Shown one piece after another: positions 1-42,521 of a stretch of 42,521 nucleotides of DNA. Made by a program: the position numbers and the translations under genes. A model generated the notes under the pieces. It saw only the letters and a program-made list of their open reading frames with translations, had not been told where the DNA came from and made no database searches. The DNA is from Phycisphaerae bacterium (lineage in GTDB: Bacteria > Planctomycetota > Phycisphaerae > Phycisphaerales > SM1A02): contig PBMX01000003.1 of NCBI GenBank assembly GCA_002722935.1, positions 9,612-52,132 on the forward strand. The letters run 5' to 3'. Position 1 is the stretch's first letter; each line of letters starts with the position of its first letter.

Positions 1-182
1 GGGCACCCGGTCCCGCAGGCACGGCAGGCTCCACCCTCGACCTCCTCGCCGTTGCGCACGAGGCGAAGGAGCCGCTCGGGGGGGCCGATGGCGTGGGCCT
101 TCCTCGCAGTTCCAAGGACCAGGTTCAGCCACGTCGTGCCGGTGAAACTCAGTGATCGAATTGAAATGATGTTCAGTGGCAT
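1..182 (-). CDS. Sulfotransferase-family protein, N-terminal fragment (continues off the left edge)
   Basis: Open-ended minus-strand frame read by hand from ATG at 182: MPLNIISIRSLSFTGTTWLNLVLGTARKAHAIGPPERLLRLVRNGEEVEGGACRACGTGC. The P-loop-like SFTGTTWLNLVLG near the N-terminus and the Cys-rich ACRACGTGC follow a sulfotransferase pattern. Not in the ORF track because it is truncated. Confidence 0.6.
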   Translation of the reverse strand, partial: MPLNIISIRSLSFTGTTWLNLVLGTARKAHAIGPPERLLRLVRNGEEVEGGACRACGTGC

Positions 183-203
183 GGCATCCTGCAGCAGGTC
201 AAC

Positions 204-1688
204 TCATTCATCATCCATGAGTTCCTCGAGTTCCTCGATACTCAGTTGTCCCGATTCGTCTCCAACTCGCCTGAAATCGGAATCCCATTCAGCCTTGCCC
301 TTGTCATCGACAACCAGGACATGTTCGTATCCACTCCGGTCGAAACCCTGTCCTTCCGAGCACCAGAACACCAGCGTATCGGTCCGATCACCGACGAATG
401 TGCGCAACTCGTTCGAAGCATGCATGCTTGCGAAGATGCAATCGGCCTCTGCCAAGGACGACTCAAGGTCTTGAAGCCGTGATTGTCTCGAGACCGTCGC
501 AACCCTGCCGAGGCCGGGACTCTTCTCGAAGCCGGATTGGAGCGTGCTGGCAAGACAGGCCTTCGAGATCTTTCCGACGGGGGTCTCGGAGTCGAGGGCA
601 TAGCTGGACCCGGCCACCAGCGTGAAACCCGCCGTGGTCGTCGATTGGTCAAGTTGACATGGATGCGGCGAAACGTCGGTCTCATCGAGTTGTTCAAGAA
701 GCGTGTCGAACGGACCGAGCATCGAGAAGTAGCGTGAGAGCAGTGCTCCCGTGCTCGCCAGTCCCTTGCAGGTCTGTGAAAGTTTCAGGAGGGCCAGCAC
801 CGCCACCGTTGCATGTGCCATGTCGAGTTCGCCGGCGGAGATCTGCCAGGCGAGTGAGAGCATTACGGCGAACAGCACGACCGCCTGGAGGATGCTGCTG
901 GCGAATCGCGTTCGTGCGGACGCCAGCTTGATGGCGTCGAAATCATCAAGCATGTCACTGGCGAATTCTGATGGAAGCTCGACGCTGCCGTCCTTGTTGC
1001 GCTTCACTGACTGCCCGCTGTCGATCGTACGTATGAGTCTTGAAATGCTTCCCCGGCCACCCGTTCCCGTCTTGGTGTAGTACTTCAGCGCTGAATCCCG
1101 GATCTTCTTCTGGAGGCCCCAGACAGCCGGGATCGTAAGGAGTGAACCGGCCAGCGCGATTACCCCTGTAACCGGATCGGCCTCGAAGACGAGGATGCCG
1201 AAGAGCAGCACCCCGATGGCGGCCTCGATGATGACTGCAATCGTCTCCATCGCGATCCCCGAGAGCCTCAGGGAACGATTGAAGGATGCGGTCAGCTCGC
1301 GGGCATTCGTGAAGACGCTCAGGGAAGAGCAGGTTCCATCAGCCAGCCCATCAAGCGCCTTCTGGGCATTGCTCACGGATACCTTCCTGCCGACGTGCCT
1401 CGCGATCTTCCTCGACAGGTAGGCCAGCACATCCGCGACCATGATGGCCAGCGCGATGCCCAGACAGGCCAGCAGCAACGTCGAGAATGGAAGTATGGCC
1501 GCTTCGGCCGAATCCCCGGCCTTCGTGAAGGAGCCCACGCCCTGGCCGATGGCCACGAACACGGCACCGATGATCGCCAGTGACAGGAAGGAACAGCCGA
1601 TCGCGGAGGCGACACCGAGCCACGATTGCCTCAGGCCTTCACGGAAGAGTCGCAGGTAGACGTGGGCGACCCGGGGACCGATTTTCAT
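204..1688 (-). CDS. ABC-exporter-like transmembrane protein with degenerate or absent ATPase motifs
   Basis: Start chosen at MKIGPRVAHVYLRLFREGLRQ (ATG at 1688), which overlaps the asnB stop as ATGA. About five or six hydrophobic helices followed by a ~150-aa soluble tail with an NBD-end-like 'YEHVLVVDDKGKAEWDSDF' but no GxxGxGKS/T. Confidence 0.6.
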   Translation of the reverse strand: MKIGPRVAHVYLRLFREGLRQSWLGVASAIGCSFLSLAIIGAVFVAIGQGVGSFTKAGDSAEAAILPFSTLLLACLGIALAIMVADVLAYLSRKIARHVGRKVSVSNAQKALDGLADGTCSSLSVFTNARELTASFNRSLRLSGIAMETIAVIIEAAIGVLLFGILVFEADPVTGVIALAGSLLTIPAVWGLQKKIRDSALKYYTKTGTGGRGSISRLIRTIDSGQSVKRNKDGSVELPSEFASDMLDDFDAIKLASARTRFASSILQAVVLFAVMLSLAWQISAGELDMAHATVAVLALLKLSQTCKGLASTGALLSRYFSMLGPFDTLLEQLDETDVSPHPCQLDQSTTTAGFTLVAGSSYALDSETPVGKISKACLASTLQSGFEKSPGLGRVATVSRQSRLQDLESSLAEADCIFASMHASNELRTFVGDRTDTLVFWCSEGQGFDRSGYEHVLVVDDKGKAEWDSDFRRVGDESGQLSIEELEELMDDE

Positions 1689-3736
1689 GACGTCGGCTCC
1701 GGCGCACCGGTGACCTCGATGGCGGCCGGGGCCTGCCGGCTCGTGCACTGGTCTGCGAAGTGGCGCTGGATCCACTCGACACTCAGGAGCGACCAGATCA
1801 GCAGCCTGTGATTCCGCTGCCCCTCGAAGTGCTGGTCGAGGCAGGACCTGACGAAGTCCTGGTCGAACCATGGTCGGTCGATGGTCTGCTTGTCGAGGAG
1901 GATGGACTTGATGTAGTCCATCGAGGGTCCGCGGTACCAGTTGGCATCAGGCGGCGAGAATCCCTGCTTGCGCTGGGTTACGAACTCGTGGGGGAGAAGC
2001 GATTCCATCGCCTGGCGAAGCACCTTCTTGCCACCTGAACTCTCGATGTGTCCGTGTTCCTGCATCGTCAACTCGGAGGGATCGATCTTCACCGAGGCGG
2101 GGAGGCTCCAGCTCAGGTCGGCGAGGGCGTTGTCCAGGAACGGCACCCGCGTCTCCAGTGAGTGTGCCATCGAGATGTGGTCATCGGTGACGAGCAGGCC
2201 GTTGAGGAATGTCCGGAACTCGAACTCCAGCGTCCTGCGAATCCGGTCGAGGACCTGCTGTTCGGGGCTTGAGCCCGGGTCGCCTTTCCTGCAGTCGGCC
2301 ATGACGGCGTCGAAGCTCTCGCGTCCGCTTTCAAGCATCGGCAGCATGTCCCCGGCCAGCAGGTTGGCCAGTTCGTCATGTGGAAGCAGGCGATGCCAGG
2401 CATGGAAGAGCGCATCCTCGTAGGAGGTTTCGTCCGGAGCCGTCAGCCCAGGTCGGTATCGCCATGGATAGCCGGCGAAAAGTTCATCACCACCCGTGCC
2501 GGCGAGGCAGACCTTCACGAACTTGCTCGAGAGCTTCGCCACGTACCAGTTCTGGTGGCACATGCCTACGCGTGGATCATCCATGTGCCAGGTGATCTGT
2601 TCCATGGCGGCGGGCATGTCGCCCGCATGGAGGACCACAGCGTAGTGCTCGGTCTGCAGCAGGTAGGAGAGCTGCTCGGCGAGGGCTCGTTCATCGAATC
2701 CCTGCTCGATGCCGTTGACATTCGTCAGGTCGAAGCCGCCCGTGAAGGTGTGCAGCCTGGGGATGCTCCGGCCGGCGGCTGCGACGATCGAGCCACTGTC
2801 CATTCCGCCGGAGAGGTAGGAGCCCACCGGCACGTCGCTGACCAGTTGCCTGGTGACCGCATCCTGGAAGACCGTCGCGACGCGAGGTGCCTCGGCGTCG
2901 ATCGTCGTCCCATCCTCGGCCGAATCGGGAAATCCATCGAAGTAGCGATTGATGGTCGGGTCGGTGCTCGTCCCCGGCTTGAAGCGGAGAAAATGGCCGG
3001 CGGGAAGCAGTTCAACCTGCTTCCAGATGGTCTTGGAGCCCAGCGTGTTCTGGAAGGTGCAGTACTCGATGAGTCCCTCGGGACGAATCTCGGCCGGCAC
3101 CATGCCCGAGGCGAAGAGAGCCTTGGCCTCCGAGGCGAATGCCAGGTGGTCGGGGGTGATCGCGTAGTAGACGGGCTTCACGCCGAAACGGTCACGCACG
3201 ATGAACAACTCGTTCTCGATGCGGTCGTAGATCGCGAAGGCGAACATGCCGTCGAATCGCTCGATGCAGGCGGGACCCTCGCGTTCCCAGAGTCGAAGAA
3301 TCACCTCGGTATCGGTCGTCGTCTGGAAGAGGGCTCCCTCCAGTTCCAGTTCCGCTCGAAGATCCTGGAAGTTGTAGACCTCGCCGTTGTGGACGATCCA
3401 GTACCGGCGGTCACGGCCGTTCATCGGCTGATGCCCGCGGAAACTCAGGTCCAGGATCGAAAGCCGGCGATGTGCCAGCCCGACGGAGAAGGGTTCCGTG
3501 CCGAGGATCTGCTTGGAATAGTCGTCGCCGAGCACGGGCAGGTGCTCGTTGGAATGCCTGAAGCCCGGGTCGGTGAACTCGGCCCAGAAACCGCCCGAAC
3601 CGTTGCGATCGGGCTGGAGCATCGCGTAGCCGGCGTCGTCGGGACCACGGTGCGCGAGGGTGTCGGCCATGGGCTTCAGTGCCCAGGGGTCGATCGGCGC
3701 TGCGCCGCGACTTGCAATGCCGGCAATGCCGCACAT
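1685..3736 (-). CDS. asnB: Asparagine synthase (glutamine-hydrolysing)
   Basis: Starts MCGIAGIASRG (N-terminal Cys nucleophile), then LAHRGPDDAGY, HNGEVYNFQDLR, SYLSGGMDSGSIVA, LAGTGGDELFAGYPWRY, SLETRVPFLD. The ORF-track start at 3799 is too far upstream. Confidence 0.95.
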   Translation of the reverse strand: MCGIAGIASRGAAPIDPWALKPMADTLAHRGPDDAGYAMLQPDRNGSGGFWAEFTDPGFRHSNEHLPVLGDDYSKQILGTEPFSVGLAHRRLSILDLSFRGHQPMNGRDRRYWIVHNGEVYNFQDLRAELELEGALFQTTTDTEVILRLWEREGPACIERFDGMFAFAIYDRIENELFIVRDRFGVKPVYYAITPDHLAFASEAKALFASGMVPAEIRPEGLIEYCTFQNTLGSKTIWKQVELLPAGHFLRFKPGTSTDPTINRYFDGFPDSAEDGTTIDAEAPRVATVFQDAVTRQLVSDVPVGSYLSGGMDSGSIVAAAGRSIPRLHTFTGGFDLTNVNGIEQGFDERALAEQLSYLLQTEHYAVVLHAGDMPAAMEQITWHMDDPRVGMCHQNWYVAKLSSKFVKVCLAGTGGDELFAGYPWRYRPGLTAPDETSYEDALFHAWHRLLPHDELANLLAGDMLPMLESGRESFDAVMADCRKGDPGSSPEQQVLDRIRRTLEFEFRTFLNGLLVTDDHISMAHSLETRVPFLDNALADLSWSLPASVKIDPSELTMQEHGHIESSGGKKVLRQAMESLLPHEFVTQRKQGFSPPDANWYRGPSMDYIKSILLDKQTIDRPWFDQDFVRSCLDQHFEGQRNHRLLIWSLLSVEWIQRHFADQCTSRQAPAAIEVTGAPEPTS

Positions 3737-3737
3737 G

Positions 3738-4742
3738 TCAGGCGGACTCCACTCCGCCGACAGCGAGCTTCTTGGCTTCCAGTGCTTCGCGATCGGCATT
3801 GCGCCACTCGATGAGGCTGCGCATGCCTTCTTCCAGGTCGATGGTCCACTCGAAGCCCAGGTCGGCGGTCGCTTTCTTCGGGCACCCGATCCGGTTCGTC
3901 ACGAAGGTGAGTCCCGCGGGTTCGTACTGGATCTGCTGGTCGCTGTCGGTCAGTTCAAGGAGCAGTTCCGTGAGTTCCTTGATGGACGTGCCGATGCCGC
4001 GGCCGACGTTGTAGTTCTCACCGGTCGCATCGGCCTGCATGGCCAACACGTTCGAGCGTGCGACGTCGGTCACGTGGATGAAGTCGTACTGCTGCGATCC
4101 GTCGCCGAAGACCAGCGGGGGTTGATCCTGCTCGATGCGATCGAGGATCTTGTGCATGACGGCGATGTAGGCTCCCTTGTAGTCCTGTCGCGGTCCGTAC
4201 ACATTCATGTATCGAAGGCCGACCCAGTCGAGGTCGTATCGGCTGCCGAGGCTCTTGAAGATGTGCTCGCCGGCGATCTTCGATGCCCCGTAGAAGGTGA
4301 AGTTGTTGTAGGCGTGGTCCTCGGTCATGGGGATCTCGAGGGCGTCGCCGTAGACGGATGCGGAGGAGGAGTAGACCACCCGCTTGACGCCGGTCTTGAT
4401 GGCGGCCATGGCGACGTTGTGGGTGCCCTTGATATTCACATCGAAGGCGGTATCGGGGTACTCGTGGCACTGGAGAATCCAGAGTGCCGCCAGGTGGAAG
4501 ACACCGTCGCATCCTTCCATGGCCCGCTCGAGCACATCCCGCTGGAGGATGTCTCCGCCATGGGGGGAGATGCTCACCCGGGAGTCCTGGAGGGCCTCCT
4601 TGAGATTGTCCATGCTTCCGCGGAAGAAGTTGTCATAGACGACGATTTCACCGACGTCGGTCTTGAGCAACTCGTCCACGACGTGGCTGCCGATGAGGCC
4701 GGCGCCACCGATGACCATTACCTTCTTGCCAGCGAGGTCCAC
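3738..4742 (-). CDS. NAD-dependent epimerase/dehydratase (UDP-glucose 4-epimerase-like, extended SDR)
   Basis: MVIGGAGLIGSHVVDELL Rossmann motif, YSSSASVYGD, YGASKIAGEH (YxxxK), RYMNVYGPRQ. GTG start. 1-nt gap to asnB. Confidence 0.93.
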   Translation of the reverse strand: MDLAGKKVMVIGGAGLIGSHVVDELLKTDVGEIVVYDNFFRGSMDNLKEALQDSRVSISPHGGDILQRDVLERAMEGCDGVFHLAALWILQCHEYPDTAFDVNIKGTHNVAMAAIKTGVKRVVYSSSASVYGDALEIPMTEDHAYNNFTFYGASKIAGEHIFKSLGSRYDLDWVGLRYMNVYGPRQDYKGAYIAVMHKILDRIEQDQPPLVFGDGSQQYDFIHVTDVARSNVLAMQADATGENYNVGRGIGTSIKELTELLLELTDSDQQIQYEPAGLTFVTNRIGCPKKATADLGFEWTIDLEEGMRSLIEWRNADREALEAKKLAVGGVESA

Positions 4743-4815
4743 GGTTCAACTCCCTGCGTAAATGCCTGTAATCGGCGGAGTATAGCCACCAAGGGCTGTT
4801 TTTTCGCCACAGATT

Positions 4816-4848
4816 TGGCCTGACCCGTGTTCAGGGGTCATCAGGCCA
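4816..4848 (-). terminator. Candidate stem-loop downstream of the dockerin-like protein gene
   Basis: tggcctga(ccc)...(ggg)tcatcaggcca inverted repeat just 3' of the minus-strand CDS ending at 4869. No clear U-tract. Confidence 0.35.
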
Positions 4849-4868
4849 CGTGGAAAATGAAAGCCATC

Positions 4869-5669
4869 TCAGGAGCCCCAGTCGGACAGGACCTGGAGCA
4901 GGTCATTGATGCCGATCTCGCCATCGACGTCCAGGTCGGCGAGGCATCCCGAGCATGGTCCCCACCCCGAGATCACGGCCAGCAGGTCGTTGATGTCGAC
5001 GCTCCCATTGCCATCGACATCACCAAGCGGGACATAGGTAGCCATGTGGGTCGTTCGCGCGAAGCCGAGCATGAAGCCTTCCTTGGTGTCCATGGCCTGG
5101 TGCGTGGAGTACATGTAGATGCGCCATCGACCCGCGGGCATGGCAAGTACATCGACGCCCTCGAAGGAGATGGGATCGATGTAGGAACTCGCCCCCCGGT
5201 CGATGATGGGGGGGCTGGGATCGTCAGGTCCGTCGATGTCACCGAGCCGCTTGATCTCGATGTTCACCGTCCCGAGCCCGGCGGCAAGGACGAACCAGGA
5301 TACGTGCACCCGCAGGTCCTCCTCGGTCGCCAGTTCCATGGAGGCGTAGATGTCGTGGCGACTGAAGGCCGAGACGCCATCGGTGCCCATCGCGTCTCCC
5401 CATCCATTGATCTTGGCATTGAACCCTTCCTCATGAAGTTCAACCCTCGTCTCGGCGATGGCCTGGCTGCCATAGGTGGTCTCGTTGCAGAGGGCATGGT
5501 CGAAGATGCCGTCAAGGAACTCCGGAAGCCCGAAGTAGATGGAGTTCGACTCGAGGCAGACTGGATCAGCCGTAGAACCAAGCACCGATATGACGTAGGT
5601 GCTGCCATCGCCCGAGACTCCTTCGAGCCCGTATCCCAGCGTGATTGCAAGAAGGGCAGTGGTCAGCAT
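4869..5669 (-). CDS. Secreted hypothetical protein with C-terminal dockerin-type (EF-hand-like) tandem module
   Basis: Signal-like N-terminus MLTTALLAITLGYG. C-terminal GDVDGNGSVDINDLLAVISGWGP...DLDVDGEIGINDLLQVLSDWGS. Confidence 0.75.
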   Translation of the reverse strand: MLTTALLAITLGYGLEGVSGDGSTYVISVLGSTADPVCLESNSIYFGLPEFLDGIFDHALCNETTYGSQAIAETRVELHEEGFNAKINGWGDAMGTDGVSAFSRHDIYASMELATEEDLRVHVSWFVLAAGLGTVNIEIKRLGDIDGPDDPSPPIIDRGASSYIDPISFEGVDVLAMPAGRWRIYMYSTHQAMDTKEGFMLGFARTTHMATYVPLGDVDGNGSVDINDLLAVISGWGPCSGCLADLDVDGEIGINDLLQVLSDWGS

Positions 5670-5771
5670 TCCTGCATTCTATTGAACAACGGGTCCATTT
5701 CCCGCATAAAACAAGGGTTCAATGCAAGGTCCAGCATCGAAATCGTCGATCCTGAACCTATAGTGGATGTG

Positions 5772-6128
5772 ATGACCATGCTCCTGACACGTCTGATGCT
5801 TGCTGCTGCCCTCTGCGTGGGCTGTCTCATGCCTGCAGCCGGAGTGTCTGCTGAGCCGGCGGAACAGCACATTGCCGGATGTTGTGGTGAGACATGCTGC
5901 TGCAGCCCGGACAACTGCCCGTGCGTCGTCGAGGACAGCTCGGAAACACCCTCGGGGGAACAGGCTGTTCCTGCACGGCAGATCGAGGACTATCGCCCGG
6001 CTCCCAGGATTCCGCTGCCGGGAACCATCCACCAGTCGAACCCGACACCGGCATTCAATGCCTCGCCGCTGGCGAGGCCGACCAGTGGCCGTGCAATCCT
6101 GCTGCGAAAGTCCGTGCTCCTGGCCTGA
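5772..6128 (+). CDS. Small secreted cysteine-rich protein (putative metal-binding)
   Basis: MTMLLTRLMLAAALCVGCLMPAAGVSAEPAEQHIAGCCGETCCCSPDNCPCVVEDSSE. Signal peptide plus a dense Cys cluster. Start chosen inside the longer 4827..6128 open frame. Confidence 0.6.
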   Translation: MTMLLTRLMLAAALCVGCLMPAAGVSAEPAEQHIAGCCGETCCCSPDNCPCVVEDSSETPSGEQAVPARQIEDYRPAPRIPLPGTIHQSNPTPAFNASPLARPTSGRAILLRKSVLLA

Positions 6129-6206
6129 TCGATCTCCCCGTGGGGGAGGTGCGTGCCCAGCGTCCACCACCCGTGACGTGATGAACGATCAGACACATGA
6201 CAGGAG

Positions 6207-6542
6207 ATGACAATGCGAATATCAATTCTATTACTTGTATCGATGCTTCTTGCAATACCGCTTTCATGCTGTGGGGAGAAGACGACTTCCCTCAGTACCG
6301 AGCCCATCCAGGCCTCGGCTGCGACCATTCGTGCCGATGGGCTTATGTGCCCCAAGTGCGCCAACAATGTCACGTTGCAACTGGAGAAGATCCGTGGCGT
6401 CGAGGACATCAGGGTGAACATGGAACAGGGCATCGTGCGCGTGAAACTCACGGGCGATCAGCATCCATCCGAGGCGGACCTGGCCCAGGCCATCGAGGAT
6501 GGCGGTTTCACGTTCCGCAGCGTCAAGGAAGGCGATCGATGA
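6207..6542 (+). CDS. Heavy-metal-associated (HMA, MerP-like) domain lipoprotein
   Basis: Signal/lipobox-like LLAIPLSCCGE, then IRADGLMCPKCANNVTLQLEKIRGVEDIRVNMEQGIVRVKLTGD, an HMA fold pattern with CxxC. Confidence 0.8.
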   Translation: MTMRISILLLVSMLLAIPLSCCGEKTTSLSTEPIQASAATIRADGLMCPKCANNVTLQLEKIRGVEDIRVNMEQGIVRVKLTGDQHPSEADLAQAIEDGGFTFRSVKEGDR

Positions 6543-7348
6543 ACAGGATCCTGGCGGTCATCACGCTGCTGGCCACGACCGTCCCTGCCGTGGCCCAGCA
6601 GTCGACCAATACCATTGCGCCTACGCAGCCGGGCAAGGGACAGTGGGTCTACCGGTCAGTCGTCAGTCACTACCAGTTCAAGTCGTCCGAGGAGGATCCT
6701 CGAAATGGCTCGCAGACCTGGTGGACCAACCACATCTCCTACGGTCTGAGTGGTGACATGTCCCTGATGTTCCATTTCTCCGAGATCTGGGACAACCTTG
6801 GCGACGAGGATCACTCGGGCCTCGGTGATGGGGTGCTGACCTTCAAGTGGCGCTGTTTCCAGCTGGACACGGGGCCGGTCGATTCACTGCGCATCGGCAT
6901 CTTCGGAGGCCTGGAACTGCCAACCGGCAGTGATGCCTTCAGCAGCAACGAGACCAGCCCGTTCATCGGGGCCTCGATCATGTCGATCCAGGGTCGTCAT
7001 GGCATCGGCCAGTCGGTGTCCTTTCTTGCGACCCAGGGGCGTCGTTTCGACCCCGTCCTTGCGGGAGACACCACGGCGAACCTGCTGAAGTTCGACACGG
7101 CCTATCTCTACCGCCTGTATCCCGAGACGTATGGGGACACGCTGGAGGGCGCCTGGTACGCTGGTTGCGAGTTCAACGGTCGGTGGGAGAGCAACAGCGA
7201 CCTGCTGCTCATGCTTTCGCCGACCCTGCTCTACGAAGCGCCCTACTGGGCGGCCGAGTTGAGCGTGGGTATTCCCGTGTACGAGCGGGTCACCGACCGG
7301 CCGAAGCTCGAGGTGGTCGTCCGTGTCGGGGTGCGTTTCCTGTTCTGA
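6539..7348 (+). CDS. Outer-membrane/periplasmic beta-barrel-like protein (phenol MetA/transporter-like)
   Basis: ATGA overlap with the HMA gene. Signal peptide MNRILAVITLLATTVPAVAQ. Alternating aromatic-rich strands ending in ...VVVRVGVRFLF (C-terminal Phe). Confidence 0.6.
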   Translation: MNRILAVITLLATTVPAVAQQSTNTIAPTQPGKGQWVYRSVVSHYQFKSSEEDPRNGSQTWWTNHISYGLSGDMSLMFHFSEIWDNLGDEDHSGLGDGVLTFKWRCFQLDTGPVDSLRIGIFGGLELPTGSDAFSSNETSPFIGASIMSIQGRHGIGQSVSFLATQGRRFDPVLAGDTTANLLKFDTAYLYRLYPETYGDTLEGAWYAGCEFNGRWESNSDLLLMLSPTLLYEAPYWAAELSVGIPVYERVTDRPKLEVVVRVGVRFLF

Positions 7349-7366
7349 TGGAGAGGAGGTGTCTGC

Positions 7367-7669
7367 ATGGGTCGATTGCTGTATCTCGTAAGCCACCTGG
7401 TCTTGCTCTGCAGTGTCGGGCTCCTGGCACTGTTCGTAAACACGATCGGTTTCGAATCAGATCTCGGGATTGGCATCTGGGCTTCAGGCTTGATTCTCAT
7501 AGTCCTTCTCTGGTGGTTCGGCGTTGTTCGAGCCCGACTCAAGAACATGGGTTTTGCGCCATGGTTGTGCTGGATGTACGCATTCATAGGGCCGTTTGTT
7601 CCGATTCCATTTGTCCGTCTTCTTCCATGGGCAGCCGGCTTCTTCGTGCCGTCCGATACCTTTGCCTGA
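7367..7669 (+). CDS. Small membrane protein, copy A (DUF805-like flavour); paralogous to 11020..11334
   Basis: MGRLLYLVSHLVLL...WWFGVVRARLKNMGFAPWLCWMYAFIGPFVPIPFVRLLPWAAGFFVP. RBS gagaggagg just upstream. Confidence 0.75.
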   Translation: MGRLLYLVSHLVLLCSVGLLALFVNTIGFESDLGIGIWASGLILIVLLWWFGVVRARLKNMGFAPWLCWMYAFIGPFVPIPFVRLLPWAAGFFVPSDTFA

Positions 7670-7758
7670 GGATCACCATCAGGAATCTCCGGGCCTGCAA
7701 CCCGGCGGATGTCGTGGCAGGGCACCTGATCCGAGAGTGAAGTTTGTCTTCAAAGAAA

Positions 7759-7790
7759 CGAGGCCGCATCCAGGTGGATGCGGCCTCGTG
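7759..7790 (-). terminator. Rho-independent-type terminator between convergent genes
   Basis: Perfect 14-bp stem acgaggccgcatcc / ggatgcggcctcgt with loop aggt. On the minus strand it is followed by a T-rich tract (GTTTCTTTG). Confidence 0.75.
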
Positions 7791-7845
7791 GCATGGAATC
7801 GATCTTCCGCCGGGGGCAGGGATGTGCCCGCGGTGCGTGGTGGGA

Positions 7846-9123
7846 TCAGCCCGTCGGATTGGGCAACTTGACCTCGCCTACGAGCTGCATCAGCACCACC
7901 AGCATGATGACGATGACGAAGACCATCGCAACACGGATGAGCATCGATGTGGCGGCCTCTGAACCGGATTCGCCTTCCTTCCTCGTCAGGCAATCCGAGA
8001 GGAGCATGATGACACCGAGGCCGGTACAGCCGATGGCACCGAGATTCCCGATGTGATCGAGGAATTTCCCGACACCTGAATCCGTGCCCATGAGCGAACT
8101 GAGTGCCGTCATCAGGGGACGTGCCATCAGGCCGCCGAGGATCAGGTAGAGGGCGTTCTGGGTTCTGGTTGAAAGTCCATTCATTTGACTCTGCTCCTTC
8201 GTTGGTTCTTCATGTGTTGTACTTGAGGCTGTTATGCCCGTGAAATCACGATTGAACGTCGCTGGTTCATCGCCATCTTCAGTCAATGAAACCGGCCTTG
8301 TTTCCCCTTCGGCCGAAGGCGTCGAGAAATCATAATCACCATCATCTTCGATTGCTTCTTCCTCTTCTAATGCATCATCATCATCATCATCTTCTTCTTC
8401 TTCTTCTTCTTCTTCTTCTTCTTCTTCATGGACCTCGTCAGCATGGCTTTCGAGTTCCATCGATGAAAGTGCAGGTTCTGTCTCACTTGTATCGACTGCA
8501 GGTTCATCCTCTTCGATATCCTGCCCGGGTTCGAAGTTCGCACTCGGCTCCCAGGAGCCGATGTCGACCAGGTCATCGCCTGGTTCCGTTTCAACATCAT
8601 CTGGTTGGTTGTCCTCTTCCTGCCCGAATGCAGTGGTGAAAGAGGGTTCGGTTTCCATGGGCGGTGTCAATTGCGGATCATCGGGAGTGGCGTCGATGGC
8701 TGGAGGATCCTCGTCGCCAGGCGCAGGATTGCCGGCGGATTCCTGTTCCGCTGGCTGAAGGTCTCCCTGCAGACCCGGCAGTTCTTCAACGCCCAGGTCT
8801 TCGAGGATGCTCTCGAGGGAGGGGCCTGCCTCATCCTCTTCTTCCGGTGCGAATCCTGCTTCCCAGCCATGGCTTCCAGTAACGGAGAGTTCCCCGGAGT
8901 TCGAGGAGTCGGCAAGATCATGTTCGCCGCCCGTGTCGGCCAGGATCGGTGCGAGACTTGGGACCGTGCGCGCCTCATGCCATGTGGTTTCGCCGATCCG
9001 GCGGATCCTGTCCATCGGATTCATGGCGCCGGCCCTGGCCATGTCTCGAAGTTCACCTGACGACAGTGGTGACTCAAGAAGTCCGTTCAAGCGCTGAAGT
9101 TCATACTTCGACACGACTGACAT
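7846..9123 (-). CDS. Highly acidic protein with C-terminal TM helices and an E12D6 homopolymer tract
   Basis: Start MSVVSKYELQRLNGLLESP (ATG at 9123, upstream ggagggg). Very high E/D content. C-terminal hydrophobic segments (...TSMLIRVAMVFVIVIMLVVLMQLVG). Confidence 0.75.
   Translation of the reverse strand: MSVVSKYELQRLNGLLESPLSSGELRDMARAGAMNPMDRIRRIGETTWHEARTVPSLAPILADTGGEHDLADSSNSGELSVTGSHGWEAGFAPEEEDEAGPSLESILEDLGVEELPGLQGDLQPAEQESAGNPAPGDEDPPAIDATPDDPQLTPPMETEPSFTTAFGQEEDNQPDDVETEPGDDLVDIGSWEPSANFEPGQDIEEDEPAVDTSETEPALSSMELESHADEVHEEEEEEEEEEEEDDDDDDALEEEEAIEDDGDYDFSTPSAEGETRPVSLTEDGDEPATFNRDFTGITASSTTHEEPTKEQSQMNGLSTRTQNALYLILGGLMARPLMTALSSLMGTDSGVGKFLDHIGNLGAIGCTGLGVIMLLSDCLTRKEGESGSEAATSMLIRVAMVFVIVIMLVVLMQLVGEVKLPNPTG
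8374..8427. repeat. Back-to-back trinucleotide microsatellites (ATC)6(TTC)12
   Basis: Read directly: 18 bp of ATC units at 8374-8391 followed by 36 bp of TTC units at 8392-8427. They encode poly-Asp and poly-Glu on the minus strand. Confidence 0.95.
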
Positions 9124-9443
9124 CCCCTCCAAGGCAGGCCATTTCGTACTCGCTATCGTCCTATGGTAAAGACCGGGTCGCGACTGAGCCAAGTGGTGTT
9201 GGACACCGGCCTCGGACGGGTGAACACGCTCCGTTCGTGGATCCTTGTTTTTGGATTCCTATGACCCGTGACCGTGTGCAAACCCCGCCTGGCTGCATGG
9301 AAACCAAGCGTGGAAAATCTGGGGATAACCATGGTCAAGAGGTCATGAAATCCATCGGCCTGCGATGTTCCAGCAGGTGACTGTTGTTCATCACACGCGT
9401 TACTCCTCTCCAACTTCCAGAACTATGAAACACGCTGTCGACT

Positions 9444-9474
9444 GATCCGACTGCGCGAGAACTATACTCGGATC
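9444..9474 (+). promoter_or_regulatory. Candidate promoter/operator: 7-bp dyad flanking a TATACT -10-like box directly before the nuclease ATG
   Basis: GATCCGA (9444-9450) / TCGGATC (9468-9474), with TATACT at 9463-9468. ATG at 9475 is immediately adjacent and there is no obvious Shine-Dalgarno. Confidence 0.4.
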
Positions 9475-10053
9475 ATGGCAAGACGCATTACCAGGGTGAA
9501 AGCGGTGGTACTTCTACTCCTACTCGGTGGCGTCTACCTTCTAATCGAAACAAAGGGGTGGTGGATCGTCATGCTGTGGGGCTGTCTGATACTTCTTGGG
9601 CTCCTTGCAATGCTCATTGCATATGGCTGGTTGAGGAAGAAATGGTGGTCCATTACGAGTTCTTCCGAATCGCTTCATGATCTCGATTCAATGAATGGTC
9701 GTCAGTTCGAGTCATGGATCTCCGATGTACTTCGAAGTCATGGGTTTGGTGTCTACGATACGCCTCATGCAGGAGACTTCGGAGTCGATGTATTGTGCTC
9801 CCCTCCGGGGACACGGGCGAGAATTGCCATCCAGGCCAAGAGGTACAAGGGCAATGTCGGCAACAAGGCTGTCCAGCAGGCCATTGCTGGAGCCCAGTTT
9901 CATGATTGCCAGCGATCTGCCGTCGTAACCCAATCGCACTTTACAAAAGCAGCCTGCATGCAGGCCCTGAAGGCGGACCCCCCCGTTCTGCTCGTCGACC
10001 GGGCACAAATAATGAAATTGCCTGAAATTCTTGCGGCATCTATCTCGTCATAG
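9475..10053 (+). CDS. Membrane-anchored Mrr_cat-type restriction endonuclease-like protein
   Basis: Two N-terminal TM helices, then MNGRQFESWISDVLRSHGFGVYDTPHAGDFGVDVLCSPPGTRARIAIQAKRYKGNVGNKAVQQ, i.e. the PD-(D/E)xK pattern GDFGVDV...QAK of Mrr-family nucleases. Confidence 0.85.
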   Translation: MARRITRVKAVVLLLLLGGVYLLIETKGWWIVMLWGCLILLGLLAMLIAYGWLRKKWWSITSSSESLHDLDSMNGRQFESWISDVLRSHGFGVYDTPHAGDFGVDVLCSPPGTRARIAIQAKRYKGNVGNKAVQQAIAGAQFHDCQRSAVVTQSHFTKAACMQALKADPPVLLVDRAQIMKLPEILAASISS

Positions 10054-10210
10054 GGGAATGTCTGACAAGCCTGAAGGGGGTTAAAGGTCACCTGTTTCAC
10101 TCGGGATTGCATCAAACGGCATGTAAAGAGTAGGATCCAGATCTACGGAAGAGTTCCCCCCATTTCAAGTTACGGGAAGAGGAAGTCCATTCATATTTAA
10201 GGAGGAAAAA

Positions 10211-10522
10211 ATGAAAGTCAGCCCAATGACGAAGGTTTCTACCTTTAAGACCAACTTCAAGGAAAATTTCGGCGTTGACATCAAGTGTCACAAGGGAATG
10301 TCCAAGGGGCACACCGCTGAAGACGAAGACAAGATGCACGAAATTTGCACAGGCATGGAAACTGACAGGGACTTCGATCTGGATATTCATGGAAACATGA
10401 ATGTGTCGACAGTGGAAAAGGAAGTTGCCGACAGCCTTGGTTTCCTGGTTCAGGTGTTGAATGCCGACGGCAGCAATGCTGATAACGACGCTACGCTTGG
10501 CGAAATTCGGGAACAGTACTGA
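10211..10522 (+). CDS. Small conserved-looking protein, tandem paralog 1 (two internal pseudo-repeats)
   Basis: Strong RBS taaggagg. VSTFKTNFKENFGVDIKCHKGMSKGH...; paralogous to the next ORF. Confidence 0.7.
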   Translation: MKVSPMTKVSTFKTNFKENFGVDIKCHKGMSKGHTAEDEDKMHEICTGMETDRDFDLDIHGNMNVSTVEKEVADSLGFLVQVLNADGSNADNDATLGEIREQY

Positions 10523-10944
10523 TGCGGGTATCACCACCAACAAAGGTCGGCACGTTCAAGTCCCGTTTCAGGGAAGAGTTCGGTGTCGACATCAAGTGTC
10601 ACAAGGGAATGTCCAAGGGCCATATTGCCGATGATGGCGACAAGCTCCATGAGATCTGCACGAAACAGGAAGTAGATCGTGACTTCGAACTGGACATTCA
10701 TGGAAACATGAAGGTCTCTACGGTTGAAGAGGAAGTCGCCCAGAGCATCGGCATCAGAGTGCAACTTCTCAACCCGGATGGCAGCAATGCAAGCAACAGC
10801 ATGACGCTTGGGGATCTTCGCAATGCCTATGAGGGTGGTACTGAGCCTGCACCTGCATCATCACCTTCACCCTCCGTGGCGAAGGCTGAGAATGCGGCAA
10901 AGAAGGGTTGCCTGATCGGACTCCTGATCGGACCATTCGTTTGA
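10522..10944 (+). CDS. Small protein, tandem paralog 2, with hydrophobic C-terminal tail
   Basis: TGATG overlap with the preceding ORF. VGTFKSRFREEFGVDIKCHKGMSKGH... Extra C-terminal linker and KKGCLIGLLIGPFV. Confidence 0.7.
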   Translation: MRVSPPTKVGTFKSRFREEFGVDIKCHKGMSKGHIADDGDKLHEICTKQEVDRDFELDIHGNMKVSTVEEEVAQSIGIRVQLLNPDGSNASNSMTLGDLRNAYEGGTEPAPASSPSPSVAKAENAAKKGCLIGLLIGPFV

Positions 10945-10978
10945 ACGTATACGGTCCTTGAGGTCCAATGTCCAAATC

Positions 10979-11008
10979 ACCGGCGCAGGGATGCGCCGGT
11001 TTTTCTTT
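10979..11008 (+). terminator. Strong intrinsic terminator
   Basis: accggcgca ggga tgcgccggt perfect 9-bp stem followed by ttttcttt. Confidence 0.85.
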
Positions 11009-11019
11009 GATGTGATGTC

Positions 11020-11334
11020 ATGGGTCGAATGCGATACCTCGTAAGCCATGTGGTCCGGATCGGCAGTTTCGTGCTCCTGGGAGTACTCGTAAACTTGCTC
11101 GATTTCAAATCAGATCTTGGAATGGGGGTCTGGATATCCGGGATTATTCTCATCGTTCTTGTCTGGTGGTTCGGGGTTGTTCGGGCACGCCTCCAGAACA
11201 TGGGATTCGCTCCGTGGATGTGCTGGATGTACGCATGCATCGGGCCATTTATTCCTATTCCCTACATCCGCCTGCTCCCATGGGCAACTGGCTTCTTTGT
11301 TCCCACGGGCATGTTTGAAGACATTGATGACTGA
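11020..11334 (+). CDS. Small membrane protein, copy B; paralog of 7367..7669
   Basis: MGRMRYLVSHVVRI...WWFGVVRARLQNMGFAPWMCWMYACIGPFIPIPYIRLLPWATGFFVP. Extensive protein- and nucleotide-level similarity to copy A. Confidence 0.75.
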   Translation: MGRMRYLVSHVVRIGSFVLLGVLVNLLDFKSDLGMGVWISGIILIVLVWWFGVVRARLQNMGFAPWMCWMYACIGPFIPIPYIRLLPWATGFFVPTGMFEDIDD

Positions 11335-11367
11335 TCTTCAGCCAGGCAGTTCAATTGCACGCTGGAA

Positions 11368-12294
11368 TCAGGACCTATTCCGGGATTTCGTGTTGCTATC
11401 CTCGGCCTCGATGAAGACCCGCTTCACGTCCGGGTGTGCGCTGAGAATCCGGTGCGTCAACTCCTCGATGGCCGCTTCGACATCTCCGGCCGAAATGGAG
11501 TCCTCGAAGTCGACGCTGAGGTTCAGCAGAATGTCATGCGGGCCCATGTGCAGCGTGATGATCTCGTTGATCGCGATGATGGCCGGCACGGCCGCGGCCT
11601 TCGCCCGCACGTCCTCGACGATCGCCGGGTCGGCTCCTTCGCCGATGAGGAGTGACTTCGTGCGGAGGGACATCCACACGGCTGTGCCCGCGAGGATCAG
11701 CCCGATGCCGATGGAGGCGATCCCGTCGAAGACGGGTTGGTCCAGCACCTGGCTGAGTGTCAGGCCGATGGCGGCGACGATGAGGCCGAGCATCGCCGCC
11801 GAGTCCTCGAAGAGTACGACGAAGGTCGTTGGGTCCTTCGAAGCGGCAACCGCGGCGGTGAGAGACCGGTTGCCCTGCATTTGTCGGAAGGCGCGGTAGG
11901 CCAACCACCAGGCGACACCCTCGAAGATCATCGCGGCTCCGAGGACCACGTAGTTGATCACCGGTCTGGTGACGGCCGATGGATGCATGACCCTGTGCAC
12001 GCCCTCATAGATGGAGATGCCCGAGCCCAATGCGAAGATGAGGATGGCGACGACGAAGGACCAGAAGTAGATCTCCTTGCCGTGGCCCAGCGGGTGCTGA
12101 TCATCCGCGGGCAGCTTCGCTCGCTTGAGTCCATGGAGAAGCAGGAACTGGTTGCCGGTATCGACGACCGAGTGGATGCCCTCGGACATCATGGCGGCCG
12201 AGCCGGTGATGCCGGCCGCGACGAATTTCGTCACGGCGATCAGGCCATTGCCGATGAGCGCCGCATAGATGACAACCTTTGTTCCGTGTGCCAT
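11368..12294 (-). CDS. Cation diffusion facilitator (CDF) family transporter
   Basis: MMSEGIHSVVDTGNQFLLL, HPLGHGKEIYFWSFVVA, FEDSAAMLGLIVA, plus a C-terminal cytoplasmic domain (VEDVRAKAAAVPAI...). Confidence 0.9.
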   Translation of the reverse strand: MAHGTKVVIYAALIGNGLIAVTKFVAAGITGSAAMMSEGIHSVVDTGNQFLLLHGLKRAKLPADDQHPLGHGKEIYFWSFVVAILIFALGSGISIYEGVHRVMHPSAVTRPVINYVVLGAAMIFEGVAWWLAYRAFRQMQGNRSLTAAVAASKDPTTFVVLFEDSAAMLGLIVAAIGLTLSQVLDQPVFDGIASIGIGLILAGTAVWMSLRTKSLLIGEGADPAIVEDVRAKAAAVPAIIAINEIITLHMGPHDILLNLSVDFEDSISAGDVEAAIEELTHRILSAHPDVKRVFIEAEDSNTKSRNRS

Positions 12295-12369
12295 GGGTCT
12301 ACAGGGTAACCTCTTGAACTCACCCGGATCTTCGTGGAGTTTGATTGGCGGTCTGCCGGCGAGATTCGC

Positions 12370-14934
12370 CTAGGGTCGTCTCAGGACCCACGTATCCTCG
12401 CCGCTGGTGAAACTCGAGATATCCAGGCCCTCATCGAGTGGGCGGACCTTCATCAGTGAATACGTATCACGTGGGGTTATGGAGATCACCCGGACCTCGC
12501 CCAGTTCCTCGAAATCCTCGAAGGTCTCTCCATCAAGGGTGAACTCGATGACCTGTTCCAGCACGAGGATGTCGTCGACCTTGACTCCAGGACCTGTGAG
12601 CCTGCACGTCAACAACCCGTTCCTGTCGATCCTCGCAACACGGCCGACCGGGGTGGCAGCCGGCTTGGGAGGTGCAACATTGGAGGACAGGTATTCAAGG
12701 AGCGAGGCCTTGGCGTTGTTGATTGACGTCTGCACGGCAACCTCGTCGGGATCCATGTTCTCCATGGGGGTGCCTCGGAGGCGGGCACGGCTGACGTCAT
12801 TGCGGTTGAGTCGTACAGGGGTCGCGTAGGACCAGTCGACCTGCCCGGTCCCGACGTTCAGCAGCCTGCAGATGAGGGTCGCATCGGCATCGACCTTCGT
12901 GTACTTCTGGAAACTGTTCTCCACGACCTCGGATGCGACCACGAGTTCCTGGAGGCAGACCGTCAGGGCGTAATCGGCCGTGAGCTGTTCCCCGAGCTTG
13001 AGGGCCTCCATGATCGGCACTTCACCCACGTTGGATCGTTGCCTGATCGTCTCCCTGTACTGCCTGAGCGTCGGCTCCTGGTTGTCCTGGATGACGTCAA
13101 CGGCGCCAGATTGCATCATGGTCTGCTCCATGGCCGCCTCGATGCGTTCCAGATGGCTCGCGGGAGATTCCTCGGAGCCCTCGATCCGGAAGGTACTCCG
13201 TCCCGAGGTCGCCGGGAAGACCGCGGCGGTGGGGGGAAGGCCGAACCGGGGATTCTTCGGATCGAACCGGACGATGTTTGCGCAGATCGTGACTTCGAAG
13301 GGCTTGGCCCGGGTTCGTTCAAGCACGGCGAAGGAGTGGATGACACCATCAGCCCAGGACTGGATGTTCTCCTCCTGTGAACTTGCCGCCAGCGCCTTCT
13401 CCGTCACCTCGTCCTGAGCCTGTTCGAGAACGTGGGCGTAGCGTTCCGAGAGTCTGGACTCTCCCTCGATGCGGACGCCTTCCAGCTGGATGACATCGTA
13501 AAGAGCCTTCTGCAGGGCGGCCTGGTAACTCAACTCGCTTGAACCGAACCCGGTAAGGCGTTGGGTTGAATATGCCATGCGTTCGGGTACGGGTGGACAG
13601 TCATCGGCCTGCAGGACTCGCCCCGTCCCGAGTGACTCGGGCACTCGATCCGGCCCGGGTTCCTGCCTGGATGGTTGCCGTGCCTGGTTTCCCCGCTCCG
13701 GCACGTTGGCGGAGGGCTTTCTCGGCGGTGGGTTCTTGGCGGCAGCCGTCATCTCCGGGTGGTAGATGTAGGCGCAGTACTGCCAGTGGCCGTCATCGGT
13801 CCTGAACTCCTTCTTCAGGCACCCGGGTGGCAACTGGCCTTTCGTCTTCGATGCGACTTCATCCCGGTAGGAACTTGCACTCCAGGTCGATCGCTCGGTT
13901 TCATCCAATGAGTTGATGTGCTCATTCCCCTCGTCGTCCAGGGCCAGTTCGAACTGTGCCTGGACAGCCTCGAACTCCTCGGCCATCTCATCGGCCTGGT
14001 CGATGTGTTCTCCCTTGATGACGGCGTGCAGGGCAGACTGGGCGCGCAGTTCCGCCTGTCCCTTCGCCATTTTGATTGCTGCATTTCGCATTCGTGGATC
14101 TCGATTCTCGCGGACAATTGCGGAACCGAAACCAACCCAGGCAACCTGTCCATCCGGGAGCAGGATCGTTCTGCCTCCATTGGGTGGCATGAACCCGCTC
14201 TTGAGTTCACCAAGGAGCAATGCGTTCAACGTTTCAATGTCCTCTGCGTGCATGACATCCCGTCGCATGCCCGTGGCCGCCTGCCCGCGGGTCATGGGAG
14301 TCGTCACCACGGTGACCGTGCAACTGCCGCCATGCTCACCATTGGGTTCGTCCCGGAAGTCGTAGGTGACGACACCACGGGCAAGGCCCGAGACCATCGA
14401 GGAAATCTGCTCCGAGCTGCCGAGACTGCTGTTGATGTCCTGCTGCGTTTCCGTATCGACGGCGAGGATCGACTCGGCAATACGCTGCTTGGCCTCGATG
14501 CTGCTTCCATTGAGAAACTTGACCAGTTGGGCCTTGGCGAGCAAGTTCGCCTGGACGGCGGCGAGACGCTGCTGGATCCTGGAGAGATTGATGTTCGGGG
14601 AGTGCGCATAGGTCGTCGTGTAGGTCGAGACGAACCCGAGCCCCGAGCCGGTTGCAATGGCCTTGACGCCACCATCTTCCTCGATGAGTCCCTGCGAAGC
14701 GTGGTTGATCGAATCCTGCTCGGAAGCGCCCGTGACGACCTCGACACCGAGGGTGTCATCCTGCTCCGCCGTTATCGATCCAGGGTCGTCGACGTTCCTG
14801 AGGGACTCGGAGTCCATGTGGTAGTCGTCCGCCATGTGAGGAGGAACGAACTGGGCCTCGGCCGGAGACACCATGCAGGTGAGCACGGACACGGCACTGC
14901 AGAAGGCAATCGCAAGAAGGGTTTGCTTCCTCAT
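12370..14934 (-). CDS. Large secreted envelope protein: N-terminal half paralogous to 19357..20715, plus LPP20-like and CsgG/FlgT-like C-terminal half
   Basis: Signal peptide MRKQTLLAIAFCSAVSVLTCMVSPAEA. Shared blocks (GLGFVSTY, MPPNGGRTILLPDGQVAWVGFGSAIVRENRDPRMR, LPPGCLKKEFRTDDGHWQYCAYIYHPEMTAAA). C-terminal TADYALTVCLQELVVAS...ADATLICRLLNVGTGQVDWSYA. RBS ccaggaggag. Confidence 0.7.
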   Translation of the reverse strand: MRKQTLLAIAFCSAVSVLTCMVSPAEAQFVPPHMADDYHMDSESLRNVDDPGSITAEQDDTLGVEVVTGASEQDSINHASQGLIEEDGGVKAIATGSGLGFVSTYTTTYAHSPNINLSRIQQRLAAVQANLLAKAQLVKFLNGSSIEAKQRIAESILAVDTETQQDINSSLGSSEQISSMVSGLARGVVTYDFRDEPNGEHGGSCTVTVVTTPMTRGQAATGMRRDVMHAEDIETLNALLLGELKSGFMPPNGGRTILLPDGQVAWVGFGSAIVRENRDPRMRNAAIKMAKGQAELRAQSALHAVIKGEHIDQADEMAEEFEAVQAQFELALDDEGNEHINSLDETERSTWSASSYRDEVASKTKGQLPPGCLKKEFRTDDGHWQYCAYIYHPEMTAAAKNPPPRKPSANVPERGNQARQPSRQEPGPDRVPESLGTGRVLQADDCPPVPERMAYSTQRLTGFGSSELSYQAALQKALYDVIQLEGVRIEGESRLSERYAHVLEQAQDEVTEKALAASSQEENIQSWADGVIHSFAVLERTRAKPFEVTICANIVRFDPKNPRFGLPPTAAVFPATSGRSTFRIEGSEESPASHLERIEAAMEQTMMQSGAVDVIQDNQEPTLRQYRETIRQRSNVGEVPIMEALKLGEQLTADYALTVCLQELVVASEVVENSFQKYTKVDADATLICRLLNVGTGQVDWSYATPVRLNRNDVSRARLRGTPMENMDPDEVAVQTSINNAKASLLEYLSSNVAPPKPAATPVGRVARIDRNGLLTCRLTGPGVKVDDILVLEQVIEFTLDGETFEDFEELGEVRVISITPRDTYSLMKVRPLDEGLDISSFTSGEDTWVLRRP

Positions 14935-14990
14935 CAGTCACTCCTCCTGGATCTGGCCTTCGTTTCCTGCTTGCCCGCCACTTGGTTGAT

Positions 14991-15578
14991 TCAGCGGTAC
15001 TTCGTGAGCGGCACCGTACCGATCCAGGCCGCATCACGGGTCTTGCCGTCGATGAGCGTGATCTTGGCCATGTAGTCGTACTGGGTATTCCGGCCTGAAC
15101 GTGTCTTGGTGGATACCACGTCGACCTGCATCAGGAGGGTTGGTTGTGAAACCTGCCCGCCAGCCTGGTACGTCTGGTTGACATCCTCGTTGTCATCGAT
15201 GGAGCTGAAATCCTGGGCATACTCGTTCCGCTTGTCCCTGCCGCCCAGGGCAAGATTGACCGTGGCCTTGCCACTGTTGACCATGGCGGCCTCGAGGCTG
15301 TTGTACATGAATTCGTAGGCACGGGACATCTGTGGATCATCCGTCATGTTCCTGAACTTCGTCCACATGATCACGGGCTTGCGACCATATTCCTTCCGGT
15401 TTCTTTTCAGGACACCATTGGATTCGAGCTGGTAGAGCATGCTGTCGCCGAAAGCCAGCATCTCCTGACCGGAGAGTTGACTTGCACTGTTCGTGCTGCT
15501 GACCTTGCTCTGGCTGCAGCCTCCTGCGGCAATGAGGAGGCATGTAACGATGAGGATGTACTTTGTAAGGTGAAACAC
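14991..15578 (-). CDS. LpoB-like lipoprotein (penicillin-binding-protein activator LpoB / COG3417-like)
   Basis: Lipobox LLIAAGGCSQ. RKPVIMWTKFRNMTDD... and LGGRDKRNEYAQDF...QPTLLMQVDVVSTKTRSGRNTQYDYMAKITLIDGKTRDAAWIGTVPLTKYR match the LpoB pattern. GTG start with aaggagg. Confidence 0.75.
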   Translation of the reverse strand: MFHLTKYILIVTCLLIAAGGCSQSKVSSTNSASQLSGQEMLAFGDSMLYQLESNGVLKRNRKEYGRKPVIMWTKFRNMTDDPQMSRAYEFMYNSLEAAMVNSGKATVNLALGGRDKRNEYAQDFSSIDDNEDVNQTYQAGGQVSQPTLLMQVDVVSTKTRSGRNTQYDYMAKITLIDGKTRDAAWIGTVPLTKYR

Positions 15579-15610
15579 TGTGTCTTCCTCCTTGGGAGAT
15601 TGCGTTCTTC

Positions 15611-17044
15611 TCAGGAGGCCCCTGCATTTCCTGCATGGACCTTGATGTTCTCTGCATCGATGATGCGAATGTAGGCGAAGTCGTCTTCGGGACCAAGCTG
15701 GACGGCCGTTGCAGGCTTTCCGTTGCAGAGCACCTCGATGACGTTGTTGCTGGGACGCGGGATGGCGACGATGTAATGCTCCGCCGGCAGTGTCGCCCAG
15801 ATCCTGTCATCGGCCTCGTCCACTTCCGAGAGGACGATGCCCCCGGCGAGGATCCCGATCTTCGCAAGTGCATTGTCGGTCTGGTTCTGGGCGACGGCGA
15901 CGGCGATGGCCCGGGCTGCTCCCCGGATCAGGGGTGGTCCCCAGAGTTCGACGATCCGATCATTGAAATCATCGATGGCCATGTCCTCGGGTGAATCCAC
16001 GAAGGTCGCCCTCGTCTTCTTCCCGTCATGGCGAAGGTGAATCCTGCGGACCCGGCCCTCGGGGCGAATCTGCAGCATCGGCAGGCTCGCCTTGAAGTAC
16101 GTGAGCTTGCCGCCGGGAAGCGGGACCGGCACTCGAATGTCATTGGCATACCGGACCGGACCCATGCCGTTTCCAACGAGGACCCAGACATGGTCTCCCA
16201 TGTCCTGGTTCTCGAGGCAGTCCTTGACGGGCTTCATGACCTGCGCAAAACCGGTGACGGATTCCTCGAGTTTCCTGGCGCTGAACTCGGCTTCCGACCA
16301 TGAATCGGTCGTGCCGAACGCGACGAACTCGGTGAAGTAGGCGGAGGGGACGCGGTTGTCTCCATTCCTCCCGGTGCGTGCAAGCGAAGCGCCTGCATTC
16401 TTCATGGGCTCCGAGTTCATCAGGTGCGATACGGAGCCAGCCTTGCTGGTCTCCTCGTCTCCCGAGGCCGCTTCGTCGAGATCGGACTCCGTGATGACGG
16501 CCTCGTCCCAATCGAAGGTCTCGATCTGGTGCTGGATGTCCGCTGCCTGTCGCATGATCGGTGCAGCCGCCGCTGCATCACCACTGCAGATTGCGCACAC
16601 CGTTCGGGCCTGGTGGAGGAGGACCCGTTCGTGTGGCCTGGGGAGGTAGTCCCTGAACTGGTCGCCGAACATGGAAGCACCGGCCGTATTTGCAAATCCT
16701 GCAAGGCTGCCGCCTTCTTCGTCCTCGTCGATCGCCCTGATCACGAGATCCGTCTCGTCAAGCCTGGCCCGTGCTTCACCGTAATAGCCGGCATCCATGA
16801 GGATGGCTCCGGATTCAACACCTACCCAGACCGTATCGTGGTCCTTCGGGGGTGGAAGAGTGGCGACTTTTTCAGCGGCCTGGTCAAACTGACCGCTGGA
16901 GTGCATCTGGCGTGCTTCACGTATGCCAGGTGACTTGCAGCCCGCGGCCACCAGGAGAGCCATGCCGAGCATGGGAACAATGCAGGTCCTGCACGAAGCG
17001 GGTTTCCACTTGATCCGTCGGATCACGTCCTTGAAGCGCATCAT
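15611..17044 (-). CDS. COG3014-like lipoprotein with TPR-like N-terminus
   Basis: Lipobox ALLVAAGCKSPG. DAGYYGEARARLDETD..., HERVLLHQ, VWVLVGNGMGPVRY, GPPLIRGAARAIAVAVAQNQ, typical of the family that accompanies LpoB-like genes. Confidence 0.65.
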   Translation of the reverse strand: MMRFKDVIRRIKWKPASCRTCIVPMLGMALLVAAGCKSPGIREARQMHSSGQFDQAAEKVATLPPPKDHDTVWVGVESGAILMDAGYYGEARARLDETDLVIRAIDEDEEGGSLAGFANTAGASMFGDQFRDYLPRPHERVLLHQARTVCAICSGDAAAAAPIMRQAADIQHQIETFDWDEAVITESDLDEAASGDEETSKAGSVSHLMNSEPMKNAGASLARTGRNGDNRVPSAYFTEFVAFGTTDSWSEAEFSARKLEESVTGFAQVMKPVKDCLENQDMGDHVWVLVGNGMGPVRYANDIRVPVPLPGGKLTYFKASLPMLQIRPEGRVRRIHLRHDGKKTRATFVDSPEDMAIDDFNDRIVELWGPPLIRGAARAIAVAVAQNQTDNALAKIGILAGGIVLSEVDEADDRIWATLPAEHYIVAIPRPSNNVIEVLCNGKPATAVQLGPEDDFAYIRIIDAENIKVHAGNAGAS

Positions 17045-17380
17045 CTGCCCTCTCCTTCTTCAGCGAGTTGCCGAAGCAATTCCAACCATCTCCCTGTCCG
17101 ACCTGGGGCAGGGGCAACACCTACTTATACCCGAGTCACTCACATTGCGTCGAGTCTGTCCAGGGATCCGCTGCAGTGGCACGAACAGAGGTTTTTACCA
17201 CCGCCACCACTGCTTCAGGGCCATGAGGGTCATCAGCGGTAGACTGCACAATTCATGTGTGTGTGGGCCGAGCCATCCGCATGGCCGGTGCAGGCAGGCA
17301 GGAGTTGAATCATGAACGGATGTCCAGGTCGTATTACAGCCGGTCGACAGGCCGCTGCTTCATGTCGAGGAGTAAATCGC

Positions 17381-19303
17381 GTGTTGAAGTTGGTCCTTGC
17401 CATGCTCCTGTGCACCTGCTCGGGCCATGCGGTCGCCGATGAGACTCTGGTGGACTTCGCCTCGACGGCGACCCTCGGTTCCAGGAACAGGGCCGTCCAT
17501 GTCTTCGCGGAAGGAGATGGAAGGATCATCGCCGTCGTCGTACTGGGCATGGCCCGTGATGACGGGAGTTCCAGGAACCTCGCGAGGCGGAAGGCCGAAC
17601 TCATCCTGGAGCAGACGATGGTCAACTACGCCATCCTCTCGCCACGCGTCGGCGAAGACTGGCAGGCAGTTGCAAACGAGCTGTCAAGGCGCGATGGTGG
17701 TTTTTCAACGACTGGTACGCTTGGCCCAGGCGTTGCATATCGAACCCTCAAGGGACTTCCAGACGATCGATTCGCCATGGAAGCAACGACCACGATCGAC
17801 AACATTTCTCTGGGGAAACGGCCAGCCCAGACAGAAATCGACCAGGCGCATCGACGTGTCATCCTCGGCGACATGTTGGCTGGTCGGGATCGTTCAGCAG
17901 AAGACATCTCGCGTGTACTGGATGACATCAATCGCATGATTGATGCATCCGGGGGAGAGCCGTCCCGGATGCCTCCTCGCAAGCTTGGGATCATGGCTGC
18001 CCTGGTCCATGTGAAATCGGGAAACCTGGAATCGGCGAAGCAACTTCTGGATGGGACGAGCCGCGCGAAATGGGACCTGGCCTGGGCCGACCTGGAGCAA
18101 CTTGTTCAGGTCGAGCGTGGCCTGGGCAACATGGCCGTGGCCGAGGCCATCGAATCCGTTCTTGGGAAACGCGACTCGAACGATGAAACGGGCTTGGATC
18201 CGCGGGTGGAGTTTCTCTGCCTGGGCGGGGAGGAGGTCGTCCCTGTCGGAGTCTATGGGGCGAAGATCGGCGACCAGCAGTGGCTCCTCGGGGTTGCCGA
18301 GGTCATCGAGATGGACTTCCGTGATGGCGAGCCGGGATGGCTTCGGCCGGTCCTGCGTTCACAGATGGAAGCCGCATTCAACAAGCTGCTTCCGTCTATC
18401 GAATACGACTGGCGTCTTGGAGGACTCGTTGAATCGAATGATGGCCCATTCGGGGGGCCCCATGCATGGACCGTCTTCAAGGAAATCGACCAGTCGACCC
18501 CGGAGGCGACGGTCATTCGTTATCTCCTTGCCACCAGGATGGAGGATGCCCCGTCTCAACGAGCCGACGGCGGCGAGACGATCAAGGTGATCTACAGGGA
18601 GCCGGCCCCGGGGCTCTCCTCGGTTCATGAGGCGGTCCGGGCCGAGGGATGGAACCAGTTCGTTGCCGATCACTTCCAGGGCTACGCTGAACTGCTTCGC
18701 GGCAGGCGGCCGACTGACGACGAGCTTGTCAACGTATTCCCGGTGCTCGATTACACGCCATCGTCCTATGGAGAATGGGTCGTGGAAGTCGACATGTCCG
18801 CTGCACGCGATCAACTGCTCGGACTTCTTCCAGCTGGATCAATCGAGTTGGCCGTAGCGGTTTCGCCCTGGAATACACCAGCCACCGACGGGGGGAACGA
18901 TGGATCCAGTGTTGATTCCGAATGGGAAACGGCCATCCGTGCATGCATTGCCGAGCGCCTCGAGTCCTGGCCAGCGGTGAAGATCAAAGGGCCTGATGCC
19001 GGGGAAGCGTCGCTTGCAGTGGTCACGATCGGACCCGTGCAGGTGGAAGAGGGGGAGTTGCCATCACGATATGCAGGTGGCGAGCCGCGAAGGTGGAGCA
19101 TCGCCTGCCGTGAACTGGAGATCACCCTTGGTGGCGCGACTGGTACTGCTCGGGCCTGCACCCAGCGACATTTCGGTACCCAGCAGGCCAAGGTCACTCC
19201 AGACCTGGCCGCTGCAATGGCCTCCAAGGTGCTGCTGGAAATGGACTTGGAGACACTTCGAGACGCACTGCTTGCAAATGGGCCACGCTTCGAGGGAGAA
19301 TAG
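17381..19303 (+). CDS. Secreted protein with LPP20-like N-terminal region
   Basis: GTG start after aggag: VLKLVLAMLLCTCSGHAVADETLVDFASTATLGSRNRAVHVFAEGDGRIIAVVVLGMARDDGSSRNLARRKAELILEQTM. Divergent from 15611..17044. Confidence 0.6.
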   Translation: MLKLVLAMLLCTCSGHAVADETLVDFASTATLGSRNRAVHVFAEGDGRIIAVVVLGMARDDGSSRNLARRKAELILEQTMVNYAILSPRVGEDWQAVANELSRRDGGFSTTGTLGPGVAYRTLKGLPDDRFAMEATTTIDNISLGKRPAQTEIDQAHRRVILGDMLAGRDRSAEDISRVLDDINRMIDASGGEPSRMPPRKLGIMAALVHVKSGNLESAKQLLDGTSRAKWDLAWADLEQLVQVERGLGNMAVAEAIESVLGKRDSNDETGLDPRVEFLCLGGEEVVPVGVYGAKIGDQQWLLGVAEVIEMDFRDGEPGWLRPVLRSQMEAAFNKLLPSIEYDWRLGGLVESNDGPFGGPHAWTVFKEIDQSTPEATVIRYLLATRMEDAPSQRADGGETIKVIYREPAPGLSSVHEAVRAEGWNQFVADHFQGYAELLRGRRPTDDELVNVFPVLDYTPSSYGEWVVEVDMSAARDQLLGLLPAGSIELAVAVSPWNTPATDGGNDGSSVDSEWETAIRACIAERLESWPAVKIKGPDAGEASLAVVTIGPVQVEEGELPSRYAGGEPRRWSIACRELEITLGGATGTARACTQRHFGTQQAKVTPDLAAAMASKVLLEMDLETLRDALLANGPRFEGE

Positions 19304-19356
19304 GCCCTTGCGCATCCACCCGGATGAGTCGCAACTTGTTCAACCAGGAGAGAGCG

Positions 19357-20715
19357 ATGAAAAACCAGGCACTTCCACGCGGAGCAACTCTTGCTATCAC
19401 CATGTTCGTTCTTTGTGGCGTCGCGTCATTGGCCACGGCCCAGTTCGTGGTTCCGCACGCGCAGCCCAATCCCGAGTCGCATCGTGGTGTCAGTGATCCA
19501 TCATCGGTAAAGGTGTCGGAGAATGACGCGCTCGATGTCGACGTCGTATCCGGTGCCACCGAACAGGACGCCATCAATCATGCCCAGAACCTCCTCGAGG
19601 AGGATGGAGGGGTCAAGGCGATCGCGACCGGGTCCGGACTCGGGTTCGTTTCGACCTACAAGGTGAGCTATTCGCATGCCAAGAACAACGTGAATCTTTC
19701 CAGGTTGCAGCAGCGCCTCGCGGCGGTGCAGGCGGATCTTCTCGCGAAGGCACAACTGGTCAAATTCCTCGAGGGATGCTCGATCGAAGGCCAGGAGAAG
19801 ATCGCTGAATCGATCCAGGCCCTCGATTCAGAAACCCAGCAGGACATGAACAGGACAATGACTGCGGAAGAGCAGCGGAAGTCCACGGTTGCCGGGCTCA
19901 TCAGGGGAACGGTTACCTATGACTTCCGTGACGAGCCAGAAGGCGAATATGGCGGAACCTGCACCGTCTCCGTCGTGACTACTCCTCGGACTCGTGGGCA
20001 GGTCGCAGCGGGGACGCGCCCCAATCTCGTGCATGCCAGTGACATCCAGATGCTTCAGACGCTCCTCCTTGCCGAGTTGAAGAGCGGCCTGATGCCCCCC
20101 AATGGTGGTCGCACGATTCTTCTTCCTGGTGGCGGTGTCGCCTGGGTCGGATTCGGTTCGGCACTGGTTCGGGAAAACAGGGATCCGCGGTTGCGAGATG
20201 CCGCGATCGAGATGGCGAAGGGGGAAGCTGATCTGCGTGCGGAATCCGCCCTGCATGCTGTCATCAAGGGAGAGGACATCGAGTATTCAAAGGAGATGCA
20301 GAGCAACTTCGATTCGTCACTGAAGCAGTACGAGGTCAGTATCGACCTGTTGAGCGGCGAGGAGGAGGCCAGGACACTCGAGGAAACTGAGGAAGCCTCG
20401 ATGGCATCCTCGTTCTACAAGGACACCGTCTCATCCAAGGTCAAGGGGACACTTCCTCCCGGCTGCATGAAGAAGGAGTTCAGGACCGACGATGGTCACT
20501 GGCAGTACTGCGTCTACATCTACGAGCCGGCAATGACGGCTGCGGCGAGGAAGGCGGCTGCGGAAATGGCGGCCAACAGTCCATTCGACAACACGAACAA
20601 CTCCGGTCCCCAGTACATGACCGAGCCTGATGGTTCCTTCAAGAGGGGGGCGGATGGCCGATTGATCCCCAAATCTCTCGGCAGGGGTCGTGTGACAGAG
20701 GATGAGGATCTTTGA
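19357..20715 (+). CDS. Secreted protein paralogous to the N-terminal half of 12370..14934
   Basis: Start MKNQALPRG with aggagag. EEDGGVKAIATGSGLGFVSTY, QQRLAAVQADLLAKAQLVKFLEG, MPPNGGRTILLPGGGVAWVGFGSALVRENRDPRLR, LPPGCMKKEFRTDDGHWQYCVYIYEPAMTAAA. Confidence 0.75.
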   Translation: MKNQALPRGATLAITMFVLCGVASLATAQFVVPHAQPNPESHRGVSDPSSVKVSENDALDVDVVSGATEQDAINHAQNLLEEDGGVKAIATGSGLGFVSTYKVSYSHAKNNVNLSRLQQRLAAVQADLLAKAQLVKFLEGCSIEGQEKIAESIQALDSETQQDMNRTMTAEEQRKSTVAGLIRGTVTYDFRDEPEGEYGGTCTVSVVTTPRTRGQVAAGTRPNLVHASDIQMLQTLLLAELKSGLMPPNGGRTILLPGGGVAWVGFGSALVRENRDPRLRDAAIEMAKGEADLRAESALHAVIKGEDIEYSKEMQSNFDSSLKQYEVSIDLLSGEEEARTLEETEEASMASSFYKDTVSSKVKGTLPPGCMKKEFRTDDGHWQYCVYIYEPAMTAAARKAAAEMAANSPFDNTNNSGPQYMTEPDGSFKRGADGRLIPKSLGRGRVTEDEDL

Positions 20716-20747
20716 ATCGTATTCCATGTGATGAAGGAGAAACCAGG

Positions 20748-21260
20748 ATGGCAGAGAATGCATTTTCAGTCGAGTTGATACCGGCCGAGTACTGGATCGG
20801 TGGAGGCGATGGGTTCGATCCGGCCGAGGCAAACGTCTACATCGACTTCATCCAGTTCGAACGATGGAGTGAAGACGATGATTCCCAGCAGGACATCGCC
20901 CTCGTCGACCAGGGTGGGGTGACGGATGCGGGAAGCGATGGCACGCCTTCGATCCACGGGGCAACCTCCATCCATCGTGTCGATCTGTACCAGGACGGAG
21001 TCGAATGCGAATGGGAAGAGCTTGGCGAGGGCAACTTCGCCGTGAAGATCGGTGGAACCGTCGGCGTAATGACCGAGGATCCCGCGATCATCGAGGAACT
21101 GCGTTCCCTCATCGATCCGGACGTGCCGGCGGAATTCGGTCCGGACTACATCCTGGAGTTCAACCTCCGCAAGACCGGGGACGATCCTCCGATCACGGTT
21201 GAATCCGAGATCGAGTGCTCGGGAACCCTCACCGGGATAGATCCTGATTGGGGACCCTGA
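20748..21260 (+). CDS. Small acidic hypothetical protein, last gene of the plus-strand arm
   Basis: MAENAFSVELIPAEYWIGGGDGFDPAEANVYIDFIQ... with aaggag upstream. Confidence 0.6.
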   Translation: MAENAFSVELIPAEYWIGGGDGFDPAEANVYIDFIQFERWSEDDDSQQDIALVDQGGVTDAGSDGTPSIHGATSIHRVDLYQDGVECEWEELGEGNFAVKIGGTVGVMTEDPAIIEELRSLIDPDVPAEFGPDYILEFNLRKTGDDPPITVESEIECSGTLTGIDPDWGP

Positions 21261-21278
21261 CCCTGATTCGTAGTCGAC

Positions 21279-22088
21279 TCAGCGGTCGATTGGTCGTTCC
21301 CCCAGCAACACCAGGCTGTTCTGCCACTGGCCCAGGGTGAAGCCCAGTTTCGCGTATATGTGCAGGGCCAGGCCCTTGGGATTCACGCCAAGCAGGAGCG
21401 TCGTGCAGCCAAGTTCGCTCATCGCGTGGTTGCCGATGGTGGAGACCAGCATCGAGCAGACTCCTCGGCGGCGGAACTCCGGATGCGTCTCGACGGATTG
21501 GAAGCGCCCTCGCTGTTCCGGGCAGCAGACCATGCCGGCCTGGCCCACGAGGCGACCTTCGATGAAGGCACCCCACCAGGTTGCGCTGCCCGTGGCCACC
21601 CATGCCTGCCAGGCGCGGCGGAGTCCTTCCTTGAAGGCGATGTAGTCGGCAACCCCGTCGATCTCCTCCGGATCGCATGCGATGTTGAGAGCGACGATGT
21701 CTTCCCAGTCATCCTCGATGTGCAGCGGCCGGATGCTCACACCCTCCGCCTCGACAGGCTGCAATGCGGTTGCATGCATCACCTGTCCTGCATCAACTTG
21801 CATGCCCAGTTCAAGTGCCCTTGCTTCCAGGTCGGGATCGACGGGTTCGCCATCCCAGCGGAGCATGACATGACTGCTCTCGGGCTGGTCCTCGAAGGTG
21901 TCACGTGCCAGTTGGATGAGGTTCTGTAGTTCGGATGCAGCGGGGGGGGAGGCCAGATGCAGGCAGTTGCCCCAGCGGTAGCCGGGGTTGTCCGGGACCC
22001 GGACCACGGTGATGCCGTCGACGACCTCGACACGGCCGTGCAGGCGCACGAGGTGCAGGTCGGTTTCAGTCAGTGGCAATCCATGCAT
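21279..22088 (-). CDS. GNAT-family N-acetyltransferase
   Basis: VSIRPLHIEDDWEDIVALNIA, IEGRLVGQAGMVCC, VETHPEFRRRGVCSMLVSTIGNHAMSELGCTTLLLGVNPKGLALHIYAKLGF. Confidence 0.85.
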   Translation of the reverse strand: MHGLPLTETDLHLVRLHGRVEVVDGITVVRVPDNPGYRWGNCLHLASPPAASELQNLIQLARDTFEDQPESSHVMLRWDGEPVDPDLEARALELGMQVDAGQVMHATALQPVEAEGVSIRPLHIEDDWEDIVALNIACDPEEIDGVADYIAFKEGLRRAWQAWVATGSATWWGAFIEGRLVGQAGMVCCPEQRGRFQSVETHPEFRRRGVCSMLVSTIGNHAMSELGCTTLLLGVNPKGLALHIYAKLGFTLGQWQNSLVLLGERPIDR

Positions 22089-22097
22089 CGGGTCGAA

Positions 22098-23792
22098 TCA
22101 GTTCCCTGTCATCGTCGAACCGCAATAGCATGCTGCAGGGGGCATGACGTCGGCATTTCTCCATGCACTTCGAAAGGACGTATGGATGAAAGCGGCTTCG
22201 TCGTTGCGATCCTGTCCGATGAGCGCATCGCGGAGACCGAGCAGGGCCCAGCCATTGCGAGGATGCCGTTCCAGATCCTCCATGAACACCACTTCGGCTT
22301 CCTTGTACTGTTCGTCAACGAGCAACAGTGCCCCGAGAGCGTGGCGGATGGGCTGCATGCAGACCGGCGGTTCGGCGTATCGCAGCGAGTCTTCCAAGGC
22401 AACGGCTTCCTTCAGAAGGGCCAGGCCTTCCGATCTCCGACCTTCCTTGAACAGCATCTCCCCCTCGGTAAAGAGCCGCATGACCTTCATGCCCTCTTCC
22501 GGAGGATTGAAGGCCATCTCCCATCCATCGGGAATGTTGGCGACCGCATCATCGAACCTGGCCAGTTCAGCGCGGGCCTCCTTCGAGTTGCCCAGGTTTG
22601 CAAAGGCTATGGCCCGACTGCTGTGGGCAACGGCAACGGAGATGAATCTCCAATCCGGAGGCATCGGTGAGTCCAGTACCTGCTGCCATTCGCCGAATCG
22701 GATCATCGCATGCCATGGAGCGGCCATGGATGAATCCACGTACTGGGCATACGTGCGGATGAGTTCTTCGGGTGCCTCCTGCATGGACCAGGCGACGCTG
22801 ATGGCGTCTTCCTTGGCGCCCTGCATCATGGCTGCGTAGACGAGGAAGTGTCGATTGTGCGAGGTGTATCCCCGGTAGTCGAAGGTTTCGGGGACCGCAT
22901 CGAACCATGCATTGTCCAACTGGTAGCCACGTCGGTTGCATTCCAGCGCTTCTTCGTATCGGCCCGTGTGTACCCAGATATGGGAGGGCATGTGGACCAG
23001 GTGCCCCGAACCCGGCATGAGGTTTGCCAGCCGATCGGCGGCAGCTTCGGCCCGTTGAGGATCTGGAGAGGCTTCCATGATGTGGATATAGAGGTGGTTG
23101 GCTGCCGGGTGCATCGGGTGCGCAAGCATGGTCGTCTCGATGATGTTCCGGAACTCATCGCATGCACCCCTGGGTGACCCATCCTCGTTCCAGTATTCCC
23201 AGCTCTGGGTATTCATCAGGGCCTCGGCGGTCATCGCGGCGATGTCGGGATCATGCGGATACTGTTCATGGAGTACCCGAAGGCGATTGGCATACTCGAG
23301 GTCCATTTCACTCCGATCCTCGGGGTTCGGATACATGTAACGCCCCTGCAGGGCCCTGATCAGGCCCCGGTTGGCGGGCGACTTCTCGTTCTCGATGTAT
23401 TCAAGTGCACGTTGCATGCCGACGTATGCAGCAGCCTGTTCACTCTCGTTCATCATCGGATCATTGATGTTCGGACCGTTTGCGCAGCTGATGCCCCACC
23501 AGGCCATCGCGAAACCAGGATCGTGGCGGGTGGCCTCCAGGAAGGACAGCGTTGCACCTTCATGGTTGAACCCGTAGAGCAGAGCCATGCCCTGGTCGAA
23601 CCAGGCCCTGGCCTCCGTGCTCGTCGTCGTGACCGGACGCCGAAAATCGCCGAGGGTCTCGAGAATCATCGGTGGTGGTGTCGCCCGAGGGGTTGGAGGC
23701 ACTGGTGGTTCGGTGGCGATTGTGCTGGTGAGCATCAGGCAGAGTTCGATGAGCACGGTGAGTGATCCTGTAGCAAGTGACCCCGTCGGCAA
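22098..23792 (-). CDS. Secreted TPR-repeat protein
   Basis: Signal-like N-terminus. ARAWFDQGMALLYGFNHEGATLSFLEATRHDPGFAMAWWGIS, HAANHLYIH/MPSHIWVHTGRYEEALECNRRG, helical repeats throughout. Confidence 0.75.
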   Translation of the reverse strand: MPTGSLATGSLTVLIELCLMLTSTIATEPPVPPTPRATPPPMILETLGDFRRPVTTTSTEARAWFDQGMALLYGFNHEGATLSFLEATRHDPGFAMAWWGISCANGPNINDPMMNESEQAAAYVGMQRALEYIENEKSPANRGLIRALQGRYMYPNPEDRSEMDLEYANRLRVLHEQYPHDPDIAAMTAEALMNTQSWEYWNEDGSPRGACDEFRNIIETTMLAHPMHPAANHLYIHIMEASPDPQRAEAAADRLANLMPGSGHLVHMPSHIWVHTGRYEEALECNRRGYQLDNAWFDAVPETFDYRGYTSHNRHFLVYAAMMQGAKEDAISVAWSMQEAPEELIRTYAQYVDSSMAAPWHAMIRFGEWQQVLDSPMPPDWRFISVAVAHSSRAIAFANLGNSKEARAELARFDDAVANIPDGWEMAFNPPEEGMKVMRLFTEGEMLFKEGRRSEGLALLKEAVALEDSLRYAEPPVCMQPIRHALGALLLVDEQYKEAEVVFMEDLERHPRNGWALLGLRDALIGQDRNDEAAFIHTSFRSAWRNADVMPPAACYCGSTMTGN

Positions 23793-23861
23793 GGTGCAGG
23801 CAGGCCGTCGAGGCCTGTTCTCCCTTGTGATGTCACCGGATCATAGTGAACTCGAGAAAAA

Positions 23862-23887
23862 ACGGCCCCGCCGTCGGGCGGGGCCGT
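23862..23887 (-). terminator. Intrinsic terminator
   Basis: acggccccgcc gtcg ggcggggccgt stem-loop. On the minus strand it is followed by TTTTTT; sits 3' of the 48-aa-repeat gene. Confidence 0.85.
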
Positions 23888-23917
23888 GTTTGAACAATCA
23901 ATGGAGGAATCCGAAGA

Positions 23918-24964
23918 TCAGTTGCTGCCGCATTCGGCATTCCAGATCTCGCCGGCTTCTTCACGGGTCATGTCACCGTTTCGGACCGCCATGGCGAGGC
24001 GACTTCGAAGTGCAATGCAATCGTCGGACACTTCACCCCGTCCACCATCGGCGGCTTTCCGCTCGCGGTTGGCGCGGCCGGCATCGGCGGCTTTCCGCTC
24101 GCGGTTGGCGCGGCCGATCATCCTCCGCATTTCGCCCAGGCGGGCATCCATCTGTTCCTGGGTGATTTCGCCCCTCTCGACCATCTGCTGCATCTTGGCC
24201 TGTGCATCGGCATAGTCCTGGCGGGTGACCTGTGGCTGCCGGGTCTTCGTACTCTTGCCGATCATCTTTCGCATCGCGACGAGGCGGGCATCCATCTGTT
24301 CCTGGGTGATCTCGCCCTTCTCGACCATCTGCTGCATCTTGGCCTGCGCATCGGCGTAGTCCTGGCGGGTGACCGTGGGTTGTCCGCTGCTCTTGCTCTT
24401 GCCGATCATCTTTCGCATCTCGACGAGCCTGGCATCCATCTGTTCCTGGGTGATCTCGCCCTTCTCGACCATCTGCTGCATCTTGGCCTGCGCATCGGCG
24501 TAGTCCTGGCGGGTGATCTGCTCTTCCTTGCCGTCATCCGTCATCTTCTTGTAGACGGTCCAGACCTCGTCAACTTCCTCGACGGTCATGGTGCCTTCTT
24601 CGACGGCGGCATTCATGCGAGCGGCGCAGTCCTGGTACATCTTCTCGCAGAGTTCCTTCTTGAATGCGGAGAGTAGTGCACCTGCCTGCCTGCGATCGAT
24701 CTCGCCGGCCTTGTGGGCGGCCCTGATCCCGGCCTCGTACTCCTCGTAGGCCTGTTCGGCCATCACGGTTTCCTGGGCGGCAATGAGATACTCGGCTGCC
24801 TGGGCGGGAGTGATATCGCCATTCTCGGCGGCAATGGAGATCTTCAGGATGATGTCGCTGGTCTTGCTGGAATCATCCGCGAGCGTGCTGGAAGTGAACA
24901 GCATGCCTGCTGTACCGAGTGCGATGGCTGTTGTTGCGATAAATCCTGTGAACTTCATCGTCAT
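23918..24964 (-). CDS. Secreted protein made of repeated 48-aa helical units (GEITQEQMDARL)
   Basis: Signal peptide MTMKFTGFIATTAIALGTAGMLFTSSTLA. Repeated VTRQDYADAQAKMQQMVEKGEITQEQMDARLVEMRKMIGKS. Confidence 0.75.
   Translation of the reverse strand: MTMKFTGFIATTAIALGTAGMLFTSSTLADDSSKTSDIILKISIAAENGDITPAQAAEYLIAAQETVMAEQAYEEYEAGIRAAHKAGEIDRRQAGALLSAFKKELCEKMYQDCAARMNAAVEEGTMTVEEVDEVWTVYKKMTDDGKEEQITRQDYADAQAKMQQMVEKGEITQEQMDARLVEMRKMIGKSKSSGQPTVTRQDYADAQAKMQQMVEKGEITQEQMDARLVAMRKMIGKSTKTRQPQVTRQDYADAQAKMQQMVERGEITQEQMDARLGEMRRMIGRANRERKAADAGRANRERKAADGGRGEVSDDCIALRSRLAMAVRNGDMTREEAGEIWNAECGSN
24073..24517. repeat. ~144-bp tandem repeats (3 units), plus a shorter ~36-bp duplicated unit at the low-coordinate end
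   Basis: 'cctggcgggtga' recurs at 24217, 24361 and 24505 (period 144). 'ggcggctttccgctcgcggttggcgcggcc' is present twice around 24048-24116. Confidence 0.85.
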
Positions 24965-25258
24965 GGTTCTCCATTGATTTGCCTGGGAAATCTTTCCAAC
25001 AGGGTATCGTCTCTTCCGGTTCCACGAAATGGAAATCCTGTTTATCACCCCGGATCCATGCTCAAGAGGCCTTGTCCATGCCAATGGCAGTGCACATCGT
25101 CGACGGGTCGATCCGCTGGAGAATCGGTGGGGGATGGGTGGATCTCATCCCGCCCTCTGGTGAACTCCCAGACAGCCGAGGTTCTATACCATGCATGGAT
25201 ACCTCATCGGAGGAAGGTACACGCCTGCGATTGCAGGCCCTGCAAGCGGAGGAGAGTC

Positions 25259-25426
25259 ATGATGGCTTCTGAACCCAGAGAGATAGCAACCGGGAAGTTC
25301 GAGGAGTTCTACGAGTATTGCCTCGAGAACGGCATCGAGCCTGAAAGCATCGTTGCCGACCAGGGGGAAATGCTGCTCTTGACGAACCAGGAGGACATCG
25401 ATCGATGCCAGGCTGCCTTGGAATAG
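25259..25426 (+). CDS. Small 55-aa acidic protein
   Basis: gcggaggagagtc ATG: MMASEPREIATGKFEEFYEYCLENGIEPESIVADQGEMLLLTNQEDIDRCQAALE. Confidence 0.5.
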   Translation: MMASEPREIATGKFEEFYEYCLENGIEPESIVADQGEMLLLTNQEDIDRCQAALE

Positions 25427-25547
25427 GAAGGCGAGCAGGTCGGCGTAGTTGGAAACAGACCACTTCGAGGCGGGTTCGCCTGCCGATGAAGCCCGGAACA
25501 TGGAGGCAGCAATGCCGGAATGGACACGGTAACGGGAAGCGATCGAC

Positions 25548-26528
25548 GTGCGCATCTGCCTGCTGACAACTCAGGATCTCGATGCCGTGCCCTTTGCGGA
25601 TGACGACTGGCCCTGCGATCCAAGACCCTTCATGCCCGAAGCAGAGTGGCATGTCGCTACGCTCGTGGGCAAGGTCAACTCCGTGAAGCAGGTGGAGGAA
25701 CTGATCGACTCTGGCAGGTTCGATATCTTCTTCAATCTCTGCGACGGGGCTGCCGACCAGGACATCCCGGGGATCGAGGTCATCCAGAAACTCGAGGAAC
25801 GCGGTGTGCCCTTCGCCGGGGCAACCTCGGAGTGCTACGAGCCGACACGTGTCGAGATGAAGGAGGCCTGCAGGAGGCAGGGCATCGCCACGCCCGACTA
25901 CGTCGTGGCCCGCACCAAGAAGGATGTCGAGCGTGCGGCGAAGACACTGAACTTCCCGCTCTTCGTGAAGCACTACAGCAGCTACGCGAGTGTCGACATC
26001 AGTCGTCGATCCTGTGTGAAGAGCCCGGCGGGACTTCGCATCCAGGCCCGGAAGATCATGTCACGCCACGGAGCGGCCCTGATCGAGGAATACATCGATG
26101 GCATCGAGTGCACCGTGCTGGTGGCCGAGAACCCCGAGGATCCACTGAAGCCCATCACCTATACGCCCGCGCAGTACAGGTTCCCGGAGGGTGAGCATTT
26201 CAAGCACTCGGACCTGAAGTGGGTCGAGTACGAGGGGCTTTCCTCCTTCCCGGTCGAGGATCCGGTGCTCGCCGAGCGGCTGCGTGACGAGTGCGCCCGC
26301 TTCTTCGTGGAACTCAATGCGGCGAGTTTCGGCCGCTGCGATCTGCGTGTCGACAGCGAGGGCACGCCCTACATGCTGGAGATCAATGCCAACTGCGGCA
26401 TCTACTACCCGCCGGCAGACTACGGCAGCGCCGACATCTGCCTGGCCCTCGACCCGGCGGGGCATGAGGGCTTCACACGCCAACTGGTCGCCGCCGCCTT
26501 TGCTCGGCATGCCCGACGGGGCCAATAA
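25548..26528 (+). CDS. ATP-grasp ligase (D-Ala-D-Ala ligase-like)
   Basis: GTG start. DIFFNLCDGAADQDIPGIEVIQKLEERGVPFAGATSECYEPTRVEMKEACRRQGIATPDYVV, FPLFVKHYSSYASVDIS, ALIEEYIDGIECTVLVAEN, CDLRVDSEGTPYMLEINANCGIYYP. Confidence 0.88.
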   Translation: MRICLLTTQDLDAVPFADDDWPCDPRPFMPEAEWHVATLVGKVNSVKQVEELIDSGRFDIFFNLCDGAADQDIPGIEVIQKLEERGVPFAGATSECYEPTRVEMKEACRRQGIATPDYVVARTKKDVERAAKTLNFPLFVKHYSSYASVDISRRSCVKSPAGLRIQARKIMSRHGAALIEEYIDGIECTVLVAENPEDPLKPITYTPAQYRFPEGEHFKHSDLKWVEYEGLSSFPVEDPVLAERLRDECARFFVELNAASFGRCDLRVDSEGTPYMLEINANCGIYYPPADYGSADICLALDPAGHEGFTRQLVAAAFARHARRGQ

Positions 26529-26639
26529 AGCCTGCCTGCATCGTGTTCCACCGGGTTTTCCTTGAGATAAGACCCTTCGCGGTGTTCAATGGAGTATTCC
26601 CACAGGAGGGATTCCATGGCACCCATGGAAGGAGGGTCG

Positions 26640-29432
26640 ATGAATCCAGTTCAGCGTGCAGGATTGTTCATCACGCTTGTCGCCAGCCTGCTGAGCATGC
26701 AGGCCCATGCGGCTGATCGTGCGCCTGCACGTGGTGCCACGGGCTGGACCATCGTGGAGAGTTTCAGCGTGCCGGAGGGCGCCTCGGGCCTGGCCTGGGA
26801 TGGAACGAGCCTGTACCTGGGCATCTATGGAGTCGATGGAGGCCACATCTACGGACTGGACCCGCAGACGGGTTCCTACTCGCTGCGTTTCATCGGGCAG
26901 CAGGAAGATGCCTTTGGCCTCTCCTACGACGGCCAGTACCTCTGGACCACCGACCACCCCGGTAGCAGTTCGACGCCCGCCCAGGCGTTGAAGCTCGATT
27001 GGAACGGCAACGTGATCGAGCAGATCGAGTTGCCTGATCACTACATGTCCGGCATCGCCTGCGATGGAGACGACATCTGGGTTTCACGCTACTACCCCGA
27101 CCCGGGCCACCTCTACAGGATCAACGCCGGGGGCGTCATCCTCGACGAGTTCGATGGGCCTGATGACCAGCCATGGGACCTGGCCATCGGCGAGGGCTGC
27201 ATCTGGATCGCTGACTACTGGGGCGACACGCTCTACAGCGTCGACCCGGTCACCGGAACCGTCCTCGACAGCCATGCGTCCGAGGGCGTCGATCCGGCCG
27301 GCATCGTCTGGGATGGCCAGTACCTCTGGTACTGCGACAACGGGGACAACTACGACTACGACATTCTCTACAAGGTCGATCTCCAGGGTGGCGGTACACC
27401 GGAGATCCTCATCGCCGACTCCGAGCATGACTTCGGGAGCGTGGCCATCGGTGATGTCGCTACGTGGAACGTGAACATCGCCAATACCGGCACGGCGAGC
27501 CTGGTCATCGACCAGTTGACCTTCAGTCAAGCAGTCGATGTCAGTTGCACGGCCACCTTCCCCGTCGTCGTACCCGTCGGCGGCAGCGAACAACTGCCCC
27601 TCGAGTACGCCCCGGGTTCCTTCGAGCCACTGCTCGTCACGGCGAATGTGCATTCCAATGACCCGATCCATCCCTCCCAGCCGCTGGTGCTCACCGGCCA
27701 TGGTGTCTACCCGGACCCGACGATCCACGTCGTGGAGGACTCGCACAACTTCGGCACGATCAGGGTCGGAGCGCATACGCGCTGGTTCATCGAGATCGCC
27801 AATCACGGCGCAGGCCCGCTGATCATCGATGGCGCCCAGCTCGACAGCGAGCACTTCTACATCGATCCGGGACTGGCGCTGCCCATCACCCTCGATACGC
27901 TCGAGGAGACCGTCATCGGCGTCTGGTTCAGTCCGACTTCGACCCAGTCCGTTACGGCAACGGCGCTCCTGTCATCGAATGACGGCAACCATGATCCTGC
28001 CGAACTCGACCTCCTTGGTAGCGCCATCGAGATCGACTATCCCATGGGTTCACACCTGTGGTCCTATCTGGTGGAGGGAAGCTGGGACAACACGCCCAAG
28101 GCCATGGCGCCCATCGCGGACATCACGGGCGACGGCAGATCCGACCTGGTGGTCTGTACTGAGGACAACTACATCCGGTGCTTCAACGGGAATGCACACT
28201 CCGGTGGCGACATCCTGTGGGAACACGAGATCTACAGCGGCAACATCTACTCGGACAAGGGCCTGGACGTCATCGCCGACGTGGATGGTGACGGGTTCGA
28301 GGACGTCGTGGTCGGTGCGACGGGGGGCGCACGGCTCATCAGGATGCTCTCGGGTCGAACCGGCGAGGAACGCTGGAGCTACGAAACGAATCAGGTCGGC
28401 AGCGGGGGCTGGGTCTACCAGGTCGATGGCAGCCGTGATTTCTCCGGTGACGGCATCGTCGACGTACTCGCCTGCGCCGGTGATGACGGCGAGGATGAAG
28501 GTCCCAAGCGTGCCTACTGCCTTGATGGCCTTGATGGCTCCCTGCTGTGGCAGCGTCCGTTGTTCGGTCCCGTGTTCTCGATCAGCGCGGTTGATGACTT
28601 CAATGGGGATGACGTACCTGACGCGGTGGCTGGCGCATCGGATGAATGGGAGACCCAGGGGCGTGCCGTGGGCATCGATGGAGCAACCGGGTTCGAGGAA
28701 TGGTCCTTCTACACCGGTGGTTCTTCCGTCTGGTCCGTGGTCCAGGTCGGGGACATCTCGCTTGATGGCATCAATGACGTCATGATCGGCGACTTCAGCA
28801 GCGGCGAGGTGTACGCCCTGGATGTGGTCGATGGAAGCCAGTTGTTCATCACCAGTGGCCTGGGAACCCTTACGGGTCTGAAGCGCATCGAGGATGTCAA
28901 TGGCGATGGTCATCCCGAGGTCGTGCCGGAACACTTCCAGGATCAGGTGCGCCTCATCAGCGGGGCCGACGGGTCCTACATCTGGTCGACGGCCGTAGCC
29001 GACAAGCCGACGGTTGCATCGGTGATTCCGGATGTCAGCGGGGATGGCATCAACGATCTGGTCGTCGACACCCTCTTCAGTGACAACTACACCTACTTCC
29101 TCGATGGGGCCGATGGTTCGATCCTGCAGAGCGCCAACTTCGGTACCCCGGTCGATTCCATCACCGTCCTGCCGGACATCGTCGGGGACGGTTCCTGGGA
29201 ACTCGTGGCCGGTGGTCGCAACGGGATGATCAAGTGCGTCTCGGGTGGTCTTGACGCCCTGGTCCTCCATCCCGCCGACATCAACGAGGACGGCTATGTG
29301 AATGTCGACGACCTGCTGCTGGTCATAAGCCAGTGGGGGATGACCGGCTCATCTGCGGACATCAGTGGTGACGGCATCGTCGGTGTCGATGACCTGCTGA
29401 TGGTCATCGCCGGGTGGGGGCACGGAACCTGA
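26640..29432 (+). CDS. Large secreted protein: beta-propeller-like N-term, choice-of-anchor-D/ASH-like repeats, FG-GAP/VCBS repeats, C-terminal dockerin-like module
   Basis: Signal MNPVQRAGLFITLVASLLSMQAHAA. DFGSVAIGDVATWNVNIANTGTASLVI and NFGTIRVGAHTRWFIEIANHGAGPLII. DVDGDGFEDVVVGA/DFNGDDVPDAVAGA/DVNGDGHPEVVPE. DINEDGYVNVDDLLLVISQWG...DISGDGIVGVDDLLMVIAGWG. Upstream start at 26616 also possible. Confidence 0.85.
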   Translation: MNPVQRAGLFITLVASLLSMQAHAADRAPARGATGWTIVESFSVPEGASGLAWDGTSLYLGIYGVDGGHIYGLDPQTGSYSLRFIGQQEDAFGLSYDGQYLWTTDHPGSSSTPAQALKLDWNGNVIEQIELPDHYMSGIACDGDDIWVSRYYPDPGHLYRINAGGVILDEFDGPDDQPWDLAIGEGCIWIADYWGDTLYSVDPVTGTVLDSHASEGVDPAGIVWDGQYLWYCDNGDNYDYDILYKVDLQGGGTPEILIADSEHDFGSVAIGDVATWNVNIANTGTASLVIDQLTFSQAVDVSCTATFPVVVPVGGSEQLPLEYAPGSFEPLLVTANVHSNDPIHPSQPLVLTGHGVYPDPTIHVVEDSHNFGTIRVGAHTRWFIEIANHGAGPLIIDGAQLDSEHFYIDPGLALPITLDTLEETVIGVWFSPTSTQSVTATALLSSNDGNHDPAELDLLGSAIEIDYPMGSHLWSYLVEGSWDNTPKAMAPIADITGDGRSDLVVCTEDNYIRCFNGNAHSGGDILWEHEIYSGNIYSDKGLDVIADVDGDGFEDVVVGATGGARLIRMLSGRTGEERWSYETNQVGSGGWVYQVDGSRDFSGDGIVDVLACAGDDGEDEGPKRAYCLDGLDGSLLWQRPLFGPVFSISAVDDFNGDDVPDAVAGASDEWETQGRAVGIDGATGFEEWSFYTGGSSVWSVVQVGDISLDGINDVMIGDFSSGEVYALDVVDGSQLFITSGLGTLTGLKRIEDVNGDGHPEVVPEHFQDQVRLISGADGSYIWSTAVADKPTVASVIPDVSGDGINDLVVDTLFSDNYTYFLDGADGSILQSANFGTPVDSITVLPDIVGDGSWELVAGGRNGMIKCVSGGLDALVLHPADINEDGYVNVDDLLLVISQWGMTGSSADISGDGIVGVDDLLMVIAGWGHGT

Positions 29433-29448
29433 GCAGGTCGATCTGGTT

Positions 29449-30645
29449 CTACCGGGACGATTCTTCGATGGCCATCGATTCCAGGACCACCTGGTGGAAC
29501 TCGTTGTTCATGTCCATGTTGAAGGGGAACTGCTGGGTCGCGAAGACCGCGGTGAGATCCTGTTCCGGATCGATGAAGAAGTACGTGCAGGCGGCGCCGC
29601 CCCAGGACCAGCGTCCTTCGCCAAGGGGGCCCATCCGTGAGTCGACCGCCGGCTGGATTCCGAACCCGAGTCCAAAGCGCTGTCTCGGGCCCTTCTTCGT
29701 GCCGGGGCCCAGTTGATTCTGCGTCATGAAGGTGACGGTTCGTGTCTCGAGGATGCGATTGCCATCGAGTTCACCCAACTGCTCCATGGCCCTGCAGAAA
29801 CGCGTGTAGTCACCGATGGTCGACCAGAGTCCGCCACCGCCGGACTGGAAGGCGGGCTTGAGAATCTTCGTACCGCCCTCGTAGTGATTCGCATCGACCA
29901 CAAGTGATCCCTCGTCGGGTGTGACGATGTGCATCAACTCGATATCCGCGTCGGGCGTGAACCCGGTGTCATCCATGCCCAGTGGAGTGAAGATGTTCTC
30001 CTGCAGGTAGACCTCGAATTCCTTCCCCGAGACCACCTCGACGACGCGTCCGAGTACATCCGTATTGAGCCCGTAGACGAAGGCCTGGCCTGGATGGGAG
30101 GCGAGGGGCATCCGCGACATGACGACGGCGGTTTCCTCGAGACTTGTGACATCGGCCATCTTGTCCTTGTAGTGGGGGACCAGTTCGGGTGGCGCGCTGA
30201 AGTCGTAGGCCAGGCCGCTGGTATGGGTCAGGAGGTCGCGGATGGTGACGGGCCTGCGTGGGGCCACGAGTTGACCATCGACGGATACCTTCGTCTCCTT
30301 GAACTCGGGGATGTACTTGGAGACGGGATCATCGAGATCCAATTTTCCCTGTTCGACCAGTTGCATGATGGCGGTCGAGGTGACGGCCTTGCTCATCGAG
30401 TAGATGCGGATGACCTGGTCGGTCTCGAGATCCTCCTCTGAACCTGGTGTTCGATCACCGACGGCTTCCAGGAAGATGGTCTCCCCGTCGCGGGTCACCT
30501 GGACCATGCAGCCCACGACCTTGCCCGACTCGACGAGAGAGTTCATCCAGTCCATCAATGGCTTGAGTTGTGCGGCCGATGCCGCCGAGGAAATCAGCAG
30601 GCCAAGAAGCAGCATCATCGTGAGATTGCGTGTTTTGTTGTTCAT
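29449..30645 (-). CDS. Serine hydrolase, beta-lactamase family (class C/esterase-like)
   Basis: RIYSMSKAVTSTAIMQLVEQGKLDLDDPVSKYIPEF (SxxK), TIRDLLTHTSGLAYDF, FVYGLNTDVLGRVVEVVSG (YxN). Confidence 0.93.
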   Translation of the reverse strand: MNNKTRNLTMMLLLGLLISSAASAAQLKPLMDWMNSLVESGKVVGCMVQVTRDGETIFLEAVGDRTPGSEEDLETDQVIRIYSMSKAVTSTAIMQLVEQGKLDLDDPVSKYIPEFKETKVSVDGQLVAPRRPVTIRDLLTHTSGLAYDFSAPPELVPHYKDKMADVTSLEETAVVMSRMPLASHPGQAFVYGLNTDVLGRVVEVVSGKEFEVYLQENIFTPLGMDDTGFTPDADIELMHIVTPDEGSLVVDANHYEGGTKILKPAFQSGGGGLWSTIGDYTRFCRAMEQLGELDGNRILETRTVTFMTQNQLGPGTKKGPRQRFGLGFGIQPAVDSRMGPLGEGRWSWGGAACTYFFIDPEQDLTAVFATQQFPFNMDMNNEFHQVVLESMAIEESSR

Positions 30646-30716
30646 TCCAGGATTCTAGCAGAACGTCCCTTTGCTTCGGGGTGTGCCTCGCGGGCTTTCA
30701 TGCGACACTGGCGGAC

Positions 30717-31217
30717 ATGAAAGCCATACTTCTCGCCGTCGCTGCCGGTCTCTGCTGGGGAATCGGTGAAGCCTGTACACGAAGCGCCCTGCATGATGGT
30801 CGAGTCGGCCCGTTCACTGCGCTGCTGATACGAACCCTCGTTGCACTGCCGGTCATCCTGCTTGCCTGGTGGCTGATGCTCAAGGGAGTAGGGGGGCTCC
30901 ATGTCGAACCACCGGTGCGAGACATGAACGGCTCCGCCTGGGCGAAGGTCATCATCGGTTCAGGCCTGCTTGCCGCAGCGCTGGGCATCATCTTCTTCTA
31001 CGCCGCCCTCTCGATGGGTGAACTCTCGGTCGTCAAACCCATCTCGTTCGCCCTGGCTCCCGCCGTGGCGGTACTCATCGGCTGGTTCATCCTCGGCGAG
31101 TCCATCAGCGTGAGGAAGGTCATCGCGATCGGTCTGATCCTCGCCGGCGTCATCATGCTCTCGATTCAACCGTCCGCTCCCGGCGGCAGCCTGGAGCAGC
31201 CACGGATCCAGTCATGA
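30717..31217 (+). CDS. Single-domain EamA/DMT-type transporter
   Basis: MKAILLAVAAGLCWGIGEACTRSALHDGRVGPFTALLIRTLVALPVILLAWW... FYAALSMGELSVVKPISFALAPAVAVLIGWFILGESISVRKVIAIGLILAGVIML. Confidence 0.85.
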   Translation: MKAILLAVAAGLCWGIGEACTRSALHDGRVGPFTALLIRTLVALPVILLAWWLMLKGVGGLHVEPPVRDMNGSAWAKVIIGSGLLAAALGIIFFYAALSMGELSVVKPISFALAPAVAVLIGWFILGESISVRKVIAIGLILAGVIMLSIQPSAPGGSLEQPRIQS

Positions 31218-32032
31218 TGCGATGGGCCGTACTGCTTCCCTGCCTGCTCGCCATTCCCGGGTGTTCCGCCACCAGAGGGATGCCTGCTGAAGAACTGCCC
31301 GCGATCCGGGTGGTCTGCTTCTTCGGCGGAGGGGAGTGGCGCTATGAGCGCATGACGCACTTCATTCCGGGATTCCTGGGTTTCGAAGCCGACGGCACTC
31401 TCCGGGATTGGGATCTGCGCGAGGTCGCCCGCGAGGCTCATGCTTCGGGTGTCAAGGTCATCGTCAGTTTCGACGGGGAACACTGGGAGGAGAACTTCCT
31501 TCCCATGAGTTCGAACGAGGATGGCTCCCGTGATCGATTCGTCGAGAACATCCTGCACTACTGCCAGGAGAACGGGATCGACGGCGTCGACTACGACTGG
31601 GAGATCGGCGGCGGTTTCTCGACCGAGCAGCAGGCCCTGTACAGCGAACTGGTCATCGCGACGAAGAACGCCTTCAGGCCCCATGGCCTGAGCGTCAGCA
31701 TCGACGCCTACTTCAGAGACGAGCTCAATGCGGAGGGAATCGAGGCCGTCGACTGGATGCAGTTGATGGCCTACGAGGACATGGAAGAGATGCACTCCAT
31801 GGTCGAGTACTGGGAGGCTCGCGGCGTCCCTCGGGAGAAGATCGTCATCGGGATGGCGGCAGGTTGGGGAGATGAGCGGGAGGGCTTCGACCATGACCTG
31901 GTGAGGGCGAAGACACGGACATGCCTCGATGGTGGCTACGGTGGCGTGATGTTGTTTCGCACGGACCTGGACGCCGTCGATGAAACGTCGATGCTCGGGG
32001 TCGTGCACGAGACGATCAAGCAGGGCGACTAG
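31214..32032 (+). CDS. Glycoside hydrolase family 18-like (chitinase-like) lipoprotein
   Basis: ATGA overlap with the EamA gene. Lipobox LLAIPGCSA. GIDGVDYDWEIGG (DGxDxDxE), WMQLMAYEDM, KIVIGMAAGWGD. Confidence 0.8.
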   Translation: MMRWAVLLPCLLAIPGCSATRGMPAEELPAIRVVCFFGGGEWRYERMTHFIPGFLGFEADGTLRDWDLREVAREAHASGVKVIVSFDGEHWEENFLPMSSNEDGSRDRFVENILHYCQENGIDGVDYDWEIGGGFSTEQQALYSELVIATKNAFRPHGLSVSIDAYFRDELNAEGIEAVDWMQLMAYEDMEEMHSMVEYWEARGVPREKIVIGMAAGWGDEREGFDHDLVRAKTRTCLDGGYGGVMLFRTDLDAVDETSMLGVVHETIKQGD

Positions 32033-32041
32033 GCCGGGAAC

Positions 32042-33064
32042 TCAGGACTCGCCTGCCTCGACCTTCACGGGAATCCACTCCAGGTCGGTCACCACGGCGC
32101 CGTGGTCCGAGGGAAATGATCGTTCACGAACTGGAATCGAGTCGTCCTCCCATGGCATGGGAAGGACGTGCGCCGAGATGGGGCGCAGTGTCCAGCCCTC
32201 GCCGCCCCGAGCCGGGTTCTTCAGGTAGAGCCGGTCGATGCGCTCGTAGGACTGGGGCGTGCCGGTTTCACCGGGCCGTGGTCCACGGAACATGGGTGAC
32301 CAGGTGATCCCCGGGTACTGCACCGCATCGGGATGCAGCATCCGGAAGGTGTCCATGAAACCCGCTTCATGCATGGCCATGCTCACCGGCAGGGGCAGGG
32401 CGCGGCGGTGGGTGTAGACGCGGGCCGTGTCCACCGTCCAGTCCAGGTGCGAAGGGCAGTTCCAGTCGCCACCGACGAGCAGGGGGACCTTCGCGTCCAG
32501 TTGTCCGGCATCACGCAGGTGCGCGATGATTGCCGTGGCCTGTTTGAGCCGGTTGGAACGCTCGGTTTCGGCAGCCAGGAGCAACTCGTCGCTCATGTCG
32601 GGGTTGTCACGCAGTTCGTAGCCGACGAACGCCCGGTAGTCGATCCAGATGCTCCAGGCCAGCAACTCCCGTTGCTGTGAATCCTTCAGCAGTGCACCCA
32701 CTCCATGCCACTCGTGGTGGAAGAAGGTGGTTTCCAGTTCAAGTGGCGTCAGGACGCACAGGTGCGTGCTCCGGTCCTGGTGCTGGTTCCAGCCAAGTTC
32801 GCCTGCCAGCCATTCCCCGAGGCGGGGTCGATCTCCATCGATGTCGTAGCTTTCCTGGAGCAGCACGATGTCGGGTTCGACGCTGCGGATGATCGCCAAT
32901 GCCTTCTCCGGCCCCTCGTCGACGTCATTGGCACCATGGAGCACGTTCCAGACAAGGACTCTCAGCCTGTTTTCGTCAGGATCCTGTTCATGGGCGGCAT
33001 CGCCGGGATGAATGCACAGCGCGAGGGTTGCAATGATCAGGATGGCGATGGAACGCGGTCTCAT
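32042..33064 (-). CDS. Secreted endonuclease/exonuclease/phosphatase-family protein
   Basis: Signal peptide. LRVLVWNVLHGANDVDEG, DIVLLQESYDIDGDRP, VPLLVGGDWNCPSHLDW, RIDRLYLKN, FPSDHGAVVTDLEW. Confidence 0.88.
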   Translation of the reverse strand: MRPRSIAILIIATLALCIHPGDAAHEQDPDENRLRVLVWNVLHGANDVDEGPEKALAIIRSVEPDIVLLQESYDIDGDRPRLGEWLAGELGWNQHQDRSTHLCVLTPLELETTFFHHEWHGVGALLKDSQQRELLAWSIWIDYRAFVGYELRDNPDMSDELLLAAETERSNRLKQATAIIAHLRDAGQLDAKVPLLVGGDWNCPSHLDWTVDTARVYTHRRALPLPVSMAMHEAGFMDTFRMLHPDAVQYPGITWSPMFRGPRPGETGTPQSYERIDRLYLKNPARGGEGWTLRPISAHVLPMPWEDDSIPVRERSFPSDHGAVVTDLEWIPVKVEAGES

Positions 33065-33138
33065 GACGTGAACAAGGATACCGTTCTCCCGTATCGCCTG
33101 CGTTGCCCGATCTACCTATCATGCCTGCAGGTAACCAC

Positions 33139-33480
33139 ATGCGAATGATCTTTCCATGCCTCGTGCTTCCTTGCCTCCTGCTCGGTGGGTGCCTGGGGAG
33201 GAGTCCGTACTACGTTTCACCGGGGGGGGGCTATTCCACGTCCACTCTCGCCAGGTACGGCGGTTCGGATTCATGTGACTGCCCACCTCCCAATCCATTC
33301 GCCAAGGGATACGTGCAGAACACCAACCCGTTCGGGAAGGGCTACGTGCAGACCACGAATCCCTTCGCCGACGACTATGTCCAGGACACCAATCCGTTCG
33401 GCAAGGGATACGTCCAGGACACCAACCCGTTCGGCAAGGGATACATCCAGGACAAGTGCCACATCGGCCTCGGCGACTGA
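33139..33480 (+). CDS. Lipoprotein with five 11-aa tandem repeats (NPFxxxYVQxT)
   Basis: MRMIFPCLVLPCLLLGGCLGRSPYYVSPGG then NPFAKGYVQNT NPFGKGYVQTT NPFADDYVQDT NPFGKGYVQDT NPFGKGYIQDK. Start could also be 33121. Confidence 0.65.
   Translation: MRMIFPCLVLPCLLLGGCLGRSPYYVSPGGGYSTSTLARYGGSDSCDCPPPNPFAKGYVQNTNPFGKGYVQTTNPFADDYVQDTNPFGKGYVQDTNPFGKGYIQDKCHIGLGD
33292..33456 (+). repeat. Five 33-bp tandem direct repeats inside the lipoprotein gene
   Basis: aatccattcgccaagggatacgtgcagaacacc and four further aligned 33-mers, read directly. Confidence 0.95.
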
Positions 33481-33519
33481 GTTCAACGTCGACTTGTAGA
33501 GTTCAGACTTCGGATCGTG

Positions 33520-33822
33520 CTACGAAACGCCGGTCACGCTGGAGGGCCCAGCAAGAAGTTCGAAGTCGGTGATGGAGATGTTGACGAAGGCGGGATTCTC
33601 ACCGAGGGACTTGAAGAGCTCGGACTCCCTGTAGTCGAGCATCGCCTGGCGGTCGTTGAAGAGGTAGACGCCGCCGTAGGTGTTCGTCTCCTCGTTGGCC
33701 AGCCACTTCTTGGAGACCAGCCCGGGGATGGCGGCGAAGGCACCGGAGACTTCGTCGCAGACCGCCTCGTAGTCGGGGCGAGCGAGATTCTCAAGATTGA
33801 AGTTGATGATCAGGATGTGCAT
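33520..33822 (-). CDS. YdhR-like mono-oxygenase/ABM-fold protein
   Basis: MHILIINFNLENLARPDYEAVCDEVSGAFAAIPGLVSKKWLANEETNTYGGVYLFNDRQAMLDYRESELFKSL matches the YdhR pattern. Starts immediately after the STAND gene's stop codon (TGA/ATG, 0 nt gap). Confidence 0.8.
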   Translation of the reverse strand: MHILIINFNLENLARPDYEAVCDEVSGAFAAIPGLVSKKWLANEETNTYGGVYLFNDRQAMLDYRESELFKSLGENPAFVNISITDFELLAGPSSVTGVS

Positions 33823-36800
33823 TCAGTGCTCCTGCAAATGCGTATTTCCGGTGAACGGAGTCAACAGGGTTCGAATCTCACCGCTTGATTCAGAAGGCAG
33901 TACGTCGCCTTCAATCAGTGCAAGGACCGATTCGGCGACCATCGTATCCACGCAGTCTTTCGATATCGCGTCACGGATCAGCTGGACGAGAAGCATGCCC
34001 GAGGAGCCTTCTGCTGCTTCAACCCTTGCCAATCCTTCCAGGGCGAATTTGAGAGCGACCGTGGCTCTCGATCTGGTGGCCAGAAGTGCGCTCTCCTCGT
34101 AGTAGCGCCTCGCCTCGTCGAGCAGTCGGGCCTGCTCATCCTTGTTTCCTGCGCTCCGGCCCTCATCGAGCGAAATACCGCCGAGCATGCTCGTCATGCG
34201 CATGATCCCACCGAGGTCGCCGGTCTCCCGGGAGATCGAGAGGTTCTGCCCGTACGATTCCCTGGCCTGCTCGATCCGGCCCGATGCCATGTGGACGTCC
34301 CCGAGCCCTCCATGTCCGATCGCTTCACCCTTTCGGTCGGATACGCCCGGGCTTCGATTCAGGTCGATGGCCTGTTTGAAGAGAGTTTCAGCTCCCTGCG
34401 CGTCACCGGCATGATGCAGCCTCGACATCCCAAGGGAGTTGCAGATCTCGCTCTGCAGGAGGAGCATTTCGTGGCGGGTTTTCTGGTCAGGGGTTTGCTC
34501 TGCTGCCGCGGTCGTTTCCGCGTACAACTGCTCGAGTGCCTCGTGCTTCTCGCCCGCCTGTGTTCGCGGGTCCATGCAGAGCGCCTTGATGAAACGTCCA
34601 CGAGCGGCCATCCAGGGTGGGGATGCCTGGTCTTCGACGAGTGACTGCACCGCCATGTCCGCTTCTTCGAACCGGCGTTGCTTGTACATCGCAAGGCCTC
34701 TCAGGATCGCGATTCGGTATCGCGTCGTCGATTCCGGATCCGTCAGGGCATCGAGGATGTCTTCCGCCTGCGAGAGTGAATCCAGGGCTGTATCAGGCTG
34801 TTCCTCGGCATCGAGAACGAGCTGGGCATGCATCGTGAGCAGGCCGATCCGTTTCTCACCAGGGATGGCGAGGTCGCTTCGATCCCGTGTCAGGTCGATC
34901 GCTGGCTTCAACTCGCGAAGCGCTCGGCCGTAGAGCCGTCGCTGCTCACATCGTCCAGCTGCCATGCATGACCATCGAATCGTCTCCATCGGCATGCGCT
35001 CGGAAACCATCGAAGCATGCCTTGCGATCGAGAGAACTTCCGTGAACGGAATCGCCGACTCATCCGCGTACTTCGCATCGAGTTCAGCGGCTCGAACCTG
35101 GACGAATCTCATGTGATACTCACGGGCCATCTGCTGAACCTCGGCCGGGTTCCGGCCAGGCTCCGATCTGAACGCTCCTGCAATGCGCTTGTCACGGAAT
35201 TCGAAGATGTCATCGGCCTCCACGCGATCGATGACGATCCCTCGCAGTTCCGCTTCCTTCAGCAGGGAAAGCAGCTCGATGACGTCTATGTTGAAGATCC
35301 TGGCCACGAGCGAGACCTGGAAAGAGCGTCCGATCACGGCGCAGCAGTGGAGAATGTCGAGCAACCGGCGATCGAGTCCATCGAGCTCGTTAGCAACCAT
35401 GTCCTTGAACTCGCTGCCGGGGGTAATCGATGCCAGGGATGTCGACGGGTCGAGGTCGATCCGTCCATCGATCATCTTCAAGGCATGCTGTTCAAGGGCG
35501 ATCTTCATGAACTCGAGTCGATGCAATGGGAGTTCAAGTCCCTTGAGTTCCATTTCACGGGTGATGACTCGGCGGGCGCGTTCAGTGCAGCGAAGCGTTT
35601 CAAGAAGCCGGGTACGCCACTCGGTCGAGTTCTCTTCTGTTCCCAGCACCTCATGGATCGGCTCCGGCCTCAGGAGGTTTACCACGCCTCGCTGCGAGAG
35701 TTCCTCGAGTTTCTCCAGCGTGATGGCGGCCTGATCCGGTTCATCCTCGCTGCCCGGGGAATGGTCGCTTCGGCAGGTGATCAGAATGCAGACTCGATTC
35801 CGCATGTCAGGTTCGCCGGAGACGAAACGATCTACGAGCCGTTCCAGGAGAATGTTCAGGACCCGAAGCGAATCATCGTCGATCCACTGGATGTCATCCA
35901 GGATCAGGACGACTCGCCTGCCGCCGGGCTGATCTCCCGAGGGCATGACGTAATGGCCGAGCACCTCGGCCATCTCGTCGGCGATCATGCCCTCGTTTGC
36001 CGAGACGAACTTTTCGTCATCACTTCCAGCGAGATCCAGTGCCACCGAGATCGCCGAGCCGGCAATGGACGCGTTCGAGGCAACTTTGGAGAGTCCCTCC
36101 TGCATGCGGCGGGCATTTTCCGCGGGATTGCTGAATCGATGAACCCCCATGAGCTCGCCGAAGGCCTGTCGAAGGGGTTCGTAGGGAATATCCGCCTCGG
36201 GATCGCCGGGTTCATTGCAATCCCCGAAGAGGACGATGGTGTCCCCGCCGAGAGCACTGCCAGCGACTTCAAGCCGGATTCGTTCACCAAGTTCACGCGC
36301 TGTCCGTGTCTTGCCACACCCGTGACTGCCCTCAAGCCAGGCGATCTCGATGGCGTCGTCGGAAGCTCCTTCGCCGAGAATGCCCTCGAGCAGACTCCCG
36401 AGAAGGCTCGATGATGCGGCCGTATCGACGTATGGCGGATCCCGAAGCAGTTCGGATTCACTTGTTTCGAGCTCAGCGTCTTCCTCGACGGTATTCCCCC
36501 TGTCCAGGCCGCCTTTGAGGACGAGGGTCCCGAGGTAGGCGGCCGGCGGAATGCAGCCTGCGGCGATCGAATTGGTCCACGTGCCCCGAACCTCGAGGAT
36601 CGAGGCGATGGTTACTCCAAGGAGCCCGGCAACCATGGCGGCCATGTCCCAGTGGCTGCCTGTGCGGTTCCAGGCACACCATGATCGTGACACCCCGACG
36701 AGCGTAATGAGGCCGAGGATCGCCGGCAGGCTGAAGATCGCCACGGCGTGTCCCAGGCCGCTGATCGGTCCGGCGTGCAATACGAGATTCACCTGTGCTC

Positions 36801-38085
36801 CAAACCAACTTCCGGCAAGCAGGATCGCCACCATGTCCGAGTTGCCCAGCCGGGTGGCGATGGCGTTGAACCTGGTGGCGGTCACGTACACCAGGAGCAT
36901 CGGCAGCACTGTCAATGCAATGGAACTCCCCATGATCCAGGCGATTGAAATCGAGGTGGGGTGCAGCATCTCGAGGTCGGGCGTGGCCAGGCGCAGGCCC
37001 GCTTGCGCCATCGTGGAAAAGGCGAATCCACCGATGATCGCGACGACCATGGTCCAGGCCGGGGGCGTGGGGGCATGCAGGAGTACAGCGTGGTCGAGCG
37101 TGGTGGTGCGGAGCGAGCGCACGATCAGCGGATGCAGTCCAACGCCCAGCAGCAGGATCAGGTAGACCAGGGCCTCGAGGAATCCGACATCCTGCGCAAA
37201 ACCGTCGACGTACCATTGACGGCCGGGCTCGATCCGATCCTGCTTCGACCCTCCATCCGGAATCGCCGTCGGCCACAACTGGTAGTAGCCTCCGAGGTAA
37301 TAAAGTTCATCGACGGTATCGTTGTGCTTGATGGTAAGCACGCCGATCTTCTCGATTTCCAGGTCGACTGAACTCATCTGCCCTGCAAGTTCACGCAATG
37401 CCTCGGGGTCCGGAGGATTCTGCCTCAATTTCTGAAGCAGGTCCGCCCCCAGGCTCGCCGCCAGTTCCCTGTCGGAGATCGCGTAGTACGGCTTGTTGTT
37501 GTTGATGTAGACGTGCACGGCATCCCGTGCGGCACCACCAAATTCCTCTTGAAGCGGCCCGAGTTCCGTCTGGACGACCATGTACGGTAGGTCGTTCTCC
37601 ATGTGGATCCTGGTATCGCCGTGCAGGATCGAGGCCGCGATCCGTTCCGAGGCCACCTCGACGGGCTCGTCGTACCACTCGTAGATCTCGTCCTGGCCGA
37701 AGAGCAGTCCGTAGTACGGGGACCAGGCTCCAAGCTGCTCTGATCGCTCATCGAGCATTGTTGCCAGTTGCTCGTGCCCCTCCCTGATCTGCAGGGCCTG
37801 CCCCCCGGGGGGCGATTGCATCGATGACAGGTCCTCGATGCTGAATCCAAGTTCTCCTGCAGCGCCTTCATAGAAATCCAGGGCCCTTTGCACCTCCGTG
37901 AGGCTCCAGGGCCGCGCACGGCTTACCCAGTACATGGTGTTGGCATGTTCCAGGTGCTCGGCGGCGCGTTCCTCGTTCGTTGATGCGATCGCAGGGCTGA
38001 TTCCCGCTGCTTGAATCGACAAGGGAATGGCTGCAAGGATGGCCATTCGAACCAGGAGGGAGCGACAAGTCGAGTAGAGGGTCAC
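33823..38085 (-). CDS. Transmembrane STAND-type ATPase: signal peptide, extracytoplasmic domain, ~7 TM helices, AAA/STAND NTPase, TPR-like C-term
   Basis: GTG start. Walker A WLEGSHGCGKTRTARELG, Walker B RRVVLILDDIQWIDDDSLRVLNILL. Seven hydrophobic segments from FLEALVYLILLLGVGLHPLIV to SIAAGCIPPAAYLGTLVL. C-terminal helical repeats (AQGAETLFKQAIDLNRSPG, RIEQARESYGQNLSISRETGD). Confidence 0.8.
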   Translation of the reverse strand: MTLYSTCRSLLVRMAILAAIPLSIQAAGISPAIASTNEERAAEHLEHANTMYWVSRARPWSLTEVQRALDFYEGAAGELGFSIEDLSSMQSPPGGQALQIREGHEQLATMLDERSEQLGAWSPYYGLLFGQDEIYEWYDEPVEVASERIAASILHGDTRIHMENDLPYMVVQTELGPLQEEFGGAARDAVHVYINNNKPYYAISDRELAASLGADLLQKLRQNPPDPEALRELAGQMSSVDLEIEKIGVLTIKHNDTVDELYYLGGYYQLWPTAIPDGGSKQDRIEPGRQWYVDGFAQDVGFLEALVYLILLLGVGLHPLIVRSLRTTTLDHAVLLHAPTPPAWTMVVAIIGGFAFSTMAQAGLRLATPDLEMLHPTSISIAWIMGSSIALTVLPMLLVYVTATRFNAIATRLGNSDMVAILLAGSWFGAQVNLVLHAGPISGLGHAVAIFSLPAILGLITLVGVSRSWCAWNRTGSHWDMAAMVAGLLGVTIASILEVRGTWTNSIAAGCIPPAAYLGTLVLKGGLDRGNTVEEDAELETSESELLRDPPYVDTAASSSLLGSLLEGILGEGASDDAIEIAWLEGSHGCGKTRTARELGERIRLEVAGSALGGDTIVLFGDCNEPGDPEADIPYEPLRQAFGELMGVHRFSNPAENARRMQEGLSKVASNASIAGSAISVALDLAGSDDEKFVSANEGMIADEMAEVLGHYVMPSGDQPGGRRVVLILDDIQWIDDDSLRVLNILLERLVDRFVSGEPDMRNRVCILITCRSDHSPGSEDEPDQAAITLEKLEELSQRGVVNLLRPEPIHEVLGTEENSTEWRTRLLETLRCTERARRVITREMELKGLELPLHRLEFMKIALEQHALKMIDGRIDLDPSTSLASITPGSEFKDMVANELDGLDRRLLDILHCCAVIGRSFQVSLVARIFNIDVIELLSLLKEAELRGIVIDRVEADDIFEFRDKRIAGAFRSEPGRNPAEVQQMAREYHMRFVQVRAAELDAKYADESAIPFTEVLSIARHASMVSERMPMETIRWSCMAAGRCEQRRLYGRALRELKPAIDLTRDRSDLAIPGEKRIGLLTMHAQLVLDAEEQPDTALDSLSQAEDILDALTDPESTTRYRIAILRGLAMYKQRRFEEADMAVQSLVEDQASPPWMAARGRFIKALCMDPRTQAGEKHEALEQLYAETTAAAEQTPDQKTRHEMLLLQSEICNSLGMSRLHHAGDAQGAETLFKQAIDLNRSPGVSDRKGEAIGHGGLGDVHMASGRIEQARESYGQNLSISRETGDLGGIMRMTSMLGGISLDEGRSAGNKDEQARLLDEARRYYEESALLATRSRATVALKFALEGLARVEAAEGSSGMLLVQLIRDAISKDCVDTMVAESVLALIEGDVLPSESSGEIRTLLTPFTGNTHLQEH

Positions 38086-41000
38086 GGAGTACCCGCCAGC
38101 AGTGCGTCCCTATACGCCGGGTGGATGTCGATTCCATCCGGCAGGCTGCCGGAAACCACCAGAGGGGAGACCTTGTTGTATCGCCTGGTCCAACTGATGA
38201 GGCGATTGATCGACAGTTGGATTTTCTTACCCTCTTCTCCAGCTTCCGCCCTGAGGTCCGGGATGGTCCGTGCCCCATTCTCGAGCATCTTCAGCAGCCG
38301 CTGGAGCCCCGGTTCGCAGAGGTGTACCTTCTCGAGAATGGCGTCGAGGGCGAATGCAGGCCACGCGGGAACGAGGGTGGAGCGGGAAGCGGCGATGACC
38401 CCGTCGATCCATTGATTGAACAGGTCACGGTCGATCGTCTCGCTGTCGACACGGAACATGCTGTCAAGCCTGATTGCATCGGGAACCTTCTCGGGCTTGC
38501 CCCAGTTCGCGGGATCCAGTTCCATTGAAGATGCGATCGGCAGGTCCGGGTCCATCCCTTCGTACCAGTTCAACCAGAGTTCCCCAGCGCCACCCCCGGT
38601 CTTGATCCTTCCCATGGAGGTGCTGGGCGAGCCGGTTGCAGCGGACTCGGTGAGCATGAAGAATTCGAGACTCCCGCGTATCGCCGCGGCGGTCGTATGC
38701 GCCATGCGCAGCCCGATGCGCGCCTCGAAGAGGTCCTCGAGGCGATGATCGAGCCAGTTGTTCCCGTCATCCCCTCGACTGAGCATCGGGATCTCGGCCT
38801 TCCCCTTGCCGTGGGTGGCCGTCTCGGTCTTGTCGGCATCTCGGGCGAAGGACATCCGGGCGATCTCGATGAGCTGGCTCGCGGCAGCGTCGATCACGTC
38901 ATCGTCCTCCGGGGACTTCCACTCGATCTCGCAGCCGAGCCAGTAGGAGTCGCGGGTGGCGGGTTCAGGGAAACCGGGTTTCTTCGCCAGGGACCGGTAG
39001 AAACGGGTTTCCGGCCAGCGGCCCTCCGCATGCTGGGCCTGCACCCATTTGACGCCGCCCTTGGACATGCCGGGAGCACCGCTCTTGACGTTCACGATGA
39101 GGGTGTAGCGGGTCGGATCCTTCTCGGCCTGGAAGACCCAGGCGCAGCAACGGTAGGCTCCACTCGGGTCGGCGATGTCCTGGAGGCACTGGTTGTTCTT
39201 GACCTGGTCCGGGACCATGATCTCGTATCGTTGCCAGCGATGGACGCTTCGGCCTCCGATCGCAAGCGCGAACGTCGAGGCGACGGATTCCCAGGGCCTG
39301 TACTGCTTTTCGATGCGATTGAGGCACCTGCCCACCCATCCCTTGATGAACGGAAGGCCGAACTTCGAATCTCGACGAATGTCCTCCCAGGCGAGGCAGG
39401 TATCGAGTGTTCCATTCACGACCCTGTTGGTTGCGTAGATGCCCAGACCTTCGTCGCGTGATCGGAACGGTGCGCCCTCACCCCCCGGGATGTCGAATGA
39501 GTGAAGGAAGATTCTTCCCTCGCCGCTTTCCGTGAAGTCGATCGCGAAGAAGGGAATGTCACCATTGACGAAGGAGAGGACGTTTCGCTGCCCACGTTCC
39601 TTGTGGTACTTCGCCTGCCACTTCGTCTCGGTGAAGACCTGTTCCCTGACCTGGATGCCCTTTTCGCGGGCGACACCGTTGACCGCATCACGAACGATCT
39701 CGATGATCGCATCGGTTTCCGCCGCCGCGCGAAGCGATTCGCGCTCCGAATCATCCGGCAACTGCTCCTTGAGTCCCTCGAGCATCGATGCAATAAGGAT
39801 CTCCTCGCTGTCCGTGATCTGCAGGTCGCTTACGACCTCACGGACGGCGAAGCGAAACTGCCGTCGCTTGTTGCTCTTGACGAGGAATCGATATTCCTCG
39901 CTGCACTCGGTCGCGTGGCGCCTGCCCGAGAGATCCTTGTAGACCACGTCGCATATTCGCACCTGGTAGATGCCCGGCTTCCGGGCACGGATGGACCACC
40001 GCATCCTCCGGGATTCCCCCGGTGCGAGATTCACAAGGACATGCTCCGGACCGTCGAGGACCTGGAGCCCTTCGGGCACGAGGATGTAGGTTTCGACGTC
40101 CGTTGCCCGGCCAAGTCCGATGTTGTGAAGGATGACTTCGAATTCGAAGCGATCACCGATCTCGATCTCCTGTTCTCCAGCGGAGGGGTGAAGAAGGCGG
40201 TGTACATTCACGATTGGAATCAGTGCGTCGTCGGAGTTGGGATCGATGACCTGCGTCGTCGGCCCGTCCACTTCGATGGTTCCACTGTCCTCGGCGGCGT
40301 CCGCCGACTCCGTTCCGCGGTACTGGAACGTGATGGTCGCAGGTGGGATGTTCTCCGCCCCCTGGGCCACAGCTTCCACCTTGAAGATCGCCGAGTGCTT
40401 CGATCCCGTTTCCATTGAAGGCCACTCGACCTCGATCCGACGTTCATCGACGAGTTCTCCCTGCTCCTGCTCGGGCATGAACCGGAGGGTCGAAGGCAGG
40501 TTGGTCACGGCTGACAGTGATTCCAGGGTGGTGCTGTCACGTTGATTGTTCAGCGTCATGGTGAGCTCGGCAGGCACACCATCTCCCACGGTCATCTCGA
40601 GGCTTGAAAGTTCCAGAGACGCCTCGATGTTCGGGGTGATCAGTTCAGCGGACTTGAAGAGGCGTTCGAAGAGTTGCCGCCGGGCTGGAAGGTTGACGCC
40701 GTGGTTCACGAGCCATTTGGAAACGTCGATCGTCGAGGTGCCCGCGATGCTCAGGAAGCCGAGCATGTTGGAGTTCTTCTTGATCTCCTTCGAGTACAGG
40801 GAGAGCTCCGTATTCTGCTCGCCGTCGATGGGCGCGACGATGGCCAGTGGCAGGAGGCGTATGAGCGACGTTCGTTTTCCGTTGAGCAGGACCGGCTCGC
40901 TGACGGGAATCATGATGCCGGGAGTCTTGACCTCGATGGGTGTCGTTCCACCCGCGACGTACCGTGTCCCGAAGTAGCACTGCTCCGTGCCGTTGATCTC

Positions 41001-41567
41001 GAAGCGATCGAATTGGGCCAGTTGCCATTCCTCGAGGAAGCCCAGCCTGGAAATGACGTCGTCGAGCATTTTCCGACGTTCATCGAGCTCATCCTCGAGT
41101 TTCTCCACCGAGATGATCGGGCCATGGGCGTCATGGTTCCGCCGTGTGACGAGTTCGTCGATCGCCTTCTTTGCCCCCGGGTAGACTGCAAGAGCTTCCG
41201 GGAGGGTGGATTTCAGGCCATGCTTCTTCGTGAACTCGGCCAGTGTTCGCAGGAGGGCGACCCATTTGCCCAGCGACATCTGTTCCATGCCGACCCGGTG
41301 CAGTTCGGCAAGGGTTTCGTTCGCCTTCTCCGAAGTGATGGCGGCAAGAAAATCATCCTTCGTTTCTTCGGATTTCGCTTCCTCCGCCTCCTCCTCGAGG
41401 CCGGCAACGAGATCGAGCAGGTCACCGACGGCGATGGCGCCGAGGAGGCTGAGCGTGTTCTCCAGCGCGATCCGGAGCATGTCCTTTCGCTGGGGGTTCC
41501 CCGGAGTGGCCATGGCCAGAGGCGAGGCGATAGGGCTGGGCAGGTAGGAGAGAGGGTCTGCAGTCAT
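38082..41567 (-). CDS. Large cytoplasmic protein with N-terminal HEPN-like motif, CARDB/ASH-like beta-sandwiches and uncharacterised C-terminal domains
   Basis: Start at MTADPLSYLPSPIASPLAMATPG; no signal peptide. KKAIDELVTRRNHDAHGPIISVEKLEDELDERRKMLDD (RX4H). IEIGDRFEFEVILHNIGLGRATDVETYILVPEGLQVLDGPEHVLVNLAPGESRRMRWSIRARKPGIYQVRI. GTGA overlap with the STAND gene. Confidence 0.75.
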   Translation of the reverse strand: MTADPLSYLPSPIASPLAMATPGNPQRKDMLRIALENTLSLLGAIAVGDLLDLVAGLEEEAEEAKSEETKDDFLAAITSEKANETLAELHRVGMEQMSLGKWVALLRTLAEFTKKHGLKSTLPEALAVYPGAKKAIDELVTRRNHDAHGPIISVEKLEDELDERRKMLDDVISRLGFLEEWQLAQFDRFEINGTEQCYFGTRYVAGGTTPIEVKTPGIMIPVSEPVLLNGKRTSLIRLLPLAIVAPIDGEQNTELSLYSKEIKKNSNMLGFLSIAGTSTIDVSKWLVNHGVNLPARRQLFERLFKSAELITPNIEASLELSSLEMTVGDGVPAELTMTLNNQRDSTTLESLSAVTNLPSTLRFMPEQEQGELVDERRIEVEWPSMETGSKHSAIFKVEAVAQGAENIPPATITFQYRGTESADAAEDSGTIEVDGPTTQVIDPNSDDALIPIVNVHRLLHPSAGEQEIEIGDRFEFEVILHNIGLGRATDVETYILVPEGLQVLDGPEHVLVNLAPGESRRMRWSIRARKPGIYQVRICDVVYKDLSGRRHATECSEEYRFLVKSNKRRQFRFAVREVVSDLQITDSEEILIASMLEGLKEQLPDDSERESLRAAAETDAIIEIVRDAVNGVAREKGIQVREQVFTETKWQAKYHKERGQRNVLSFVNGDIPFFAIDFTESGEGRIFLHSFDIPGGEGAPFRSRDEGLGIYATNRVVNGTLDTCLAWEDIRRDSKFGLPFIKGWVGRCLNRIEKQYRPWESVASTFALAIGGRSVHRWQRYEIMVPDQVKNNQCLQDIADPSGAYRCCAWVFQAEKDPTRYTLIVNVKSGAPGMSKGGVKWVQAQHAEGRWPETRFYRSLAKKPGFPEPATRDSYWLGCEIEWKSPEDDDVIDAAASQLIEIARMSFARDADKTETATHGKGKAEIPMLSRGDDGNNWLDHRLEDLFEARIGLRMAHTTAAAIRGSLEFFMLTESAATGSPSTSMGRIKTGGGAGELWLNWYEGMDPDLPIASSMELDPANWGKPEKVPDAIRLDSMFRVDSETIDRDLFNQWIDGVIAASRSTLVPAWPAFALDAILEKVHLCEPGLQRLLKMLENGARTIPDLRAEAGEEGKKIQLSINRLISWTRRYNKVSPLVVSGSLPDGIDIHPAYRDALLAGTP

Positions 41568-41742
41568 CCGTGGTTCCAATCGTAGGCCACACCGGCATCT
41601 CCGCTTGATCTCTGACCGGACAGGATAACCCGAAATACGGGTTCGTTCAGGAGACCGCATGGTGTTCCTGATCCGGGCAGCAGGCCTGGTCGATGCGTGA
41701 CGCATCAAAACGGACCCTGCACGCCGATCCAGGTCCACCTGG

Positions 41743-41757
41743 CTCGACCCGGTCGAG
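41743..41757. promoter_or_regulatory. Short palindrome (possible operator) upstream of the HEPN/STAND operon
   Basis: CTCGACC c GGTCGAG, read directly, in the 41568-41801 intergenic gap. Confidence 0.25.
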
Positions 41758-41801
41758 GCTCAAGGCCTTCAGTTCCCCCTCGATATGGTCGGGCCGTGGC
41801 T

Positions 41802-42278
41802 TCAGGCAGGGGTGACGATCACGATTTCGTCCCTCGTGTACTCGTCATCTTCTTCAACCTGGTAGCGAAGGTACGTGGCACCATTGAACGCCCCACGAGG
41901 GTTGCCGAACTCACCGAACTCCGAGTCGAGCGGTTCGATGTAATTCGCCTGATCCCCGGTTCCATGGATGAAGTGGGTCCAGGCCGTCTCGAGTACCTGG
42001 TTGGGCGCGTGCCCGGGAAACAAGCCAACGAAACCCTGGAGTGGTTCCAGGATTCGCGAGCAGACTTCGGACCAGGTCTCCAGGTCGATCGATCGAGGAT
42101 CGTCGATGACGGCTTCAAGGGCCGCTTCACTCTCGAGGCAGGAAATGTCCCCCGACTCGCTGCAAATGAACAAGGTGAACTCCAGGCCGCCGAAGCTTCC
42201 GGGGTCCCCGCACTCGATTCGCTCCTCCTGGCAGTCCTTCGGAACGAGGCCGATCGTCAGTATGTGTTTCATGCTCAT
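41802..42278 (-). CDS. Hypothetical acidic cytoplasmic protein
   Basis: Start MSMKHILTIGLVPKDCQEERIECGDPGSFGGLEFTLF; continues to DEIVIVTPA. Confidence 0.6.
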   Translation of the reverse strand: MSMKHILTIGLVPKDCQEERIECGDPGSFGGLEFTLFICSESGDISCLESEAALEAVIDDPRSIDLETWSEVCSRILEPLQGFVGLFPGHAPNQVLETAWTHFIHGTGDQANYIEPLDSEFGEFGNPRGAFNGATYLRYQVEEDDEYTRDEIVIVTPA

Positions 42279-42408
42279 GGTCCGTGGCTCCCGCCTGGCG
42301 ATCGATGCGAATCCACTTGCGGCCGGGAGTCGCATTCGGTCATCCTACAGATACCCGGTGGCCTTGATGATCAGGGTATGATCATGTTTCAAGTTGATGA
42401 CCTTATCA

Positions 42409-42521
42409 ATGAAGTCGCACCTTACACAACGCGCCCGGTTGAACATTCCAATGAGCCGCCGGGCATTCCTCAATACCGCGACGGCCGCGTCCCTGACGCT
42501 GGCACTGCCGCGGCTCTCGGC
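42409..42521 (+). CDS. Tat-signal (twin-arginine) secreted protein, 5' fragment running off the right edge
   Basis: Hand-read open frame MKSHLTQRARLNIPMSRRAFLNTATAASLTLALPRLSA (start at 42409 or 42451); SRRAFL twin-arginine motif plus hydrophobic stretch. Confidence 0.65.
   Translation, partial: MKSHLTQRARLNIPMSRRAFLNTATAASLTLALPRLS

Follow-up and report, generated by a model that had tools for sequence, protein, structure and literature searches.

The window, that is, the whole stretch of 42,521 nucleotides analyzed here from a Phycisphaerae bacterium, carries two giant genes joined by a GTGA at positions 38082 to 38085, in which the GTG start codon of gene 2 overlaps the stop codon of gene 1 (Table 1). 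An upstream GTG at position 41738 would extend gene 1 to 1218 amino acids; the start of the homologue in genome G433 coincides with the ATG of the shorter version. Because both genes are conserved in other genera (43 to 72% identity for gene 1 and 25 to 64% for gene 2), they are more than chance open reading frames. The junction reads ATGA in G429/L008 and GTGA in G423/L021, and a 39-bp gap takes its place in G433. The two giant genes and their overlap, as described in an earlier note on this DNA, are therefore confirmed. Gene 3 starts without a gap where gene 2 stops (33822/33823); it is more than a chance reading frame because it belongs to the YdhR family (PF08803; E = 7.5e-17, above the cut-off), in agreement with the same note.

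Table 1. Features of the gene pair and its immediate surroundings, in window coordinates
Feature	Residues	Coordinates	Strand	Basis or remark
Gene 1	1161 aa from ATG	38082..41567	minus	N-terminal HEPN region (predicted), two beta-sandwich segments, C-terminal half without a family
HEPN region of gene 1 (predicted)	1-190	40998..41567	minus	Sub-threshold Pfam HEPN_Swt1/HEPN_RiboL-PSP matches and profile-profile match
RX4H motif RNHDAH	143-148	about 41124-41141	minus	Motif in gene 1
Beta-sandwich pair of gene 1 (DUF11/BatD/CARDB-like)	about 311-565	39873..40637	minus	Pfam, see homologues
C-terminal half of gene 1	about 566-1161	38082..39872	minus	No database match
Gene 2	1420 aa	33823..38085	minus	STAND protein with a membrane region; starts with GTG
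Exported N-terminal domain of gene 2	about 30-304	37174..37998	minus	Hydropathy, after signal peptide
Membrane region of gene 2	about 304-530	36496..37176	minus	Hydropathy, six or seven helices
AAA_16 STAND NTPase of gene 2 and the stretch after it	about 560-1000	35086..36408	minus	Pfam, motifs
TPR region of gene 2	about 1001-1420	33826..35085	minus	Pfam; PDB TPR chains by profile
Gene 3 (YdhR-like)	100 aa	33520..33822	minus	Conserved flank of the cassette, not a system member
Protein with no family assigned	177 aa	41802..42335	minus	Inside the same cassette as genes 1 and 2

Sequence comparisons support the assignment of the N-terminal region of gene 1 as a HEPN domain, as the earlier note had suggested. 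The conserved signature of HEPN domains is RX4-6H with a polar residue following the arginine (PMC3710099). Such a motif is present in all four gene 1 proteins as RNHDAH or RNQDAH, invariant except for its third position, and as RNKFAH in the more distant partners described below. For every HEPN-region sequence tested, the top Pfam match was a HEPN family, always below threshold, and no Pfam HEPN model reaches its curated cut-off for the gene 1 region. In a profile-profile comparison with 16 HEPN_Swt1 domains (PF18731), the HEPN region scored 30.1 (E = 2e-4), while the best of 60 shuffles scored 19.2. Residues 1 to 190 are predicted to form an all-helical bundle (pLDDT 73.7, pTM 0.70), with which Foldseek returned no significant match of any kind from the PDB or a viral library; a model of the whole of gene 1, built from a two-sequence alignment, has a pLDDT of 31.6. 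Among 219 genomes of the class, a search with the HEPN region retrieved only the window itself and one weak partial match.

The beta-sandwich segments that had been read from the gene 1 sequence give DUF11/BatD matches that are sub-threshold in the window protein and above the Pfam cut-off in its homologues, and the second segment is the best-conserved part of gene 1 (60 to 85% identity). Sandwiches of the DUF11/CARDB type are usually extracytoplasmic; gene 1 has no signal peptide. Its C-terminal half, with over 500 residues and good conservation, matched nothing in Pfam, NCBIfam, or PDB sequences, and a PDB sequence search with gene 1 gave no match.

From its N terminus, the gene 2 protein comprises a signal peptide followed by a predicted exported domain, a membrane region of about seven predicted helices, and then the STAND (AAA_16) NTPase and the TPRs. 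The exported domain has no Pfam match; a CsgG/FlgO-like identity was considered by eye and found no support. Seven membrane helices are plausible, in line with the "7TM" of the earlier note, in that seven strong hydropathy segments follow the signal peptide in the G429 homologue, but only six do so in the window protein. The AAA_16 match (E = 1.7e-11) and the TPR_2 match (E = 2.6e-6) both exceed their cut-offs, TPR_12 matches weakly, and the gene 2 profile matches TPR chains in the PDB. With a P-loop NTPase core containing Walker A (GSHGCGKT) and Walker B (LILDD) motifs and with C-terminal superstructure repeats, gene 2 shows two hallmarks of STAND proteins and was rightly classified as a STAND NTPase with TPRs. 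Both Walker motifs are retained in all gene 2 homologues that pair with a HEPN giant.

Gene 1 was found in 4 of 181 genomes of the family, each from a different genus, and gene 2 (E < 1e-20) in exactly the same four; the genes are adjacent in all of them and missing from most relatives. Identical four-genome sets would arise by chance with a probability of 2.3e-8, a value uncorrected for kinship. Homologues that are rarely neighbors would have refuted the proposed partnership, as the earlier note pointed out; in all four genomes they are neighbors. In addition, two genomes from another, distant family in the phylum (G531 and G797) encode an end-to-end homologue of gene 2 (hhalign E = 1e-36). 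It is located downstream of a giant of 1296 or 1326 amino acids, which it overlaps or follows within 9 bp. This giant begins with a HEPN-like domain (VSYRNKFAH; E = 0.00027 to 0.001 for HEPN_RiboL-PSP) and has weak NACHT/STAND matches and strong TPRs, and this partner (P0010/P0012) resembles a HEPN-NACHT-TPR fusion. The occurrence of a membrane STAND protein beside such a giant in two distant genomes indicates that HEPN giants and membrane STAND proteins are paired repeatedly, with an exchange of what else the partner contains. In G169, two homologues of gene 2 lie in tandem. The Walker A motif of one of them is broken (GAGTT), and no HEPN giant was found beside the two; thus, gene 2 can have other partners.

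The genes form an accessory cassette, because in a congener (G382) the same flanks enclose other genes: YdhR on one side and the flanking gene on the far side are both kept, genes 1 and 2 are absent, and 3.9 kb of unrelated genes stand where the window has 8.6 kb with the pair. It is hardly credible that the YdhR-like monooxygenase belongs to the system as the third gene of an operon. The zero-gap stop/start junction speaks for it, but in G382 YdhR adjoins an endonuclease/phosphatase-family gene in the absence of the pair, the YdhR of L008 is part of a fusion with a beta-lactamase-fold protein, encoded about 1.8 kb downstream of gene 2, and no YdhR homologue was found in the examined G433 and G423 sequence. 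We therefore rejected YdhR as a third component and regard it as flanking backbone; the three-gene unit of the earlier note stands in its coordinates, overlap, and junction but not in the membership of gene 3. It is also very unlikely that the adjacency of genes 1 and 2 is an inherited genome order of functionally unlinked genes. Although all four strict pairs belong to one bacterial family, the stop/start overlap is present in three of the four, the presence/absence sets are identical across the 181 genomes, identities go down to 25 to 43% with largely different flanking genes, and an independent HEPN pairing exists in another family. Genes 1 and 2 are probably a two-part sensing and response system, which has no name yet.

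Our preferred explanation, which we hold at slightly less than an even chance, is that an envelope sensor uses ATP to switch on a predicted HEPN RNase in an immune-like or stress response. The exported N-terminal domain of gene 2 would read the state of the envelope through a putative ligand, and the signal would be carried inward by the predicted membrane helices to the cytoplasmic STAND NTPase and its TPR sensor or scaffold, which may be off when bound to ADP and on, in assembled form, when bound to ATP. Gene 1 would be the cytoplasmic partner, synthesized in step with gene 2 by means of the stop/start overlap. Assembly of the NTPase could then gather gene 1 molecules and bring their HEPN domains together for RNA cleavage, which, by analogy with STAND/HEPN conflict systems, might lead to growth arrest or death. 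Counting against this explanation are the sub-threshold HEPN matches, the Foldseek result, the beta-sandwiches in a protein with no signal peptide, the G169 tandem, and the outcome of the defense searches: PADLOC (PADLOC-DB 2023) named no system, its sole matches being generic TPR models for gene 2, with no model matching gene 1, and a plasmid search for homologues gave no match. There is also no defense island around the pair, the neighbors are mostly metabolic or envelope genes, and the alternative cassette in G382, as read from its sequence, likewise holds genes of other kinds. The signal-transduction or defense module of the earlier note is supported in part, by the STAND/HEPN adjacency and co-occurrence; defense itself is a candidate role.

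Alternatively, the pair may be a non-immune regulator of envelope stress or lifestyle, in which gene 2 would sense the envelope and gene 1 would either target particular RNAs or serve as a scaffold, without killing the cell. We consider this possible but rather unlikely: an exported sensor-like domain with membrane helices would suit such a role, as would the metabolic and envelope character of the neighbors and of the alternative cassette in G382 and the absence of a defense island, whereas the patchy, cassette-like distribution and the swapping of partners are more typical of conflict systems. A less probable alternative is that the helical domain of gene 1, whether a HEPN without catalytic activity or a mere look-alike, serves protein contacts alone, the effector being the C-terminal half. 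The sub-threshold Pfam matches, the Foldseek result, and the size and conservation of that unmatched half are consistent with this idea; however, the RX4H motif is conserved in each of the four gene 1 proteins as well as the distant HEPN-NACHT partner, and the profile match lies far above the shuffled controls.

The bNACHT and Avs proteins are STAND defense proteins, and to our knowledge the characterized bacterial ones are cytoplasmic sensors of phage proteins. N-terminal HEPN domains fused to STAND NTPases have been reported in bacteria (PMC3710099). Like these fusions and bNACHT/Avs, the gene pair combines HEPN with a STAND NTPase that carries repeats at its C terminus; in contrast to them, (i) HEPN and the conserved STAND are split over two coupled proteins, (ii) the STAND protein is predicted to be membrane anchored with an exported N-terminal domain, and (iii) gene 1 has beta-sandwiches and an unmatched C-terminal half in place of an NTPase. 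According to the available parts of two reports, operons of multicellular bacteria, planctomycetes included, combine STAND NTPases with toxin-like effectors (PMC7159879, PMC8195603); those parts contain no membrane-receptor STAND protein with a HEPN beta-sandwich giant. Ava_2192-type and Swt1-like HEPN proteins (PF18731) offer the closest HEPN profile to gene 1, but the match is sub-threshold and confined to the RX4H hairpin, and the domain companions differ. Gene 2 resembles 7TMR-DISM receptors in its predicted layout, with a sensor domain outside, some six or seven membrane helices, and a signaling module inside; however, it contains no Pfam membrane or extracellular domain of 7TMR-DISM, and the module inside the cell consists of a STAND NTPase and TPRs, for which we know of no precedent among these receptors. 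A STAND NTPase that is part of a multi-pass membrane receptor, is made together with a HEPN giant, and is found again with a different HEPN-headed partner in a distant family would imply that a switch of this type can read the cell surface, with the effector role passed to a separate protein. Tentatively, such receptors might form a planctomycete-lineage family of transmembrane envelope-sensing STAND proteins that work with any of several exchangeable partners headed by HEPN (HEPN-beta-sandwich and HEPN-NACHT-TPR giants) and turn an outside signal into RNA cleavage. They would then be an analogue of NLR immune proteins of receptor type, split between two proteins. The gene pair offers a testable sensor-effector pair with clear putative active-site residues and a defined accessory slot.

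As judged by reading its sequence, the alternative cassette in G382 encodes a FAD-dependent-oxidoreductase-like protein and small lipoprotein-like proteins, with no defense genes. Mrr-like and small tandem proteins adjoin gene 1 elsewhere; we do not claim a larger system with them because in the window they lie at a distance of 27 kb, and because the small proteins exist as well in two genomes in which the gene pair was not found. No homologue of the 177-amino-acid protein was found in the examined G433 and G423 sequence, and in L008 a homologue (50%) is located upstream of gene 1.

Gene 1, encoding a giant predicted to be cytoplasmic, and gene 2, encoding a membrane STAND NTPase, form a pair that recurs across genera. 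In the window, the three minus-strand open reading frames described in the earlier note were borne out in their coordinates, in the GTGA overlap, and in the junction between gene 2 and the YdhR-like gene 3. The source genome is 1.4 Mb in size and 65% complete, and the window reaches the end of contig C3 at 42521.

In the bacterial family, 181 genomes were searched: four carry gene 1, namely the window's own genome (G000), G423, G429, and G433, and gene 2 occupies the identical four. In the neighbourhood check that the note proposed, the homologues lie side by side in 4/4 carriers, overlapping in G000, G429, and G423 and separated by 39 bp in G433; in G423, gene 1 is broken across two contigs, and gene 2 adjoins the C-terminal piece. 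The chance of identical sets (4 in 181) is 2.3e-8, assuming independent presence and ignoring kinship. The carriers represent four genera, and the lowest identities among them are 43% for gene 1 and 25% for gene 2. No further gene 1 was seen in 299 genomes of the class, save partial beta-sandwich matches; G169 also carries gene 2, as two tandem homologues that likewise overlap by GTGA.

Features of the window and of compared loci (G, genome; L, locus)
Feature	Position	Strand	Details
Gene 1	window 38082-41567	minus	1161 aa
Gene 2	window 33823-38085	minus	1420 aa; GTG start; GTGA overlap with gene 1 stop
Gene 3 (YdhR)	window 33520-33822	minus	100 aa; begins right after gene 2 stop
Cassette slot	window 33823-42417		8.6 kb
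G382 match	window 26786-30612		84%
G382 match	window 32068-33066		88%
G382 match, YdhR	window 33518-33832		87%
G382 match, start of metallophosphoesterase-like gene	window 42452-42521		83%
G382 slot	L063:5754-9665		3.9 kb
YdhR fusion protein (G429)	L008:17447-18976
Counterpart of fusion protein	window 29449-30645
Tandem gene 2 homologues (G169)	L009:6237-14404
Mrr-type nuclease gene	window 9475-10053		two membrane helices
Small tandem proteins	window 10211-10522, 10522-10944		paralogous
Small tandem proteins (G423)	L024:2431-5463
Small tandem proteins (G328)	L041:1312-4274
Small-protein domain (G303)	L042:4106-5238

YdhR had been read as a member of the operon, which a comparison of the window with one contig of the same-genus genome G382 contradicts. 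Between YdhR and a metallophosphoesterase-like gene, the window holds genes 2 and 1 and a 177-aa gene, whereas the same slot in G382 holds unrelated DNA, which reads by sequence as a gene for a 617-aa protein resembling an FAD-dependent oxidoreductase, together with three small genes for lipoprotein-like products. Because G382 keeps both flanks with different content between them, the pair moved as one block, by gain, loss, or exchange, and YdhR belongs to the backbone. In G429, a beta-lactamase-fold protein carries YdhR as its C-terminal domain; the counterpart of this protein in the window is separate from YdhR.

Gene 2 matches AAA_16 (1.7e-11) and TPRs in Pfam, in agreement with its earlier assignment. 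Hydropathy indicates a signal peptide followed by an exported domain, acidic and some 270 residues long (zero Pfam matches), and then multiple membrane segments before the NTPase, although the proposed number of seven applies to the G429 homologue and six strong segments were counted in the window. All gene 2 homologues retain both Walker motifs, A and B, the sole exception being the second tandem member in G169 (GAGTT), which lacks the Walker A lysine.

In library searches, the whole gene 1 protein gave only weak DUF11/BatD matches, which exceed the cut-off in relatives; sequence searches with its C-terminal half found no matches. For the N-terminal 190 residues of four gene 1 proteins, the top Pfam match was HEPN_Swt1 or HEPN_RiboL-PSP, each below the cut-off. 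Compared with 16 genuine PF18731 (HEPN_Swt1) domains, the gene 1 profile scored 30.1 (E, 2e-4), and the alignment pairs RN..AH with RN..AH; the reversed profile reached 19.4, and the best of 60 column shuffles 19.2. The predicted structure is all-helical, with the motif closing a long helix, but Foldseek returned zero significant matches with this model. Thus, the HEPN assignment of the earlier note stands on sequence profiles rather than on structure.

A phylum-wide search identified homologues of gene 2 in two genomes of a different family, G531 and G797; the one in G531 can be aligned with the gene 2 profile over its full length (E, 1e-36). In both genomes, a giant of 1296/1326 aa is encoded directly upstream on the same strand; it has an N-terminal HEPN_RiboL-PSP match (0.001 and 0.00027; motif RNKFAH), behind which come weak matches to STAND/AAA_16 and then strong TPRs. 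Its HEPN profile scored 21.4 against the PF18731 set (16.3 in shuffles), again with RN..AH paired. Because direct comparison with the gene 1 HEPN region gave a weak match, common descent of the two regions is only suggested. An order-wide search around G531 gave no additional cases, and since G531 and G797 belong to one genus, they count as one independent recurrence.

The pair's parts and logic are already known: a HEPN survey predicted RX4-6H to be catalytic and reported HEPN-STAND fusions (PMC3710099), and a STAND survey describes STAND-effector operons, with planctomycetes among the carriers (PMC8195603). In the parts of the open-licence literature consulted, we found no description of a membrane-receptor STAND and a HEPN beta-sandwich giant as separate proteins, nor of swapping of HEPN-headed partners. 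Beside the observed anatomy, overlap, co-occurrence, recurrence, conserved motifs, and cassette, a mechanism may be proposed in which gene 2, with the predicted membrane topology, would sense a ligand outside, nucleotide would drive its assembly, and the gene 1 HEPN domain would be activated through dimerisation to cleave RNA. The biological role of the pair is likewise presumptive. For the defence role proposed earlier, PADLOC named no system, the neighbours tested matched generic domains only (the Mrr catalytic domain and protein kinase), and a plasmid search with gene 1 gave no match; an immune reading is therefore no more than suggested by the parts (HEPN plus STAND), partner swapping, and patchy presence.

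Elsewhere in the window, where G+C is low (0.51 versus 0.60), small tandem proteins follow an Mrr-type nuclease gene. In three further loci with the pair, homologues of the small proteins lie directly upstream of gene 1; among 80 family genomes, they occur in 3/3 pair carriers and in two genomes in which no pair was found. They adjoin a CASTOR/POLLUX-type ion channel gene (Pfam) in G423 and a gene resembling it in G328, and in G303 the small-protein domain occurs in two copies, one behind membrane helices.

Follow-up and report, generated by a model that had tools for sequence, protein, structure and literature searches.

Can a STAND ATPase form part of a seven-helix membrane receptor and, if so, what would it signal to? 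The question is raised by an open reading frame in the window, i.e. the whole 42,521-nt stretch of DNA analysed here. Bacterial STAND immune proteins studied to date are mostly soluble and triggered by phage proteins inside the cell. The gene, P0001, starts with GTG and remains open over 1420 aa, and its product is predicted to comprise, in order, a signal peptide, an extracytoplasmic region of ~265 aa, seven membrane helices, an AAA_16/STAND core and TPRs (Table 1). Essentially this architecture, with the STAND core in the cytosol, had been proposed in the original prediction; it is borne out and recurs across phyla. The same layout is seen in at least 17 proteins, distributed over Planctomycetota, Cloacimonadota and Bacteroidota, which argues that it is not a chance fusion. 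Compared to the closest ortholog (64% amino acid identity), the three codon positions differ by 28, 19 and 61%, and hence the gene is under purifying selection. Both the layout and its conservation are evident at the level of sequence.

Table 1. Coordinates of the 7TM-STAND gene pair, predicted domains and possible accessory genes in the window
Feature	Coordinates	Strand	Basis
7TM-STAND protein P0001	33823..38085	-	1420 aa; ORF and translation; full-length relatives in three phyla
Predicted signal peptide, residues 1-34	37984..38085	-	Hydropathy peak 11-29; AF2 helix 2-26; N-terminal hydrophobic stretch recurrent in family
Predicted extracytoplasmic domain, residues 35-300 (helices 37-128, alpha/beta part 141-299)	37186..37983	-	AF2; weak Foldseek matches; no Pfam family
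Seven predicted transmembrane helices, residues 304-530	36496..37176	-	Hydropathy, AF2, loop charge, shuffles
AAA_16-type STAND P-loop domain, residues 561-800	35686..36405	-	Pfam AAA_16 E 1.7e-11; AAA_16 also in other members
Walker A GSHGCGKT (586-593)	36307..36330	-	K kept in 16/17 members (alignment)
Walker B VVLILDDIQWID (725-736)	35878..35913	-	Alignment
Helical and putative winged-helix region, residues 801-1000	35086..35685	-	PLHRLE motif; LDILHCCAVIGRSF...; alignment
TPR region, residues 1001-1400	33886..35085	-	Pfam TPR_2/TPR_12; GPSM2 TPR match
Partner gene P0002, 1161 aa from ATG	38082..41567	-	HEPN-like N-terminus, two Ig-like domains, C-terminal alpha/beta regions
HEPN-like domain of P0002, residues 1-180	41028..41567	-	Helical in AF2; HHalign; HEPN_RiboL-PSP sub-threshold
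RNHDAH (RNxxxH) motif of P0002, residues 143-148	41124..41141	-	R, N, H invariant in 8/8 partners
Two Ig-like/DUF11-like beta domains of P0002, residues ~314-564	39876..40628	-	Weak BatD/DUF11; Foldseek Ig-type matches
Small upstream gene, 177 aa, possible accessory	41802..42335	-	50% identical homolog near pair in G860
Membrane-anchored Mrr-type nuclease, possible accessory	9475..10053	+	Mrr_cat E 1e-25, NA-iREase1
Small two-repeat protein, possible accessory	10522..10944	+	Homologs near 7TM-STAND loci elsewhere

The seven transmembrane (TM) segments seen originally stand up to hydropathy analysis, shuffling and structure prediction. Besides an N-terminal segment (11–29) that is found again across the family, the hydropathy scan of P0001 identified seven others, at 304, 346, 381, 418, 447, 481 and 507, the last being the weakest of the seven. 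In the AF2 model, built from a 16-sequence alignment (mean pLDDT 78.7, pTM 0.73), long helices lie at 304–326, 343–366, 377–404, 416–442, 444–475, 478–498 and 503–530. At a stricter hydropathy threshold (cut-off 1.6), the real block retains six peaks, compared to a maximum of four per 240-aa stretch in 500 shuffles of P0001. Lysine and arginine are in excess on the predicted inside in 17/17 members counted, which points to an outside N-terminus and an inside C-terminus and supports the earlier placement of the ATPase and TPRs in the cytoplasm. With signal peptide cleavage, probably between SPAIA and STN, the protein would have seven TM helices; uncleaved, it would have eight, with the N-terminus inside. 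In either case, the ~265-aa region is predicted to lie outside and the ATPase inside. Neither of the two findings named beforehand as contrary to the prediction, an even TM count with a cytoplasmic N-terminus and homologs lacking the TM block, was encountered: the count is seven with the N-terminus outside, and the block is kept in full-length homologs. Many AAA_16 matches without a TM block (L020–L050) are generic relatives of the ATPase part only.

The Walker A/B ATPase of STAND type and the helical repeats, also part of the original prediction, are confirmed by Pfam: AAA_16 matches P0001 over cut-off at residues 570–749, and the TPRs, which are weak (~1107–1335), include a TPR_2 match barely over cut-off and a TPR_12 match under it. 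GPSM2 TPRs match the same C-terminal repeats with an E-value of 1e-7. The sole member lacking the Walker A lysine is G243b (GPAGAGTTT). Walker B of P0001, VVLILDDIQW, reads hhhhDD then W, and most members show ED/DD-x-(Q/H)-W. Residues 801–1000 may include a winged helix; a possible GxP-type motif there, PLHRLE, is present in P0001, and other members show P alone or nothing. The AAA-to-post-AAA region of P0016 aligns to TIGR03903. P0001 thus resembles STAND NTPases (AAA_16/MalT/TOMM kinase-cyclase type; Avs/NLR as functional analogues) in its P-loop, Walker A, DD-type Walker B, following helical region and C-terminal TPR arm. It differs from them in its N-terminus, where a signal peptide, outside domain and seven TM helices are predicted in place of a soluble effector or kinase/cyclase, and in having the HEPN-like effector of its system on a separate polypeptide.

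The N-terminal and membrane part of P0001 is not covered by any family in Pfam, where the ectodomain plus 7TM module still lacks an entry. The likeness first drawn was to 7TMR-DISM receptors, which share with P0001 an extracytoplasmic domain, seven TM helices and a cytosolic output. However, the P0001 ectodomain is predicted to consist of helices plus an alpha/beta part, and the output of P0001 is STAND. Pfam gave no match in 16 members, either to the 7TMR-DISM membrane module (E up to 1) or to the DISMED1/2 ectodomain. A Foldseek comparison, proposed originally as a check against sensor folds of 7TMR-DISM type, returned instead only weak matches (E 0.1–1.4) to CT253, the TolB N-terminal domain and CsgG. 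Membership in the 7TMR-DISM family is thereby ruled out, and the suggested kinship is unsupported. The fold of TolB-N, CsgG and CT253 resembles the predicted alpha/beta topology of residues 141–299, although only at these E-values and with no sequence match to P0001. TolB, CsgG and CT253 proteins are not known to be fused to 7TM or STAND parts.

The strongest functional clue is the overlapping gene for a HEPN-like partner. P0002, whose open frame extends to 41738, lies upstream of P0001, and its stop codon overlaps the P0001 start by 4 bp. No TM segment or signal peptide was found in P0002, and it is predicted to be cytosolic. Its N-terminus is helical in AF2, and Foldseek matches to P0002 were mostly Ig domains. 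HHalign of the N-terminus against HEPN-NACHT partners of other lineages gave a probability of 93 (E 3e-7); Pfam HEPN_RiboL-PSP fell below cut-off both for P0002 (E 0.03) and for the partner in G951 (E 0.0016). The RNxxxH motif, invariant in all eight partners, fits the HEPN pattern Rx4-6H. We consider P0002 a probable RNA-cutting partner. A P0002-type gene occurs in 4/181 family genomes, each of a different genus; it adjoins 7TM-STAND in 4/4 and overlaps it by 4 bp in three. This pairing with a HEPN-like/Ig protein is directly visible in the genomes; the original prediction had missed the overlapping gene. In Cloacimonadota and a distant planctomycete (G951), its place is taken by a HEPN-NACHT protein that has the HEPN-like N-terminus in common with P0002. 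Because no HEPN neighbour was found beside 7TM-STAND in Bacteroidota members, G243 or G546, the partner is not universal. Joining of an N-terminal HEPN to STAND modules is already known (PMC3710099), and the Cloacimonadota and G951 neighbours belong to this HEPN-STAND/NACHT class. Here, by contrast, one overlapping gene pair encodes the HEPN-like/Ig and the membrane STAND parts as separate proteins.

The 7TM-STAND system is rare and patchy. Apart from the window genome's own, there was one match among 397 genomes of the class; the layout was present in 3/294 phylum genomes (window genome included) and in 2/198 genomes of the order Flavobacteriales. Such occurrence is consistent with mobile or conflict genes. 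Searches of phage and plasmid sequences found no copies, and an origin from either was dropped. The N-terminal alignment offers no stretch sufficiently conserved for scanning viral contigs. At one locus (G892, L101), the sequence for the ectodomain and TM helices 1–4 is followed, in other frames, by a kinase part and WD40 repeats; this has the look of a broken or mis-assembled mosaic, and the locus was therefore not taken as a sign that the module has other outputs. The layout thus recurs, rarely, in three phyla, and no prior description of a STAND NTPase combined with seven TM helices was found in the sources searched, which mostly exclude subscription papers, so that an earlier mention is possible. 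In several Bacteroidota, outer-membrane DUF481 genes adjoin the 7TM-STAND gene, and OmpA-type proteins are also among the neighbours.

In PADLOC, P0001 had no defence match beyond TPR and P0002 had none; Avs/AVAST models matched neither protein, and Avs2 matches only the Cloacimonadota HEPN-NACHT neighbour, over its NTPase (E 1e-6). Tmn/KAP-family proteins are, like P0001, membrane-associated P-loop NTPases, and they are tied to phage defence (PMC11846954). KAP proteins, going by the title of Aravind 2004 (cited in PMC11846954), have TM segments inserted within the NTPase domain, whereas the TM block of P0001 (304–530) precedes an uninterrupted AAA domain (570–749). This position, together with the absence of any KAP or Tmn model match in Pfam and PADLOC, rules out Tmn/KAP membership. 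A GAP1/EACC1-type conflict system (PMC7159879) was dropped, as the genes do not correspond.

The 7TM-STAND/HEPN pair is probably a conflict or stress system. Our preferred reading, held tentatively and at somewhat less than even confidence, is a membrane-embedded STAND switch that relays a cue from the envelope to an effector of HEPN RNase type. In what we infer of signal direction, ligand and RNase activity, the cue (a ligand, phage contact or envelope damage) would be felt by the ectodomain/7TM module and would bring the ATPase out of rest. Clustering within the plane of the membrane, driven by ATP, would then allow the TPR arms to bind and activate the HEPN partner, which would cut RNA and halt growth. 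The system would thus operate in the manner of an NLR/Avs immune switch, the differences being that the input is received in or across the inner membrane and that the effector is on a second polypeptide. A bolder version, which we find doubtful, posits an undescribed class of transmembrane STAND receptor whose sensor lies outside the inner membrane and whose signal crosses it to reach a separate HEPN RNase; phage or envelope attack could then be detected before cytoplasmic entry. A seven-helix membrane STAND family with a HEPN-like partner would allow a direct test for outward-facing bacterial NLR-type receptors.

Regional conservation bears on the direction of the signal. Of the main regions, the TPR part ranks last or close to last in identity in most pairs. 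For two Bacteroidota members (G443/G444), identities are 50, 49, 50 and 29% for ectodomain, TM, AAA and TPR, and for the closest Phycisphaerae pair they are 63, 67, 73 and 57%. In Bacteroidota and Cloacimonadota, ectodomain and ATPase are about equally conserved; in Phycisphaerae pairs, the ectodomain is only a little less conserved. This is unlike a fast-evolving recognition domain and would count against outside sensing. Because the TPRs evolve fastest in most pairs and the ectodomain keeps pace with the ATPase in two phyla, the polarity could also be inverted, which we judge unlikely: the TPR arm would sense a cytosolic trigger, and, upon STAND oligomerisation, the ectodomain and 7TM would serve as an effector that opens a pore or disrupts the membrane, with the HEPN partner as co-effector or regulator. 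In Avs/NLR proteins the C-terminal repeats do the sensing, and the STAND convention is an N-terminal effector and C-terminal sensor; the DUF481 neighbours also fit. Rapid TPR change could, however, reflect co-evolution with the partner. Moreover, a signal peptide and a folded outside domain of ~265 aa exceed a pore's needs, and known TM effectors usually have 1–4 small helices rather than seven.

Compared to the membrane switch, a housekeeping regulator of envelope signalling or maintenance, outside any conflict system, would report on envelope assembly and use the ATPase/TPRs and partner as a scaffold. The weak ectodomain resemblance to TolB-N/CsgG, a fold of envelope machines, the DUF481 and OmpA-type neighbours in Bacteroidota and the lack of phage or plasmid copies all favour it, but occurrence of the partner in 4/181 family genomes is extreme patchiness, atypical of housekeeping genes, and the invariant RNxxxH and the Mrr-type nuclease accompanying the pair in G860 further make it improbable. 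We give almost no credence to an assembly fusion, or to an ordinary STAND regulator that is soluble and whose hydrophobic region has been misread: the MAG from which the window comes is 65% complete and consists of 46 contigs, but the same continuous ORF layout is present in at least 17 proteins of separate genomes, and seven helices are supported both by the shuffles and by the AF2 model.

The membrane switch and its partner may have accessory genes. The Mrr-type nuclease of the window is 66% identical to the G860 gene adjoining the pair, although in the window it lies ~28 kb away. The two-repeat protein is 65% (G860) and 51% (G051) identical to genes near the pair; in G624, genes in the vicinity of the Bacteroidota 7TM-STAND share ~30% identity with it.

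The 7TM-STAND protein combines a signal peptide, an ectodomain, seven transmembrane (TM) helices, an ATPase core and TPRs in an anatomy that is conserved among its relatives, and its gene is paired with that of a partner, P0002 (see table below). The reading frame opens with a GTG that falls within the upstream gene's stop codon. Relative to the nearest ortholog, codon positions 1, 2 and 3 differ by 28, 19 and 61%, the pattern expected under purifying selection. Hydropathy analysis gave an N-terminal segment at residues 11–29 and seven further segments within 304–525. When the protein was shuffled 500 times, no more than 4 hydrophobic peaks were seen per 240-residue stretch, compared to 6 in the real protein at an equal cut-off. 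An AlphaFold2 model of residues 1–560, based on an alignment of 16 sequences (mean pLDDT 78.7, pTM 0.73), contains seven long helices (304–326, 343–366, 377–404, 416–442, 444–475, 478–498 and 503–530). These data bear out the signal-like N-terminus and the seven hydrophobic segments of the original prediction. AAA_16 matches residues 570–749 above the Pfam cut-off (E 1.7e-11), followed by weak TPRs; by its P-loop motifs and TPRs, the protein is assigned to the STAND class.

Lys plus Arg counts in the predicted inside loops and the first 20 residues past TM7 exceed those of the outside loops in 17 of 17 members. Residues 35–300 are thus placed outside and the ATPase inside, whether the signal peptide is cleaved (7 TM) or retained as an anchor (8 TM), and the cytoplasmic location originally proposed for the ATPase and TPRs holds. 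These topology calls are based on hydropathy and AlphaFold2, and the sequences are MAG data.

Relatives were sought in 1901 genomes, a sample, some of which were searched repeatedly. Full-length members were found on the planctomycete side in G860 (64% identity), G051 (49%), G854 and G243 (about 28–29%) and the distant G951, and in the Cloacimonadota in G446, G563, G445/G533 (apparently one and the same locus), G536, G538 and G546. Full-length Bacteroidota relatives come from G443, G444, G448, G449 and G624, with a partial one in G447. Full-length homologs dispensing with the membrane block, a possibility raised earlier, were not seen: all start with a signal peptide or a hydrophobic N-terminus, followed by some 220–265 residues on the outside and about seven membrane segments, with the P-loop at about 523–627. 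Only G243b among the 17 aligned members lacks the Walker A lysine: it reads GPAGAGTTT at this position and its Walker B is degenerate. This copy lies in tandem with its intact paralog G243a (L007 6237–14404), start overlapping stop, which suggests an active/pseudo-ATPase pair. The tree groups members mostly by phylum, G243b instead joining the Cloacimonadota on a long branch. In G892 (L101 5178–9634), a partial kinase and WD40 repeats lie out of frame behind the ectodomain and four TM helices, an arrangement that looks broken or mis-assembled.

No Pfam family covers the ectodomain and membrane part in the 16 members examined. Foldseek of the N-terminal part returned weak matches (E 0.1–1.4) to CT253, TolB bound to colicin or Pal, and CsgG, with probabilities of 0.94–0.99 for the first three, tentatively pointing to an alpha/beta TolB-N/CsgG-like fold. 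Nothing like the 7TMR-DISM ectodomain was among them; the resemblance to such receptors considered originally was not recovered, and a 7TMR-DISM assignment is rejected. We also reject a Tmn/KAP NTPase: TM segments of these proteins are described as inserted in the NTPase (PMC11846954), whereas here they all precede AAA_16. PADLOC models gave only a generic TPR for 7TM-STAND and none for P0002. No literature combining 'STAND NTPase' and 'seven transmembrane' was found in the sources searched, which exclude most subscription journals.

P0002 has no TM segments or signal peptide. Residues 1–180 are predicted to be helical and 314–564 to form two Ig-like domains; the remainder is alpha/beta at lower confidence (mean pLDDT 63.6). 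A profile search across 181 genomes of the family matched four, each from a different genus; every one of these homologs directly precedes 7TM-STAND, with a 4-bp overlap in three and a ~40-bp gap in the fourth. The G854 partner is broken across two contigs, its C-terminal half touching 7TM-STAND. A HEPN-NACHT type protein holds the partner position in G445/G533, G536, G538 and G951, and lies one gene away in G446; the N-termini of these proteins resemble that of P0002 (BLAST E about 1e-4; profile–profile probability 93, E 3e-7). R, N and H of RNxxxH are invariant in 8 of 8 partners. The best Pfam model, HEPN_RiboL-PSP, scores below cut-off (E 0.03 for P0002, 0.0016 for the G951 partner). Combinations of HEPN and STAND have been described (PMC3710099).

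In the preferred reading, an envelope cue acting on the ectodomain/7TM module would switch the STAND core and cluster it in the membrane; the TPR arm would then activate the HEPN partner, and RNA would be cut. In the main alternative, signalling would run in reverse, with a trigger in the cytosol sensed by the TPRs and the membrane module serving as effector. Region-by-region identities lean slightly towards this reversal: TPRs change fastest in Bacteroidota (29% identity versus 49–54% in other regions), they are least conserved in the closest Phycisphaerae pair (57% versus 63–75%), and in Cloacimonadota pairs no region, or hardly any, changes more slowly than the ectodomain. However, rapid TPR change may alternatively reflect co-evolution with the partner, and hence these identities do not decide the direction.

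No HEPN-type partner was found beside Bacteroidota members; several adjoin a DUF481 outer-membrane-type gene instead. In Cloacimonadota (L013, L082, L083, L084), a Zn-dependent phospholipase C-like gene (PF00882, E 6e-10) lies between the HEPN-NACHT partner and 7TM-STAND, and its product is a possible further effector. The ydhR-type gene is probably unrelated, since none was seen beside other copies. Homologs of the window's Mrr-type nuclease and small two-repeat protein directly adjoin the pair in G860; the latter also occurs by the pair in G051 and close to the G624 (Bacteroidota) copy. Beside that copy (L088 9605–14971) are two large genes of 1208 and 571 aa, whose products have no Pfam match and, by eye, resemble actin/Hsp70-like and tubulin-like nucleotide-binding proteins.

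Features of the 7TM-STAND locus and of related loci (window or local locus coordinates)
Feature	Position	Strand	Remarks
7TM-STAND ORF	window 33823–38085	-	1420 residues
Partner P0002	window 38082–41567	-	1161 residues; directly upstream of 7TM-STAND, 4-bp overlap
ydhR-type monooxygenase gene	window 33520–33822	-	Pfam E 7.5e-17; abuts 3' end of 7TM-STAND gene
Small gene without known family	window 41802–42335	-	upstream of pair; 50% homolog upstream of pair in G860
Membrane-anchored Mrr-type nuclease	window 9475–10053	+	matches Mrr_cat (E 1e-25) and the NACHT-associated inactive REase model
Small two-repeat protein	window 10522–10944	+	
DUF481-type outer-membrane genes	L011 11466–12224; L088 8823–9584; L016 1626–2474		beside or near Bacteroidota 7TM-STAND
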